Shown here piece after piece: positions 1 to 64,000 of a stretch of DNA of 64,000 nt; within the stretch, counting starts at the first letter, position 1; every line of letters starts with the position of its first letter. The notes beneath the pieces are model-generated. The model was not told where the DNA came from and made no database searches. It saw nothing but the letters and a program-made list of their open reading frames with translations. The DNA lies in assembly GCA_016201045.1 (NCBI GenBank), contig JACQDM010000005.1:1-64000 (forward strand), given 5' to 3'. Source of the stretch: Afipia sp. (GTDB taxonomy: Bacteria > Pseudomonadota > Alphaproteobacteria > Rhizobiales > Xanthobacteraceae). The translations under genes and the position numbers were made by a program.

Positions 1-194
1 AAATATCGCAGCGGGTTGTTGTAGCGATCGAGCCGGACATTGACGCGATCCAGGTCGCGCTGCAGCTTGTCGAGTTCGGCAACAATGCCTTCGATCTCAA
101 GAAGCATCGGCCGCACCACGCGCAGATCGCGCGAGCAATGCTTGCAGGCGAGCGCTTCATCCTTCACGCGCTCGGCGCAGAACGGGCACTCCAT
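1..194 (-). CDS. Zinc-ribbon/coiled-coil protein (partial, 3' end outside)
   Basis: Reading in from position 194, the translated N-terminus has a four-cysteine zinc ribbon (Cys3, Cys6, Cys17, Cys20, as CPFC...CKHC) followed by a leucine- and charge-rich stretch likely to form a coiled coil (about residues 30-55). The rest runs off the left edge. Its ATG overlaps the TGA of the preceding zinc-ribbon gene by one base, so the two are probably translationally coupled. The two look like paralogues and end a minus-strand operon that begins with the CHAT gene. Function unknown; such ribbons usually bind protein or nucleic acid. No signal peptide is visible, so it is probably cytoplasmic. Confidence 0.7.
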   Translation of the reverse strand, partial: MECPFCAERVKDEALACKHCSRDLRVVRPMLLEIEGIVAELDKLQRDLDRVNVRLDRYNNPLRY

Positions 195-412
195 CAGCGA
201 TCAGCCGTGGCGAGACGGCCCTTGCGGATTTTGTAACTCTCAAGCTCGGCCTTGGCGCGGGACAATTCCTCGCGCACGGCTTCACGCTTGCGGATCAGAT
301 CGTCGCGCTCGGCAATCAGCGAGGCCGGAATGGCGATATCGCGCGCGCAGGAATTGCAGACGAGCGCGCGATCGGCGTTCGGCTGCGCGCAATAAGGACA
401 TTCGAGCGCCAT
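194..412 (-). CDS. Small zinc-ribbon/coiled-coil protein
   Basis: A 72-residue protein. I start it at the ATG giving MALECPYC, which puts the ribbon at the N-terminus as in its downstream neighbour; a longer frame starting upstream would overlap the previous gene. The ribbon cysteines are Cys5, Cys8, Cys19 and Cys22. Residues about 32-66 are rich in Glu, Arg, Lys and Leu with heptad-like spacing and should form a coiled coil. It lies 7 bp after the exported-protein gene and overlaps the next gene by one base. There is no transmembrane segment. The role is unknown; the tandem arrangement suggests the two ribbon proteins could pair through their coiled coils (inference). Confidence 0.75.
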   Translation of the reverse strand: MALECPYCAQPNADRALVCNSCARDIAIPASLIAERDDLIRKREAVREELSRAKAELESYKIRKGRLATADR

Positions 413-419
413 TCGTGGC

Positions 420-881
420 TCAGGGCGCGATCTTGAGAACGATGCTCGACGTCGCAACGCGGCCGTCGGAATCCTTCACATCCACGCGCAGCGTGTGATC
501 GCCGGGCGGCAGCACCGCGTCGGGCATGTCGATGCCGGTCGGCTTGACGAACGGCTTCACCCGGTCCGTCAGATCGACGGCGGGGTCTTTGAGATAAGTG
601 ACTTTGAGGGAAGCCGGATCGATCGTCGCCCCGCCGAACGATTCGAATTTCATCTGCAGCCGGATCGGCGAATGCATTCCGCCCGAGGGATCGGCGACGT
701 AGTCGATGCGAGGACCGCGCGTGATGCCGCGCGTTGCCACAGAGAAGGCACCCTTGGCCGGCGGCAGGCTCGCCTCCTGCGCGGTGATGAGAACTTCGCT
801 GGCTTGGGCCGGTATCGCAGGCGCAACGGCAGCAACCGCGCACAGCGCAGCGCTTCCCGCCAAGACTGAAATATGTCTCAT
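420..881 (-). CDS. Exported protein of unknown function
   Basis: A 153-residue protein with a clear Sec signal peptide (residues 1-27, ending AIPAQA before SEV). The mature part is about 125 residues, rich in beta-forming stretches. It ends with a pattern (PPGDHTLRVDVKDSDGR, then a hydrophobic strand) typical of Ig-like or cadherin-like beta sandwiches. No catalytic motif was recognised. It starts 73 bp after the stop of the exported CHAT protein and ends 7 bp before the zinc-ribbon gene, so it is probably cotranscribed. Being periplasmic like the CHAT protein, it could be a partner or substrate of it (inference only). Confidence 0.75.
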   Translation of the reverse strand: MRHISVLAGSAALCAVAAVAPAIPAQASEVLITAQEASLPPAKGAFSVATRGITRGPRIDYVADPSGGMHSPIRLQMKFESFGGATIDPASLKVTYLKDPAVDLTDRVKPFVKPTGIDMPDAVLPPGDHTLRVDVKDSDGRVATSSIVLKIAP

Positions 882-953
882 GATCTATTCTCCCGATCCG
901 CAATTTGACGCACTTATAGCATGGCGATTTGTCGCCGAAAATCGCCCAACGGT

Positions 954-3900
954 TCAGCGTCCCCCGCCGTCGCCAATAATTGAATAAGGCGCCCAGAACA
1001 GAGGATGGGCATAGGCGAATTCGGTTTTGCCGTCGGCCCCCACCGAACCGGGACCATCGGCCAGCGCCATCATGGCCTGCCGCAGCGCCTCGCCGCGCGT
1101 AATCTTCGGATCGTCGGCCTGCCGCTTGAACAGGTCGGTGACGAGTTCGCGTGCCGATTGGGAATGGACGGACCAGTTTGTGACAAGCAGCGCCCGCGTG
1201 CCCGCATAAAAGAACGCGCGCCCAAGACCCGATGCGGCTTCCGCCCCTGCTCCCGCCCCCGCGCCGGTATTACAGGCCGACAGCACGACCCAGTCGGCGT
1301 CGAGTTTGAGCGTGAGGATTTCTTCCATCGTCAGCAGGCCGTCGCCATCTGTGCCCGACAGCCCCGGTGCCGACAGCGCGAGCGCGGGCTGTGTCAGACC
1401 GTCGAGTTCTCCGGGTACAAGGCCATGAGTCGCAAACGCGATCACCTTGAACCCGGACAGATCCATCGATTTCACTTTTTGCTCGTTGGCATCCTTGCCG
1501 AGATTGAGCACCTTCGACGGATCGGCCTGCAGCGCGACCGCGATCGACTTCAATTCCGCCGACGTATCCGGCAGCCGTGGCAGCATCGACAATGTCGCAC
1601 TGTCTGCCTTGTCGAGTTGCGGCGAGTTGCGGCGCTTGAGCGGCACGCCGCGCGTCACGTTCGATCCGCCGCCGGAATCCGCGACCTTCACCGTGTCCTG
1701 ACTGGAGGCTTCGTTCGCCTGCTGCTCGCTGAACAGCGGATCGCCGAACGCGATCAATTCCTGACGCGACGGCTTGCCCGCCGGCAGTTTGCGCAACGTC
1801 ACCAGCGCCGACGACGACGGCACCAGCGTTACCGCATGCGTGCGTGCCAGCCACGGCACCTTGCGATAACTCGAGAATAGAGGATCGTCATCTTTCTTGA
1901 TCTCCGATGCTGCTGTCGGCAACAGCGACAGCGGCAACAGACCGAGCGCGCCGTTGGTCACGACGATCAGATTCTTCGCCGGCTTCCACGTCGCTTCGGT
2001 GGGTTTCAGCAGCGTGTCGTACAGTTCCGACGCCAGCTTCAGATCGAACGCCGGAATGTCCGAAATCATCGCCGCCTGCGGCTCGAGCGCCTCGCGCAGC
2101 CTGGTGACTTTCGTGTTGAGATCGCCAACCGTCATGTTGATGCGCGCGAACTGCACAGGACCGTCCTTGCGCAACACCCAGACGAAACTGTCGTACTGGC
2201 CGAAGTAGAACGACATCACCGCTTCGTCGCCGCTGAGAAGTTTCTGCAGATCGAGCACACTCGGCGGCGGCGGGTTTGTCAGGTTGCCGTAATCGGGAAA
2301 TTTCTTGGCGATGTCTTTCAGCGCCTGCGCTTTCGTTGTCTGCAACGAGGCGATTTCCGCCTGTGTGATCTTGATGGTCTTGTCGTCGCGCTCGGCGGGC
2401 GACAGCGCCAGAAGATTGTTCAGAGTTGCGACCGCTGCACCGATGCGCTTGTCGGTATCCTGCGATGTGCGCACGAGCGCTGCGAGTTCGGGGTTCTTCG
2501 CAGCCGAACGCACGGATGAGGCCTGCAACGCGCGCTGCACCGATTGGCCGCGCAGCACGTCAGCCAGACCGAAGGTTTCGTCGGCTACTGTCTGCGGCGC
2601 GGCATTCGGATTGAGCGCCAGCGTGCGGATGTAACCTTCCACGACGAAGCGGACGCGGTTTTCGCGCGCGGCTGCCGTCGAGCCCGAGTCGTCGTCGCCG
2701 CTGCCGCCGGAGACATTGAGCAGGACCGGCAGCGATTCCTTGAAAGCGGCAAGCGCTTCGGCAGGTTTTCCGTTGCGAGCAAGTGCGGCGGCATAATATC
2801 CACGCGCGACCGCCGAGTTGAAACTCTTGTCGCCCGACGATTTCAGTTCTCGATTGAGCGCCTTTTGCGCCGCATCCAGCGCTTCCGGAAACTTCTTCTG
2901 TCCGAGCAGCAACGAGACGCGGGCCAACCCGCCGTTCGCCAGTTCGCGGCGCGTCGGATCCCACTTCGCCGTCCAGCCGTCGATCTGGTCGAACAGCTTG
3001 GTGGCTTCGTCGGTCTTCTTCTCGAGGTTGAGAATCTGCGCGAGGAAAATGTTGGAGTTAACGTTCTGCGCCGACTCCGGTGCATAACCGAGACCCTGAT
3101 AGATATCGACGACCTGACGCTGCAACTGCTCGGCTTCGGCGTAACGTCCCTGTTCCTGGATGACGTAAACGAGAACGGCGAGCACGCCAGCCGTGTCGGC
3201 GTGATACTTCCCCGACTTGCTCAGACGGCTGAGCAGCGCACGGCGCACATCCGCTTCGCCCTCGCCGACGCGGCCCTGCTTGACCTTGACGCGGCCTTCG
3301 AACGCAGTGCTCCAGTCGGCATAGCGCTCGAACTCGCCGTCGGCCGGCACGCTTTCCCACTGCGGAAAATACTTCAGCGTCGCAGTGTAGAATGCGGATG
3401 CCTTGTGATAGCCGTCCTCGGCTTCCTTGTAGCGCCCGCGCGCTTCTTCCACGCGCGCGGCTCCGTCTTCGACAAACGCCTGATAGCTTGTCCCGTAAAT
3501 ATTGTAGACCTGCCATTTGCGCGACTCGTTGAGCAGCGCACGGTTACGAGCGACATAGGACTCCGCCGTCGTGATGTCGCCGTTGCGGATGGCCGTCAGG
3601 GTCTGGTTGTAATAGAGCCCGAACAGCTTGCCTTTGGTCTGGTTGGAAAATGCGGCGATCTGTTTGAGGATAATGGAGTTGGCGCGCTTGCTCTCGCCGG
3701 AGTCGCGTAAGCGCCGCGACAACAGGTTTTCGTAACGGCTGCCTTCATTCTTGTAATCGCTATCCTTGCCGTTCGTAACGGCGGCTTCCGCGTCCTGCAA
3801 CGCGCCCTCGTTACGGCCGAGGAGTGTGCGGGCCTGTGCACGCTTGTAGTAGAAGTTGGCCAGATCGACGCCGCTGAGATTTGTCGGCACCGGCGCGTCG

Positions 3901-4322
3901 GCAGCTTTGCGCAGATCGGCAATCTTGGCTTCATCCGGCTTTTGCTGGTCGAGAATGGCGGTGATGTCGGACACGGTACGCGGCGGCGCGACGAGCGACT
4001 GCGGCGCGAGCTTGGCGACCTCCTTCGCGGTCTCGGCGGCTTCCTTGGCATCGGGCGCGGAAACCTTCGCAGCATCGAACAAGGCCGCCGTCGGCAACTT
4101 CGCCTTGAAGCACGGCTGCACGACCGCACTTGCCTTGGCAAAGCAGGCTTCGTGGCTGCCGCCGGCCTGTTTGCAAGCCTTGTAAGTCGGCCGGCCGACC
4201 GACTCGCGGCATGCCTCACGGGCTGCTTCCCGGTCGAAGGCGAAGGCGGTTGCAGCGAATGTGAGTGCAACCGAAAACGCAAAGCCTGCGCCCAGCGCGC
4301 GGCGCGAGAAAATCACGGACAT
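954..4322 (-). CDS. Exported TPR-CHAT domain protein (caspase-like)
   Basis: An 1122-residue protein. The ATG giving MSVIFSRRALGAG starts a normal signal peptide ending near ATAFAF, so I prefer it to an upstream in-frame start 25 codons earlier. After a Cys-containing N-terminal segment (residues 30-75), roughly residues 140-620 hold repeated TPR-like helical pairs. The last third is a CHAT domain with the expected His (FATHG) and Cys (LSACNTG) followed by GLGRAFFYAGTRALLVTNW. CHAT is a caspase-like peptidase family; members paired with other systems act as regulated proteases. The export signal is notable, since the better studied CHAT proteases are cytoplasmic. It heads an operon with the exported protein and two zinc-ribbon genes and follows clpP in the same direction after a terminator. 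Confidence 0.88.
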   Translation of the reverse strand: MSVIFSRRALGAGFAFSVALTFAATAFAFDREAAREACRESVGRPTYKACKQAGGSHEACFAKASAVVQPCFKAKLPTAALFDAAKVSAPDAKEAAETAKEVAKLAPQSLVAPPRTVSDITAILDQQKPDEAKIADLRKAADAPVPTNLSGVDLANFYYKRAQARTLLGRNEGALQDAEAAVTNGKDSDYKNEGSRYENLLSRRLRDSGESKRANSIILKQIAAFSNQTKGKLFGLYYNQTLTAIRNGDITTAESYVARNRALLNESRKWQVYNIYGTSYQAFVEDGAARVEEARGRYKEAEDGYHKASAFYTATLKYFPQWESVPADGEFERYADWSTAFEGRVKVKQGRVGEGEADVRRALLSRLSKSGKYHADTAGVLAVLVYVIQEQGRYAEAEQLQRQVVDIYQGLGYAPESAQNVNSNIFLAQILNLEKKTDEATKLFDQIDGWTAKWDPTRRELANGGLARVSLLLGQKKFPEALDAAQKALNRELKSSGDKSFNSAVARGYYAAALARNGKPAEALAAFKESLPVLLNVSGGSGDDDSGSTAAARENRVRFVVEGYIRTLALNPNAAPQTVADETFGLADVLRGQSVQRALQASSVRSAAKNPELAALVRTSQDTDKRIGAAVATLNNLLALSPAERDDKTIKITQAEIASLQTTKAQALKDIAKKFPDYGNLTNPPPPSVLDLQKLLSGDEAVMSFYFGQYDSFVWVLRKDGPVQFARINMTVGDLNTKVTRLREALEPQAAMISDIPAFDLKLASELYDTLLKPTEATWKPAKNLIVVTNGALGLLPLSLLPTAASEIKKDDDPLFSSYRKVPWLARTHAVTLVPSSSALVTLRKLPAGKPSRQELIAFGDPLFSEQQANEASSQDTVKVADSGGGSNVTRGVPLKRRNSPQLDKADSATLSMLPRLPDTSAELKSIAVALQADPSKVLNLGKDANEQKVKSMDLSGFKVIAFATHGLVPGELDGLTQPALALSAPGLSGTDGDGLLTMEEILTLKLDADWVVLSACNTGAGAGAGAEAASGLGRAFFYAGTRALLVTNWSVHSQSARELVTDLFKRQADDPKITRGEALRQAMMALADGPGSVGADGKTEFAYAHPLFWAPYSIIGDGGGR

Positions 4323-4472
4323 CGTCGTCTCCCGGCAATCGCTTTTGGCATGCAGCGGCGGCAATCGCGCGCGTTCGCGGCGGTGGCGAACCGGCATGCA
4401 TTATAGACCGCATTTTGGTTGTGAGACGGCGCTTCGGTCAAGCAGGTTCACAACGGAACCCATCACGAAAAC

Positions 4473-4491
4473 GGGCGCCCAAGGCGCCCGG
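4473..4491 (-). terminator. Rho-independent terminator of clpP
   Basis: A perfect 8-bp stem (CGGGCGCC / GGCGCCCG) with a 3-nt loop is followed on the minus strand by TTTTC. It lies about 30 bp after the clpP stop and before the CHAT operon, so the CHAT operon probably needs its own promoter in the remaining 150 bp (4323-4472). Confidence 0.8.
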
Positions 4492-4521
4492 ATCGTAACA
4501 CTTCAATTTGCCGCAGACTTG

Positions 4522-5160
4522 TCAGCCGCCGGTCTTGAGCGCGGCCGGATCGTCCGACCGCTTGTCGATCACCTTGTCGACCAGGCCGAAATCCCGCGCC
4601 ATCTCGGCGGTCAGGAACTTGTCGCGCTCCAGCGCATCCTCGATCGCCTTGATCGGCTGGCCGGTATGCTTGTGGTAAATCTCGTTGAGCCGCTTCTTCA
4701 GGTTCAGGATTTCCTGCGCATGCAGCATGATGTCGGTGGCCTGACCCTGGAAACCGCCCGAGGGCTGATGGACCATGATGCGCGAATTCGGCAGCGAGAA
4801 GCGCATGTCCTTGTGACCGGCTGCAAGCAGCAGCGATCCCATCGACGCGGCCTGTCCGGTGCAGAGCGTGGAAACCGGCGGGCGGATGAACTGCATGGTG
4901 TCATAAATGGCAAGACCCGATGTCACCACGCCACCCGGCGAATTGATGTACATCGAGATTTCCTTCTTCGGATTCTCGGCTTCGAGAAACAGAAGCTGCG
5001 CGACGACCAGCACCGACATGCCGTCCTCGACCGGGCCGGTGACGAAAATGATGCGCTCTTTCAGAAGGCGCGAGAAAATGTCGTAGGCCCGTTCGCCGCG
5101 ATTGGTCTGCTCGACCACCATCGGCACAAGGTTCATGTAGGTTTCAACCGGATCGCGCAT
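4522..5160 (-). CDS. clpP: ATP-dependent Clp protease proteolytic subunit
   Basis: A 212-residue serine peptidase that forms the double-heptamer chamber used with ClpX or ClpA in cytoplasmic protein degradation. The catalytic triad is visible as Ser106 (QAASMGS), His131 (MVHQPSGG) and Asp180 (ERDKF). The length is usual for alphaproteobacterial ClpP. It lies downstream of tig on the same strand, the common tig-clpP order, but with a tig terminator between them. The gene that often follows, clpX, is not present in this window; the CHAT operon is there instead. Confidence 0.97.
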
Positions 5161-5339
5161 TAATCACCTGAAGGTTGGCGGGGGCAGAAGTTACGGGAAA
5201 GACTTTGCGAATGCCCGTAATGCTGGACGTATTGGACTGTGGGACTTCTCAGATATGGGCCGGTTGCCCGGCGACAAGCCCGGCGAAACAGCCTCGATTG
5301 CCGTTGACCTCAGCCAATCGCAGGCGATTCGGCAAGACA

Positions 5340-5371
5340 AAGGCCCGCAGCGGAGCGCCGATGCGGGCCTT
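5340..5371 (-). terminator. Terminator of tig
   Basis: A 10-bp stem (AAGGCCCGCA / TGCGGGCCTT) with a 12-nt loop lies 18 bp after the tig stop; on the minus strand it ends in TTTG. The rest of the 228-bp tig-clpP gap (5161-5388) shows no gene and should hold the clpP promoter. Confidence 0.7.
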
Positions 5372-5388
5372 ATCGTTAACGGCAGCGA

Positions 5389-6747
5389 TCAGGCCGCTTT
5401 GTCGTCCTCGTCTTCCTTGAGCAGGTCCTCGCGTGTCACCTTTTTCTCGGTGACGCTGGCGAGTTCAAGGATGAAGTCCACGACCTTGTCCTCGTAGATC
5501 GGCGCGCGGATTTGCGCCAGCGCGGTCGGGTTGGTGCGGTAGTAATCCCAGACTTCCTTCTCGCGGCCCGGCGACTGGCGCGCACGCTCGATCAGAGCGC
5601 GGCTGACTTCTTCCTCGCTGACCGTGATCTTGTTCTTCTCGCCGATCTCGGAGAGCACGAGGCCGAGCCGCACGCGGCGGTCGGCGATCTTGTGATATTC
5701 GGCCTTGGCGTCTTCCTCGGTGGTCTTCTCGTCGGCGAAGGTCTTGCCGGTCGAGTTCATTTCCGCCTCGATCGAATTCCACATTAACTTGAATTCTTCC
5801 TCCACCAGCGACGGCGGCGGATCGAACTTGTGGGATTCGTCGAGCTTGTCGAGCAGGATGCGCTTGAGACGCTGGCGCGAGGCACCGGCGAATTCCGTCA
5901 CGAGGCGCTCGCGCATCGCTTCCTTCAGCTTATCGAGCGATTCCATGCCAAGGGTTTTGGCGAACTCATCGTCGATCTTCGGCTCGAGCGGTGCTTCGAC
6001 GAGCCTGGCCGTGGTTTCGAACTCGGCATCCTGACCCGCAAGATTTGGAACGGTGTAGTTCTTCGGGAAGGACGCCTTCACCTTGCGGGTTTCGCCGGCC
6101 TTGATGCCGATGAGCTGATCCTCGAAACCCGGAATGAACACGTTGGAGCCGATGACGACCGGAATGTCGGAGCCCTCTCCGCCTTCGAATGCTTCGCCGT
6201 TGATCTCGCCCTTGAATGCCACCGTGACGCGGTCGCCCTTCTCGGCGGCAGCGCCTTCTGCACGCGCTTCATAGGGACGGCCCTGCTCGGCGATGCGCTT
6301 GAGCGCTTCGTCGATGTCGGCGTCGGTAACGTCGGCGACAGGCTTCTCGACGCTGAAAGTCTTGAAGTCAGCCAGATCGATCGGCGGCACGACTTCGATG
6401 GCGACGGAATAATTCAGATCCGACTTTCCGGAGAGAATATCCTCGATTTCTTTTTCTTCGGTCGGCATCGTGATCTTCGGCTCGGTGGCGAGACGAAAAC
6501 CGCGCTCGGTGAAGATACCGGCATTGGTGTCGCGGATCAGCTGATCGACGGTCTCGGCGGCCACCGAGCGGCCGTAGACCTTCTTCAGATGCGCAACAGG
6601 AACCTTGCCCGGACGGAATCCATTGAGGCGCACCTTGTCCTTCAGATCGACGAGCTTCTCGTCGACCTTGGCATCGATGGCGGACGCCGGAACGCTGACT
6701 TTGAATTCGTGCTTCAGTCCCTCGGCGAGGGTTTCGGTGACCTGCAT
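5389..6747 (-). CDS. tig: Trigger factor (peptidyl-prolyl isomerase chaperone)
   Basis: A 452-residue ribosome-associated chaperone. I start it at [10 protein letters not shown], which begins the conserved N-terminal domain; the open frame upstream runs through the tRNA-Leu gene and is not coding. The ribosome-binding signature (GFRPGKVP) is near residue 45. The FKBP-type PPIase domain ([10 protein letters not shown] ... [10 protein letters not shown]) lies around residues 160-245, and the helical C-terminal chaperone arms follow. The tail is acidic ([12 protein letters not shown]). It is the first gene of the tig-clpP pair and has its own terminator. Confidence 0.97.
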
Positions 6748-6869
6748 GACGTTCAATCTTCTTCCCGAGCTGGTCCGGCGTGAGCCGGGTTCGTGACAAC
6801 GTTGAATGCCGACGGTGTTTCCTTGCGGATGCGTCTGCATGAATTCGATTTGCGCGAACGAGAGCGCGT

Positions 6870-6954
6870 TGGTGCGGGCGGAGGGACTCGAACCCCCACA
6901 TCTTTCGACGGCAGAACCTAAACCTGCTGCGTCTACCAATTCCGCCACGCCCGC
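6870..6954 (-). tRNA. tRNA-Leu (anticodon UAG)
   Basis: Read on the minus strand, the sequence folds as a class II tRNA. The acceptor stem is GCGGGCG/CGCCCGC, the D arm contains GGTAGACGC, and the anticodon stem-loop GCAGG-TTTAGGT-TCTGC carries anticodon TAG. A long variable arm follows, then the T arm GGGGGTTCGAGTCCC. The 3' CCA is encoded. It lies about 120 bp upstream of tig on the same strand. Confidence 0.96.
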
Positions 6955-6965
6955 GCAGCGCGCGC

Positions 6966-7040
6966 CCAGTGTCCTGTATCCGACGTTCGCTTTCCTTTTC
7001 AGCGGCTTCCTAGCGAACGTCGGATACGAAAGGACACTGG
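6966..7040. repeat. Large inverted repeat I beside tRNA-Leu
   Basis: The left arm (6966-6991, CCAGTGTCC...CCGACGTTCGCT) and right arm (7012-7040, AGCGAACGTCGG...GGACACTGG) are complementary over about 26 bp with one 3-nt bulge, around a 20-nt loop. It begins 11 bp from the tRNA-Leu 5' end. A second element of the same design follows at 7052. No transposase or coding sequence is inside. Confidence 0.85.
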
Positions 7041-7051
7041 CAATTACAACT

Positions 7052-7128
7052 CCAGTGATCCTTCGGTTCCAACATTCGTAAAACGCCCGCCGCGAGCACC
7101 ATACGAATGTTGGAACCGGGATCGCTGG
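7052..7128. repeat. Large inverted repeat II beside tRNA-Leu
   Basis: The left arm (7052-7080, CCAGTGATCC...GGTTCCAACATTCGTA) pairs with the right arm (7102-7128, TACGAATGTTGGAACC...GATCGCTGG) over about 26 bp, around a 21-nt loop. Size, spacing and the outer CCAG[TC]G..CC ends match the element at 6966-7040, but the inner arm sequence differs. This suggests one family of palindromic elements. The remaining 7129-7232 shows no gene. Confidence 0.85.
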
Positions 7129-7232
7129 CAGCGGCACTGCCGTGAGCCGCGGGCTTATAGCATGGGGGTGACGGACCGCAGCAACAAAATGGCTTTTACA
7201 GCCGCGCCTTAGCGGCATAGGGCGGTCTGGAC

Positions 7233-8576
7233 ATGAGATACGGAAAATGGTCCGCATTTGCCATGAAAAACCGTGATTTTTCGCCGCTGCGGCGGACGTT
7301 TTTGGCCGGTCTTGGAGGCCTCGCAATGGAACCGGCGCTGCGCTTTCCGGCGCTCGCGCAGGTTCGGACGAACCTGTCGCTGAAAGCCGTCAACCGAAAG
7401 ATCAAGCTGGGGGCCGACTTCCCTGAGTCGCCGATAGCTGCTCTTGAAACCACGAACCAATCGGCGAGCCTTCGCCTCAAGCAAAATCAAAATCTTGACG
7501 TTTCGCTATCAAGCGAGCTTTCCGGGCTAACTGCGTTGAATTGGCTTGGCTTTGACGGGATCAATGTTTTGGAACCGTTGATAACGCAGAAGCCACTCGA
7601 CCCGGGAAACACCGCCACCGTCGCGCTCCCGCTGCACCAGGCCGGCACCTTCCTGCTCGCACCCTGGAGCGTCGGCAAAAGCCCCCAGCAACCCGCCAAG
7701 GCGCTGGCGCTGGTCGTGGACGACGCCTCACCGCCCGCCACAGACCGCGACGAGGTGCTGCTCATTCAGGACTGGCGGCTCATGCCCGACGGGCGGGCGC
7801 TCGGCCCCGGCGGCGAGGCGAAGGACGCCACAACGGTCTATACCGCCAACGCCAAGCCGAGCTTCGACATCGAACTGCGCCCGAACCAGCGGCTGCGGCT
7901 GCGCATCGTCAATGGCTGCCAGCGCGCACCGTTGGGACTGAAAATTGCGAACCTTGAGATGCGCGTCATCGCCATCGATAGCCAGCCGGCCGAGCCGTTC
8001 GTGGCACGCGACGGGCAATTGGTGATGGCGCCGGGATCGCGCACCGATGTGATGATCGACGCGGCGCAGCCGGGTAAGGTTGGCGACATCACGCTGTTCG
8101 ACGGCAAAGCGCCGCGCAGGATCGGGCAAATTAAGATCGCAGGAGACGCCGCGCGTCACGCTCCGCTTTCACCGACGCCAGCACTGTCATCGGCACATCT
8201 GCCAGCGCAACTCGATCTGAAAAACGCCGCGCGCGTCGAGCTTCAGCTCGACGGCAAGACGCCGTGGATTGCGCCTGAGGAATTCTCTGCATCGGCGAAG
8301 CCCGCGTTCGAGATCAAGCGCGGGCGCGCGGCCGTTGTCGCGCTCACCAACAAGGACGTGACACCGATGGTGTTTCGTCTGCACGGCCATCATTTCCGCT
8401 TGCTCGACCGGCTGGACGACGGCTGGAAACCGTTCTGGCTCGACACGCTGCTGCTGACGCCAGGGCAGACCCAGCGCATTGCATTCCTCGCCGAGAATCC
8501 GGGCCAATGGCTTATAGAGGCGGCGGGTATCGACTGGGCGGCGCCGAAACTTCTGCGGCACTACGCAGTGACTTAG
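7233..8576 (+). CDS. Multicopper-oxidase-like exported protein lacking copper ligands
   Basis: A 447-residue three-cupredoxin-domain protein with a Tat-type signal ([11 protein letters not shown]). A second ATG ten codons in (7263) also fits the signal peptide, so the start is uncertain. The fold shows in the conserved strand patterns ([12 protein letters not shown] near residue 385; PGQTQRIAF near 410). However, the positions that normally hold copper-binding histidines read NWLG instead of HWHG, LLAPWS instead of WYHSH, and LIEAAG instead of HCH. It resembles SufI/FtsP-type copper-free members, whose known role is in cell division, but that function is not demonstrated here. Its stop overlaps the convergent nnr stop by 4 bp. 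Confidence 0.75.
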
Positions 8577-10063
8577 TAGCCGACGCCCAACTCGTCGTAG
8601 AGATTGCGGAACACCTCCGGCAACACGTCTGGCAAATCTTCCGCGATCAGTCCGGGACCGAATGCGTGCCCCGCCTCGCCGTGCATCCAGACCGCGATGC
8701 ATGCGGCCTCGAACGGTGGGACATTCTGCGCGAGCACACCGCCGATCATACCGGCCAGCACATCGCCCGATCCCGCGGTCGCCAACCACGGCGGCGCGTT
8801 CGCCGCAATCGCAGCACGTCCATCGCGCGAAGCGACGACGGTGTCCGGGCCTTTGATGAGAACCACCGCGCCGCTCTTTGCAGCGGCGTCCCGCGCACGC
8901 TGCAATTTCGATGCTGTAGCATCGAGATCGCCGAACAGCCTTTTGAATTCGCCCTCGTGCGGGGTGAGAACAACACGCGTCGCGCTTTGCTTCTTGATCG
9001 CCGCGAACAGCGCTTTCGGATCGTCGGCAAAACTCGTCAGCGCATCGGCGTCGAGAACCAGAGCGCGCTGCAATTTCAAGACAGTGCCGACGAAATTGCG
9101 CGTGCGCTCGCCGATGCCCGCACCCGGCCCGATCACGACGGAATTCAACCGCTTGTCGTTCAACAATTCCGAGAACTGGTGAACGCCGTCGGTGACGCGG
9201 ACCATCACCGCCGTGAGTGCGGCCGCATTGATCGCCAGTGCGTCGGCAGGCGTCGCCACGGTCACGAGCCCCGCGCCCGCGCGCAATGCGCCGCGCGCGC
9301 TCAATCGCGCCGCACCCGTCGCTGCCATGTCGCCGGAAACGACGACCGCATGCCCGCGCGCGTATTTATGGCCGTCGATCTGCGGGACCGGAAACGCATC
9401 GGCCCATAGTTCGGGGACGTTCTCGAACGTCTGAGGTTTGATCGTGTCGAGAACGTCGCGCGAAATGCCGATATCGGCGACAACAACCTCGCCGCAGTGA
9501 AGCCGCCCCGGCAGCAAAAGATGCGCCGGCTTGCGGCGGAAGAAAGTAACGGTGCGTGCGGCATTCACAGCAACGCCCATCACCGCGCCGCTGTCGCCGT
9601 GAATGCCGCTGGGCAGATCGATGCTCAAAATCGGTGCGCCATTCGCATTCATCGCCTCGATCATCGTCCGCGGATCGCCCTTTACCGGACGATCGAGACC
9701 CGCGCCGAACAGCGCATCGATGATGAGCGACGGCCTGCCGAGCGATGACGAAGCGAACGGCAGCACCGCGCCTTTCCATTCCGCCGCAGCCAGCGCCGCG
9801 TCGCCTTTGAGCGAAGCGCGTTCGCACAACAGGACTAAACTCACGTCGCGGCCCGAAGCCGCCAACTCAGTCGCCGCAACAAAACCGTCGCCGCCATTGT
9901 TGCCGCGACCGGCAACGACGAGAATTGTCCCCTGCGGGCACATCTCCAATGCGGCCCGCGCCACCGCGCGACCGGCGTTCTGCATCAGCGTGAATCCGCT
10001 GGTGCCCCGCGCGATGGCTTCTGCATCGGCCCGCGCCATCTCGGATACGCTGAGAACCTCCAT
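8573..10063 (-). CDS. nnr: Bifunctional NAD(P)H-hydrate epimerase / ADP-dependent dehydratase
   Basis: A 496-residue fusion that repairs damaged NAD(P)H. The N-terminal YjeF epimerase domain (about residues 1-215) shows VVAGRGNNGGDGFVAA and a DALFGAGLDRP segment. The C-terminal ribokinase-like dehydratase domain (about 225-490) shows GPGAGIGERTR, LTPHEGEF and TAGSGDVLAGMIGG. I start it at the ATG giving MEVLSVSEMARAD because AGGTGAGG precedes it at a good distance; longer in-frame starts exist. It may be functionally linked to glnB downstream, as the neighbourhood is often conserved, but it is transcribed divergently from it. Confidence 0.92.
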   Translation of the reverse strand: MEVLSVSEMARADAEAIARGTSGFTLMQNAGRAVARAALEMCPQGTILVVAGRGNNGGDGFVAATELAASGRDVSLVLLCERASLKGDAALAAAEWKGAVLPFASSSLGRPSLIIDALFGAGLDRPVKGDPRTMIEAMNANGAPILSIDLPSGIHGDSGAVMGVAVNAARTVTFFRRKPAHLLLPGRLHCGEVVVADIGISRDVLDTIKPQTFENVPELWADAFPVPQIDGHKYARGHAVVVSGDMAATGAARLSARGALRAGAGLVTVATPADALAINAAALTAVMVRVTDGVHQFSELLNDKRLNSVVIGPGAGIGERTRNFVGTVLKLQRALVLDADALTSFADDPKALFAAIKKQSATRVVLTPHEGEFKRLFGDLDATASKLQRARDAAAKSGAVVLIKGPDTVVASRDGRAAIAANAPPWLATAGSGDVLAGMIGGVLAQNVPPFEAACIAVWMHGEAGHAFGPGLIAEDLPDVLPEVFRNLYDELGVGY

Positions 10064-10248
10064 GCCGCTTGCCTCACCTTTGCGCCTCATCGTGAGGCAC
10101 CGCCTTCCGAACAAAACGAATACTTTTGCTCAACCGAAAGGCATATTGCCTAAACGCGCGGCGTCTGCTCTTTACACAGGCGTCAAAGCCGCGCGAGTTT
10201 ATCCGCTAACAAACTGATATCACGGCCAAATCAAACGCAATTAACGAT

Positions 10249-10264
10249 TGGCATGGACCCTGCT
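10249..10264 (+). promoter_or_regulatory. Sigma-54 promoter candidate for glnB-glnA
   Basis: TGGCAT-N5-CTGCT matches the GG-N10-GC core of sigma-54 promoters (consensus TGGCAC-N5-TTGCW). It lies 186 bp upstream of the glnB start. In Bradyrhizobium, glnB is known to have a nitrogen-regulated sigma-54 promoter in addition to a second one. A short palindrome (AGGCA-TAT-TGCCT, 10139-10151) about 100 bp upstream could be a regulator site, but it is not a clear NtrC box. The nnr-glnB gap (10064-10449) holds no gene. Confidence 0.55.
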
Positions 10265-10407
10265 TTTAACGGCTCAACATTGAGTTTGCCGCACCCCGCC
10301 CGATCCGGACAGGGTGACAAAAGCCGTCGCCCTTCGGAAGCCTTGCAGCATTCTCGAAAGTCGCGGCCAAAAGGGCAGATCGCGCAACGACGCGCAAATG
10401 GAAATGA

Positions 10408-10788
<381 letters not shown>

Positions 10789-10933
10789 TTCGCTGCTCGC
10801 CCTTCCCGCCCGAAAACTTCGCGGCCGCTCGCGGCTGGCAGCCTTGTGCAGCCGGTTGCGCTCCTACTAGTATCGCCGCGAATTCCAGACCAGACCGCCA
10901 GCACCACCAGACAGACGACACAAAGGGGTAATC

Positions 10934-12343
10934 ATGAAGACCGGCAAAGACGTCCTGAAAGCTCTCAAGGACAACGACGTCAAATACGTCGACCTGCGTT
11001 TCACCGATCCGCGCGGCAAGTGGCAGCACGTCACCTTCGACGTCACGATGATCGACGACGATGTTTTCGCCGACGGCCTGATGTTCGACGGCTCGTCGAT
11101 CGCCGGCTGGAAAGCCATCAACGAATCCGACATGTGCCTGATGCCGGATCCCGTCACCGCGACCATCGATCCGTTCTTTGCTGAAACCACGATGGTCATC
11201 ACCTGCGACATTCTCGAACCGACCACCGGCGAGCCCTACAACCGCGACCCGCGCGGCATCGCCAAGAAGGCCGAAGCGATGGTGAAGTCGATGGGCGTCG
11301 GCGACAGCGTGTTCGTCGGCCCGGAAGCCGAGTTCTTCGTGTTCGACGATGTGCGCTTCCAGACCACGCCCTACAACACCGGCTTCAAGCTCGACTCCTC
11401 CGAACTGCCGATCAACTCCGACACAGAATATGAAGGCGGCAATCTCGGCCACCGCATCCGCACCAAGGCCGGCTACTTCCCGGTGCCGCCGCAGGACAGT
11501 GTGCAGGACATGCGCTCGGAGATGCTCGGCTCGATGGCCAAGATGGGCGTCAAAGTCGAGAAGCACCACCACGAGGTCGCTTCCGCCCAGCACGAACTCG
11601 GCATGAAGTTCGACACGCTGACCCACATGGCCGACCAGATGCAGATCTATAAATATTGCATCCATCAGGTCGCGCACATCTACGGCAAGACGGCGACGTT
11701 CATGCCGAAGCCGGTTTACGGCGACAACGGCTCGGGCATGCATGTGCACCAGTCGATCTGGAAGGACGGCAAGCCGGTGTTTGCCGGCAACAAATACGCC
11801 GATCTTTCAGAGACCTGCCTCCACTACATCGGCGGCATCATCAAGCACGCCAAGGCGATCAACGCCTTCACCAATCCGTCCACCAACTCCTACAAGCGTC
11901 TGGTGCCGGGTTATGAGGCGCCGGTGCTGCTCGCTTACTCTGCTCGTAACAGGTCTGCGTCATGCCGCATTCCGTTCACCACCAACCCGAAGGCCAAGCG
12001 CGTCGAAGTGCGTTTCCCCGATCCGATGGCAAACCCTTATCTCGGCTTCGCCGCGATGCTGATGGCGGGCCTCGACGGCATCAAGAACAAGATCGATCCG
12101 GGTCCGGCGATGGACAAGGACCTCTACGATCTGCCGAAGGAAGAGCTGAAGTCGATCCCGACCGTGTGCGGCTCGCTGCGCGAGGCATTGGAAAATCTCG
12201 ACAAGGACCGTGCGTTCCTCAAAAACGGCGGCGTGTTCGACGACGACTTCATCGACAGCTTCATCGAGCTGAAGATGACGGAAGTCGCGCGTTTCGAGAT
12301 GACGCCGCATCCGGTGGAATTCGAGATGTATTATTCGCAGTAA
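10934..12343 (+). CDS. glnA: Glutamine synthetase type I
   Basis: A 469-residue GSI that makes glutamine from glutamate, ammonia and ATP in a dodecamer. Visible signatures are DGSSIAGW (residues 54-61), the metal and ATP segments ([22 protein letters not shown]) and the arginine segment NRSASCRIP. The adenylylation site is Tyr398 in [10 protein letters not shown], so activity should be switched off by GlnE, as in GSI-beta enzymes. A good ribosome-binding site (AAAGGGG) precedes the ATG. A strong terminator follows, and beyond it the composition shifts to an AT-richer accessory patch. Confidence 0.98.
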
Positions 12344-12373
12344 GGTTTTCGCTGCGAGAGATATGAAATGCAG

Positions 12374-12403
12374 AAGCCGCCCAGAGATGGGCGGCTTTTT
12401 TTT
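12374..12403 (+). terminator. Strong terminator of glnA
   Basis: A 10-bp stem AAGCCGCCCA / TGGGCGGCTT with loop GAGA is followed by a run of eight T in total. The next ATG (tcmP) is only 15 bp beyond the T run, so tcmP has almost no room for a separate promoter. Confidence 0.92.
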
Positions 12404-12417
12404 AGAGAGAAATATAG

Positions 12418-13317
12418 ATGGCCAACGGTCACGAATTTGGTGGTCAACATACCGAACTGAAACTCTCAATTGTTGAGGGATACCTTCGAGCGTTTACAAC
12501 CGCGCTCCGGCCGCAGTTTAAGGAGCTTTGGTACATTGATGCGTTTGCCGGCACTGGAAACAGAACTGTCAGAAGCGTCTATGAAGGTAGTCAGCTCTTA
12601 GAACTACCTGTCGTAGAAAAGGTTGAAATACGCCGCGGATCAGCACAGATCGCTCTCGATATAAATCCTGCTTTTGATCTCATAGTTTTTATTGAGAAAA
12701 ACGCTGCCTATATCTCTGAACTAAATTCGTTATCAGCGAGATATGCAGGTCGCCGAGTCGTTGTTGCTCAGGATGACGCAAACGATGCTCTTAAATCACT
12801 CGTGCGAAATAATCACTGGGATGACAAGCGCGCGGTTGTGTTTCTCGATCCGTATGGAATGGAAGTAGAATGGTCGACGCTGGAAGCGCTCGCGTCAACA
12901 AAGGCTATAGACGTTTGGTTTTTGTTTTCGCTGGCTGGTCTTTTTCGTCAGGCGACACGGCGTCTAACGGATATTGATGAACACAAACGCGCAGCCCTAA
13001 CGCGAATGTTTGGCTCCGACAGTTGGGAAGGCGAACTATATCCCATCGATGATCGAACAGATTTGTTCGGGAAAGCGGTTGAACGAACGCGGGAATTAGA
13101 CCCTGCCGGCCTAGAGAAGTACGTAAAGAGTCGTCTAGAAACGATCTTTGCGCGCGTTCTTGATCCGCTTGCTCTTCCAGTTGACACGCGACCTCAGAGG
13201 TTTTCGCTTTTTCTTTGTATCTCTAATCCGACGCCAAAAGCCATCGGACTCGCGTCAAATATCGGAGAACACCTGCTCAATCCCAAAAGGCATCTCATCA
13301 TAGGTCCGTCCTCTTAA
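12418..13317 (+). CDS. tcmP: Three-Cys-motif partner protein, methyltransferase-like
   Basis: A 299-residue protein of the TcmP family, which is named for its repeated pairing with three-cysteine-motif (DUF5131) proteins, here encoded convergently. The N-terminus has the family pattern HTELKL (residues 11-16). A Rossmann methyltransferase layout follows: motif I DAFAGTG (41-47), an acidic motif II in FIEK (91-94), QDD around 118-120, and motif IV-like LDPYG (143-147). The C-terminal half is poorly conserved in the family. Composition is visibly AT-richer than that of its neighbours (AAA, TTA, ATA, AGA codons), suggesting horizontal acquisition. Substrate and reaction are unknown. Its last 63 bp overlap the end of the DUF5131 gene on the other strand. 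Confidence 0.85.
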   Translation: MANGHEFGGQHTELKLSIVEGYLRAFTTALRPQFKELWYIDAFAGTGNRTVRSVYEGSQLLELPVVEKVEIRRGSAQIALDINPAFDLIVFIEKNAAYISELNSLSARYAGRRVVVAQDDANDALKSLVRNNHWDDKRAVVFLDPYGMEVEWSTLEALASTKAIDVWFLFSLAGLFRQATRRLTDIDEHKRAALTRMFGSDSWEGELYPIDDRTDLFGKAVERTRELDPAGLEKYVKSRLETIFARVLDPLALPVDTRPQRFSLFLCISNPTPKAIGLASNIGEHLLNPKRHLIIGPSS

Positions 13318-14025
13318 GACCCTGCCTGCCGTTTTTTTGTTTTTTCCACCCCACTGCTTGAAAAAGAAAGCAGCACCAGAACGACGGCACATCGATTCAA
13401 TTTCATCCACCCACTCGCGCTCCATGTTACGAGAGCGAGGTCCACTTTCTCCACCAACGATTGCCCAATGAATTGCTCGCAAATCACCGGCCGCGACTGA
13501 GCCAAGGAGAGGCTCAAATGAAACAAACCTGACTGCCGCCGGCACATTCCGAAGATGGTCAAGGCGGTCCAAAACGCGCTCGTCTTCGACGCTCGTGCCC
13601 AGCCATACATTCCTGAGAACCGAAAAACTAGCGCTGCTGAGAATCTCAGCCATTCGTTCGGGACGTTTGGTGAGAATTTGATATGTGTGTCGTGGCGTAT
13701 CTCGCATAACATCCCACATTTGGCGGATGAAATTTGTGGGCACGTCCTCATGGAAAAGGTCCGACATTGAGTTGACGAAGACCTTGCGAGGTTTTGACCA
13801 TGAAGCGGGAATCGCAAGTGACTTTTCGTCAATGCGTATCTGCCCGGTCCATACAGCTCGACCGCCACTTTTTCGAGTCAAGCCGGAGTATTTCTCTGTT
13901 CCCATCGCTTCGAGCCTCGCGGCCATCCGCATGGCGTAACAATTGCTACAGCCAGCGGTAATGACGCTACAGCCTGCAACCGGATTCCAGGTTGCGTCGG
14001 TCCACTCGATCGATGTGTCGGCCAT
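13255..14025 (-). CDS. DUF5131 (Gp37/Gp68) three-Cys-motif protein
   Basis: A 256-residue protein of the phage Gp37/Gp68-like DUF5131 family. I start it at MADTSIEWTDATW because GGAG lies 7 bp upstream. The N-terminus has the cluster Cys19-x6-Cys26-x2-Cys29 (GCSVITAGCSNC), which resembles, but is not identical to, a radical-SAM iron-sulfur site (C-x3-C-x2-C). Further family motifs are VFVNSMSDLFHEDVP, ILTKRPERM, SFEPLLG, IVGGESGP, FFFKQWGG and the ending GRTYDEMP. The protein looks complete. It is convergent with tcmP, its usual partner. The biochemical role is unknown; a radical or metal-cluster chemistry acting with the TcmP methyltransferase-like protein is an inference. Confidence 0.85.
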   Translation of the reverse strand: MADTSIEWTDATWNPVAGCSVITAGCSNCYAMRMAARLEAMGTEKYSGLTRKSGGRAVWTGQIRIDEKSLAIPASWSKPRKVFVNSMSDLFHEDVPTNFIRQMWDVMRDTPRHTYQILTKRPERMAEILSSASFSVLRNVWLGTSVEDERVLDRLDHLRNVPAAVRFVSFEPLLGSVAAGDLRAIHWAIVGGESGPRSRNMEREWVDEIESMCRRSGAAFFFKQWGGKNKKTAGRVLRGRTYDEMPFGIEQVFSDI

Positions 14026-14060
14026 ATTTTCACTCCGATAACTCAACTCATCATAAGTAA

Positions 14061-14075
14061 GTCCAGACTCTGGAC
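14061..14075. promoter_or_regulatory. Operator-like palindrome upstream of the DUF5131 gene
   Basis: GTCCAGACTCTGGAC is a perfect inverted repeat with 7-bp arms. It sits 36 bp upstream of the DUF5131 ATG and 18 bp from the rightward -35 box at 14093, so a bound dimer could control both directions. No regulator gene is next to it. Confidence 0.6.
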
Positions 14076-14092
14076 AAATGATTAAATCCCTA

Positions 14093-14121
14093 TTGACCTT
14101 TCACATCTTCTGGATTATATT
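14093..14121 (+). promoter_or_regulatory. Sigma-70-type promoter pointing right
   Basis: TTGACC (14093-14098), a 17-bp spacer and TATATT (14116-14121) make a near-consensus promoter. The expected start is near 14128, and no convincing coding gene follows before 14842. On the opposite strand the same bases read TATAAT (14119-14114), a possible -10 box for the DUF5131 gene, but no matching -35 box was seen. Confidence 0.6.
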
Positions 14122-14127
14122 CCTATC

Positions 14128-14570
14128 CATCCCGTTCGCGAGGGGCGCTTCATGAGGCGTCTTGAAGTGGGGCGGGATGCGGTGCGCGCGCGTGAACTTC
14201 GCAAGTTCACGTCCGTGAGGTTGAGGGTCGCCGACCGGGCCAACTACGTGGCTCTGCCTTCGGTGGCTGCACGCGGTGCGGCTGAACGGCGGCGAAATCC
14301 GCCCGGATGAACGAACGTCGAAAGCATTCGGATCCCGCACCCGGAAGAGCGGTCCCTCAAACAGAAAAACCGCAGCAGTCAGGTTTGCGCAGACTGCGGA
14401 AACCTGTCTGCGCTTGGTGCGCCGAAAGGCGATGCGCTTCTTTCCCGCTTGGAGAGAAGCGAGCCAAGACCGTTGCGCCTTTCGGCGCGCCATGCCCCTC
14501 ACCTCGCATTCCGCGAGAACCCGACGCATGCGCGGAGAAAACGCTGTTTGAAAATTGAATCCGGAAGAGA
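14128..14570 (+). other. Hairpin-rich noncoding element (possible structured RNA)
   Basis: This 440-bp stretch has no convincing gene on either strand but a chain of inverted repeats: CATCCCG/CGGGATG (14128-14134 / 14173-14179); CGTGAACTT/AAGTTCACG with a 3-nt loop (14191-14211); AGGTTT/AAACCT and GCGCAGAC/GTCTGCGC interleaved (14381-14413); and a perfect 13-bp arm GCGCCGAAAGGCG/CGCCTTTCGGCGC (14419-14431 / 14476-14488) enclosing CGCTTCT/AGAAGCG. It begins where the promoter at 14093 should start transcription. No T-rich terminator was found at its end. It could be a structured RNA or a chromosomal repeat; I could not identify the family. Confidence 0.45.
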
Positions 14571-14594
14571 CAGGAGAATGCTTATCCAGCTTCC

Positions 14595-14713
14595 AATGTC
14601 GTCCCGGCGAAGGCCGGGACCCATACTCCCTGCGTTTTGAGAGTATTGTGGAACGCAGATCAAAGCGCAAAACAGAACACGGTGGTTATGGGTCCCCGCC
14701 TTCGCGGGGACGA
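14595..14713. repeat. REP/BIME-type extragenic palindrome
   Basis: GTCCCGGC-GAAG-GCCGGGAC followed by CCATA (from 14601) is mirrored by TATGGG-TCCCCGC-CTT-GCGGGGA-CGAC (about 14687-14713). This gives two small hairpins inside one large inverted repeat. The unit (GTCGTCCC ... GGGACCCATA) is a very common extragenic palindrome in Bradyrhizobium and relatives. The remaining 14714-14841 shows no gene and should hold the promoter of the next gene. Confidence 0.8.
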
Positions 14714-14841
14714 CCCGATAGAATCGATCACGATGACATGGAGCAATCACAATATGCGGCAATTGTGCCGCGCCATCTTCTCTTGATCCCACAGCATGTT
14801 TCGGCGAAGAGTGCTGCAACAAATTTTTAGAAGGAATAGTC

Positions 14842-16020
14842 GTGGCCGCACCCTCGAAAAACAGACTGGATGCCCGCAGCGATCTCGCCTGGTCCATTGC
14901 GATGGGCGGCATGGGCATCGTGCTGTTCGCCGCCCTGCTCGCGCTGTCGTGGTATTACGCGGCGACGATATTTTTGATTTTCGCGGGCATCTTGCTCGGC
15001 GTCGCGCTGAACGCGATGACCGAACTGCTCGGCCGCGTGTTGCCCTCTCCGCATTCGCTGCGGCTCGCCATCGTCTGCCTGTTGCTCGCGGGCGCGCTAT
15101 CGGGCGTGGTGTTTCTCGGCGGCTCCACCATCGCGCAGCAGGCCACGGTCCTGAGCAACACCATCAAAGGCCAGCTGGTCAACGTGAAGGCGTTCCTCGA
15201 ACAGCACGGCGTCGATACGAGCTTCCTCGAACTCGGAAGCCCTGCGGCGACGGCGACCGCTGCGGCGGCAGCCGCAAATACGGACACACCCTCCTCCACC
15301 ACGCCCGCTCCGGCGAAGACGCCCTCGCTCCCCAGCGCCGGCGCGATTGCATCGAGCGGCGGCGCCATCGTCAGCCAGACATTCAAGCTGCTTCTCGGCA
15401 CGCTGGGCGCCGTCGGCAATTTCTTCATCGTGCTGTTTTTGGGATTGTCGTTCGCCGCGCAGCCGAGCGTCTATCGCAACGGGCTGTTGCGCATCGCGCC
15501 CGCCAAACACCGGCTGTTCGTCACAACGATCGTCGATCGCGTCGGCTACACGCTGGAGCGCTGGCTGATCGCGCAGATGGTGACGATGTTCGCGGTGTTT
15601 CTCACCACATGGATCGGGCTTGCGGTCATCGGCATTCCAAGCTCGTTCATTCTCGGCATTCAGGCGGGCCTGCTCGCCTTCATCCCGACCATCGGCGCGC
15701 TGATCGGCGGGTTGATCGTGGTGCTCGCGAGCCTCGCTTCGGGTTGGGTCGCCGCCGCCAGCGCCGCGCTGCTGTTTCTCGGCGTGCATGCGCTCGAAAG
15801 CTATATCCTGACGCCGATCATCCAGCGTCAGGCGCTCGACATTCCGCCTGCGACATTGTTCGCGTTCCAGATCCTGCTCGGCATCGTGTTCGGGCTGTGG
15901 GGTTTGGCGCTGGCGTTGCCGCTGATGGCCATCGGCAAAGTCATTCTCGACGTGACGCGCAATGAAAAATTGCCGCCGATGAAAGCGCTCGCGCCGCCAA
16001 AACAAAAGGCGCTCCGATGA
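14842..16020 (+). CDS. AI-2E family (PerM-type) transporter
   Basis: A 392-residue inner-membrane protein starting at GTG with AGAAGGA upstream. There are two or three N-terminal transmembrane helices (about residues 15-85), a soluble Ala/Thr/Pro-rich loop (about 130-170), and a second bundle with the family's QMVTMFAVFLTTWIGLAVIG and IPTIGALIGGLIV patterns and HALESYILTPIIQ. Known members export varied substrates (AI-2 for TqsA, sodium/proton exchange for others), so the substrate cannot be told from sequence. It stands alone, and its 3' end overlaps the terminator of the convergent monooxygenase gene. Confidence 0.88.
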   Translation: MAAPSKNRLDARSDLAWSIAMGGMGIVLFAALLALSWYYAATIFLIFAGILLGVALNAMTELLGRVLPSPHSLRLAIVCLLLAGALSGVVFLGGSTIAQQATVLSNTIKGQLVNVKAFLEQHGVDTSFLELGSPAATATAAAAAANTDTPSSTTPAPAKTPSLPSAGAIASSGGAIVSQTFKLLLGTLGAVGNFFIVLFLGLSFAAQPSVYRNGLLRIAPAKHRLFVTTIVDRVGYTLERWLIAQMVTMFAVFLTTWIGLAVIGIPSSFILGIQAGLLAFIPTIGALIGGLIVVLASLASGWVAAASAALLFLGVHALESYILTPIIQRQALDIPPATLFAFQILLGIVFGLWGLALALPLMAIGKVILDVTRNEKLPPMKALAPPKQKALR

Positions 16021-16025
16021 GCGCC
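16008..16025 (-). terminator. Terminator of the monooxygenase gene
   Basis: GGCGCTC / GAGCGCC with a 4-nt loop, followed on the minus strand by TTTTGTTTT. It overlaps the last codons of the convergent AI-2E transporter gene. Confidence 0.7.
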
Positions 16026-16050
16026 TCGTGTTCGCGAATCGTGACGTGCA

Positions 16051-16347
16051 TCAGAAGGTCGCCACCGTGGTGGTGTGCTCGACCTCCGGCGGTGACGCAA
16101 AATGCGGGCCGACCAGCGCGCGCCATTCCGGGAAGTTCGGGCCTTCGCGGAAATCCACCGTGTGGTTTTCCAGCGTCTCCCACTTGATGAGGAGACGATA
16201 GCGCGACGGCTTTTCGATGGAGCGGTGCAGTTCGAAACTTTTCCAGCCCTTGCAGCGCTTGAAGATCGTCTGCGCCATGTTCACAGCAGCCTCGAAATCC
16301 TTCTCCTGCCCCGGCTTGATCTCGATCTGCGCGATTTCCGTAATCAT
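16051..16347 (-). CDS. Antibiotic biosynthesis monooxygenase (ABM) family protein
   Basis: A 98-residue small alpha/beta ferredoxin-like protein. The ATG giving MITEIAQIEIKPGQE starts the domain and has AGG upstream; a longer in-frame start 17 codons earlier is unlikely. Family patterns are the opening strand, then FEAAVNMAQTIFKRCKGW, and RYRLLIKWETLENHTVDFREGPNFPEWRAL. Members are cofactor-free oxygenases or haem-degrading enzymes acting as dimers; no specific substrate can be assigned. It is a single-gene unit with its own terminator, convergent with the AI-2E transporter. Confidence 0.85.
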   Translation of the reverse strand: MITEIAQIEIKPGQEKDFEAAVNMAQTIFKRCKGWKSFELHRSIEKPSRYRLLIKWETLENHTVDFREGPNFPEWRALVGPHFASPPEVEHTTTVATF

Positions 16348-16399
16348 GATGTTGCCTTTCGTGAATGCGCAAAGGCTGTAGCGCACTTCAGCGCGCACG

Positions 16400-16426
16400 A
16401 AAACAAAAAGCGCCCGAAGGCGCTTT
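16400..16426 (-). terminator. Terminator of the small membrane protein gene
   Basis: AAAGCGCC / GGCGCTTT with a 4-nt loop (16407-16426), then TTGTTTTC on the minus strand. It lies about 30 bp after the stop of the gene at 16457-16690. Confidence 0.7.
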
Positions 16427-16456
16427 ATCGATCCGATGCTTTTTTGCTATTCGCGG

Positions 16457-16690
16457 TCAGAGAACCAGCAGTAGAATGCCGGACAGAGTGAACACGCAGC
16501 CCGTCAGCAGCAGGGCCTGCCAGTCGAACGGCGCGCCATAGCGCCCCTCCTTCCGCCGCAGCGTGACCAGCGCGTCCTCGTATTCGTCCGACGTCGAAAA
16601 CATGCAGGCAAAACCGTCGCGCGCGGTGGTGGCCGCAGCGTCAAGCGCGGTGATATCCGCCGGATGATCCTCGGGACTCGTCGTCAACAT
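16457..16690 (-). CDS. Small C-tail-anchored membrane protein
   Basis: A 77-residue protein of unknown function. Residues 1-55 are soluble and mildly acidic with a central Cys (DGFACMF). Residues about 57-77 form one hydrophobic helix that ends at the stop (LLLTGCVFTLSGILLLVL), so the protein is probably anchored by its C-terminus with the N-terminus in the cytoplasm. It lies 52 bp after the diguanylate cyclase gene on the same strand and has its own terminator, so the two may be cotranscribed. No family recognised. Confidence 0.65.
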   Translation of the reverse strand: MLTTSPEDHPADITALDAAATTARDGFACMFSTSDEYEDALVTLRRKEGRYGAPFDWQALLLTGCVFTLSGILLLVL

Positions 16691-16742
16691 ATCTCAAGGA
16701 TAAGTCGCGAATGGTAAATGGAAGGTTAGCGCGCGTGGGCGC

Positions 16743-18008
16743 TCAGGCGGTCGCCTGCTTGCCTGTGATCGAGGAGCGCATCGCCGCAATCAGATTGGGC
16801 TTCGCGGCTTTGAGCGCCTGATCGCGGCGGGACTGTTCGAGCGACAGCGGCTCTTCCATGGTGGCGGCCTGCACGCGATTTCGCCCGCCGCGCTTGGCCT
16901 GATAGAGCGCCGTATCAGCCGAGGCCATCAGCACTTCCAACTCGGTGTTGGCCGGTCCGCCGGCGACACCGATGCTGACTGTGGTTTCGAGCGGCGCATC
17001 GTCAATCGCAACGCCGGACACCTGAAATGCTTCGCGCACCCGCTCGCCTGCGACCAGCGCCTCGTCCATCCCGCACGGCAAGAGAGCGGCGAATTCCTCG
17101 CCGCCGACCCGCCCAACAAGATCGGTGATGCGCAGCGTGCTGGCGACGCAATGCGCGAACACACGCAGCACATCGTCGCCCGCCGCGTGACCGAAGCGAT
17201 CGTTGACCGACTTGAAGTGATCGATGTCGAAAATCATCACGGTAATGGGGCGGCCCGCTTTCGCCTCACGCTCGATCATGCGCGAGGTCGCCTCGCTAAA
17301 GCCGCGGCGATTGAGAAGCCCTGTGAGCGGATCGACGGATGCAGCGGTCTTGTGCGCGATCACCGCGCGCTCGGAGACCAGAAGGAAAATGATGAACACC
17401 GTACCCACCGCATAAAGCGTGAGTTCGGCGGCAAAGGCGGCGACCCAGATCGTCGCGACGCTGCCGTCCTGCGCGCGCAGCATGTCGCCAAGGACGATGG
17501 GCAGCATCAGCACGGTGCCGTGCAGCAGCGGCACGAAGATCGCGGGCCAGCGCGCGCGGAGACTCTTGCGGCGCTCGCGCCAGAGTTCGAACGCCGTCAT
17601 CGCCGAGTAAAACGCGACGATCCCCGCGCCAAGATGCATGCGCACATCCGGCGAGACAGGCGCAAGGTAGTGCATCACCGCGACCCAGATCGCGGGGCCG
17701 AGCAAGATGCCGAGCAAATTTGCAGAACGGCCGTGGAACACGCGCGCGGCGTCCCACACCATGCCACAGGCCGCGAAACCGACGGCATTCACCGCGAGCG
17801 ACAGCCAGCCGCCGAGATCGTCGCCGCTCACAGTCCACAAGGCGATGGATGCCGCGCCGAGAATGTAGGCCGCGCCCCACCAGCCGAGCGCCGCGATGTT
17901 TTCCTTGCGCCAGAAAAACAGCAGCATCGCGCCCAGCAGCGCCGCAGCAAGCGTCGCGACGAGGTAAAGCGTCGACATGTCGAGAGACAGATGCGTGCCG
18001 TTCGGCAT
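16743..18008 (-). CDS. Membrane-bound diguanylate cyclase (GGDEF)
   Basis: A 421-residue inner-membrane enzyme making cyclic di-GMP. The N-terminal half (about residues 10-215) has six or seven hydrophobic helices forming a sensor-like membrane domain without a recognised ligand site. The GGDEF domain follows, with DPLTGLLNRRGF, IFDIDHFKSVNDRFGH and an intact GGEEF active site (about residues 299-303). An RxxD motif (RITD) five residues before GGEEF is the usual product-inhibition site, so the cyclase should be active and feedback controlled. There is no EAL domain. It may influence the exopolysaccharide cluster at 25-34 kb, but that is conjecture. Confidence 0.93.
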   Translation of the reverse strand: MPNGTHLSLDMSTLYLVATLAAALLGAMLLFFWRKENIAALGWWGAAYILGAASIALWTVSGDDLGGWLSLAVNAVGFAACGMVWDAARVFHGRSANLLGILLGPAIWVAVMHYLAPVSPDVRMHLGAGIVAFYSAMTAFELWRERRKSLRARWPAIFVPLLHGTVLMLPIVLGDMLRAQDGSVATIWVAAFAAELTLYAVGTVFIIFLLVSERAVIAHKTAASVDPLTGLLNRRGFSEATSRMIEREAKAGRPITVMIFDIDHFKSVNDRFGHAAGDDVLRVFAHCVASTLRITDLVGRVGGEEFAALLPCGMDEALVAGERVREAFQVSGVAIDDAPLETTVSIGVAGGPANTELEVLMASADTALYQAKRGGRNRVQAATMEEPLSLEQSRRDQALKAAKPNLIAAMRSSITGKQATA

Positions 18009-18149
18009 CGTGTTGCGGTCTCAAGCTCCAAGAACCGGGATTGGTCCCCTGCATGCTCGACCCTAGGCGGACTTTCTTCGCACTCCGTTTTCGTACCTCA
18101 TACAATTTTCACGAAAATCGTAGGCAATTTCATTTCAACTGGAACGCAA

Positions 18150-18176
18150 TAAAAAAGGGCGCCCGAAAGCGCCCTT
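18150..18176 (-). terminator. Terminator of the rplM-rpsI operon
   Basis: AAGGGCGC / GCGCCCTT with a 6-nt loop (18155-18176), followed on the minus strand by TTTTTT. It lies about 30 bp after the rpsI stop. Confidence 0.85.
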
Positions 18177-18205
18177 CTTGGTTTCGTAAAATTTGAATGA
18201 AGCAA

Positions 18206-18682
18206 TTAGCGCTTCGAGAACTGGAACGAACGGCGGGCTTTTGCCTTGCCGTACTTCTTGCGCTCGACGACGCGCGAGTCGCGGGTCAGGAAGCCGCCCT
18301 TCTTGAGGACCGAACGGAGATCCGGCTCGAAATTCGTCAGCGCCTTCGAGATACCGTGACGGACCGCACCGGCCTGTCCGGACAATCCGCCGCCTGCAAC
18401 GGTTGCGACAACATCGTACTGGCCCTGACGAGCCGCTGCCACGATCGGCTGCTGGATCATCATACGCAGCACGGGACGCGCGAAATAAACTTCGACCGCG
18501 CGCGTGTTGACGGTGACTTTGCCGGAACCAGGCTTGATCCAGACGCGGGCAACCGCGTCCTTGCGCTTGCCGGTCGCGTAGGCACGGCCCTGCTTGTCGA
18601 CCTTCTTCTCGTACTTCGGCGCTTCAGGATTGCCGGTTTTCAGGCTCGACAGCTGATCGAGGGACTGCATGGTGTCCGACAT
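18206..18682 (-). CDS. rpsI: 30S ribosomal protein S9
   Basis: A 158-residue ribosomal protein with the normal S9 core ([50 protein letters not shown]) and the conserved basic tail [11 protein letters not shown] that reaches the P site. The N-terminal extension of about 35 residues is common in alphaproteobacteria. Its ATG overlaps the rplM stop by one base (TAATG), so translation is coupled. Confidence 0.98.
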
Positions 18683-19146
18683 TATGCGGCCCTCATGTTC
18701 TTGCGGTTCATGGATGCAACGTCGATCTTCTCCGGCTGCTGAGCCTCATGCGGATGCTCGGTGCCCGGATAGACGCGCAGATTGCCGAGTTGCACGCGGC
18801 CAAGAGGACCGCGCGGAATCATGCGCTCGACGGCCTTCTCGAGCACGCGCTCTGGGAAACGGCCTTCGAGGATGGACTTCGCGGTCCGTTCCTTGATGCC
18901 GCCGATGAAGCCGGTGTGGTTGTAGTAAACCTTGTTGTCGCGCTTGCGGCCGGTGAGAACGACGTGTGCCGCGTTGATGACGATCACGTTGTCCCCGCAA
19001 TCGACATGCGGAGTATAGATAGGCAGGTGCTTGCCGCGCAGACGCATTGCGACAAGCGTCGCGAGACGGCCCACCACCAGGCCCTTGGCGTCGATGATCA
19101 CCCATTTCTTGGTGACCTCGGCGGGCTTTGCCGAAAAGGTCTTCAT
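18682..19146 (-). CDS. rplM: 50S ribosomal protein L13
   Basis: A 154-residue L13 with the signatures [74 protein letters not shown]. First gene of the rplM-rpsI operon. The 149 bp upstream contain two copies of a short palindromic sequence (see 19248-19298) and should hold the promoter. Confidence 0.98.
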
Positions 19147-19247
19147 GTGAGAATTCCGTGAATTGGAGCTTCGGCGCCGATCGCCGGACTGGCGCGGTTT
19201 CTAGAGAAGCGGGCTTGGCGCGTCAACGCACGAACGCAAAATATAGG

Positions 19248-19298
19248 CCTGATAAATCAACGGCTTAAAAATATGGTATTATTATACCTGATAAATCA
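19248..19298. repeat. Twin 12-bp repeats upstream of rplM
   Basis: CCTGATAAATCA occurs at 19248-19259 and again at 19287-19298, 39 bp apart. Each is nearly palindromic (TGAT-AA-ATCA). On the minus strand the distal copy runs into TATAAT, a perfect -10 box. The distal copy overlaps the last codon of the convergently placed thioesterase gene. It could be a paired operator or just an AT-rich promoter area. Confidence 0.5.
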
Positions 19299-19727
19299 GC
19301 CAATATTCGGAATGGAGTAGGTCGACGTCACATGGGCGATCGGATCCGGCGAAGTCCCCGACAGCAGCAGCACTTCGCCGACGGCGAGTCGCTTTCCGAT
19401 CTTCATCAGTTTTGCGGCTGCGACGATGTCCTGACCGGGCTGGCCCTTGCGCAGGAAGTTGATGTTGAGGCTCGTGGTCACGGCCAGTCCTACGGGGCCA
19501 ATGGCCGAGAGCAGCACGACGTACATCGCAAAATCGGCAAGCGCCATCAGCGTGGGACCTGACACAGTTCCACCGGGACGCAGCATCTTCTCGCTGTAGG
19601 GCTGGCGCAGCAGGCTGGTCGAGCCGTCCGCGGTCTCGATCAGGATTTCGCCGCCGGCGAACGCCTGCGGAAACTCGGCGCGGAGAAACGCCTCAAGCTC
19701 CGGTACGGTCATTTTCGGTTTCGTCAT
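19296..19727 (-). CDS. PaaI-family (hotdog-fold) thioesterase
   Basis: A 143-residue hotdog protein. The key segment GGTVSGPTLMALADFAMYVVL (about residues 50-70) matches the long central helix and the position of the catalytic acid, here Asp in LADF. VTTSLNINFLRKGQPG and the closing strands complete the fold. Members hydrolyse acyl- or aryl-CoA thioesters. The gene is divergent from an enoyl-CoA hydratase gene, which fits a role in acyl-CoA metabolism, but the substrate is unknown. Confidence 0.88.
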   Translation of the reverse strand: MTKPKMTVPELEAFLRAEFPQAFAGGEILIETADGSTSLLRQPYSEKMLRPGGTVSGPTLMALADFAMYVVLLSAIGPVGLAVTTSLNINFLRKGQPGQDIVAAAKLMKIGKRLAVGEVLLLSGTSPDPIAHVTSTYSIPNIG

Positions 19728-19821
19728 GGATGGTCTGCCCTGCCCCGCACTCGTATATGACGGCTATGTATCCTAGGGTGACACCGATGCCCAGCCCAAG
19801 GAACTGCTCGAGAACTTCGCC

Positions 19822-20649
19822 ATGATGCGGTCTTCTGCCTCAACCAAACCGATCAATTCGCCGTCGCCGCTGCTGCGCGAAACGCTCGGTAGCATCGCGG
19901 TGCTGACGCTCGACTCACCGGGCTCGCGTAACGCGTTGTCCGAAGCGATGATCGCCGCAATCGATGCCGAGTTGAACGGAATTCGCGACGACAAGAACAT
20001 TCGCGCCGTGGTCATCGCAGCTAACGGCCCGGCCTACTCATCGGGTCATGATCTGAAAGAACTCACCGCTCGCCGCAGCGATCCGGATAAGGGTCGTGCT
20101 TACTTTGCCCACATGATGCAATCTTGCAGCGCGATGATGCAGGCGATCGTCCATCTGCCGAAGCCGGTGATTGCAGCCGTTCAGGGCGTCGCGACGGCGG
20201 CCGGATGCCAGCTTGTTGCGTCATGCGATCTCGCCGTCGCCTCCGAGAAAGCAGAATTCGGCACGCCGGGCATCGATATCGGCCTGTTCTGCTCCACGCC
20301 GATGGTTGCGATGTCGCGCAATGTGCCGCGCAAACAGGCGATGCACATGCTGCTGACCGGCGATCACGTCTCGGCGCCGCGCGCGCGTGAAATCGGGCTC
20401 GTCAACGATGTTGTGCTTGCTGGAAAAGAACGCGAAGCGGCCATCGAACTCGCAAACCGTGTCGCGAAGAAATCGGCCTACACGCTGAAGATCGGCAAGG
20501 AAGCGTTTTACCGTCAGGCCGAGATGACACTCGCCGACGCCTACAATTACGCGTCGCAGGTCATGACCGAAAACATGATGGCTCGCGACGCGCAGGAAGG
20601 GATCGGTGCCTTCATCGAAAAGCGCGACCCGAAATGGGAAGACCGTTAG
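19822..20649 (+). CDS. Enoyl-CoA hydratase/isomerase family protein
   Basis: A 275-residue crotonase-fold protein. The oxyanion-hole segments are present (YSSGHDLKEL; GVATAAGCQLVASCDLAVAS). The catalytic glutamates of classical hydratases are not both evident (AEFGTPGIDIGLFCST), as in the ECHDC3-type branch, so the exact reaction is uncertain. It is only 3 bp upstream of a CoA-binding protein gene and probably cotranscribed with it. The first two codons are both ATG; either could be the start. Confidence 0.9.
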   Translation: MMRSSASTKPINSPSPLLRETLGSIAVLTLDSPGSRNALSEAMIAAIDAELNGIRDDKNIRAVVIAANGPAYSSGHDLKELTARRSDPDKGRAYFAHMMQSCSAMMQAIVHLPKPVIAAVQGVATAAGCQLVASCDLAVASEKAEFGTPGIDIGLFCSTPMVAMSRNVPRKQAMHMLLTGDHVSAPRAREIGLVNDVVLAGKEREAAIELANRVAKKSAYTLKIGKEAFYRQAEMTLADAYNYASQVMTENMMARDAQEGIGAFIEKRDPKWEDR

Positions 20650-20652
20650 CGG

Positions 20653-21237
20653 ATGAATCACGACAGCTACCCTGACAGCTATATCCGCGAAATCCTGACG
20701 AGTGTGAAATCCATCGCGATGGCCGGTGCCTCGTCCACAAATGTGCGGCCGAGTTACTTCGTGTTCAAATATCTGCTCGAGCGCGGCTACGACATGATTC
20801 CGGTCAATCCGGGCCAGGCCGGGAAATCGCTTCTCGGCAAACCATTCGTCGCTTCTCTTGCGGATATCGGGCGTCCGTTCGACATGCTCGACATCTTTCG
20901 CAATTCGGATGCGGCGGCGGCCGTCGTCGATGAAGCGCTGGCTTTGCCCACCAAGCCCAAAGTGATCTGGATGCAGCTCGGCGTTCGCAGCGATGCAGCG
21001 GCCGCAAAAGCCGAAGCCGCCGGTTTGAAAGTCGTCATGAACCGCTGTCCGAAAATCGAATACGGACGGCTGTCATCGGAGATCCAGTGGGTCGGCGTCA
21101 ATTCGAGAACGCTCAGTTCAAAGCGTGCTCCGATACCGACCGGCAACATGCGCTTGTCGCTCCATCGCGCCAGCATCGGTGGCGGAGCGACGGCAGCAGC
21201 AGATCGCGCCGCCAAGGACAAGAACGACGTTTCCTGA
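20653..21237 (+). CDS. CoA-binding domain protein (YccU-like)
   Basis: A 194-residue Rossmann-fold protein of the CoA-binding family. Patterns are IAMAGASSTNVRPSYFVFKYLLERGYDMIPVNP near the N-terminus, a central VDIFRNSD-like segment (FDMLDIFRNSD), PKVIWMQLGVRSDAAAAKAEAAGL, and the usual MNRCPKIEYGRL. The C-terminal 45 residues are an extension unlike the compact family members. It is tightly coupled to the upstream hydratase gene. Biological role not established. Confidence 0.88.
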   Translation: MNHDSYPDSYIREILTSVKSIAMAGASSTNVRPSYFVFKYLLERGYDMIPVNPGQAGKSLLGKPFVASLADIGRPFDMLDIFRNSDAAAAVVDEALALPTKPKVIWMQLGVRSDAAAAKAEAAGLKVVMNRCPKIEYGRLSSEIQWVGVNSRTLSSKRAPIPTGNMRLSLHRASIGGGATAAADRAAKDKNDVS

Positions 21238-21311
21238 TTTTCGCATTGCGCAACAGCATCGTTCCGGTGCGCGCGAAACATTTGCCGTTTCCTTGCTTAT
21301 TCACGTTAACC

Positions 21312-21337
21312 GCCGTTGTCGGCTTGACTGCAACGGC
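21312..21337 (+). promoter_or_regulatory. Leader hairpin upstream of metY
   Basis: GCCGTTG / CAACGGC form a perfect 7-bp stem with a 12-nt loop, 50 bp upstream of the metY start. Its position would suit an attenuator or riboswitch element, but I cannot match it to a known S-adenosylmethionine or homocysteine riboswitch. Confidence 0.3.
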
Positions 21338-21387
21338 ACTCAAACGCAGCATCCGTGCAACTCGAGACAGGCTTCAGGGAACCTACG

Positions 21388-22668
21388 ATGTCAGACCGGC
21401 TGCCGGGATTTTCCACGCTTTCGATTCACGCGGGTGCGCAGCCCGATCCGACAACGGGCGCTCGCGCAACGCCGATCTATCAAACGACATCCTATGTGTT
21501 CAACGATGCCGACCACGCCGCGTCGCTGTTCGGATTGCAGTCGTTCGGCAACATCTACACCCGCATTACCAATCCGACGACTGCGGTGCTGGAGGAGCGC
21601 GTCGCCGCGCTTGAAGGCGGCACGGCGGCTGTTGCCTGCGCCTCCGGACATGCCGCGCAGATTCTTGTCTTCCATACGCTGATGCAGCCTGGCGACGAAT
21701 TCGTCGCGGCGCGCAGGCTCTATGGCGGATCGATCAATCAGTTCAACCACGCGTTCAAGAATTTCGGCTGGAATGTGGTGTGGGCCGACACCGACGACGT
21801 GGAAAGTTTCAAGCGCGCGGTCACTCCGAAGACCAAGGCAATCTTCATCGAATCGATTGCGAATCCCGGAGGCACTGTCACCGACATTGAAGCGATTGCG
21901 ACCATCGCTCGCGATGCTGGCGTTCCGCTGATCGTCGACAACACCCTTGCTTCACCCTATCTCATCAGGCCGATCGATCACGGCGCAGACATCGTGATCC
22001 ATTCGCTGACCAAGTTTCTCGGCGGTCACGGCAATTCGCTAGGAGGCATCGTCGTCGATGCTGGCACATTCGATTGGTCGAAAGGCGGCCGCTATCCCGC
22101 GCTGAGTGAGCCGCGTCCCGAATATCACGGCATCAAGCTGCAGGAAACTTTCGGCAACTTCGCATTCGCCATAGCGGTTCGCGTGTTGGGGTTGCGCGAT
22201 CTTGGACCCGCGATCTCGCCGTTCAACTCGTTCCTGATCCTGACGGGAATCGAAACTCTGTCGCTACGCATGCAGCGCCATTCCGACAACGCGAAGGCTA
22301 TTGCGGAATGGTTATCGACCAATCCTGCCGTGGCATGGGTCAACTATGCCGGTCTGCCGGGCGACAAATACCACAACCTCGCCCGCAAATATTCGCCGAA
22401 GGGATCCGGCGCGGTATTCACGTTCGGGCTGAAAGGCGGATATGAGGCCGGCGTGAAGCTCGTGTCGAACGTCACGCTGTTTTCGCATCTGGCCAATGTC
22501 GGCGATACGCGTTCGCTCATCATTCATCCTGCATCGACAACTCACAGCCAGCTCAGCGACGATCAGAAGGCGCTCGCTGGTGCCGGCGTCGACGTTGTGC
22601 GACTGTCGGTCGGCCTTGAAGACAAGGAAGATCTGATCGCCGATCTCGATCAGGCGTTGAAGGCCTAA
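21388..22668 (+). CDS. metY: O-acetylhomoserine aminocarboxypropyltransferase (sulfhydrylase)
   Basis: A 426-residue PLP enzyme of the Cys/Met metabolism family. I start it at MSDRLPGFSTL, preceded by AGGGA; an earlier in-frame start 11 codons upstream lacks support. The PLP-binding lysine is Lys209 in HSLTKFLGGHG, and the family segments YTRITNPTTAVLEERVAALEGG and NPGGTVTDIEAIA are complete. It makes homocysteine from O-acetylhomoserine and sulfide. Length and the ending VRLSVGLEDKEDLIADLDQAL are typical of this branch. It stands alone. Confidence 0.94.
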   Translation: MSDRLPGFSTLSIHAGAQPDPTTGARATPIYQTTSYVFNDADHAASLFGLQSFGNIYTRITNPTTAVLEERVAALEGGTAAVACASGHAAQILVFHTLMQPGDEFVAARRLYGGSINQFNHAFKNFGWNVVWADTDDVESFKRAVTPKTKAIFIESIANPGGTVTDIEAIATIARDAGVPLIVDNTLASPYLIRPIDHGADIVIHSLTKFLGGHGNSLGGIVVDAGTFDWSKGGRYPALSEPRPEYHGIKLQETFGNFAFAIAVRVLGLRDLGPAISPFNSFLILTGIETLSLRMQRHSDNAKAIAEWLSTNPAVAWVNYAGLPGDKYHNLARKYSPKGSGAVFTFGLKGGYEAGVKLVSNVTLFSHLANVGDTRSLIIHPASTTHSQLSDDQKALAGAGVDVVRLSVGLEDKEDLIADLDQALKA

Positions 22669-22727
22669 AAACGCGGTGCCGGAAATGGCACCACTCACGA
22701 CCTTTCAGGATCAAAACTTCTCTAGCA

Positions 22728-23537
22728 TCACTCTGCGGCGTGGGGCGCGCGATTCTGGCGTGTCAGCTTTGCGTTTCGTTGAACGACGGAAAATGTCGCA
22801 AGCGCCACGAGAACGACGAGAAGCTGCGCCGACAACGCCTCAAGCGTGGGATTGAGACCGAGCGATTGAAGCCACGCAGCACCTTTGACCTCGGTGAACG
22901 GCACCAGATTCTGTTCCTGGAATTCCTGCATTGCCTCGCCGATGAACTTGATGCCCATCGCGAACAGAAACGCCGAGGTGACGATGAACAGCGGACGCAG
23001 AGGAACCCTCTGCGCAATCAGATTGATGAAATAGAACAGTACGACAAGGCCTGCCGTTGCAACTGCAAGTCCACCGAACAAGCCCACGCTCCAGCCGCCT
23101 TCGGTGACGGCGAGCGCGTTGATGAACAGAACCGTTTCAGCGCCTTCGCGAAACACAGCGAAGAATGCGAGCGCCGAAACCGCCCACGCGGTCTCCTGTG
23201 CGAGTGCGGTATCCGCCTTGCTGGCGAGATAATCCTGCCAGCCGCGCGGATCCTGCTTCACCATCAGCCAGCCGCTGACATACAGCATCAGCGCGGCGGC
23301 TGCGAGGATGACGACGCCTTCAAGGATGTCACTGTGTGCGCCGGAGTTAAAAACCGCGAATGCCCACGCCGCTACGATGCTGGCGACGATTGCCACACCG
23401 GCGCCGGAATAGAGAGCGGCGATACGATGCCCCCCGCCAACCTTTCGCAGATAGGCCGCAAGCGCCGCGATGACCAGCATGGCTTCGAGGCCCTCGCGCA
23501 AAAGGATAACAGCGGCCTGAACAAACGCATTCGACAT
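22728..23537 (-). CDS. FTR1-family high-affinity iron permease
   Basis: A 269-residue inner-membrane protein of about seven helices. I start it at MSNAFVQAAV, preceded by GAGGAAA; the open frame extending upstream is not coding. Both iron-binding RExxE motifs are present: REGLE (residues 14-18) and REGAE (near residue 130). Family members take up ferric or ferrous iron together with a periplasmic oxidase or binding protein (EfeO/EfeB or FtrA/B/D), but none of these partners is nearby. An ICE-like sequence upstream (23694-23710) suggests control by Irr. Confidence 0.92.
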   Translation of the reverse strand: MSNAFVQAAVILLREGLEAMLVIAALAAYLRKVGGGHRIAALYSGAGVAIVASIVAAWAFAVFNSGAHSDILEGVVILAAAALMLYVSGWLMVKQDPRGWQDYLASKADTALAQETAWAVSALAFFAVFREGAETVLFINALAVTEGGWSVGLFGGLAVATAGLVVLFYFINLIAQRVPLRPLFIVTSAFLFAMGIKFIGEAMQEFQEQNLVPFTEVKGAAWLQSLGLNPTLEALSAQLLVVLVALATFSVVQRNAKLTRQNRAPHAAE

Positions 23538-23693
23538 CGAGAATCTTTCCTCACGGCGTATCGGCGAATTTGGGCTTCGTTCTAGCGCCGCGCTCGCACG
23601 AGAAAAAGTGCCGTGCAGCGTCACGAGATAGCGGCCGTTCGGCGCGTGGCGAGAAATGCCCATAGAACGGGTATTAGTTTCATTTTTACGGAG

Positions 23694-23710
23694 TTTAGAA
23701 TAGTTCGACG
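23694..23710. promoter_or_regulatory. ICE-like (Irr box-like) motif upstream of the FTR1 gene
   Basis: TTTAGAA-TAG-TTCGACG matches the rhizobial iron-control element TTTAGAA-N3-TTCTAAA fully in the first half and at 4 of 7 positions in the second. It lies about 157 bp upstream of the iron permease start, between that gene and the end of ctaA. Confidence 0.4.
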
Positions 23711-23730
23711 AAGCGCGGTGAAAGCTCACC

Positions 23731-24822
23731 CTAGCCGGCCGCTAGTCGCAACTTTGCTGGAGTCGTGTCCGGCAGGTTTTCGCCGAGGCGCTCCGCCTGA
23801 AAGAGCGTCAGCGTAAGAACCAGGATTGCATTGGCCTGGTGCGCAAGACCGAGATCGATCGGCACCTGGTAGAGCAGCGTCATAATCCCCACGAAGACCT
23901 GCAGCAGCACCGCTGCAAAAAGCCAAAGCGCGCCTTGCGAAGCCGCGGCCACAACCTTCGAGCGGACGGCATCGACGGCGTGAAATAATGCGAGCAAGAC
24001 GATTGCGTAAGCGATCATGCGATGCGTGAACTGTACCGTCAGCGTGTTGTCGAAAAAATTCCGCCACCAGGGCTGCTCAAAGAACATCCGTCCGAAAGAC
24101 GGAACAAAGGCGCCGTCGATGTCAGGCCATGTGTTGAAAATCTTTCCCGCGCGAAGGCCCGCAACCAGAGCGCCGAAGTAGAGTTGCAGGTAAATCAGGC
24201 CGAGCAACACCCAAACCGTGATTTTCAATCGCGACGGCGTTATCGGCGACGCTCTCGTCTGCAAGCGGCGCACGGTCCAAATGATCGCGGAGAGCAGGAT
24301 CAGCGCCATCATGAAATGTACGGCAAGCCGGTATTGCGAAACGGATGTGCGCTCGGTGAGGCCGGATTTCACCATCCACCATCCGATCGCGCCCTGAACT
24401 CCGCCGAGCGCGAAGACGATCCAAAGCCGCCGTCTTAATTCACCGGCAATCGCGCCACGCCATAGAAACCAGAGAAACGGTAAAAGAAATGCGACGCCGA
24501 TAAATTTCGCAAGCTGGCGATGAGCCCACTCCCACCAGAAGATGGTTTTAAATTCCGCAAGCGACATGCCGCGATTCATTTCGCGGTATTGCGGAATTTT
24601 CTTGTAGGCCTCGAATTCCGAATTCCACTCTGCATCATTGAGCGGAGGCAGCGTTCCCGTCACGGGCTTCCATTCGACGATGGACAGCCCCGATTCCGTC
24701 AAGCGCGTCGCACCGCCGACCATCAACGTGCAGACGATGAGGGCCGCGACGGCGATCAGCCAAATGCGCACGGCACGCATATTCGACGCAGTTTTGACGA
24801 CGCTATCGGGCACGGCGGACAT
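23731..24822 (-). CDS. ctaA: Haem A synthase (COX15/CtaA)
   Basis: A 363-residue inner-membrane enzyme that converts haem O to haem A for cytochrome aa3 oxidase. It has eight predicted helices. Conserved family segments are [36 protein letters not shown], the second-half [13 protein letters not shown] and [10 protein letters not shown], which supply histidine ligands in both pseudo-repeats. The length matches the alphaproteobacterial type II form. It is divergent from the DUF2842 gene. Confidence 0.95.
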
Positions 24823-24920
24823 TGGAAAAACAGCGGCCTTGATTGAATTCGCGCGGACCTTATAGTCCCGGCGCTTTTCCGCGCAAGCGGCGCTATTGCC
24901 TCACCCCGCACAATCTTGTC

Positions 24921-25133
24921 ATGACAATCCGCAAGCGAAAACTCATTGGAACCGTCGGCCTTCTCGGGCTCGTCATCGTTTGGTCGTTGTTAGGGATGGC
25001 GATCGCGCAGGCACCGTGGCTGGCTGAATCGCGGCTGGCGCAGGTCATCTTCTACGTCGTTGCAGGTCTCGGTTGGGTGCTGCCCGCGATGCCTCTCATC
25101 GCTTGGATGTCGCGCTCCGATCCTCAGGCTTAG
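24921..25133 (+). CDS. DUF2842 small membrane protein
   Basis: A 70-residue protein with two hydrophobic helices (about residues 9-29 and 42-62), matching the short alphaproteobacterial DUF2842 family often found beside ctaA. I start it at MTIRKRKLIG; the open frame upstream overlaps the ctaA promoter region. Function unknown. Its last 38 bp overlap the end of the convergent deacetylase-like gene. Confidence 0.75.
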   Translation: MTIRKRKLIGTVGLLGLVIVWSLLGMAIAQAPWLAESRLAQVIFYVVAGLGWVLPAMPLIAWMSRSDPQA

Positions 25134-26199
25134 GCACTCGCGATTCGTCTCTCTGCTTCGGCAAACCAATGCCGGAAAGAAACGCGCGTAACAAAGCCAA
25201 GGATTTTCGCCGTCCATCCCACGCAATACGCGGAAGCGAATGCAGATCGGATTTGCCGTTGGCCATCACAACTCCGGACCGGGTTGAAACGGCACTGGCG
25301 TAACCCGCCCGGCGAGCGAGAGCGACGTCTCTGGCACCGAATGACTGCCTGTCGCCAAACGGAAAAGCGAAATGGCGGGACTCGATGCCAAGCGCAGTCT
25401 CTAGAACAGACTTCCCCATTGTCATTTCGCGAAGAGCTTCGGCGTCATTGGCGCGTGCAACCGCGTTATAGTGCACCGTCGCGCTGGCGATGGTTGCCCG
25501 ATCGTCGCGCGCGATTCTGGTTAGATCGGCCCAGGATAGCGAGACGCCTTGCGATATCTTTTTGAGGTCGACTCCATATCGCCGGCACAGATCGCCGATC
25601 GCTGCGGACAAGGCGGCGGGAGGAAGGGTTCGCAGCCAATCGTAGATCAGAACGTAGACCTGATATTTCCCGTCGGCAGAGTCGGCCGCAAAGTGCCGTT
25701 CGGATTCGTCGATCATCAATCCAATGCGGCTATGCCGCGCAACGACCTCTTCCAGCGCGAGCCACCACGCTTCGCCGATGCCATCGACAAAACCCGTCGG
25801 CACATACAATGTGAAGGGGACGCGATGCTTCGATAGAATTGGATAGGCGTAAGTCGCAAAGTCGCGATAAGCACCGTCAAAGGTAAGGCAAACGAAGCGC
25901 CGCGATGAAGCAGGATGTTGGGTGCGCTTGCAGACGTCGTCAATGGAGACGAACTCATAGCCCCACCGCTGCATCGCGCGCAGTGCCCGATCGAGAAACT
26001 CGGGTGTCACGTCCATCCATCGCAGCGGCTGAAATGCGCCGGCCCGCGGCGGCCTGACGTGATCGAATTTAAGGATAACGCCCGCCCCGCCCCGGTGGCG
26101 TTCGGCTAACTTTGCAACGCCGGTAAGGTAAGCGAGTTGCAGGCCCGCATCCGCAATCACTCTATTCCAAGTCGGCAAAGCCAATCCCCTGCGGCGCAC
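25096..26199 (-). CDS. NodB-like polysaccharide deacetylase family protein with lost metal site
   Basis: A 367-residue protein read from a GTG start (26199), which is plausible but not certain. The fold of carbohydrate esterase family 4 shows in CLTFDGAYRDFATYAYPIL, PFTLYVPTGFVDG and FAFPFGDRQSFGARD. The metal ligands are gone: motif 1 reads TFDGA rather than TFDDG, and motif 2 reads ATVHYNA rather than HTxxH. It is probably not an active deacetylase, although it sits at the edge of the exopolysaccharide cluster and divergent from the GNAT gene. It could bind polymer or act as a scaffold (inference). Confidence 0.82.
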   Translation of the reverse strand: MRRRGLALPTWNRVIADAGLQLAYLTGVAKLAERHRGGAGVILKFDHVRPPRAGAFQPLRWMDVTPEFLDRALRAMQRWGYEFVSIDDVCKRTQHPASSRRFVCLTFDGAYRDFATYAYPILSKHRVPFTLYVPTGFVDGIGEAWWLALEEVVARHSRIGLMIDESERHFAADSADGKYQVYVLIYDWLRTLPPAALSAAIGDLCRRYGVDLKKISQGVSLSWADLTRIARDDRATIASATVHYNAVARANDAEALREMTMGKSVLETALGIESRHFAFPFGDRQSFGARDVALARRAGYASAVSTRSGVVMANGKSDLHSLPRIAWDGRRKSLALLRAFLSGIGLPKQRDESRVPKPEDRSATSKR

Positions 26200-26298
26200 C
26201 CCGGCCGTGTACCATTGTCATTACTCTTTGTTGACATTTGTTTGAATAAGGTCGGCCCAGCGGCATTTGGCTGCTTTTTCGGAAATTGAGGCCGAGCG

Positions 26299-27480
26299 AT
26301 GTCCATGGTCGCGGCATATGATGCAGCGAACGCTTACAGCGGAACCAGCCGCGTCGCGCGTGTGACCGTGCTGCGCTCAATGGCAGAGGCTGAGCCTGTC
26401 TGGCACATGTTCGAAGCGTCATCGCTGGCAACCCCCTATCAGACATTCAGCCTGCTCGATGCCTGGCAGTCGACGGTCGGAAACGATGGACAGTCCGAGC
26501 CGTTCGTCGTGGTGGCCTATGACACCAACAATCGGCCTCTGATGCTGCTGCCGCTCGCAGTCGGTCGCGAAAGCGGAATGCAGATCGCGCGTTTCATGGG
26601 AGGCAAGCATCCCACCTTCAACATGCCGCTCTGGCAGCCGTCGTTCGCCGCATCGGCCACTTCGGACGAAATGAACGTGATCCTCGATTCAATCAGCCGC
26701 GAGGCGGACGGCGTCGACGTTCTGGCGTTGACGCAGCAGCCCATGCGCTGGCGCGGCACGGTCAATCCATTTGCGCAACTTCAGTCCCAGCCGTCGCCTA
26801 ATCCCGTTCCATCGATGACGATGGCCCCGAATTCGACGCCGGAAGACCGGGTCAGCACCTCAACACGCCGGCGGTTGCGTAACAAGGAGCGCAAACTTCA
26901 AGCATTGCCCGGCTATCGCTATTTCATCGCTGATAAGGACGCCGACATCCATCGTCTGCTCGACGCGTTTTTCGTCATCAAGCCGCAGCGGATGGCGCTG
27001 TCGAAATTGCCGAACGTGTTCGCCGACGACGCAACCAAGGCTTTCATCCGCAAGGCCTGCACAGCACGTTTGCCGGACGGCCGCCGTGCCATCGAGTTGC
27101 ACGCCTTGGAATGCGACTCCGAAATGATCTCGATCTTTGCCTGCGTGGCCGACGGCCAACGCTTCTCGACCATGTTCAACACCTACACGATCTCCGAGAA
27201 TGCGCGATATAGCCCCGGCCTCATTCTGCTGCGCGAAATGATCGATCACTACGGCGCACTGGGCTACACGTCCTACGACTTCGGTGTCGGCTCGGACGAA
27301 TACAAGATGACCTTCTGCAAGGAAGACGAGCCGATCGTCGACAGCTTCATCCCGCTGACTGCGCGCGGCAAAATGGCTGCGCTGGGATTGTCGTCGCTTG
27401 CGCATGCCAAGCGCATCATCAAGCAAAATCCGGCGCTGATGAATCTGGCGCAGATATTACGCGACGCGCTCCAGCGCTAA
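26299..27480 (+). CDS. GNAT/FemAB-like acyltransferase (BcsL/CelD type) in exopolysaccharide cluster
   Basis: A 393-residue protein with the two-lobed GNAT layout seen in proteins annotated as involved in cellulose or exopolysaccharide synthesis. The N-terminal half carries TPYQTFSLLDAWQSTVG and RFMGGKHPTFNMPLW. The C-terminal half carries STRRRLRNKERKLQ, ALECDSEMISIFACVADG, RYSPGLILLREMIDHYGALGYTSYDFGVGSDEYKMTFC, the acetyl-CoA-binding region of this group. It probably acylates sugar residues of the polymer made by the neighbouring genes, but the substrate is not known. Cytoplasmic, no signal peptide. Confidence 0.82.
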   Translation: MSMVAAYDAANAYSGTSRVARVTVLRSMAEAEPVWHMFEASSLATPYQTFSLLDAWQSTVGNDGQSEPFVVVAYDTNNRPLMLLPLAVGRESGMQIARFMGGKHPTFNMPLWQPSFAASATSDEMNVILDSISREADGVDVLALTQQPMRWRGTVNPFAQLQSQPSPNPVPSMTMAPNSTPEDRVSTSTRRRLRNKERKLQALPGYRYFIADKDADIHRLLDAFFVIKPQRMALSKLPNVFADDATKAFIRKACTARLPDGRRAIELHALECDSEMISIFACVADGQRFSTMFNTYTISENARYSPGLILLREMIDHYGALGYTSYDFGVGSDEYKMTFCKEDEPIVDSFIPLTARGKMAALGLSSLAHAKRIIKQNPALMNLAQILRDALQR

Positions 27481-27502
27481 TCTTGAAAATCTCGTTCTAG
27501 GA

Positions 27503-29641
27503 TCAGGCTGCGGCGACCTTCGCGTCCGGCATGCCGCTTGCGCCGCCGACCGGGGGCGTCAGGACAGTTACGCCGATGAAGCCCGACGCAAGCAACTGGT
27601 CGCGCATCACGGCCCTCGCCTGCCGCTTGATCGCCGAATCCGGAATGACCACGGCGTGAGCCTGCGTCGCAATCAGCGATGACGGCAGATCGGACGCGGT
27701 CCCGGCATCGAGCACGACATGGTCGTAGGCACGCAACAGCGCGTCAACAGCGAGATTGAGCCTCGGCAGTTGCAACAGCGCACGCTGCGAAGCATTTAGC
27801 CCTGCGCCCACCAGATGTACGCCGGACAATCGATCCTTGGTGATGATCTGGCCGAACGAGGCGGTTCCCTGCATCAGATCGGTCAGTCCCGGCGCAGAAG
27901 GATCGCTCGAGACAGCCGAGAGCGTCGGCGACGTGGCGGTCAGGTCAACCAGCACGACCTTCGCGTTTCGGGCCAGGAAGCGCGCAAGAGTTAGCGCCGT
28001 CAATGTGACCGCTTCATCGCGATGAGCGCCGACAATGGTGATCTTCCGTGCAGCCTCGCCGAGATTTCTCAGCTGTCCGGCAACCTGTTCGACTTCCGTT
28101 ACAGCCGCAGCCATTTGCGGATGAGTGTCGCGCAGCGGCGCGATTGGCGCGCGAACGATCCCGCCGCGCGGTGCCGTCATGCGCAACAGTTCGCTGGTGG
28201 TGATGTATCCCGCAGTGAGCAAGAACATTGCGAGCGTTGCAATCAGCACAATCGGCAGTTTCTTCGGATAGGCCGGTGTATTGGAGACGATGGCGCGCGA
28301 GATGATCCGTCCGTCGGCCGGCGCTGCGTCGATATTCTCGCGCGTGGTCGCTTCGCGGTATTTCGCGAGATAGGATTCCAGAAGGTCGCGCTGCGCTTTG
28401 GCCTCGCGCTCAAACGCGCGCAACTGCACGTCCTGCCCATTCGTCGAGGCGGCCTGACGCTTCACCTGATCGAGGCTGGCATTCAGACTATCGACGCGCG
28501 CACCCGCGACACGCGCGTCGTTTTCGAGCGAGCGTGAAATCTTGCTGGCCTCATCGCGAATCTGACGGTCGATGTCCGCGATCTGCGCCTTCAATTCAAG
28601 AATGCGCGGATGGCGATCAAGCAACGTTGAAGATTGCTCCGCGAGCTGCGCACGTAATGTGACGCGCTGTTCGGACAGGCGGCGCACCAGCTCGGAGTTC
28701 AAAACCTCCGATGCTTCGATCGGCTTGCCGCTGTCGAGCATCTGCTTGATGGCCTTCGCCTTCGCATCCGCATCGGACTTCAGTGCGCGTGCGTTGCTGA
28801 CCTGCGTATTGAGTTCACCGAGTTGCTGGTTCGATAAGGTGGTGTTGTTGGTGCCGACCAATAGGCCCGACTTCGAGCGGAAATCCTCCACCCGCGCGTC
28901 GGCGTCGGCGACCTTCTTGCGCAGACCCTCGATCTCCGTCAGCAGCCATTGCGAAGCCGATTTGGCCTGGTTCTGGCGCGCCGCCTGCTGGAGAACGAGA
29001 TAGCCGTCGGCAATCGAATTGGCGACACGCGCGGCCAATTCCGGATCGCGCGATTGAAATTCGATGACCACGACGCGCGACTTGTCGACCGAATAGGCGG
29101 TCAGGCGGTCGAAGTAGGCTTCCATGACGCGCTCCTCAGGCGTCATCTGCAACGGATCGCGTCCGATACCGACCAGCGCAAGCAAAGACTTCCAGATCGG
29201 AACGCCTTTCAACACGGAGTCGAACTCCGGCAGTTCGGCGAGCTTGTTCTGCTTGATAACCTGCCGGGCCAGATCGCGCGACAGCACGACCTGCACCTGG
29301 CTTGTTACGGCTTCGGCATCCACCGTGGCGCGATCGTCGTTGCGCTCACCGTTGGGGCGGAGAAATACGTTTTCGCGGCCGTCGATCAGAATTCGCGATT
29401 CAGACTTGTAGCGCGGCGTGATCATGTTCACGAGAGTGAGCGAGAGCAGCAGCGCGGCAACCGTCGGAACGACAATCCATGCGCGTTTACGGACCAGAGC
29501 CTGCCAGATTTCGCGCAGGTCGACGTCGCTGAGTTCGGATGAGGCATTCGCGATAGGCCGCGGCGCGGAAACCGGCTGGGCAGCGGCAACAGGCTGTGAT
29601 TGAGGGCCCTTGGTCCAATCACGCCAGAACGCGAAACGCAT
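27503..29641 (-). CDS. Exopolysaccharide chain-length/export protein (Wzz + degenerate BY-kinase)
   Basis: A 712-residue inner-membrane protein of the GumC/ExoP type. The Wzz domain starts with the LREIWQALVRKRAWIVVPTVAALLL helix (about residues 45-75). A long periplasmic coiled-coil region (about 200-440) follows, with a second helix (about 455-480). The C-terminal P-loop domain resembles a bacterial tyrosine kinase, but the Walker A site reads GAHRDEAVTL instead of GxxGxGKST and the second Asp of Walker A' is absent (LVDLTATSP). No tyrosine-rich tail is present. It should set chain length without autophosphorylation (inference). It is divergent from the Wza-like gene. Confidence 0.87.
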   Translation of the reverse strand: MRFAFWRDWTKGPQSQPVAAAQPVSAPRPIANASSELSDVDLREIWQALVRKRAWIVVPTVAALLLSLTLVNMITPRYKSESRILIDGRENVFLRPNGERNDDRATVDAEAVTSQVQVVLSRDLARQVIKQNKLAELPEFDSVLKGVPIWKSLLALVGIGRDPLQMTPEERVMEAYFDRLTAYSVDKSRVVVIEFQSRDPELAARVANSIADGYLVLQQAARQNQAKSASQWLLTEIEGLRKKVADADARVEDFRSKSGLLVGTNNTTLSNQQLGELNTQVSNARALKSDADAKAKAIKQMLDSGKPIEASEVLNSELVRRLSEQRVTLRAQLAEQSSTLLDRHPRILELKAQIADIDRQIRDEASKISRSLENDARVAGARVDSLNASLDQVKRQAASTNGQDVQLRAFEREAKAQRDLLESYLAKYREATTRENIDAAPADGRIISRAIVSNTPAYPKKLPIVLIATLAMFLLTAGYITTSELLRMTAPRGGIVRAPIAPLRDTHPQMAAAVTEVEQVAGQLRNLGEAARKITIVGAHRDEAVTLTALTLARFLARNAKVVLVDLTATSPTLSAVSSDPSAPGLTDLMQGTASFGQIITKDRLSGVHLVGAGLNASQRALLQLPRLNLAVDALLRAYDHVVLDAGTASDLPSSLIATQAHAVVIPDSAIKRQARAVMRDQLLASGFIGVTVLTPPVGGASGMPDAKVAAA

Positions 29642-29840
29642 CGACTACTCCTACCGGACGCCACTTAGCCCTCGGACGCGAGGGTTCAACCCGACTGCGG
29701 CCGATTACAATCCATTAGGGTTGATGGGCGGTTAACCGCCGGAAAAACTACGTGTTTTCATAGGCCCGAAATCCGGCAGTTACCCTTTGTTAACCATGAC
29801 GGCCCTTAATCGGATCTGAAATTCAAGACCGGATTCGTCC

Positions 29841-30509
29841 ATGCGGCGCAGCAGCGCGCTCATCATCAGTCTCTTCGCCGCGCTTGCCGTTTCCGGCTGC
29901 ATGCCGGCGCGCGCGCCCGTCGCCGGTGTGCCGACTGCAAGCCTGGATAACCTCGCTTACGGACCCGCCTACCCTGCCCAGCCCATCGCGCGCGCGCCCA
30001 TTGCACAGGTCGCAGCAACGCCAGTCGCGTCGTCCTACGCTTCGCTTGACGAGCCATATCGTCTGGATGCCGGAGACAAGCTGCGCATTGTCGTTTACGG
30101 ACAGGAAGGCCTCACCAACACCTACGTGGTCGATGCCGGCGGCTCGATCACGATGCCGCTGATCGGCGCCGTGCGTGCACGCGGACTGACGCCCGCTGAA
30201 CTCGCCGCCTCGATCACCGCGCAACTGAAGAAGGGTTATCTGCGCGAGCCTTATGTGGCCGCGGAAATTGAAAGCTACCGTCCGTTCTTCATTCTCGGCG
30301 AAGTCGCTGCACCTGGCCAATATCCCTATGTCCCCAATCTGACGGTCGAAAGTGCGGTGGCGATCGCCGGCGGCTTCACGCCTCGCGCCCAACGCAACAC
30401 CGTCAAGCTGACGCGCCCAAGCGAATCCGGAACCGTGCAGGCCAACGTTCCCCCCGGTACCATGCTGCGGCCCGGCGATACCATCGTCATCGGCGAGCGC
30501 TGGTTCTAA
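29841..30509 (+). CDS. Polysaccharide export outer-membrane lipoprotein (Wza/OPX family)
   Basis: A 222-residue lipoprotein: signal peptide with lipobox VSGC (Cys20). The Poly_export domain (YRLDAGDKLRIVVYGQEGLTNTYVVDAGGSI..., about residues 72-155) is followed by one SLBB-type domain (FILGEVAAPGQYPYVPNLTVESAVAIAGGFT). It is much shorter than E. coli Wza, as in many alphaproteobacterial OPX proteins. It forms the periplasmic/outer-membrane part of the exporter with the Wzz-like protein. It heads a rightward operon; the GT4 gene begins 2 bp after its stop. Confidence 0.92.
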   Translation: MRRSSALIISLFAALAVSGCMPARAPVAGVPTASLDNLAYGPAYPAQPIARAPIAQVAATPVASSYASLDEPYRLDAGDKLRIVVYGQEGLTNTYVVDAGGSITMPLIGAVRARGLTPAELAASITAQLKKGYLREPYVAAEIESYRPFFILGEVAAPGQYPYVPNLTVESAVAIAGGFTPRAQRNTVKLTRPSESGTVQANVPPGTMLRPGDTIVIGERWF

Positions 30510-30510
30510 T

Positions 30511-31635
30511 ATGGCCGACGCGCCGCTTCGCATCCTCCACGCAGTGCGCGCTCCGGTCGGCGGCATTTTCCGGCACATTCTCGATCTCGCGGCCGGGCAA
30601 GCCGATCGCGGTCATCTGGTCGGCATTCTCGCCGATAGCCCCACCGGAGGCGACCGAGCCTCTGCCGCTCTGAAAGAACTTTCACCCAAGCTCAAGCTCG
30701 GCGTGCATCGCATGGCGATTCACCGTGAACCGCATCCGGCCGATTTGTCCGCCGCGATGAAATTTCTGCGGCTTGCAAATTCTCTGAAGCTCGACGTGCT
30801 GCACGGCCATGGCGCGAAGGCGGGCGCCTTCGTTCGCCTCAAGGGCAAATCGAAAAAATCCATCCGTGTCTATACGCCGCATGGCGGATCGCTGCACTAT
30901 CCGCCGGAAACGCTGAAAGGCGCGTTCTACGCGCGCCTCGAACGCGCGCTGATGGACCGCACCGAACTGTTTCTGTTCGAGAGTGCCTTCGCGCGCGATA
31001 CCTATCAGAGGATCATCGGACGACCGAGAGGCCTCGTGCGCTGCGTCTTCAACGGTGTCGGTGCACCCGAATTCGATCCCATCACCCCCGCCGACGATGC
31101 GACGGATCTTGTCTACGTCGGCGAGTTTCGCCAGATCAAAGGCGCGGATTTGCTGATCCAGGCAGTCGCACGCCTGCGAGCCGACGGCAAACCAATCACG
31201 TTGACTCTGGCTGGCGACGGCGAAGAAACCGAGAATCTTAAAACGCTGATCAAGAAGCTCAACCTTGACGATGCCGTTCGCTTCATCGGGTTCGTGAAAG
31301 CGCGTGTCGGATTTGGGAAGGGCAAACTTCTGGTCGTGCCGTCGCGCGGCGATTCGATGCCCTATGTGGTGATCGAAGCGGCTGCCGCCGGTGTTCCGAT
31401 GATCGCCGCCAACGTCGGCGGGATTCCTGAAATCTTCGGCCCCTACCGCGAGCCCCTGTTCGTCGCCAACAGCGTAGGCGCGATGGCCGATGCCATCGAG
31501 ACCGCGCTCGGCGATATGGACGCTACGCGCGAGCGGGCCAAGACCCTCAAAGAACGCATCTTCATGCAGTTCTCGCAACGGGCAATGGTTGACGGGGTGC
31601 TCGCCGGCTATCGCGACGCATTCGGTAATTATTAA
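30511..31635 (+). CDS. Glycosyltransferase family 4
   Basis: A 374-residue GT-B fold enzyme. The N-terminal domain opens with ILHAVRAPVGGIFRHILDLAAGQ and contains DVLHGHGAKAGAF. The C-terminal nucleotide-sugar domain has LVYVGEFRQIKGADLLIQA, TLAGDGEET, VVPSRGDSMPYVVIEAAAAGVPMIAANVGGIPE, which includes the retaining-enzyme E-x7-E motif. It should add a sugar to the lipid-linked repeat unit on the cytoplasmic face. Donor and acceptor are unknown. It is tightly linked to the upstream export gene. Confidence 0.92.
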   Translation: MADAPLRILHAVRAPVGGIFRHILDLAAGQADRGHLVGILADSPTGGDRASAALKELSPKLKLGVHRMAIHREPHPADLSAAMKFLRLANSLKLDVLHGHGAKAGAFVRLKGKSKKSIRVYTPHGGSLHYPPETLKGAFYARLERALMDRTELFLFESAFARDTYQRIIGRPRGLVRCVFNGVGAPEFDPITPADDATDLVYVGEFRQIKGADLLIQAVARLRADGKPITLTLAGDGEETENLKTLIKKLNLDDAVRFIGFVKARVGFGKGKLLVVPSRGDSMPYVVIEAAAAGVPMIAANVGGIPEIFGPYREPLFVANSVGAMADAIETALGDMDATRERAKTLKERIFMQFSQRAMVDGVLAGYRDAFGNY

Positions 31636-31749
31636 CCGATCTTTACCAACGATAACCAATTCTTCCGATTTGTTGGGTAGTCAAAGTGACGGGAATTTAT
31701 TGACCCGGAGCGCATCACTATCTGACGGCAACACATCGGAATTGAAACC

Positions 31750-33288
31750 GTGGATCCCATCGACGTCCGCTCCATGATGAACGCAGCGACCGCAGCGGCC
31801 GCTGGTCCGGTTGCATTTCAAGAGCGCCGCAAACGGCTTTCGCCCGCCGCCCTTGAAGTCGCAAACCGAAAGGTTCGCCGCGCCTATTCAACCGTCGTCA
31901 TCAATGGCGCGGTGCGCGTTATCGACTTTCTGCTTTTGAGCGCGATCGGGATTGCGATCTATCTCAGCTACGTTATGCCGATCAACGGCTTCATGTGGGA
32001 ATATGTCTGGGCCATCGTCGGCGTCGCTGCGATTGCGGTGATCAGTTTTCAGGCCGCTGAAATCTACGACATTCAGGTGTTTCGCGGTCAGCTCCACCAG
32101 ATGACACGAATGGCCTCGTCATGGGCGTTCGTGTTCCTTCTGTTCATCGGCGCTTCGTTTTTTGCCAAGCTCGGCGACGTTGTGTCGCGCGTCTGGCTGT
32201 CGGCGTTCTTCTTCACAGGTCTTGCGCTTCTTGTCGCCGAACGACTTGCGTTGCGTTCGCTGATCCGCCGCTGGGCGCGTCAGGGCCGCCTCGACCGCCG
32301 CACGATTATCGTCGGCTCCGATGAGAACGGCGAGAAGCTCATTCATGCGCTGAAGCATCAGGACGATTCAGATATCGATGTGCTCGGCGTATTCGACGAC
32401 CGTAACGATTCTCGCGCGCGCGCCACATGCGCCGGTTCGCCGAAACTGGGCAAGGTCGATGATATCGTCGAGTTCGCACGCCGCACGCGAATCGACCTCG
32501 TGCTGTTCGCGCTGCCGATTTCGGCGGAAGGCCGCATTCTTGAGATGCTGAAGAAGCTGTGGGTGCTTCCGGTCGATATTCGCCTGTCGGCGCATACGAA
32601 CAAGTTGCGCTTCCGCCCCCGCTCCTATTCCTATCTCGGCAAGGTGCCGACGCTCGACGTCTTCGAACAGCCGATCACCGATTGGGATCTGGTGATGAAA
32701 TGGGTGTTCGACCGTGTCGTCGGCGCATTGGCGCTGATCGCACTCTCACCCGTCATGCTTCTCGTCGCGCTTGCAATCAAGCTCGACAGTCCGGGGCCGG
32801 TTCTTTTCTTGCAAAAGCGCTATGGTTTCAACAACGAGCGCATCGACGTGTTCAAATTCCGCTCGCTTTACCACGATCAGGCCGATCCGGATGCCAAGAC
32901 CGTCGTCACCAAAAACGACAAGCGCGTAACCCGCGTGGGCCGCTTCATCCGCAAGACCAGTCTCGACGAGCTTCCGCAGCTTTTGAACGTCGTCTTCAAG
33001 GGCAATCTGTCGCTGGTCGGCCCGCGTCCTCACGCGGTGCAGGGCAAGCTCGAAAGCCGCCTGTTCGACGAGGCTGTCGATGGCTACTTCGCGCGTCATC
33101 GCGTCAAGCCCGGCATCACCGGCTGGGCGCAGATCAACGGCTGGCGCGGCGAAGTGAACAGCGAAGAGAAAATCCAGAAGCGCGTCGAATTCGATCTCTA
33201 TTACATCGAGAACTGGTCGGTGCTGTTCGACCTCTTCATTCTCTTGAAAACACCGTTCGCTCTCATCAAGGGTGAGAACGCGTACTGA
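31750..33288 (+). CDS. Undecaprenyl-phosphate glucose-1-phosphate transferase (WcaJ/ExoY-type)
   Basis: A 512-residue polyprenyl-phosphate hexose-1-phosphate transferase that starts repeat-unit assembly. It has four N-terminal transmembrane helices (about residues 50-175), a cytoplasmic Rossmann-like CoA-binding-type domain ([18 protein letters not shown]), a further membrane hairpin ([23 protein letters not shown]), and the catalytic domain with [57 protein letters not shown]. Glucose as the sugar is the usual annotation for this subtype, not proven. The 114 bp before it show no gene. Confidence 0.93.
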
Positions 33289-33304
33289 CGCCGGGATTGG
33301 TCCG

Positions 33305-34567
33305 ATGACGTACATCACGGCAAACGCCTACGCCCATCCCGCCGCGACGACGCCACCGGGCATCGCTGCGATCCAGCGGTCCCTGCTCTGGCTGATCGGC
33401 ATGGGCGGCGCGATCGTCTTTATCGAACCCAGTCCTTATGAGCTGGCCACATTGACCGGCATGGTCGTTTTCTTCGCCACCGGGCTCAGGATGCGGCCGA
33501 TGTTCGTGCCGCTTTTGGTTCTGCTGATCGTGATGAATCTTGGCTACACGATCTGCTCGGCGTATCTGCTCGACAAATCGGAAATCGTGAACTGGATTTT
33601 GACGTCCTGGTATATGGCCGTCACTGTCGTTTTCTTCGCGATGGTTTTGTCGGAGAACACGGAAGCGCGTCTTGATGCGCTTCGGCGCGGGCTGATCGTC
33701 GGCGCGGTGATTGCCTCGCTCGCAGGTGTCGCCGGATATTTCCATCTGGTCCCCGGTGGCTACGACCTGTTGACGCTGTATGGACGCGCGCGCGGCACCT
33801 TCAAGGATCCGAACGTGCTGGCGGCATTTCTCATCCTGCCCGCGTTGTTCACTTTGCAATCGGTTGTGACCGATCGTTTCTGGAAATCGGCGCGGAGTGC
33901 CATTGCGCTGGGAATCATTGCGCTCGCCGTTCTGCTTGCATTTTCCCGTGCTTCGTGGGGCCAGTTCGCGGGCTGTTCGGCCTTGATGCTCATCCTGATG
34001 TATTTGACCAGCGAGACCAGGCCTCAACGCCGCAGGATCGTTCTCACGACGTTGGCAGCGGCTGTCGCTGCCATCCTGATGCTCGCCGTGTTGCTGTCGA
34101 TGAGTTCCGTCAGCGACCTGTTCGAACAACGCGCAAGTTTCAATCAAACCTATGACAGCGGCCGGTTCGGGCGGTTCGGCCGCCACGTGCTCGGTTTCCA
34201 GATGGCGCTCGATCTGCCGCTTGGGATCGGTCCGCTCCAGTTCACGAAGTTCTTTCCTGAAGATACCCATAACTCATTCCTGAATGCGTTCATGTCGGGC
34301 GGGTGGATCGCAGGCGTCTGTTTTCCGGCACTTGTTTTCATAACTGTCGCGATGGGGTTCAAGCTCGTCTTCGTTCGCGTGCCTTGGCAACGCATGTACC
34401 TCGCGCTGTTCTCCGCTTTCCTCGGAACCGTCGGCGAGGCGTTCATCATCGACGTCGATCACTGGCGGCACTTCTGGATGATGCTTGGCGCGATGTGGGC
34501 GATGTATGCAGTGGCTTACGCCTATCGGCGAAACGGGCTACAGGTCGTGGAACCATCGCTCACATAG
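33305..34567 (+). CDS. O-antigen ligase/polymerase (Wzy-like) membrane protein
   Basis: A 420-residue protein with about ten hydrophobic helices and a large periplasmic loop before the last helices, the general plan of Wzy polymerases and WaaL ligases. The family signature around RGTFKDPNVLAAFLILPAL and the later GIGPLQFTKFFPEDTHNSFLNAFMSGGWIAG (the usual HN-x-FL segment) are present. I start it at MTYITANAY, 16 bp after the sugar transferase stop. It probably polymerises the repeat units in the periplasm. A flippase gene was not seen in this cluster. Confidence 0.88.
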   Translation: MTYITANAYAHPAATTPPGIAAIQRSLLWLIGMGGAIVFIEPSPYELATLTGMVVFFATGLRMRPMFVPLLVLLIVMNLGYTICSAYLLDKSEIVNWILTSWYMAVTVVFFAMVLSENTEARLDALRRGLIVGAVIASLAGVAGYFHLVPGGYDLLTLYGRARGTFKDPNVLAAFLILPALFTLQSVVTDRFWKSARSAIALGIIALAVLLAFSRASWGQFAGCSALMLILMYLTSETRPQRRRIVLTTLAAAVAAILMLAVLLSMSSVSDLFEQRASFNQTYDSGRFGRFGRHVLGFQMALDLPLGIGPLQFTKFFPEDTHNSFLNAFMSGGWIAGVCFPALVFITVAMGFKLVFVRVPWQRMYLALFSAFLGTVGEAFIIDVDHWRHFWMMLGAMWAMYAVAYAYRRNGLQVVEPSLT

Positions 34568-34707
34568 AGTATTAGACTTGCCCCTGTGAGATGCGGCATT
34601 TCTGCGCCGCGTCGTTCATTCAGCATTCACGCAATAAACCATCGTCAGCGCGGAACGTCGCCTCCCCCTACCCGTTACAACGACGGGCAGTTTCAGAGGA
34701 GGACAGC

Positions 34708-35352
34708 ATGAAAAACAAACTTTTGATTTCAGTAGCGAGTGCCGCGTTGATCGGCATGAGCGGAATTGCGCTTGCACAGGCCCCGGCTCCGCAGTCTCAG
34801 GGCGGCGCGTCGCAAGCCGCTCCTGCCGCACGCGGCGGCGAAGGCATGTCCGGTGCACCGCGCGAAGGCGCTGCCGAACAGCGTGGCCAGCCCGGCGAAA
34901 TGAAGGGCAAGGGCAACGACATGAATGGCGGCAAGGCCGCCCAGAATAAGGCCGGTTCGGACGAAGGCATGAAGGGCAACCGCAACGCCGCCGAGCAGCG
35001 TCCATCGGATTCGAAGGGGCCGAACGCGAAGTCCGCGTCCGATACCAAGTCGGATTCGAAGTCGGGCGTGACCACGGGTCAGGCCGCTGCCGGTGGCAAG
35101 CAGATGACCACCGAACAGCGCACCACGATCCGCACGTCGATCACCAAGCAGAACATCAAGCCGGTGACCAACGTGAACTTCTCGATCTCGGTCGGCACGC
35201 GCGTGCCGCGCGGCATCGCATTCCATCCGCTCCCGGTCGAAGTCGTGAACATCTATCCGAACTGGCGCGGTTACGAGTTCATTCTGGTCAACGACGAAAT
35301 CGTCGTGATCAATCCGCGCACGCTCGAGATCGTCGCGGTTCTCGAAGCGTAA
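34708..35352 (+). CDS. Exported DUF1236 protein with low-complexity linker
   Basis: A 214-residue protein with a signal peptide (residues 1-23, ending IALAQA), preceded by GGAGG. Residues about 25-130 are a low-complexity region rich in Gly, Ala, Gln, Lys, Ser and Asp. The C-terminal 80 residues are the DUF1236 domain (FSISVGTRVPRGIAFHPLPVEVVNIYPNWRGYEFILVNDEIVVINP), common and multicopy in Bradyrhizobium relatives, with unknown function, likely periplasmic. It has its own terminator. Confidence 0.88.
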   Translation: MKNKLLISVASAALIGMSGIALAQAPAPQSQGGASQAAPAARGGEGMSGAPREGAAEQRGQPGEMKGKGNDMNGGKAAQNKAGSDEGMKGNRNAAEQRPSDSKGPNAKSASDTKSDSKSGVTTGQAAAGGKQMTTEQRTTIRTSITKQNIKPVTNVNFSISVGTRVPRGIAFHPLPVEVVNIYPNWRGYEFILVNDEIVVINPRTLEIVAVLEA

Positions 35353-35365
35353 CGGAAATAAAACG

Positions 35366-35400
35366 AGAGGGAGCCGGCGGCAATGCCGGCTCCTCTTTTA
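35366..35400 (+). terminator. Terminator of the DUF1236 gene
   Basis: AGAGG-GAGCCGGC / GCCGGCTCCTCT with one bulged G, followed by TTTTA. It overlaps the last bases of the convergent gene at 35398. Confidence 0.8.
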
Positions 35401-36108
35401 GCGATAGCGGCCGGACCCGACATCGAAGGTCCAACTGCGCCGACCATTTGAAAAAATCACCCGTTCGAACTGAAGACTGCGCGACTGATCGGCGATCTTG
35501 GCGCTGTCGAGAAGATGCTGTCCCATGTCGCGCGTCATCTGCCGGGACATGAAACGCACGACACGCGCGCCGCGCCCGATAGCCATTACGACAACCCCCT
35601 GATCCTTCAAATTGTCCGACATGCGGTCGGCATAGAGCTGGCGGCTTGCGACATCCGCGACCGCCACGGAAGGCTGCAAAATCTCGAATTGGGCCATCTG
35701 CATTTTCTTGGCCCAGTCGCGCGCCTGATCGTTGGCCGGATCGGCGTCGGCGATCGCATTCAGCTGAATCTCGAAATTCCGAAAAGCCGACATGGAGAAG
35801 TTCGTCTTCGACCTGTCTCGCTTGGACTCCTCGAACTCGTTCAACAGAACCGCTGCATCCACCAAAACGCGGTCGAATTGCAATCGTGCGTCGGCGGCCT
35901 TCTGTTCTTCCGCAGTCAAAGGCTTTTCAGGTTCTGGCGAGGACGTTGAGTTCTCGCAATACGGCGGTTGCGGGCTTGCAGGCGCCCCTTGTGCCTGGAC
36001 AGGCTGAAACGGCCGTAATGCTTCGTTCTGGAGGGGCATGAATCCGGCGGCAAACTGCGCCGCCACCACCAAAGCGCCCAATCGTGCGAAGGAGTCACCA
36101 CGCTGCAT
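35398..36108 (-). CDS. Exported protein of unknown function
   Basis: A 236-residue protein from the ATG at 36108; a TTG at 36153 would add 15 residues, and the start is uncertain. An N-terminal hydrophobic segment (LGALVVAAQFAAGF) followed by a possible AQA cleavage site suggests export. Residues about 75-200 are helical and charged (EEQKAADARLQFDRVLVDAAVLLNEFEESKRDR), and the C-terminal part is mixed. No known domain recognised. It is convergent with the DUF1236 gene and follows the acyltransferase gene on the same strand after 87 bp. Confidence 0.6.
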   Translation of the reverse strand: MQRGDSFARLGALVVAAQFAAGFMPLQNEALRPFQPVQAQGAPASPQPPYCENSTSSPEPEKPLTAEEQKAADARLQFDRVLVDAAVLLNEFEESKRDRSKTNFSMSAFRNFEIQLNAIADADPANDQARDWAKKMQMAQFEILQPSVAVADVASRQLYADRMSDNLKDQGVVVMAIGRGARVVRFMSRQMTRDMGQHLLDSAKIADQSRSLQFERVIFSNGRRSWTFDVGSGRYR

Positions 36109-36195
36109 CAGGGCAATCCATGAAATGAAGAATGCATCGGCAATGCTCTTCAACGCGCGGGCTGGAAATCCGTTTCAATCCGGCCGAAGTCTTGA

Positions 36196-37629
36196 CTATG
36201 CCGCCAGCGCCAAGGGTGTCTTGAACAGATGCTCAATGGCATTGGCGTAGTAGCGCAGCAGCACGGTCTCGGCCGGATTGGCGCGGAAGGTATCATCCTC
36301 TTCCAAAACGATATGCCGCAGCGTCAGCATGCGCAGGCCCACAGCGATGGCATAGTCGCGGTCGGCGCGCGGGATATGGACGTAGCTGCCGCGGCTTTCC
36401 AGTTGTTCGATCAGACTGGACACGCGACCCTTGATCTCGAAAAGCGTGCGTGGGGCGTCCCCCGCTTCCAGCATCGCGGTTGCGACTAGCGACACCGGCA
36501 ATGCAGGCACGACGCGACCCACGGCGTCCATCAACATGTTGCCGAGCTTCTCGGTCTCTGCGTGGCGCGGCTCAGGTGCCAGCGTGCGAAAATCGATCTT
36601 GTGATCGGCCACGTATTGTCTCAGTGACACCGGATCGCCGAAACTGACGCAAGTATATCCGAAGCGATACCACTCGCCTTTCAAGGCCATCCGCACATGA
36701 TTGAACACATGGCGCGCAAATGTTGTGGCGTTGAAGCCGAAGACGGGCTTCTTGCCCGGTTCGGCGCTCGCCGCCGACGTGAGCATGCGGTCTTCGAGAA
36801 CGCGGTCGTAGTTGACCGCGACCGGAACGAAGACGACATCGCGCGGACCCATCGGATCGAAGCTCGCGACCATGTAGCTTAACAGGCCGAATTTCGGCGG
36901 ACGCAACTTGCCGTCGCGGCTGAGACCGCCTTCTGGGAAAATCGCCTGCGTTACGCCGGCCGCCGTTGCCATGTGGACGTAGCGCGCCAGCACCTTGCGA
37001 TAGAGCGCTTCGCGCGAGTCGCGCGCAATGAAATAGGCTCCCATCGAGCGGATGAGATTGCGCAGACCCCACACCTGCGCCCATTCGCCGACCGCGTAGC
37101 TCAGCGCCGACGAACTCGAGGCAACATATGTCACCAGCACATAATCCATGTTGGAGCGGTGATTGATGACGAAGATCACCGACGACGACGGATCGACTGC
37201 GGCCAGCGCATCGTCGTTGCGCACGCCGATGCGCACGCGATACAGCATCTGCGATATCATCCGCGCGATGCGCGTGCCGACACGAAAATAGGCGTAGGCG
37301 CTAAACGAGGGCACGATTTCACCGGCGTAGCGCTTGACCTTCTGCATCACGACGTCGCGCGGCACGCCATTTTCACGCGCGTATTCGTCTGCGGCGTGTA
37401 GCACTTCCGGATCGAACGCAAGCTGGTCCATCAGCACCTGACGCTTGGTCAGCTTGAACGGCTGGATGCGCAGCTTGAGGCGCGTGTTCAATTCGTCGAT
37501 GGCGCGATTGGCACGGTGGCGCAGCGCCCAGCGCACACTTGGAAGAAGAATGCGGTCAAGTGCTGCGAGCGCAGCCAGAAGCGCCATCGCAATGACAGCC
37601 CATAGCGGCAAGGTAATTTGCGACCACAT
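36196..37629 (-). CDS. PlsC/PlsB-type glycerolipid acyltransferase
   Basis: A 477-residue protein with an N-terminal membrane helix (residues 5-22) and a PlsC-type acyltransferase domain. Motif 1 is NHRSNMD (about residues 158-164) and motif 3 is FPEGGLSRDGKLR. The extra N- and C-terminal regions make it longer than simple PlsC and like the PlsB-type glycerol-3-phosphate acyltransferases found in alphaproteobacteria. I start it at the ATG giving MWSQITLPLW with GGGA upstream; a TTG five codons earlier also exists. It acylates glycerophosphate or lysophosphatidate at the inner membrane; the exact acceptor is not certain. Confidence 0.87.
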   Translation of the reverse strand: MWSQITLPLWAVIAMALLAALAALDRILLPSVRWALRHRANRAIDELNTRLKLRIQPFKLTKRQVLMDQLAFDPEVLHAADEYARENGVPRDVVMQKVKRYAGEIVPSFSAYAYFRVGTRIARMISQMLYRVRIGVRNDDALAAVDPSSSVIFVINHRSNMDYVLVTYVASSSSALSYAVGEWAQVWGLRNLIRSMGAYFIARDSREALYRKVLARYVHMATAAGVTQAIFPEGGLSRDGKLRPPKFGLLSYMVASFDPMGPRDVVFVPVAVNYDRVLEDRMLTSAASAEPGKKPVFGFNATTFARHVFNHVRMALKGEWYRFGYTCVSFGDPVSLRQYVADHKIDFRTLAPEPRHAETEKLGNMLMDAVGRVVPALPVSLVATAMLEAGDAPRTLFEIKGRVSSLIEQLESRGSYVHIPRADRDYAIAVGLRMLTLRHIVLEEDDTFRANPAETVLLRYYANAIEHLFKTPLALAA

Positions 37630-37797
37630 AGCGTTTCCCAGCAAGGCGCGTTACGACACGCACCTCTTCCCGGAAGCAGCTTAGGGTCCAATACTTGGAG
37701 GTGACAAGCGCAAGCCGCGCCCGGCACAGCGAAATGAAAAGACAAAGCGCGGTCGAGATGTCGCAGTGCCGGCATCACGACGCAGTGCGCTAAAAGA

Positions 37798-37824
37798 AAG
37801 CCCGCACCGATGGGGCGCGGGCTT
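37798..37824 (-). terminator. Terminator (probably bidirectional) at 37.8 kb
   Basis: AAGCCCGC / GCGGGCTT with an 11-nt loop, followed on the minus strand by TCTTTT and on the plus strand by TTG. It lies 24 bp after the stop of the small gene at 37848. The rest of 37630-37797 shows no gene. Confidence 0.7.
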
Positions 37825-37847
37825 TTGTACTTCGGCGTGAAAAGCGA

Positions 37848-38033
37848 TTAGCCGGTACGCGCCTTTTTGAGATATGTGAGGCCGCCGACCGTTAGTCGCT
37901 GCTCGTCGGTCTCGCCGGAATCGACCAGATTCTTGATATGTTTTTCAGCGCCGTTACGCAGGTCGTCGCTGATCTCGTCCTCGCCTGTCATCTGCTTGTA
38001 GATGACAAAGGTCCGTTCAAGCGCGTTTTCCAT
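37848..38033 (-). CDS. Small conserved-looking protein of unknown function
   Basis: A 61-residue protein read from the ATG giving MENALERTFVIYKQM, preceded by a perfect GGAGG; a start ten codons earlier is possible. It is helical and charged (TGEDEISDDLRNGAEKHIKNLVDSGETDEQRLTVGGLTYLKK), with no Cys, no signal peptide and no membrane segment. It stands alone between tRNA-Pro and the acyltransferase gene, with its own terminator. No family recognised. Confidence 0.7.
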   Translation of the reverse strand: MENALERTFVIYKQMTGEDEISDDLRNGAEKHIKNLVDSGETDEQRLTVGGLTYLKKARTG

Positions 38034-38141
38034 TCCTGCCTCCGGCGTCATCGGAGACAACAAGCATCGAGACGAAAAGTTCCGATCAGCTTTGGAATTT
38101 TTGAGAGGGTTTGTACAGCACCGTCGCGCAAATCGAGAAAA

Positions 38142-38219
38142 TGGTCGGAGCGGCGGGATTTGAACCCACGACCCCTAGTCCCCCAGACTAGTGCGCTAAC
38201 CGGGCTGCGCCACGCTCCG
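38142..38219 (-). tRNA. tRNA-Pro (anticodon GGG)
   Basis: On the minus strand: acceptor CGGAGCG/CGCTCCG, D arm with GGTTAGCGC, anticodon arm CTAGT-CTGGGGG-ACTAG (anticodon GGG), T arm GTGGGTTCAAATCCC, and encoded CCA. The non-G first base (C1) pairs with the G before the discriminator, as in other bacterial tRNA-Pro. Confidence 0.96.
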
Positions 38220-38316
38220 AACCGTGCCGAAAGGCCGGGATGCTGTAGCGTCGTTCCGCCAGCCGCGCAAGGCGCTGCAGAGGCTGCGCCGCAGAGCTAT
38301 TGAGAACTTGGAGTGA

Positions 38317-39012
38317 CTAATTGTCTTTCAGCACGCGATCGATCAGCGCCCTCGCGCCGATCAGATCGTCGAGCGCTGCCTTGAGCTTTCCCTGATCGCC
38401 TGGGCGCACAACCTTGCGGATGCTTGGAGGCGCGTAGGCCGCAGCCCCAGCCGAACCGTTGGAATGGCCAGGCTCGATAGGCTTCGGCATCACCGGCCTT
38501 GGAGCCACAGGTACAGGCGGCGCGGCATCGCGCAGGCGCTGTTCGGTTCGCAGCGAGCTGTCCGGTGTGAAATTCATCGAACCGTGCGACGACTGACCCT
38601 GCGCAGGTTCATCGCCGTAATCGCCGGGTTCATCCGCGTCGCCGGAAACGGAAGTCTCGTTTTCGAATTCCTCCCCGGTTTCCAACTCGTCAGTGAATGA
38701 CGGCCCGTCGAAAATGGCGGGCGTCTGACCCGGCACATCGTCCGTGAGAGCCTGAACGGCCTTGATGCCATGCTCGCGAAGGATGCGCTGCACGCCGCGG
38801 ATCGTATAGCCCTCTCCGTACAGGAGCCTGCGAATGCCGCGCAGCAGATTGACATCGTCCGGACGGTAGTAGCGGCGGCCGCCGCTGCGCTTCATCGGCT
38901 TGATCTGCGCGAAGCGCGTTTCCCAGAACCGCAAGACGTGCTGCGGAACATCGAGATCGTCGGCGACCTCGCTGATTGTGCGGAATGCATCCGGCGCCTT
39001 GTCCAAATGCAC
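38317..39012 (-). CDS. MerR-family transcriptional regulator
   Basis: A 231-residue regulator with an N-terminal MerR DNA-binding domain (residues about 10-80: [61 protein letters not shown]). A long disordered acidic/Pro-rich linker follows (about 95-190), then a short basic helical end ([23 protein letters not shown]). No metal-binding cysteines are present. It lies 31 bp downstream of ihfA on the same strand, the conserved alphaproteobacterial ihfA-merR arrangement. The regulated genes are unknown. Confidence 0.93.
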
Positions 39013-39043
39013 ACTCCCTTTTCAGATCGCAGCGAACGGCGGA

Positions 39044-39355
39044 TCAGCCCGCGCCGTTGCCGCCATTGATGCGCTGCTTGAGAATCGCGGACGGCTTGAA
39101 CACCATCACGCGGCGCGGCGAAATCGGCACTTCGGTTCCGGTCTTCGGATTGCGGCCGATACGCTGGCCCTTCTTACGCACCATGAAGGAGCCGAACGAC
39201 GACAGCTTCACCGTTTCACCGCGCTCGAGACAATCGGTGATTTCCTTCAGCACAAGTTCGACGAAAGCCGACGACTCCGTGCGCGACAGTCCAACCTTCT
39301 GGTAGACGGCCTCGCAAAGATCGACTCGTGTGACAGTTTTTCCGGTTCCGGTCAT
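39044..39355 (-). CDS. ihfA: Integration host factor subunit alpha
   Basis: A 103-residue DNA-bending protein of the HU/IHF family. It has the beta-arm signature [41 protein letters not shown], with the DNA-intercalating proline in NPKTGTE, and the N-terminal dimer helices [31 protein letters not shown]. It forms a heterodimer with IhfB and assists, among others, sigma-54 promoters such as the one proposed for glnB. A 6-bp-arm palindrome (39459-39475) lies in its upstream region. Confidence 0.97.
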
Positions 39356-39485
39356 CGCCTGCCCCGCTCTCGGCGAACAAATTCGTTTCTAAAATTAGGA
39401 GCTTGCAGACTGACGGTCAACAAGACTCACAATGCATCGGCATAGAAAAGTTCAGCTCAAGTTTCACTCAAACTTAAGTCAACTC

Positions 39486-40463
39486 TTACCACCGTAGCAG
39501 CGCCGAGCCCCACGTAAATCCGCCGCCCATCGCTTCCAGCATCACAAGATCGTTCTTCTTGATGCGTCCGTCATCGACAGCCGCCGCCAAAGCGAGCGGA
39601 ATTGACGCAGCCGACGTGTTTCCGTGCCTGTCGACGGTGAGTACGACCTTCTGCGGCGCAATATGAAGTTTCTTGGCGGACGCGTCGATGATTCGCTTGT
39701 TGGCCTGATGCGGAACCAGCCAGTCGATATCGTCGGCGGTGGTTCCCGTCGCGGCGAAAGCGTCCACGATCACGTCGGTGATCATGCCGACGGCGTGCTT
39801 GAAAACTTCACGGCCTTCCATCCGGAGGTGGCCGACCGATTGCGTGGTGGAAGGGCCGCCGTCGACGAACAGTTTGTCCTTGTGCCGGCCGTCGGACCGC
39901 AGGTGCGTGGTGAGAATGCCGCGATCCTTCGATGTTCCCGATTGCGGCTGCGCCTCGAGAACGACGGCACCGGCTCCATCGCCGAACAGCACGCAGGTGC
40001 CGCGATCGTTCCAATCGAGAATTCGGGAGAAGGTTTCCGCGCCGATGACCAGCGCCCGCTTGAATGCGCCGCTTTTCAGGAAATTGTCTGCGGTCGCGAG
40101 CGCAAAGATAAAGCCGGAACAGACCGCCTGGAGATCGAAGGCCGCGCCGTGATTGATGCCGAGCGCGTTTTGAATGGCTACGGCGGTGGCTGGAAACGTA
40201 TTGTCGGGAGTAGATGTCGCAAGAACGATGAGATCGATGGATTGAACGTCGATGCCGGCCTTGGCGATGGCCGCCTGCGCAGCCTTCAGGCCGAGGTGCG
40301 AGGTGAATTCGCCTTCCGCCGCAATATGGCGCTGCTGGATGCCGGTACGCTGGACGATCCACTCGTCCGACGTATCGACCATTTTCGCCAGTTCGGCATT
40401 GGTAAGGATGCGCTCCGGCAAGTAAGCACCATAGCCGAGCACGACCGAACGCATCGAAGTCAC
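39486..40463 (-). CDS. fabH: Beta-ketoacyl-ACP synthase III
   Basis: A 325-residue enzyme that condenses acetyl-CoA with malonyl-ACP to start fatty-acid synthesis. I use the GTG at 40463 because AGGAGG precedes it at 8 bp and its GTGA overlaps the plsX stop; an ATG three codons in is the alternative. The catalytic triad is Cys in LQAVCSGF (about residue 115), His in VPHQANKR and Asn in RHGNTSAAS. Start-region motif [17 protein letters not shown] is intact. It is coupled to plsX upstream and followed by the ihfA unit. Confidence 0.97.
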
Positions 40464-41521
40464 GAGATAGCCTCCTGCGCGACCGGCACATCGGCAAGCG
40501 AGTGGCCTTCGCGATTGAGTGTTTGGTTGATCTTGGGCAGGAGATCGTATCGGACCATGTCGTAACCGACTTCGACGGCGGACGCAAAGCCCTCCGCGTC
40601 GGTGCCGCCGTGGCTTTTGATCACAACGCCGTTGAGGCCGAGGAACACGCCGCCGTTGACCTTGCGCGGATCCATCTTGTCCCGCAGCACCGCGAATGCC
40701 CCTCGCGCGAACAGATATCCGATCTTCGACCGCCACGTCCGGCTCATCGCGTCGCGCAGATACTCGCCGATCTGCCGCGCGGTGCCCTCCGCCGTCTTCA
40801 GGGCGATGTTGCCGCTGAAGCCCTCGGTCACGATCACATCGGCGGCGCCCTTGCCGATGCCGTCTCCTTCGACAAAACCGATGAAGTCGAGCTGCGGCGG
40901 ATTCATCTGGCGCAGCAATTCGGCCGCACCGCGCACTTCCTCGACGCCCTTCACTTCTTCGACGCCGATGTTGAGCAAACCGACCGTCGGACGATCGATG
41001 TCGAACAAAACCCGCGCCATCGCACTGCCCATGATCGCCAGCAGCGCCAGATGCCGCGCGTCGCCGCCAATCGAAGCGCCCACATCGAGCACCACCGACT
41101 CCCCGCGCACCGTCGGCCAGACCGCCGCAATCGCCGGACGATCGATGCCTTCGAGCATGCGCAGATTGAGGCGCGCCATGGCCATCAGCGCGCCGGTATT
41201 GCCGGCAGACACAGCAACGTCGGCCTCGCCTTTTTTCACCGCGTCGATGGCCAGCCACATCGAGGATGATTTGCGCCCACGGCGCAGAGCCTGACTCGGC
41301 TTCTCCTCCATGCTGATGGCGATGTCGGCATGGATGATGCGCGACGCCGTCATCAGCGCGGGGTGCTTCTCGAGTTCGGCATTGATCGCAGCCGTATCGC
41401 CGACCAGCAGAAATTTGCTGTCGGGGTGCTTCGCAAGGGCAAGTGCGGCGCCCGGCACAACCACCGATGGGCCGAAATCGCCGCCCATGGCGTCAAGCGC
41501 AATGCGAACCTTTTGTGGCAT
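40460..41521 (-). CDS. plsX: Phosphate acyltransferase
   Basis: A 353-residue enzyme that makes acyl-phosphate from acyl-ACP, the first step of the PlsX-PlsY phospholipid route. The N-terminus [21 protein letters not shown] is diagnostic, and [25 protein letters not shown] and [18 protein letters not shown] follow. I start it at MPQKVRIAL; upstream in-frame codons are less likely. It overlaps fabH by 4 bp and follows the yceD gene, although an rpmF gene often found between them is absent here. Confidence 0.97.
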
Positions 41522-41694
41522 GGCAGTTCCGGAAACCCGATCGTGGCGGCGAACCGCAATGTCAGCGGCGGCCGAGAAACGCCAGCCGGGCCGCGACAAT
41601 AGCGCTTCCCCGCGCTGTTACAACGGCTTGACCGCTTTTGCAGCAGTGCTGCAGGACTACCTGCCATGGGGCATCAGAATCGCCCGCTAACATG

Positions 41695-42267
41695 TTATTC
41701 CTTCTTGGGTTTTTGACCCTTGGACGCCTTTGGCACGGTCTTAAGGGCCTTCAGAGCGGCGAAGGGATGTTCATCCGGATCGACGGCCTCCTGCGGCAAC
41801 TCGAAGACGGCTCCCGGCTTTCGCGGATAGGGATCGATTCCCAAAATCAGCAGTTCGGTCGCAAGCTGTCCAAGATCGACGGCGCCGTTGATGATCGGCT
41901 CGGGCGGATCGGGGATTTCGGCATCGTCGCCCTCCTCTTTTGCGATGACCTTTGCGACTGCCGGAATTTGCGATTGCGGCGCGAACATCACATCGATCTC
42001 TTCGTCGATGAAATTTTCCACCGGATCGAGAGTTACAACGCACGTCTGCTCGACGGTGGCCGTCACGCGACCGCTTACATGGACGCGACCGTCAGCGAAC
42101 GTCGTCAAATCCAGCGACGCCCGCGCGTCCGCAACACGCCGCACGCCGGCGAGCGCCGCGAGCGCTTTCGATTGCGATTCATTGGGCCTGATGTCCTGAT
42201 GAAGACCCGTATCGGGTATCTGCGATACCGGGACGATGTGGCTCCATGGAATGTCGGACTTGGTCAT
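41695..42267 (-). CDS. YceD/DUF177 family protein
   Basis: A 190-residue protein of the DUF177 family, linked in other bacteria to 23S rRNA or ribosomal protein L32 accumulation. The start MTKSDIPWSHIVPV is preceded by GGGGAG; an ATG seven codons earlier that overlaps the previous stop is possible. The conserved core is VTATVEQTCVVTLDPVENFIDEEIDVMFAP (about residues 72-102), normally with a Cys in this position, and an acidic stretch EPIINGAVDLGQLATELLILGIDPYPRKPGA. Basic C-terminal tail (KASKGQKPKKE). Confidence 0.9.
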   Translation of the reverse strand: MTKSDIPWSHIVPVSQIPDTGLHQDIRPNESQSKALAALAGVRRVADARASLDLTTFADGRVHVSGRVTATVEQTCVVTLDPVENFIDEEIDVMFAPQSQIPAVAKVIAKEEGDDAEIPDPPEPIINGAVDLGQLATELLILGIDPYPRKPGAVFELPQEAVDPDEHPFAALKALKTVPKASKGQKPKKE

Positions 42268-42284
42268 TCTTTGCCGCTCCCCGC

Positions 42285-42824
42285 TCATTCGCTAGCCGGT
42301 TTCGGGAAGGACCATGCAGCATCGGCAATCGCAGCGTCGGACTCATCTGCAAGACGCTCGCTGACAGCAATCCCGTAATCCGCAAGACGCAATGCGCTGT
42401 CGGCAAATTTCCCATCGAGCACATTGCGCGAAATCGCCTGAGCGAAATCGCCGCGGCCCGATTCGATCGCAAGGTCGTAGGCTGTCGAACGGCCGTAGAA
42501 CGCTTCGCCGAACGCCTGCATGCGTTTCGGTACGGTAAGGTCGCCGACCCCCATTTCGCGGAGATTGGCATCCATGTCCGTGCAGAAGCGGTCGAAGAGC
42601 GCCTGCGACAGGTCTGCACCCGCAGCTGCCCGGCGTAGCCTTCGCAACACCAGCCAGAGATGGAGTATCAAAAGATCGAGACGCCCGTTAACCGTATCCG
42701 GCACGTTGTAGCGAAGGTAAAACGCGGGTTCTCGCGCCTGCGCCACGATCATGCCATAGATGGCCTCAATGGTTTGGCGCGGCGGGGCGGCAGATTTTCC
42801 GAAACGATTGAATGGCCACAGCAT
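42285..42824 (-). CDS. Ubiquinol-cytochrome c chaperone family protein
   Basis: A 179-residue member of the UPF0174/CBP3-like family, whose mitochondrial relative helps assemble the cytochrome bc1 complex. Family patterns are AREPAFYLRYNVPDTVNGRLDLLILHLWLVLRRL and FDRFCTDMDANLREMGVGDLTVPKRMQAFGEAFYGRSTAYDLAI. I start it at MLWPFNRFGK, preceded by GCGGAA. It lies upstream of yceD on the same strand and is divergent from bamE. Confidence 0.93.
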   Translation of the reverse strand: MLWPFNRFGKSAAPPRQTIEAIYGMIVAQAREPAFYLRYNVPDTVNGRLDLLILHLWLVLRRLRRAAAGADLSQALFDRFCTDMDANLREMGVGDLTVPKRMQAFGEAFYGRSTAYDLAIESGRGDFAQAISRNVLDGKFADSALRLADYGIAVSERLADESDAAIADAAWSFPKPASE

Positions 42825-42951
42825 CTTCGGTTCCGCATGATACCGAAGGCGACCATCGCGGTCGCCTGAACGGCGTTCCGTATATTGCAATCGGAAGCCC
42901 TGCCCGGTACGTCAAGCCCGCACGCGATGCAAGAGGAAGGTCCATCCGGGC

Positions 42952-43416
42952 ATGACTGTTTCCAGCCACACCGGCAAGCGCCCGAGCGGACCGCAGCGTC
43001 TTCGCGCCATCGCCGCAACCATTGCAATTTGCTTTGCGCTTGGCGCATGCACGGGCGAACAATTCCAGAAGGGCTACATCCTGCCCGAAGGCGCACTCGA
43101 ACAGATTCCGATCGGTGCCAGCCAGGATCAGGTCCTCATCGTGCTCGGCACTCCGTCCACGGTGGCGACGCTGAGCGGCGAAGTGTTCTACTACATTTCA
43201 CAGCGCTCCGAGCGCAAAGTGGCCTTCATGAATCAGCAGGTCACCGATCAGCGCGTCATCGCCGTCTATTTCGACAAGAACCGCACCGTGACACGCATCG
43301 CCAATTACGGCCTGCAGGACGGCAAGATCTTCGACTTCATCAGCCGCACGACGCCTACGAGCGGTCAGGAAATGAGCTATCTGGGCCCGCTGTTCAAACT
43401 GCTCAGCCCGCGATAA
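42952..43416 (+). CDS. bamE: Outer-membrane assembly lipoprotein BamE
   Basis: A 154-residue lipoprotein with a signal sequence and lipobox LGAC (Cys33). The SmpA/OmlA domain is complete: GYILPEGALEQIPIGASQDQVLIVLGTPSTVATLSGEVFYYIS and RVIAVYFDKNRTVTRIANYGLQDG. It is the small subunit of the BAM complex that inserts outer-membrane beta barrels. Divergent from the cytochrome bc1 chaperone gene with 127 bp between the starts. A strong hairpin follows the stop. Confidence 0.95.
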   Translation: MTVSSHTGKRPSGPQRLRAIAATIAICFALGACTGEQFQKGYILPEGALEQIPIGASQDQVLIVLGTPSTVATLSGEVFYYISQRSERKVAFMNQQVTDQRVIAVYFDKNRTVTRIANYGLQDGKIFDFISRTTPTSGQEMSYLGPLFKLLSPR

Positions 43417-43435
43417 AGCGCGCCAACATCGCAAA

Positions 43436-43466
43436 CAAAAACGGCCGCCTCGAAGGGCGGCCGTTT
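43436..43466. terminator. Bidirectional terminator between bamE and the small RMF-like gene
   Basis: ACGGCCGCC / GGCGGCCGT with a 6-nt loop (43441-43464). The plus strand continues TTC, the minus strand TTTTTGTTT. It serves bamE and the convergent small gene at 43489. Confidence 0.8.
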
Positions 43467-43488
43467 CATATTGTGAAACGCAAAACCG

Positions 43489-43641
43489 TCAAACGGCGAT
43501 CAGACCATTTTCGACAAAATTGTAGCCCGCTTCCCAGCGCTGGTGCTGTTCGCTGTTCTCAGGATAGGGATTGTCGTGCGGCTCGTTGTTGAATCGCGCG
43601 AGCTTCCCCTGCTCGAACGGATCGCCATCGTCTGCTGCCAT
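43489..43641 (-). CDS. RMF/CrpP-like small protein (50 aa)
   Basis: A 50-residue protein, short enough to be easily missed. The ATG at 43641 is preceded by an excellent GGGAGG at 6 bp and the gene is followed by a terminator. The pattern NNEPHDNPYPENSEQHQRWEAGY closely fits the NPY-x-H-x-W-x-G consensus of the ribosome modulation factor / CrpP family, so I call it RMF-like. True RMF dimerises ribosomes in stationary phase; whether this one does is unknown. A longer frame overlapping on the same strand (43500-43700) is not credible. Confidence 0.72.
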   Translation of the reverse strand: MAADDGDPFEQGKLARFNNEPHDNPYPENSEQHQRWEAGYNFVENGLIAV

Positions 43642-43775
43642 GGTCGCCTCCCTTGGTTACGCCCTACAACGCGCAAGCCAATGAGTCGGTTTCCCGGCAA
43701 TTTCGCGATTGTTCACAGGAACCCGTCGAATTGTCGTCAACCTCTGCGAAAATTCGACATCCGCCGCCGCAATGA

Positions 43776-43805
43776 AAAACCCCGCAACTTGCGTCGCGGG
43801 GTTTT
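43776..43805 (-). terminator. Terminator of hppA
   Basis: AAAACCCCGC / GCGGGGTTTT with a 10-nt loop, then TTCATT on the minus strand, about 22 bp after the hppA stop. Confidence 0.85.
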
Positions 43806-43826
43806 CTGTTTTCGAGATGGACGCTG

Positions 43827-45941
<2,115 letters not shown>

Positions 45942-46157
45942 TGAATTTGCCTCAGATTAGATTGTTCAGCCCAACACCCGGTCGCGGACGCGACGGGCGC
46001 ACATAAAGGAGCTGGCCCAACGGGCACCGGCTGCCTCAATTCGGCGCGGACAATGCCAAAATCGACTCCACGGCGCAACGCTGTGACCGCCTAAAACGTC
46101 CGAATTTCAAGGGTTTCGGCGGCAGCATTAATCGGCCGGGAATTGCGGCAAGAGCGC

Positions 46158-47153
46158 TTAAAAGTGACTGTAGGACAGGCGCTTGAGCGCAATAGGCTTG
46201 CCGTCCGCTCCCAGAAACACGGGGGCTGCGTCACCGGCTGCGACACTGCCGATCATGGTCACGGCAACCTTTACCCGCAACGCATCGGCCGCGAAGGCTG
46301 CCCAGTGATTCTCCGGAATCGTACACAGAACCTCGTAGTCATCGCCTCCGGCAACGACATCCTCGAAGGAGACTTGTCCCGCGTCCAGCACTTTTCGGAC
46401 CGGCTCTGACACCGGAATAGACTTCGCGTCGATGGCGGCGCTCACGTCTGACGCTGCGCAAAGTTTCGCAAGATCGCCGGCGAGCCCATCTGACACGTCC
46501 ATCGCTGAAGTTGCATGGTCGCGAAGAATTGCTGCAAGAGGACTGCGCGGCTGGGGCACGCGATAACGCTCGACGAGAAAATCGCACGCAGGCTTATCGA
46601 GAACATTGCCACTCACACCGCCCTTCAGCAGCCGCAGCCCCAGCGCTGCATCGCCGATTGTTCCCGTTACCGCAATCTTGTCGCCCGGTTTCGCGCCGCT
46701 CCGGCGGATCATTTTTCCCGGCGGCGTGTAACCGAATGCCGTCACCGAAATCATCAGCGGCCCCGGCGTCGAAACCGTGTCGCCGCCGAGCAGCGGACAG
46801 CGAAATGCCGTGGCGTCATCGCCAAGCGCACTTGCGAACGAAGCGAGCCACGCATCCTTCGCCTCGCGCAGCGCCAATGTGAGGACGAAACCTGCTGGCG
46901 TCGCGCCTTTCGCAGCCAAATCCGAGAGATTCACGCGAAGCACCTTGCGCGCGATCGTGTCCGGCAGATCGTCGGCAAGAAAATGAACGCCTTCGACAAT
47001 CGCGTCGGTCGTGATGACAAGATCGCCGCTAGACGATTTCAGAAGCGCCGCGTCGTCGATCAGACCAAATGCGCCGGGATCGGTTGCGAGCGGCCGAAAG
47101 TAGCGTGCGATGAGATCGTCTTCGCCCGATGCCTTTGCACCCGGCGGCATCAT
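46158..47153 (-). CDS. thiL: Thiamine-monophosphate kinase
   Basis: A 331-residue ATP-dependent kinase that makes thiamine diphosphate. The AIR-synthase-like fold shows in EDDLIARYFRPLATDPGAFGLIDDAALL, VITTDAIVEGVHF, RVNLSDLAAKGATPAGFVLTLAL, GGDTVSTPGP and SDGLAGDLAKLC, with GGDDYEVLCTIP near the end. The usual GDDAA segment is IDDAA here. It is the last gene of the glyA-nrdR-rib-nusB-thiL cluster, 1 bp after nusB. Confidence 0.96.
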   Translation of the reverse strand: MMPPGAKASGEDDLIARYFRPLATDPGAFGLIDDAALLKSSSGDLVITTDAIVEGVHFLADDLPDTIARKVLRVNLSDLAAKGATPAGFVLTLALREAKDAWLASFASALGDDATAFRCPLLGGDTVSTPGPLMISVTAFGYTPPGKMIRRSGAKPGDKIAVTGTIGDAALGLRLLKGGVSGNVLDKPACDFLVERYRVPQPRSPLAAILRDHATSAMDVSDGLAGDLAKLCAASDVSAAIDAKSIPVSEPVRKVLDAGQVSFEDVVAGGDDYEVLCTIPENHWAAFAADALRVKVAVTMIGSVAAGDAAPVFLGADGKPIALKRLSYSHF

Positions 47154-47154
47154 C

Positions 47155-47658
47155 TTAGTTGCCTGCTCGCGCGAACTCGCCCGCGCGGAACTGCCTTGCG
47201 ATCTGGTCGAGCACGGCGTTTACGAGTCCCGTCTCGTCGCCGTCGACGAAGGCATTTGCGACATCGACGTATTCCTTGACAACGACGCGGGCCGGAACAT
47301 CCTTGCGATGCTCAAGCTCGTAAGCCCCTGCCCGCAGAATCGCGCGCAGGATCGCGTCGATGCGCTTCAGCGGCCAGCCCTTGTTGAGAGAGTCATCGAG
47401 CAGCGGATCGAGCTTCGTTTGGTCGCGCACGACGCCGGACACGACATCCTTGAAGAACGCGGCCTCAGCCGGAAGATATTTTTCGCCCTCGACCTCGCTG
47501 CCCAGCCAATGACTCTCGAACTCGGCGAAAATGTCGTTGATGCCGGCACCCGCGATTTCCATCTGATACAGCGCCTGCACGGCCGCGAGACGCGCCGCAC
47601 CGCGGCGATTGGCCTTGCCATCGCCGGATTTCGGAGCGGTGGTTTTATTCGCTGTCAT
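47155..47658 (-). CDS. nusB: Transcription antitermination factor NusB
   Basis: A 167-residue all-helical RNA-binding protein acting with NusE (S10) on boxA RNA in rRNA transcription. The Arg-rich first helix ([21 protein letters not shown]) and the conserved later helices ([37 protein letters not shown]) are intact. The ATG overlaps the ribH stop by 4 bp. The position between ribH and thiL is the standard alphaproteobacterial one. Confidence 0.97.
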
Positions 47659-48149
47659 ACCTGCTTGGCCAGACGCCGCTTGATGCGGATCATCGCGATC
47701 GCCGCGCGCACCGCATCGCCGCCCTTGTCGAGTTCAGACGCCTTTGCACGCGCCCATGCCTGCGCTTCATTGTCCACGGTGATGATGCCATTGCCGAGCG
47801 GCAGGCTGCGCGCCACCGACAGATCCATGAGTGCACGCGACGACTCCACCGATACGATCTCGAAATGAAACGTATCGCCGCGGATCACGCAACCGAGCGC
47901 AATCGCGCCGTCGTAGTCGCGACCGTTGCGCCGCGCCGCATCGAGCGCGATCGCGATTGCAGGCGGAACTTCAAGCGCACCTGGGACGCTCACGACATCG
48001 TATCCCACACCGGCAGCATCGAGTTGCGCTTTCGCTCCGGCGAGAAGCGCATCCTGAATATCGTCATAGAAACGCGCCTCGACGATCACGACACGCGCGC
48101 CCTTGATGTCGGTCTCGTCTTTCAGTACGGCGCGGCGCGGTTCAGCCAT
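47655..48149 (-). CDS. ribH: 6,7-dimethyl-8-ribityllumazine synthase
   Basis: A 164-residue enzyme for the penultimate step of riboflavin synthesis, forming large oligomers. Signatures are [53 protein letters not shown] (with the catalytic His) and [17 protein letters not shown]. It is downstream of ribE by 72 bp and overlaps nusB by 4 bp. Confidence 0.97.
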
Positions 48150-48221
48150 CTCAATCCCAAAAAGTCCGATGAAGCTGCGTTGTTTTAGTCGCAGCCCCAG
48201 GCAAAGCCAAGCGCAATGCTG

Positions 48222-48830
48222 CTATTTCATTTCCGTTAGCCGCGCCGCGTAACGAGCCATCAGATCGACTTCGAGATTGATCTCGGTCCCCGCCTGCCAG
48301 CGTCCCAACGTGGTGACTTGCAGCGTGTGCGGAATGATGGTCACGGACAACATGTCGCTCACGGCGGTGTTCACAGTCAAAGAAACACCGTCGAGCGTCA
48401 CCGAACCCTTCGCCGCGATGAATTTCGCCAGATCGCGCGGAGCGCGAAGATCGAACTTGGCCATGTCGGGTAAATCATCGCGTGAAACAATTACCGCAAT
48501 TCCATCGACGTGTCCCGCCACGATATGCCCACCAAGTTCGTCGCCTACCTTCAACGCTCGTTCGAGGTTGAGTTTCTTCCCCTGCTTCCAGTCCTTCGCC
48601 GTTGTCATCCGCAACGTTTCGGCTCCGGCATCGACATCGAACCAGGTCCTTCCACCTTCGACGCCGCTCGCAACGACCGTGAGGCACACGCCGTTGCACG
48701 CAATCGACGCACCATCGGCGATTGTCGCGCGATCGTAGCGGCATGCGATCCGCAAACGATGCAACTGACCCTGCGCCTTGGGCGCGAGGCTGATGATCTC
48801 GCCAACGTCGGTGATAATGCCAGTGAACAT
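48222..48830 (-). CDS. ribE: Riboflavin synthase alpha subunit
   Basis: A 202-residue two-barrel enzyme that dismutates two lumazines to riboflavin. The diagnostic start MFTGIITDVGEI, ASIACNGVCLTVV, the second-barrel GDELGGHIVAGHVDG and GSVTLDGVSLTVN are all present. The ATG overlaps the ribD stop by one base (TAATG). The open frame extending far upstream in this phase is not coding. Confidence 0.97.
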   Translation of the reverse strand: MFTGIITDVGEIISLAPKAQGQLHRLRIACRYDRATIADGASIACNGVCLTVVASGVEGGRTWFDVDAGAETLRMTTAKDWKQGKKLNLERALKVGDELGGHIVAGHVDGIAVIVSRDDLPDMAKFDLRAPRDLAKFIAAKGSVTLDGVSLTVNTAVSDMLSVTIIPHTLQVTTLGRWQAGTEINLEVDLMARYAARLTEMK

Positions 48831-49927
48831 TACATGCGCTCGTAGATCGTCAAGGTGTCCCTGTCCAACGTTTCCGTAGCATGCCGTTTCCATTGCGACG
48901 ACTGCGTAACGATGGATAGCGGCTCCGTACCGAGCGCAGCGACGCCATCCGCGCCAACTTTGTTGGGGCCGCACAGGAGCCAGATTTCGTCGACAAGACC
49001 TGCGGAAAGGAACGAGCTCGCGACCTTCGCGCCACCTTCCACCATCAGCCGGGTGATGCCCCGCTCCGATAACGCGTTTAATACGGTCTTCACATCGAGG
49101 CCGCGCGCATTCGCAGTCGGCACGCGAGTGACCTGCGCGCCTGCGCCGCCAAGTTTCATGGCGGCGGGCGCGTCGGAAGTTTCCGACGTGAACACCCATA
49201 GCGGGTGTTCGCGCGCAGAATGAACGAGCTTGCTTGTGCCGGGAATCCGCAACGCGCGATCCAGAATAACACGCACAGGCGATTGAGCTTCGAGTCCCGG
49301 CAGACGAACCGTCAGCAACGGATCGTCTGCTAGCACTGTTCCGATCCCGACCAGTACCGCATCGCTGTGCGTGCGCAACAGATGCACGCGCGATTTCGCG
49401 GCCTCGCCGGTGATGACAATGGGCCGATTGCCTGCTGCCGCTATCTTGTCGTCAGACGACACGGCCAGCTTCAGGATCACAAAGGGACGCTTCTCGCGCA
49501 CGCGCAGAAAGTGCCCGGCGTGATCGTGTGCGGCTTGCTCTGCACACAATCCGACATCGACTTGAACGCCGGCCGCGCGCAAGCGCGCATGGCCCTGTCC
49601 GCCGACTTCAGGATTTGGATCTTCGATAGCGGAAACAACACGAGCGACACCCGCCGCGATAATCGCATCAGCGCACGGCGGGGATTTGCCGTGATGCGAA
49701 CATGGCTCCAGAGTGACATAGAGCGTCGCTCCGCGCGCTTCGGCACCCGCACGTGCCAGCGCTTCAGGTTCGGCGTGAGGCCGGCCGCCCGGCTGCGTCC
49801 AGCCACGCCCGACGATGACGCCGTTCTTCACAACAACCGCGCCGACAGCAGGATTGGGCCAGGTGCGCCCCTGCCCGCGCCGGCCGAGAGCCAGCGCGAG
49901 GTCCATGAAGCGTCGATCTTGGTTCAT
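48830..49927 (-). CDS. ribD: Bifunctional diaminohydroxyphosphoribosylaminopyrimidine deaminase / reductase
   Basis: A 365-residue fusion for two early riboflavin steps. The zinc deaminase domain (residues about 1-145) has PHAEPEAL and the zinc motif EPCSHHGKSPPCADAI. The NADPH reductase domain (about 150-365) has LKLAVSSDDKIAA, VGIGTVLADDPLLTVRLPG and RLMVEGGAKVASSFLSAGLVDEIWL. It starts 3 bp after nrdR, overlaps ribE, and belongs to the same operon. Confidence 0.97.
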   Translation of the reverse strand: MNQDRRFMDLALALGRRGQGRTWPNPAVGAVVVKNGVIVGRGWTQPGGRPHAEPEALARAGAEARGATLYVTLEPCSHHGKSPPCADAIIAAGVARVVSAIEDPNPEVGGQGHARLRAAGVQVDVGLCAEQAAHDHAGHFLRVREKRPFVILKLAVSSDDKIAAAGNRPIVITGEAAKSRVHLLRTHSDAVLVGIGTVLADDPLLTVRLPGLEAQSPVRVILDRALRIPGTSKLVHSAREHPLWVFTSETSDAPAAMKLGGAGAQVTRVPTANARGLDVKTVLNALSERGITRLMVEGGAKVASSFLSAGLVDEIWLLCGPNKVGADGVAALGTEPLSIVTQSSQWKRHATETLDRDTLTIYERM

Positions 49928-49930
49928 TAT

Positions 49931-50413
49931 CTATTTGCGCGCGGCGACCGGGCGCGTCTCGTCGTCGCCGGACAATTCACCAAGCACGGCCTCGAAATCC
50001 TTGGCTTCGCGGAAATTGCGATATACCGAAGCGAAACGCACATAGGCGACATCGTCGAGCTTACGCAGATGTTCCATCACGATCTCGCCGATGGTCTCCG
50101 ATGAAATCTCCGCCTCGCCGCCGCTTTCCAGTTCGCGCACGATCGCCGACACCATCTTCTCGACGCGTTCGGGATCGACTGGGCGTTTGCGCAGCGATAT
50201 TTGTAATGAGCGCACCAATTTGTCGCGGTCGAACGGCACACGCCGCCCGTTGCGCTTGATGACGGTCAGTTCACGAAGCTGCACGCGTTCGAATGTCGTG
50301 AAACGGAAGTTGCACGCCATGCAGACGCGGCGGCGGCGAATGACGGCCGAATCTTCCGTCGGCCGCGAATCCTTTACCTGCGTATCGAGACTGTTGCAGC
50401 TTGGACAACGCAT
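49931..50413 (-). CDS. nrdR: Transcriptional repressor NrdR
   Basis: A 160-residue ATP/dATP-sensing repressor of ribonucleotide reductase genes. The zinc ribbon CPSCNS...[12 protein letters not shown] is at the N-terminus, followed by the ATP-cone ([38 protein letters not shown]) and [14 protein letters not shown]. It lies 9 bp after glyA and 3 bp before ribD, the typical glyA-nrdR-ribD order. Confidence 0.98.
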
Positions 50414-50422
50414 GGACCCGCC

Positions 50423-51724
50423 TTACTGATAAATCGGAAAGCGGTCTGTAAGCTCGCGAACCTTCTTCTTTACCGCGCCCTCGACGCCCGGTGCAGATCC
50501 ATCGCTGGATTGAGCCACCGCATTCAGCACCTCGGCGATCAGGCCGCCGACCTGCTTGAATTCGGCGACGCCGAAACCGCGCGTTGTCGCTGCCGGCGTG
50601 CCGAGGCGCAATCCGGACGTGACGAACGGCTTTTCGGGATCGAACGGAATGCCGTTCTTGTTGCAGGTGAGACCGGCGCGAACCAGCGCCTTCTCCGACA
50701 CATTGCCCTTGAGGCCTTTCGGACGGAGATCGACCAGCATCAGATGATTGTCGGTGCCGCCCGACACGATGTCGAAACCCGCCGCGCGGAGCGACTCAGC
50801 GAGCGCCTTCGCATTCTCGACGACGTTCTTTGCGTAAATTTTAAAGTCAGGCCGCAGTGCTTCGCCGAATGCAACCGCCTTCGCCGCGATCACATGCATC
50901 AGCGGGCCGCCCTGCAGGCCGGGGAAAATCGCCGAGTTGAGTTTCTTGGCGAGCGCCTCGTCATTGCTGAGGATCAATCCGCCGCGCGGGCCGCGCAGCG
51001 ATTTGTGCGTCGTCGTCGTCGTGACATGGGCGTGCGGCACAGGCGACGCGTGCACGCCGCCCGCGACCAATCCTGCAAAGTGCGCCATATCGACGAGCAA
51101 ATACGCGCCGACGCTGTCGGCGATTTCGCGGAAGCGCTTGAAGTCCCACGGACGCGAATAGGCCGAGCCGCCCGCGATGATGAGCTTCGGCTTCACCTGT
51201 TCGGCCTGTTTCGCCACCGCATCCATATCGATCAGTTGATCGTCGCGGCGCACCGTGTAGTGCGACGGCTTGAACCATTTGCCGCTCATGTTGACCGGCG
51301 AGCCATGCGTGAGATGCCCGCCTGCGGCGAGATCGAGACCCATGAACGTATCGCCCGGCTGCAACAGCGCGAGAAACACCGCCTGATTCATCTGGCTGCC
51401 GGAATTCGGCTGAACGTTTGCAAACTGTGCACCGAACAGTTTTTTCGCACGCTCGATGGCAATCGTTTCGGCGACATCGACGAATTCGCAGCCGCCGTAA
51501 TAGCGATTGCCCGGATAGCCTTCCGCGTATTTGTTGGTCATCACCGAGCCCTGCGCCTCAAGCACCGCACGGCTGACGATGTTTTCCGACGCGATCAGTT
51601 CGATCTCGTGCTGCTGGCGGCCCAGCTCGCCCTTGATCGCGTTGGCGATATCCGGGTCGGCCTGCGCGAGCGTAGCCGTGAAAAAAGTGTCGGGCGCATT
51701 TGCGGTTTTGGCGGAAGAAGTCAT
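50423..51724 (-). CDS. glyA: Serine hydroxymethyltransferase
   Basis: A 433-residue PLP enzyme that interconverts serine and glycine and supplies methylenetetrahydrofolate. I start it at [10 protein letters not shown]; the frame upstream is unlikely. The PLP lysine is in [15 protein letters not shown], and [46 protein letters not shown] and [16 protein letters not shown] are intact. It is the first gene of the nrdR-rib-nusB-thiL supercluster. The 209 bp upstream (51725-51933) hold no gene and probably divergent promoters. Confidence 0.97.
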
Positions 51725-51933
51725 TGCGGAATGTCTCCACCGCCGCGTCCTGAAAAGAGAGCGCGGGCGGTCATGGGTGGCTTCGAAGGGCGGCAAGGCC
51801 GGATACCATATCTGGGCGCTGCGGCCAAGTTCGGAAGGCCGAACCCACGTATTTAGTGGGACAAAATTTCGCGGGGAAAAGCGCTTTGAGATTGGCAGAT
51901 TCGCGGTAGCCTATGGTCCGACGGAGCATCGTC

Positions 51934-52110
51934 ATGTTTGTCATCAGTGCAATCGATACATCGGGCAGCGTCACCCTCAAACGGCTCAGCTTTGCGGCTG
52001 CGCTTAAAAAGGCGCGCGAATTGATCGAGGATCACTGCTGGGACGTTCAGATCACCGACCCCGACGGGCGGATTTATACGTCTGCCGATTTTACGACGAT
52101 CGCAGCCTGA
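51934..52110 (+). CDS. Small hypothetical protein
   Basis: A 58-residue protein read from the ATG giving MFVISAIDTSGSV, with GGAG 9 bp upstream; a start seven codons earlier is possible. The sequence (KRLSFAAALKKARELIEDHCWDVQITDPDGRIYTSADF) suggests one helix packed on a small sheet. No signal peptide or membrane helix. It is divergent from glyA and convergent with ldtR. Similar short proteins are frequent in Bradyrhizobium relatives, but I know no function. Confidence 0.65.
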   Translation: MFVISAIDTSGSVTLKRLSFAAALKKARELIEDHCWDVQITDPDGRIYTSADFTTIAA

Positions 52111-52149
52111 TCTGAATTCGCGCCCGGTTACGTCTCGTAAATTCGCAAA

Positions 52150-52189
52150 CAAAAAGCACGCCGCGTCCGTTGCCGGGACGCCGCGCGCT
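52150..52189 (-). terminator. Terminator of ldtR
   Basis: A 14-bp stem (AGCACGCCGCGTCC / GGACGCCGCGCGCT, one mismatch and one wobble) with a 7-nt loop, followed on the minus strand by TTTTTGTTT. It lies 77 bp after the ldtR stop. The rest of 52111-52265 is empty. Confidence 0.75.
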
Positions 52190-52265
52190 TTGGGAAGTTT
52201 CAGTCTGGAGAAGTTGGGCCGCCGGTCTTTTTGATGTGGCCGGCTGACCCGAATTTCGTGAAACC

Positions 52266-52778
52266 TCAGAGACGATAGAGGATCTGATCGGTCCAGAAGC
52301 GCTCGAGGCGATGCAGCGACTTGTTGAGCGTCGCGAACTCCGCATTCGAGATGCCGCCGACCTGCTCCACCGTCTTGACGTGCTTCTGATAGAGCGCGTC
52401 GACGATCTGGCGCACTTCCTGGCCCTTCGCGGTCAGGCTGATGCGAACCGAACGGCGATCCACGCGCGAACGCTGATGATCGAGGAAGCCCATCTCGACG
52501 AGCTTCTTCAGATTGTACGACACGTTCGAGCCGAGATAGTAACCGCGCGTGCGCAGTTCGCCGGCGGTCAATTCCTTGTCGCCGATGTTGTAGAGCAGCA
52601 GCGCCTGCACCGAATTGATGTCGGCACGGCCGCGGCGGTCGAATTCATCCTTGATGACGTCGAGCAGGCGGCGATGCAGCCGCTCAACCAAGGTCAACGC
52701 TTCAAGATACAGCGGCTGCGTAGGTGCAGCGGCATTATCGCGAACGGCAGGCTCTGCCGTGGCAACGGCTTTCATCAT
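52266..52778 (-). CDS. ldtR: MarR-family regulator (LdtR type)
   Basis: A 170-residue winged-helix regulator. The DNA-binding part is TAGELRTRGYYLGSNVSYNLKKLVEMGFLDHQRSRVDRRSVRISLTAKGQEV (about residues 72-125), matching the rhizobial LdtR group, which controls L,D-transpeptidase and stress genes in relatives. A disordered N-terminus of about 20 residues precedes the first helix. The gene stands alone, with a perfect palindrome 16 bp upstream of the ATG that suggests autoregulation. Confidence 0.88.
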   Translation of the reverse strand: MMKAVATAEPAVRDNAAAPTQPLYLEALTLVERLHRRLLDVIKDEFDRRGRADINSVQALLLYNIGDKELTAGELRTRGYYLGSNVSYNLKKLVEMGFLDHQRSRVDRRSVRISLTAKGQEVRQIVDALYQKHVKTVEQVGGISNAEFATLNKSLHRLERFWTDQILYRL

Positions 52779-52793
52779 GACACTTCCCCTGTT

Positions 52794-52809
52794 GTCGTAT
52801 TTTTACGAC
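52794..52809. promoter_or_regulatory. Operator-like palindrome upstream of ldtR
   Basis: GTCGTATTTTTACGAC: 6-bp perfect arms around TTTT, 16 bp upstream of the ldtR start. Position and form suit a MarR dimer that blocks its own ribosome-binding or promoter region. The remaining gap to the DUF6163 gene (52810-53084) is AT-rich and holds no gene; a weaker GCCT-N8-AGGC repeat with T-run lies near 52928. Confidence 0.6.
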
Positions 52810-53084
52810 TTATTCGACGAGACTTTTGCCTCGCCTGATGACGCAAACTTAGGGGGAGCGTTTGAACATCAGCTTAAATAACAGCATAAAGAGAATGTTT
52901 ATTTGAAACAGTGAACGATTGATTTAGCCTGTAAAAATAGGCCTTTTTGATACATTTGATTCACGACAAAGGCGCGATGTTCACGCTTCGTCGCCGCCGC
53001 TGTCGCGTTCTAGAACAGCGATCGTTCAAATTGGAAACACTTCGTCAAGCATGGCTGCACGCTGCCACAATCGGCGAGCGAACA

Positions 53085-53594
53085 TTACGGCGGACGTTCG
53101 CGCGCAGCCATCCAGGCCAGGGCCAAATATCCGCCGAGCAGCAACAGCGCGATGACCAGCACGATCATGTTGCCGCCGTAGACGGCCGGAAACATCAGTT
53201 CGATCACCGCCTGCGAAACGATCGTCGTCAGCCACACCACGGCACCCCACGGCGTAGCGAGCCAAAGACCGACAGCTGCAACGAGGTCGATCACCGCGAA
53301 ATAAACGGTCGCCGTTTCCCATTGCGTGGTCTGATTCTCGAACGCGCCATCCTCGCCGCCGATGAAGCCGGTGATCTGCGCCCAGTGATAGAGCCCTTTC
53401 ATCATCGACAGCACGGCCATCGCGCGGAGAAAAATCACGAGGCGGACGGTCCAGACCGCCTCCCCCGTTTCCGTCTCTGCCGGCTGCATCGGCGTCGTAT
53501 CGTTGACCTGATCGCGCACGAACTCGTCGTCGTTCGCGGACGAGCGCGAACGCGCCATACGACCGGCCATCGACTGGCGGGAATCTCTGTTCAT
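53085..53594 (-). CDS. DUF6163 membrane protein
   Basis: A 169-residue protein read from the ATG giving MNRDSRQSMAG; an ATG eight codons later is possible. A hydrophilic N-terminus (about 45 residues) is followed by four hydrophobic helices (VRLVIFLRAMAVLSMMKGLYHWAQI; TATVYFAVIDLVAAVGLWLAT; GAVVWLTTIVSQAVIELMF; IVLVIALLLLGGYLAL). This matches the DUF6163 family that accompanies ldtR and hemB in Bradyrhizobium relatives. Function unknown. Divergent from hemB. Confidence 0.75.
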   Translation of the reverse strand: MNRDSRQSMAGRMARSRSSANDDEFVRDQVNDTTPMQPAETETGEAVWTVRLVIFLRAMAVLSMMKGLYHWAQITGFIGGEDGAFENQTTQWETATVYFAVIDLVAAVGLWLATPWGAVVWLTTIVSQAVIELMFPAVYGGNMIVLVIALLLLGGYLALAWMAARERPP

Positions 53595-53677
53595 AATGCC
53601 TGTTTGATCCGTCGAGCAGCCAAAATCAATCGTCACAATGACTGTGGTGCCGTGACGAAATCTCCGTCAGGTGATAA

Positions 53678-54772
<1,095 letters not shown>

Positions 54773-54776
54773 AACG

Positions 54777-55139
54777 ATGAAGACGTTCGCCGCCTTAGCA
54801 GCGCTCCTTTTCGCAACGACAACCGCCGAAGCGCGCGTCGGATGCGCGTTGCCTTTCCATTTCTGCCCCGGCTGCGCAACTGACGTCACGATCAACGTCA
54901 AATCCGGAAAAACGTGCCCGATCCGCCTCTACTCGCGCGGCGGTGTCGCCGGACTGGAGACGATCGTCCGGCCGAGCCACGGCCGCTTCGGCAAGGAAAA
55001 CGAGACGTCGTTGGCCTATATGCCGGTCGCCGGCTACACGGGAGCGGACTATCTGGAAGCGCGGCTCTACTACGAACTTTCCAACGGGAAGCCGACCTTC
55101 ACGATTTTGAAAGTCCATGTCACCGTGCTGCCCAAGTAA
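54777..55139 (+). CDS. Small exported protein, Ig-like
   Basis: A 120-residue protein with a signal peptide (residues 1-19, ending TAEA). The mature part has four cysteines (Cys23, Cys29, Cys32, Cys47), probably disulfide bonded, and repeated beta-strand patterns (TVRPSHGRFGKE... GYTGADYLEARLYYELSNGKPTFTILKVHVTV) like a bacterial Ig-like domain. It starts 4 bp after hemB and may be cotranscribed. Function unknown. Confidence 0.8.
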   Translation: MKTFAALAALLFATTTAEARVGCALPFHFCPGCATDVTINVKSGKTCPIRLYSRGGVAGLETIVRPSHGRFGKENETSLAYMPVAGYTGADYLEARLYYELSNGKPTFTILKVHVTVLPK

Positions 55140-55211
55140 TCAGGCGACCTGCGGCGCACTTGCACCTGCGGCCTTCCATCCCATGTAATCGAAATTGAGT
55201 GGGAGAATTCA

Positions 55212-55766
55212 ATGTCAGAGAGCGGGAATTCCAGCGGCACATCATCCGGCGCGACATGGCGCAACAATCCGTCCGCAGCACAGGCCTACGATCCTTGGCT
55301 GCAGCCTGATTTGTTTGCCGGCGTCCTGACCAAGCGCTTCTTCGCGTTCCTGGTCGATCTCGTCGTGCTGTCGATTCCCGTTGTGTTGATCTCCATCTTT
55401 ATTCTGATCTTCGGGGTGATCACGCTCGGTCTCGGCTGGCTCCTGTTCGGATTGATTTCGCCGGTCGCCGTCATCTGGGCGCTGGTCTACTACGGTGCAT
55501 CGCTCGGCGGCGTTCATGGCGCCACTGCCGGTATGCGGCTGATGGGTATCCAGATGCGCACGCGCACGGGTGACCGGCCCTACTTCATGCTGGGCGCGAT
55601 CCACGCCGTTCTCTATTGGCTGTCGGTGTCGTTCCTGACGCCGTTCATCGTGCTCGTCGGACTGTTCAACGGGCGACGGCAGTTGCTCCACGATATGATT
55701 CTGGGAACCGTGTTCATCAACACCAATGCCAATCCGGGCCCTGTGGTGCAGACCACCCGCGTCTGA
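55212..55766 (+). CDS. RDD-family membrane protein
   Basis: A 184-residue protein with three hydrophobic helices. The RDD pattern is recognisable as AFLVDLVVLSIPVVLISIF (the Arg-Asp-Asp site with RDD reduced to FLVD), then GATAGMRLMGIQMRTRTGDRP and GRRQLLHDMILGTVFI. RDD proteins are thought to be small transporters or membrane organisers, with no firm substrate. A GAGG-type site precedes the ATG. It lies between the small exported protein and bpt. Confidence 0.85.
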   Translation: MSESGNSSGTSSGATWRNNPSAAQAYDPWLQPDLFAGVLTKRFFAFLVDLVVLSIPVVLISIFILIFGVITLGLGWLLFGLISPVAVIWALVYYGASLGGVHGATAGMRLMGIQMRTRTGDRPYFMLGAIHAVLYWLSVSFLTPFIVLVGLFNGRRQLLHDMILGTVFINTNANPGPVVQTTRV

Positions 55767-55857
55767 ACGGGCCCGTAAATTCATTGACGCTCGGACGGCG
55801 CGGCGCGATGCTGACAGCAGAATCGCGCCGCCCGCTTTTGGAGGTTGACGCCCAGAC

Positions 55858-56634
55858 GTGACACAACACTCGCGCAATACGCCGCAGTTTTACCTGACGG
55901 CGCCCTCCCCCTGCCCCTATCTGGAGGGCAAGCAGGAGCGCAAGGTGTTCACGCATCTGGTCGGCGACAAGGCCGGCGACCTCAACGATCTGCTGACGCA
56001 TGGCGGTTTCCGCCGCAGCCAGTCGATCGCCTACCGTCCGGCCTGCGATCAGTGCCGCGCCTGCGTCTCGGTACGCGTGATCGCCAATGAATTCCGTCCT
56101 TCGCGCAATTTTCGCAAGATTCAGGCGCGCAACGACGACATCGTCAGCGAGTTGCGAACGGCCGCGCCGACATCGGAGCAGTATTCGGTGTTCCGCGCCT
56201 ATCTCGACGAACGGCATCGCGACGGCGGCATGGCCGACATGACGGTGCTGGATTACGCGATGATGGTCGAAGACAGCCATGTCCAGACACGCATCATCGA
56301 ATATCGCAGGCGCACGCCCGACAGCCGTTTCACCGGCAAGGGTGGCGACCTCGTCGCCGTCGCATTGACCGACGTGCTGAGCGATGGATTGTCGATGGTG
56401 TATTCGTTTTTCGAGCCGGGTGAAGACAACCGCTCGCTTGGCACCTTCATGATCCTCGATCACATCTCGCGCGCGCGGCGGATGGGACTGCCTTACGTCT
56501 ATCTCGGTTACTGGATCGATGGTTCGCGCAAGATGGACTACAAGTCGCGCTTTCTGCCGCAGCAGCGTCTTGCACCGTCGGGCTGGCTGCGTGTCGACGC
56601 CGACGGCACAACGGCCTACGAGCCTCAGGACTAG
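55858..56634 (+). CDS. bpt: Aspartate/glutamate leucyltransferase
   Basis: A 258-residue aminoacyl-tRNA-protein transferase of the bacterial Bpt group, which tags N-terminal Asp/Glu with Leu for ClpAP degradation. It starts at GTG. The cysteine region [14 protein letters not shown] and [14 protein letters not shown], and the GNAT-like [38 protein letters not shown], are diagnostic. It is convergent with mntH, 5 bp away. Confidence 0.93.
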
Positions 56635-56639
56635 GCTCG

Positions 56640-58028
56640 CTATCCCGTCAGGAAATCGAACAGCAGCTTCACATTCAGTGCGATCACCACGGCGGCGATT
56701 ACGCCCGCGAAAGCCGTCAGCCAGCGCGGCGCCACGAACTCTCCCATTTTCGCCTTGCTTGCGGTGAACATCACCAACGGCACGATGGCGAACGGTAACT
56801 GAAGACTGAGCACGACCTGACTGAGAATGAGAAGCTGCGCGGTCCCCTTCTCTCCGTACCAGATGGTGACGACGGCGGCCGGCACGATTGCGATGGCGCG
56901 GGTGGTGAGACGCCGCAGCCACGGCGCGATCTTGATATTGATGAAGCCTTCCATCACGATCTGGCCCGAAAGCGTTGCCGTCACTGTCGAATTCAGGCCG
57001 CAGCACAGGAGCGCGATGCCGAACAATGTCGGTGCCAGCGTCGAGCCGAGCAGCGGAGCGAGGAACGAATGCGCCTGATCGAGTTCGGCAACATCGGTCT
57101 TGCCGACCTTGTTGAACGTTGCCGCCGCCAGAATCAGGATCGAAGCATTGATGATCAACGCAAGCGACAACGCGATCGTGGAGTCGATCGTCGATAGCGT
57201 GATCGCTTCCCGCTTTTCTTCCGGGCTGCTGCCATAGGCGCGCGTCTGCACGAGACCCGAGTGCAGATAGAGATTGTGCGGCATCACGGTGGCACCGAGA
57301 ATGCCGAGTGCGAGATAAAGCATGTCGCGGTTGGCGACGATGTCGACGGTCGGTGCGAAGCCCCGGATCACAGCACCCCAATCGGGATCGGCCATCGCGA
57401 TCTGCACGGCGAAGCATGCGGCGATCACGCCAAGCAGCGCGACAACAAACGCTTCGATCCAGCGGAAGCCCAAAACCTGCAGCGCCAAAATCAAGAACAC
57501 GTCGGCGGCGGTAATGAGCACGCCGATCTCGAGCGGGATTCCAAACAGAAGATTGAGGCCGATGGCGGTGCCGATGATCTCGGCGAGGTCGGTCGCGCTG
57601 ATGGCAATTTCCGCGAGCAGCCAAAGCGGCCATGACACCCATTGCGGATAGGCGTCTCGGCAGGCCTGCGCCAGATCGCGGCCGGAGCCGACCCCGAGCC
57701 GCGCGCACAACGCCTGCAGCACGATGGCCATGATGTTGGAAATCAGCGCAACGGCGAGCAGCGCGTAACCGAATTTTGAGCCGCCAGCGAGCGATGTCGC
57801 CCAATTGCCGGGGTCCATATAGCCGACAGCGACGAGATAGCCGGGGCCCAGAAACGCGACGAGTTTGCGCCAGAACGAGCCGTCCTTTGCGACGCGGATC
57901 GAGCCGAACATGTCGGCCAGCGAGGGCTCGCCACGCGCCGTCCTCCAGCCGCCTGCAGGGCCGCTGGAGCCATCTTTTGAGCTACGGGAGCGATTGGGGG
58001 GCACGACACCGGGCTGGGAAACGTCCAT
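56640..58028 (-). CDS. mntH: Nramp-type manganese transporter
   Basis: A 462-residue inner-membrane proton-coupled divalent metal importer with eleven helices. The metal site motif DPGNWATSL is in helix 1 (about residues 72-80), and MPHNLYLHS carries the helix 6 metal-binding Met/His region. The N-terminal 40 residues are hydrophilic and unusual. Upstream lies a TTGCAA-N5-TTGCAA element that resembles a manganese-responsive Mur/Fur box, so repression by manganese is expected. It is divergent in direction from bpt. Confidence 0.96.
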
Positions 58029-58057
58029 TCGCGCAGCATGCCCGGAACCTGAGCTAG

Positions 58058-58074
58058 TTGCAAGTCATTTGCAA
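58058..58074. promoter_or_regulatory. Mur-type manganese box upstream of mntH
   Basis: TTGCAAGTCATTTGCAA: two TTGCAA palindromes 11 bp apart, 30 bp upstream of the mntH start. This matches the TTGCAA-rich pattern of manganese-responsive (Mur/Fur) sites of rhizobia. A third, partial copy (TTGCGG) follows at 58081. Confidence 0.6.
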
Positions 58075-58113
58075 CAAGAGTTGCGGCGTATGTTCCGGCT
58101 GGCCTCCGGGCAC

Positions 58114-58605
58114 TTATCCTTTTTCGAAATCGCCCGGCTGCGGTGGCGCAATCGGCGTGAACTGGCAACGATCCGGCTTGAGGTCGATCAGCGGCGTACC
58201 GTCGAGGCAATCGAGGCCGCGCACCAGTACCATGCTGCCCTCGATCCTCTCGAGCTTCGCAACCGACGTGCCGATCGGATTGGGCCGTACCGGCGAGCGC
58301 AACGAGAAAGTACCGTGCGTGTTGGTGTCGCTGGCGGGGCTTTGAAGGATGAGATCGCGCCGCGACTCGTGCAGCCAATACAGCACTTCGACTTGAGTGA
58401 ATTTCTCCAATCCCTTGAGCGCGGGAATCCATGGTTCGAAAATTTCGATTTTGCAAATCGGCCCGTCGTGACGCCCTTGTCGCGGCGTCTTCATACGGTC
58501 GGACCATGGTGTGTGAATGCACCCGATAAAGACAATGCCGGCATCCGTCGGTGCGGGCGGCGCAATCGCAACTTCTCCGTCGCGAATTTCGTTGTAACGA
58601 ACCAT
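58114..58605 (-). CDS. trmO: tRNA (N6-threonylcarbamoyladenosine-37) N6-methyltransferase family (TrmO/TsaA)
   Basis: A 163-residue beta-barrel protein of the UPF0066 family, whose E. coli member methylates t6A37 in tRNA-Thr. Signatures are FIGCIHTPWSDRMKTPRQG, FEPWIPALKGLEKFTQVEVLYWLHES, SLRSPVRPNPIGTSVAKLERIEG and GLDCLDGTPLIDLKPD. The C-terminal PQPGDFEKG tail is short. It follows the small hypothetical gene at 58639 by 33 bp. Confidence 0.93.
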   Translation of the reverse strand: MVRYNEIRDGEVAIAPPAPTDAGIVFIGCIHTPWSDRMKTPRQGRHDGPICKIEIFEPWIPALKGLEKFTQVEVLYWLHESRRDLILQSPASDTNTHGTFSLRSPVRPNPIGTSVAKLERIEGSMVLVRGLDCLDGTPLIDLKPDRCQFTPIAPPQPGDFEKG

Positions 58606-58638
58606 TCGGCCTCGCTTGCCTTCGCAGCGGTCGGATTA

Positions 58639-58857
58639 TCAGCGCTCGATGATGCCGGTCTCGACGCCGTCTTTGTCGACAATTTTGTAGTGAACGCCAT
58701 ACCGGGCGGCGCAGTTCTGAGCCGCTGCGCGTTGGGCCGGGCTCAATCTGAGGGCGACCGCGAGCGGGACCGAATAGACCTTTGACTTGTCCAGGCTTGC
58801 GAGCTGAAAACCGCTGCCGAGATAGGCTGCGGCAAGCGCCATACAAACGGATTCCAT
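58639..58857 (-). CDS. Small hypothetical protein, possibly exported
   Basis: A 72-residue protein read from the ATG giving MESVCMALAAAYLG; a start 13 codons earlier is possible. The N-terminus is hydrophobic, like a short signal peptide or membrane anchor. The rest (LSPAQRAAAQNCAARYGVHYKIVDKDGVETGIIER) is soluble with one Cys. It lies between parC and trmO on the same strand. No family recognised; it may not be a real gene. Confidence 0.45.
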   Translation of the reverse strand: MESVCMALAAAYLGSGFQLASLDKSKVYSVPLAVALRLSPAQRAAAQNCAARYGVHYKIVDKDGVETGIIER

Positions 58858-58935
58858 CGCGAACGAAGCCCCTGTTGCCCAATCTGCGGTTCGCACAAAC
58901 CAGAGAGCGTCGCAACGGCATTTCCGGGTTAACCC

Positions 58936-61191
58936 TTACATTATGGGGTTCCCGAACTTGTTTGACTTGGGCAGACCCTGCGCGAGACGTCCGGCGTCCG
59001 CACGATTGCCGCGCCACGGCATCAAATCTTTCCACGTGAGGCTTTGCTCGCGGCCTGCGCCGTCTTTCCATGTGAGGCCTTCCTTCGCGACGAATGTCGT
59101 CACATCGGACAGCCGGCCGCCGGTGTATTTCTGTAGTCGCACACCACGCCCGCGCGCCATTTCGGGGATCTGATCGAGACCGAAGACAACCATCTTGTGA
59201 TTGGTGCCGATCACAGCGAGCGTGTCGCCCTTCACCTCCGCAATCGCAATCGCCTTGTTCTTCGGTGGAGAGACGTTGAGCACCTGCTTGCCTTTGCGTG
59301 TATTGGCGACGCAGTCCTCTTCCTTGACGAGGAATCCCTGCCCGTCCTGCGCCGCAACCACGAACTTGCGGCCCTCCTTTGCGACGAACATCGACACGAT
59401 GTCCGCGTCGCCTTCGAGATCGATGGTCATACGGATTGGATCGCCGTGACCGCGGCCGCCGGGCAGCTTCTGCGCATCGCGCGAATAAAAGCGGCCGTTG
59501 GTAGCGAACAGCGTGAGCTTCGAGGTGGTCTCTGCGAAGAACGAGAATCCAAGACTGTCATCGGTCTTGAACTGGAGATTGGTGAGGTCGGTGACGTGGC
59601 CCTTGAGCGTCCGCACCCATCCCTTGTCGGAAACGACGACGGTGATCGGCTCGCGTTCGACCAGCGCCTCTTCAATGGCAGCAAGATCGTGTTCCGGTGC
59701 ATCGGCGAATTGAGTGCGTCGCTTGCCGAGCGGCGTCTTCGATCCGAAGATGTCGCGGACCTTTTTGACCTGCTCGCCAACCTTCTTCCATTGGGCGGAT
59801 TCCGACGCGACCAGCGCCTTGAGGTTCTTCAATTCGTTGCGGAGATCCTTGTCCTCGCCTCGAATTTCCATCTCTTCCAACTTACGCAAATTGCGCAGCC
59901 GCATATTGAGGATGGAGTCAGCCTGTAAATCCGTCAGCTTAAACGCTTTGATGAGCGCCGGTTTCGGCTCATCGACTGTGCGGATGATCTTGATGACCTT
60001 GTCGAGGTTCAGATACGCGATCAGATAGCCGCCGAGAACTTCCAAACGATGCTCAATCTGAGCGCGGCGATATTTCGCGCGGCGCAGCAACACGTCGCGC
60101 AGATGGTCGAGCCATTCGCGCAGGCACTCCGCAAGGCCGACGACCTTCGGAATGCGGCCCTTTACCAGCACATTGAGATTGAGTGGAATACGGCTTTCAA
60201 GCTCGGTCTGCTTAAACAGCGTTTCCATCAGAACTTCAGGATCGACGTTGCGCGATTTCGGTTCGATGACGATGCGCACATCTTCGGCAGACTCGTCACG
60301 AATGTCTGCGACGAGCAAAAGTTTCTTCTCGTTGAGAAGTTCGGCGATGCGCTCGATCAGGCGCGATTTCTGCACCAGCCACGGAATTTCGGTGACTACG
60401 ATCTGCCAGGTGCCGCGGCCGGACTCTTCCTTTTTCCATTTGGCACGGACGCGGAAACCGCCGCGTCCGGTGTGATACGCCTCCGCAATCGATGCCGCAT
60501 CATCGACGATGACGCCGCCGGTCGGAAAGTCCGGACCCTTGACCCATTTGAGCAAACTCTTCGAGCGCATCGTCGGCTTGTCGATGAGCTGAAGCGCCGC
60601 GTCGCAGAGCTCGGCAGCATTGTGCGGCGGGATCGACGTCGCCATGCCGACGGCGATGCCTTGCGCGCCGTTGGCAAGTAGATTTGGAAATGCGCCCGGC
60701 AGCACCGCGGGTTCGCGGGACTGTCCGTCGTAGTTGGCACGGAATTCGACGGCGTCCTCGTCAATGCCGTCGAGCAGCAGCCGTGCGACTTCCGTCATGC
60801 GCGCTTCGGTGTAGCGATAGGCTGCAGGATTATCGCCGTCGATGTTGCCGAAATTGCCCTGCCCGTCCACCAGCGGATAGCGCGACGAGAAATCCTGCGC
60901 GAGGCGCACGAGCGCGTCGTAAATCGACTGGTCGCCGTGCGGATGGAACGAGCCCATCACGTCGCCGACGATCTTGGCCGATTTCTTGAACGGCGTTCCG
61001 GGATCGAGCCGCAGGAGCCGCATGCCGTACAGAATGCGGCGGTGCACAGGCTTCAGGCCGTCGCGTGCATCCGGCAGAGCGCGGTGCATGATCGTGGAGA
61101 GCGCATATGCGAGATAGCGCTCCTCGAGCGCCTCCCGCAGCGCCACTTCCTGTACGCTCGATGGCTCCGGTGGAATCAGTCTTTTGCCCAT
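58936..61191 (-). CDS. parC: DNA topoisomerase IV subunit A
   Basis: A 751-residue type II topoisomerase subunit that decatenates chromosomes with ParE. The breakage-reunion domain (residues about 1-470) has [50 protein letters not shown] and the catalytic Tyr127 in YRYTEARM. The C-terminal beta-pinwheel follows ([22 protein letters not shown]). Residue 88, at the position of E. coli ParC Ser80, is Gln. Length is typical of ParC and shorter than GyrA. The 232 bp upstream (61192-61423) show no gene. Confidence 0.96.
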
Positions 61192-61423
61192 GGAAATGGG
61201 TTAACTCCGACCGCCAAAATGAACAAGAAATCAATTTGAACCGGATTGCGGCAGGCCGACACTGATGCGGAAGGTCTTGGCGGCGTCACGGTTCTTCGGC
61301 CATACTCGCTGCCAGGCACGTTAGCCGAAACATCCTCAGTCAATCGGGGATGCAACAAAATACTGTTCAGCCAGCGCCGGGCCGGCCCTGTGCCGGAAGC
61401 GCTCATTTGAGGAGGGAGTAACG

Positions 61424-61693
61424 ATGCGTGGTTTGATTATTGCCGCCGCTGCCGTCGCGGCTTTTGCAACTGCAGGCACGCTGGCGGGAACGACCGCTCA
61501 GGCGATGCCGCTCGGAGGGTTGTCGGCCCAGACCGAGAGTTCGGTCGTACCGGCCTACACCAAGTGCAAATGGGTCTGGGAATACGGCTATCGCGTTCAG
61601 CGCTGCTGGGAAGTCTATGACGCGCCGCGCTACTACGCTCCGCCGCCGGTCTATGTACCGCGTCCGCGCTATTACGGTTACGGCAGCTACTGA
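61424..61693 (+). CDS. Small exported Tyr/Pro-rich protein
   Basis: An 89-residue protein with a signal peptide (residues 1-27, ending TTAQA) and a strong ribosome-binding site (GGAGGGAGT). The mature part has KWVWEYGYRVQRCWEVYDAPRYYAPPPVYVP and ends YYGYGSY, a short aromatic/proline-rich type very common in Bradyrhizobium relatives. It has two cysteines, possibly a disulfide. Function unknown; probably periplasmic or surface. Own terminator follows. Confidence 0.85.
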   Translation: MRGLIIAAAAVAAFATAGTLAGTTAQAMPLGGLSAQTESSVVPAYTKCKWVWEYGYRVQRCWEVYDAPRYYAPPPVYVPRPRYYGYGSY

Positions 61694-61716
61694 TCGGTCT
61701 CGTTCCAAACGATTTG

Positions 61717-61747
61717 CGGGCCGGAGCAATCCGGCCCGTTTTATTTT
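61717..61747 (+). terminator. Terminator after the small exported gene
   Basis: CGGGCCGGA / TCCGGCCCG with a 4-nt loop, then TTTTATTTT. It also faces the end of recO. Confidence 0.85.
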
Positions 61748-61752
61748 GATCG

Positions 61753-62508
61753 CTACTCCGCAGCGACACGAGCACGAGGGCGAGCGACTGCCGCAATAAA
61801 TCCATCCCGAGCATCCGAATGGCCCTGACCGCGCGGCTCGAGCACATTGCGCAGCAGAAATAATCCGGTCAGCCTGAAGCCATCTTCCAAATCCTGCCCG
61901 GACCAGCTGCTCGGGTGATTACCTCCCTCATCGCTGAGCAGAAATGGCGGAAGGCGCAGCAGCCGGTCGCGCCACGGCTCCCCCGCCTCGCGCGACACCG
62001 CGCCGCCCGATTTCGGCGATACGTAGATCAGATCGTCATTCGTGCCGCTGGCAGCGCAAGCCGACAGATCGAGACCGAATCCCAGTTCGGCGAGCATCGC
62101 CAATTCGAACCTGACCAGATGCGCGCCCGCATTGGCGGCATGGTCGAAATCGTCGAGCGTGGATTCCATCATTTCGTAAATATCTTCATGCGGATCGCGT
62201 TCCGGCAACAGCCGTACCAGCGACGCCAGATGCGTCACGCCATAAACCGCATGCGATGACGCAAACATCGTCGCGGCGCGCAGCTTCGTCGCCTCGATTG
62301 CGTAATATCCAAGATGTTCGTCGAGCCGCGCACGCCACGTTGCGCTGACGGAATTGCCCGGCTGCAGCAGCGGGCGCATGCGCGACCCCGCCCCGCCCCG
62401 CACCAGTCCGAGATGGCGTCCGTGGGAACGGGTCATCAGTTCGACGATGGCGCTGGATTCGCCATGCCGCCGCACGCCCAGCACGATGCCTTCGTCGACC
62501 CATTCCAT
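61753..62508 (-). CDS. recO: DNA repair protein RecO
   Basis: A 251-residue recombination mediator of the RecFOR pathway. The N-terminal OB fold opens with [51 protein letters not shown]. The helical C-terminal part contains [22 protein letters not shown], which includes the normal Cys position. The order recO-era-rnc here, with a small membrane gene between recO and era, is the usual alphaproteobacterial one. Confidence 0.95.
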
Positions 62509-62558
62509 GAATCAGATCATACCCGATTTCGCTTCAACCCGCTTCACCGGCTGATGGG

Positions 62559-62966
62559 TCAGGGTTTGAAGGTCCACGATCCGAACCAGCCGACGGCATC
62601 GCCGGTGAACGACAGATAAAGCCCAAATCCAGTCAGCAACGCGGAGACAATATCGACAACAATGTCGGTCTGAATACCGTTATCGCCGACAGTTCCAATG
62701 ATCGAGATGACAGACAGACCGAGAGAGGCCAGCAAAATCATTCGCGCCCAATTCTTGTGACGGCGGGCCGCAAGCCAGACCAGATAGACGAACAGCAGAA
62801 TCAATCCCGCGGTAATCAGCTTGGCAACCGGCGCGGACATATCCGGCATATTCTCAAAGGCGTCGTCACGAAACGGCATCGACACCGCGTCGAGTGCCAG
62901 CGAAAGATACAGCAACACCTCGAAATAGAAGATGTTCTTCGGGATCGTGGCCGGTGCGGCGCTCAT
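62559..62966 (-). CDS. Small membrane protein of unknown function
   Basis: A 135-residue protein with four hydrophobic helices (about residues 10-28, 45-67, 75-93 and 103-122) and the sequence WLAARRHKNWARMILLASL in the middle, a pattern common in uncharacterised DUF-type proteins. It overlaps era by 4 bp (ATGA) and lies before recO on the same strand, so it is translated with era. No motif suggests a function. Confidence 0.75.
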   Translation of the reverse strand: MSAAPATIPKNIFYFEVLLYLSLALDAVSMPFRDDAFENMPDMSAPVAKLITAGLILLFVYLVWLAARRHKNWARMILLASLGLSVISIIGTVGDNGIQTDIVVDIVSALLTGFGLYLSFTGDAVGWFGSWTFKP

Positions 62967-63883
62967 TCCTTCGGAAACTCCAGACCCATTTCTTTATAGC
63001 GATCCGGATCGTCACCCCAACCGTCGCGCACTTTCACGAACAGAAAGAGATGTACCGGATGGCCGACGATTTCAGAAATCTCCCTGCGGGAATCCGCGCC
63101 GATGGACTTGATGGTCGCGCCTGCTTTACCGAGAACGATTTTGCGCTGGCTGTCGCGTTCGACGAAAATCGTCTGTTCGATGCGCACCGAGCGGTCTTTG
63201 CGCTCGGTCCACGCATCGGTCTCGACCGTGGACTGATACGGCAATTCCTGGTGCAAGTGCCGATAGATTTTCTCGCGGGTGATTTCCGCTGCCAGATGCC
63301 GCATCGGCGCATCCGACATCTGGTCTTCCGGATAGTGGAACGGTCCCTCAGGCACCTCGTTCGCGAGCGCCGCGCGCAAATCATCGACGCCGTCTCCCGT
63401 CGTTGCCGAGATCATGAATGTCCGGTCGAATTTCAGGCGCTCGTTCGCCTTCGCCGTCAGCTTCAATAGCCTTTCGCGCGGTACGAGATCGATCTTGTTG
63501 ATCACCAGTATTTTCGGATGATTGACCGACTCAAGTTTGCTCACGATCGCATCGGCTTCCTCGTCGATCCCGGCGCGCGCATCGATCAGCATGCAAACGA
63601 GATCGGCATCGTGTGCCCCGCTCCAAGCGGTCGAGACCATGGCACGATCAAGACGACGTTTGGGCGCGAAAATTCCGGGCGTATCGACCAGAACGATCTG
63701 CGCATTGTTCTCGATGACGATACCGCGAATGAGCGCGCGCGTCGTCTGGACCTTCTTCGACACGATCGTGACCTTGGAGCCGACAAGCGCATTCACGAGC
63801 GTCGATTTGCCGACATTGGGCGCGCCGATCAAAGCGACGAAGCCGCACCGTGTCGGCCCGCTCCGCACGACAGCCTCACTCAT
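62963..63883 (-). CDS. era: GTPase Era
   Basis: A 306-residue GTPase needed for 16S rRNA maturation and 30S assembly. G1 GAPNVGKST (about residues 20-28), G3 VDTPGIFAPK and G4 VINKIDLV are intact. The C-terminal KH domain follows (FVERDSQRKIVLGKAGATIKSIGADSRREISEIVGHPVHLFLFVKVRDGW). It overlaps the end of rnc by 8 bp upstream and the small membrane gene by 4 bp downstream. Confidence 0.98.
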   Translation of the reverse strand: MSEAVVRSGPTRCGFVALIGAPNVGKSTLVNALVGSKVTIVSKKVQTTRALIRGIVIENNAQIVLVDTPGIFAPKRRLDRAMVSTAWSGAHDADLVCMLIDARAGIDEEADAIVSKLESVNHPKILVINKIDLVPRERLLKLTAKANERLKFDRTFMISATTGDGVDDLRAALANEVPEGPFHYPEDQMSDAPMRHLAAEITREKIYRHLHQELPYQSTVETDAWTERKDRSVRIEQTIFVERDSQRKIVLGKAGATIKSIGADSRREISEIVGHPVHLFLFVKVRDGWGDDPDRYKEMGLEFPKE

Positions 63884-64000
63884 CGGTGCCGCCCTTGACG
63901 CCTTCGCGGGCCAGCATCGCCATCGCAGCGACTTTTTCTGCCGCGCGCTTGCTGCCGCCCTTTCCTTCTGCCGACTTCAGTCCCGGCAGATCAACAGCGA
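63876..64000 (-). CDS. rnc: Ribonuclease III (partial, C-terminus only)
   Basis: About the last 40 codons of rnc are visible; the gene continues past the right edge. The translated end reads GLKSAEGKGGSKRAAEKVAAMAML, the last part of a double-stranded RNA-binding domain, and then AREGVKGGTDE. The stop overlaps the era start, the usual rnc-era coupling. Confidence 0.85.
   Translation of the reverse strand, partial: AVDLPGLKSAEGKGGSKRAAEKVAAMAMLAREGVKGGTDE

Follow-up and report, generated by a model that had tools for sequence, protein, structure and literature searches.

The locus behind glnA

The window analyzed here, a stretch of 64,000 nucleotides of Afipia sp., carries behind the glutamine synthetase gene glnA two genes coding for a three-Cys-motif partner protein (TcmP) and for a DUF5131 protein. 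Both genes, singled out in a preliminary description of this DNA, were confirmed as real open reading frames with profile scores above the respective cut-offs (TcmP against TIGR04474, 181.1 bits with a cut-off of 53; DUF5131 against PF07505, 321.1 bits with a gathering cut-off of 28.9). The TcmP motifs, the DUF5131 cysteine spacing and the residue numbers given in that description were likewise all found in their places. The features are as follows:

12376..12403, + strand: glnA terminator, a stem followed by a T run to 12403, read by eye; left border of the insertion
12418..13317, + strand: TcmP, short form, 299 aa, intact ORF; Rossmann-fold methyltransferase, RlmJ/Trm1-like
12538..12558, + strand: TcmP motif I, DAFAGTG, residues 41-47; presumed SAM-binding loop
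12844..12858, + strand: TcmP motif IV, LDPYG, residues 143-147; presumed catalytic motif
13255..13317: overlap of the two 3' ends, 63 nt, convergent genes, from the ORF coordinates
13255..14025, - strand: DUF5131, 256 aa from ATG, intact ORF; radical-SAM-type, spore-photoproduct-lyase-like fold
13939..13971, - strand: DUF5131 C19-x6-C26-x2-C29; presumed [4Fe-4S] ligands

An alternative TTG start of DUF5131 at 14046 would add 7 aa. Among 70 TcmP sequences, D41, F43 and G45 of motif I and D144 and P145 of motif IV are invariant, and A44 and G47 are kept in at least 90%. DUF5131 has cysteines at positions 19, 26, 29 and 213; the first three, in the N-terminal region, are unchanged in 80 of 80 aligned relatives and make up the three-cysteine motif of the overlapping neighbor by which the TcmP family is recognized.

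We then focused our attention on the origin of the two genes. Their AT-richer composition, noted earlier, is real by two measures: GC content is 0.483 in TcmP and 0.524 in DUF5131, as compared to 0.593 in glnA and 0.640 in the gene of an AI-2E transporter, and the corresponding GC3 values are 0.43 and 0.53 versus 0.84 and 0.83. Moreover, the placement directly behind a housekeeping terminator is borne out by the terminator read in the sequence, as TcmP begins 14 nt past its T run; a pattern scan of positions 12300-14850 missed this same terminator, and its yields of promoters and terminators were at chance level (2 against 2.1 expected, and 3 against 3.1 expected). Among the 10 ORFs around the pair, Pfam identified trigger factor, an NAD(P)H-hydrate repair enzyme, a P-II protein, glutamine synthetase, the AI-2E transporter, a monooxygenase-type protein, a diguanylate cyclase, an enoyl-CoA hydratase and a CoA-binding protein, with one ORF left without a match, and no phage or defense gene was found among them by Pfam. 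TcmP and DUF5131 are thus foreign genes inserted among housekeeping genes.

The borders of the insertion were observed directly. Alignments of the window to three relatives (L282, L283 and L302) stop at 12400-12402. In the closest relative, G393 (L282), the match runs up to 12400, including the terminator, and resumes at 14770, with approximately 1.2 kb of other DNA in between. By its looks, this DNA encodes a toxin-antitoxin pair of the HicA/HicB type and one further small gene; against NCBIfam, its first protein gave no match and its second gave matches below cut-off only, two of them to antitoxins. Genome G407 carries different ORFs at the same site, and the two that were scanned had no NCBIfam match. 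As G393 and G407 both hold other genes there, small inserts of different kinds seem to settle behind the glnA terminator. Among 23 glnA loci of the same genus (L282-L304), the AI-2E gene lies within 1.5 kb behind glnA in eight, and in five of those (L286, L290, L292, L303 and L304) it follows directly, after approximately 134-328 bp. Furthermore, comparison of the window with 28 related loci showed that homology is confined to positions 12417-14037, that is, to the two genes, two dispersed repeats aside. The module would enter genomes as a bare two-gene cassette, and the mobile two-gene system proposed before is supported.

Regarding the two repeats, the first, of up to about 400 bp, lies just outside DUF5131 at 14091-14500. 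It has 11 matches in its own genome, eight of at least 168 nt including the window copy. Matches turned up in 24 of 41 related genomes, its own counted among them, with up to 26 per genome. Its left end holds a promoter-like TTGACC-17-TATATT, a kind of site that occurs at chance level overall. Five copies share one predicted RNA fold of -146 kcal/mol, in which 25 of 106 predicted pairs have both bases replaced in one copy or more, an uncontrolled count over the five copies. No Rfam family matched up to E 1. The element may be a mobile repeat or else code for a structured RNA; a 2016 paper (PMC5082802) mentions, around Br-REP2, a larger repeat of the Bradyrhizobiaceae. In three of 16 related loci (L201-L216), copies lie approximately 100 nt upstream of TcmP and face away from it (L204:9680-9892, L215:7327-7522 and L216:9812-9895). 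These are three of the four copies in the 274,645 bases of L201-L216, a closeness with a probability of about 1e-5 under random placement, and the cassette and the repeat may share borders. The second repeat, at 14596-14714, has inverted halves and looks like a REP-type palindrome; it also occurs near glnA in L285, L289 and L294, and in L225.

Pairing, orientation and exchange of partners

Recurrence of the pair in many genomes had been claimed, and co-occurrence was evaluated in one sample of 385 genomes of the class, used for both families. TcmP scored over cut-off in 29 genomes and DUF5131 in 54, and all 29 TcmP genomes also carry DUF5131, far above chance (hypergeometric P = 4.6e-29); six further genomes have weak TcmP matches below cut-off. 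For 29 of the 30 TcmP genes over cut-off, a DUF5131 gene lies within 1 kb, and the remaining one begins 138 bases into its contig. The same picture emerged elsewhere: DUF5131 is found within 304 nt in 72 of 80 viral TcmP loci, and within 476 nt in 78 of the best 80 of 532 genomic relatives on named contigs, ranked by likeness to the window TcmP, the two exceptions being L240, where TcmP sits at the contig edge, and L274, where none was seen. A TcmP over cut-off is lacking from 25 of the 54 DUF5131 genomes, and 44 of 80 viral DUF5131 loci match none of three TcmP profiles (46 when the first is used alone). A search of 50,697 phage records gave 159 that match the window DUF5131 and two that match the window TcmP, the TcmP search having been made with a single sequence, which is less sensitive than a profile; both of the latter are Synechococcus phages in which the two genes are adjacent, overlapping in the one inspected. 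Overall, TcmP is almost always found beside a radical-SAM-type protein, and DUF5131 is freer.

The convergence of the two genes and their 63-nt overlap are observations absent from the preliminary description. Among the genomic loci most similar to the window TcmP, 72 of 80 are convergent (in a few two-TcmP loci, the neighbor counted is the long TcmP), and all 119 convergent relatives (72 genomic and 47 viral) overlap, by 4-75 nt, a figure that is a description and no test, since related pairs are not independent. In the class sample, where DUF5131 places were taken from TcmP-bearing genomes only, the 29 pairs comprise 20 with DUF5131 followed by TcmP, five in the reverse order and four convergent. 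A convergent layout as a general rule was therefore rejected, 25 of the 29 adjacent pairs being tandem, and the overlap marks the subfamily of the window.

These distributions bear on a toxin-antitoxin-like reading, in which TcmP would add a harmful base modification and DUF5131 would reverse it by radical chemistry, the solitary phage DUF5131 serving as counter-defense. The scarcity of TcmP without a radical-SAM-type neighbor, together with the many DUF5131 genomes in which TcmP stays below cut-off, is in agreement with it, as is the fact that spore photoproduct lyase reverses a base lesion. However, this asymmetry is equally expected if TcmP merely needs the product of the radical enzyme, and the window subfamily is convergent rather than arranged in the usual co-directional operon, even though tandem pairs exist in the wider family. 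We consider this reading distinctly unlikely.

The eight viral TcmP loci that lack DUF5131 turned out to be informative. In six of them (L083, L086, L087, L088, L091 and L119), a different protein of approximately 250-265 aa starts at the end of TcmP or within 25 nt behind it; of the other two, L103 ends at a contig edge and L118 has no such neighbor. All four of the six proteins that were scanned match the radical-SAM families Rv2578c, PA0069 and mobile pair B of NCBIfam, with best E-values from 1.2e-12 to 9.2e-14 and scores that stay below the family cut-offs. All six align together, and as a group they align with DUF5131 over 205 columns (probability 88%, E 2.8e-6), the three DUF5131 cysteines falling on a C-x3-C-x3-C of the group. 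DUF5131 is thus replaced beside TcmP by another radical-SAM-type family, so that TcmP partners either of two such families, and this replacement suggests that what TcmP needs is radical chemistry rather than DUF5131 itself.

In 148 pairs, TcmP and DUF5131 distances are correlated (Pearson 0.64, with 0 of 1000 permutations as high). DUF5131 proteins of more than 60% identity in this set average 71%, whereas their TcmPs average 46%; for instance, L090 and L261 share 84% in DUF5131 and 41% in TcmP. This fits a conserved DUF5131 engine with a changing and sometimes exchanged TcmP partner. A long and a short TcmP with one radical-SAM-type protein are found on A. tumefaciens pAt and S. meliloti pSymA, and likewise at L086, L088, L273 and L280. 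At L086:6843-7970 and L088:6826-7965, the long TcmP, the short TcmP and the radical-SAM-type protein run in one direction, and a small ORF in front has, by eye, the look of a helix-turn-helix regulator. Separately, a viral contig with a convergent TcmP-DUF5131 pair carries a second DUF5131-like ORF (L131:4596-5759).

Folds and enzyme classes

The enzyme classes of both proteins are well supported. Measured against the refuting conditions set in the preliminary description, each protein gave the hoped-for fold, and the view of TcmP as methyltransferase-like is supported by fold, motifs and a weak sequence match to RlmJ. TcmP shows the Rossmann methyltransferase fold and motifs I and IV of the RlmJ/Trm1 type, Trm1 being a tRNA guanine-N2 methyltransferase. 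In RlmJ, a 23S rRNA adenine-N6 methyltransferase, motif IV reads DPPY (PMC3814359), whereas TcmP proteins have DPYG, as in the window, or DPFG, and for that reason TcmP was not filed as RlmJ. Moreover, RlmJ and Trm1 are housekeeping enzymes, while TcmP is sporadic. Ordinary housekeeping methylation was rejected as a function because of this occurrence in 29 of 385 genomes and by the foreign codon usage.

By whole-fold comparison, DUF5131 is nearest to spore photoproduct lyase, a radical-SAM DNA repair enzyme (14-15% identity over the structural alignment), and matches more weakly to viperin, an antiviral radical-SAM enzyme that makes modified nucleotides. Neither of them is known to have a methyltransferase partner. 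DUF5131 shows the partial TIM-barrel fold of the radical-SAM superfamily; its cysteines are spaced CX6CX2C instead of the canonical CX3CX2C found in the lyase, and the spacing in viperin is different as well. Given this spacing, we call DUF5131 non-canonical and radical-SAM-like and do not count it as a canonical member. Searches of solved structures with single sequences gave nothing useful for either protein, and the DUF5131 profile found no radical-SAM chain by sequence, so that the assignment rests on the fold, the NCBIfam matches and the alternative partner. The matches in question are those of DUF5131 to TIGR04471 ('radical SAM mobile pair protein A', E 1.5e-18) and of four alternative TcmP partners to TIGR04470 (mobile pair protein B, E 1.5e-8 to 2e-13); as these scores are far below the cut-offs, the proteins are relatives and no members of those families. 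The clustering of the three cysteines anticipated in the preliminary description was recovered, and solved relatives of this fold hold an iron-sulfur cluster; a [4Fe-4S] cluster and SAM chemistry are what we infer for DUF5131.

It could also be that DUF5131 is no radical-SAM enzyme and that its three cysteines form a zinc site, serving structure or the binding of nucleic acid. The unusual CX6CX2C spacing and the failure to match a solved radical-SAM protein at the sequence level would fit such a site. Nevertheless, the whole fold matches both spore photoproduct lyase and viperin, the full-length alignment, cysteines included, joins DUF5131 to a partner family that matches only radical-SAM NCBIfam models, and DUF5131 itself matches 'radical SAM mobile pair protein A', which makes zinc binding very improbable. 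The best supported reading is that DUF5131 is a radical-SAM-like enzyme and TcmP an N-methyltransferase, and that the two act together.

Neighbors and possible role

To evaluate the proposed role in defense, both proteins were compared with the PADLOC catalogue. TcmP matches PDC-M41A (E 1.2e-78) and, more weakly, PDC-M30, and DUF5131 matches PDC-M41B (E 4e-106) and PDC-M30B (E 5.4e-98). Both component models of PDC-M41 are thus matched by adjacent genes in the window, and the pair belongs to a candidate kind that is already catalogued but uncharacterized: PDC-M41 and PDC-M30 are candidate entries without an attached mechanism. The PDC candidates are presented as coming from a 'guilt-by-embedding' survey, most of them awaiting validation (PMC10855318, PMC12988326). 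PDC-M41 is named in no open-licence PMC paper that we found, while PDC-M30 is; TIGR04474, TIGR04471 and the radical-SAM mobile pair names are absent from the open-licence PMC papers searched.

Two relatives lie near defense-type helicases. On A. tumefaciens pAt, the TcmP trio is two genes away from a DEAD/DEAH helicase followed by DUF1837, presumably a Hachiman arrangement. On S. meliloti pSymA, an 845-aa ORF, which we take to be Hna, immediately precedes the short TcmP on its strand. One paper (PMC12445080) lists TcmP SMa2243 of S. meliloti alongside Hna (SMa2245), an abortive-infection helicase. A wider defense-island test compared, with PADLOC at E 1e-8, the two nearest genes on each side of the pair (149 of 291 proteins, loci L201-L242) with genes more than 7 kb away (7-10 kb; 149 of 186, two of 188 having been dropped; loci L201-L264). 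The simple longest-ORF gene calls imply that some of these genes are spurious. The near set matched 43 PADLOC families, among them many models of type III methyltransferases that one protein accounts for, and the far set 127, with at most six members each. Among the 25 commonest families listed, the near set was not richer in defense families than the far set, which is no neutral control. Of the earlier interpretation, then, the mobile pair, the methyltransferase-like protein and the clustered cysteines stood; defense is still a candidate role, with the PDC-M41 listing and the two helicase neighborhoods on one side and, on the other, no excess of defense genes nearby in this comparison and the housekeeping neighbors of the window pair.

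The association with prophages is better supported than that with defense genes. Hits to the phage repressor family phrog_4 came from 12 of the 149 proteins scanned (of 256) around viral pairs, as compared to at most two of 149 scanned (of 168) near solo viral DUF5131 (Fisher P 0.011, with neighbors that are not independent). Genes that a silent prophage expresses usually sit beside a phage repressor, and this contrast argues against another explanation, namely that the pair, or else a lone DUF5131, acts on replicating phage DNA to modify or repair it, for instance to escape restriction, and that chromosomal copies arrive via prophages. The position of the window pair among housekeeping genes, with none of the 10 scanned ORFs of phage type, does not favor it either. 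Still, several observations are in line with such a phage fitness module: DUF5131 is common in viruses without TcmP; its neighbors there include replication (DnaB-type) helicases, DNA methyltransferases and Holliday junction resolvases (2-3 of 149 each); a named Synechococcus phage has the pair close to a Bet recombinase, and a plasmid-borne element has it close to RecT and an exonuclease-like gene; and the nearest fold is that of a DNA repair enzyme. We regard this explanation as unlikely, though it is the strongest competitor of defense.

Altogether, we favor, as the somewhat more probable account, a mobile two-enzyme module that modifies nucleic-acid bases and most likely helps its carrier to resist other phages. 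Nucleic acid is probably the substrate, because both nearest folds act on nucleic acid and some of the viral neighbors point the same way. Defense is the likeliest role by the catalogue entry and the prophage placement, a tentative assignment that we hold just short of even. In this mechanism, DUF5131 would be a non-canonical radical-SAM enzyme of the spore-photoproduct-lyase type; the [4Fe-4S] cluster bound by its three cysteines would cleave SAM and start a radical reaction. TcmP, as a SAM-dependent N-methyltransferase of the RlmJ/Trm1 type, would methylate the target of DUF5131 or bring it into position. DUF5131 would be the conserved engine and TcmP its fast-changing, exchangeable partner; the cassette of two genes would enter genomes, often via prophages, where it may help the carrier to resist other phages. 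A bolder version, possible though on the unlikely side, sees an immunity based on radical-SAM-powered nucleic-acid modification, in which a conserved lyase-type enzyme would work with an exchangeable, fast-evolving and target-choosing methyltransferase, the overlapping tails would make the two mRNAs complementary at their ends and let them limit each other, and solo phage DUF5131 would serve the phage's own modification or counter-defense.

Searches of open-licence PMC papers, which did not target each point, yielded no earlier account of the fold assignments, of the replacement by a second radical-SAM-type family, of the subfamily with overlapping tails or of glnA as a landing place. TcmP and DUF5131 are widespread in bacteria and viruses, and their names refer only to the pairing or to an unknown function. 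The hypothesis of a radical-SAM enzyme and an N-methyltransferase acting on one nucleic-acid target makes a catalogued defense candidate testable and, if true, radical chemistry on nucleic acid would join the conflict between bacteria and phages, next to the nucleotide-modifying viperins.
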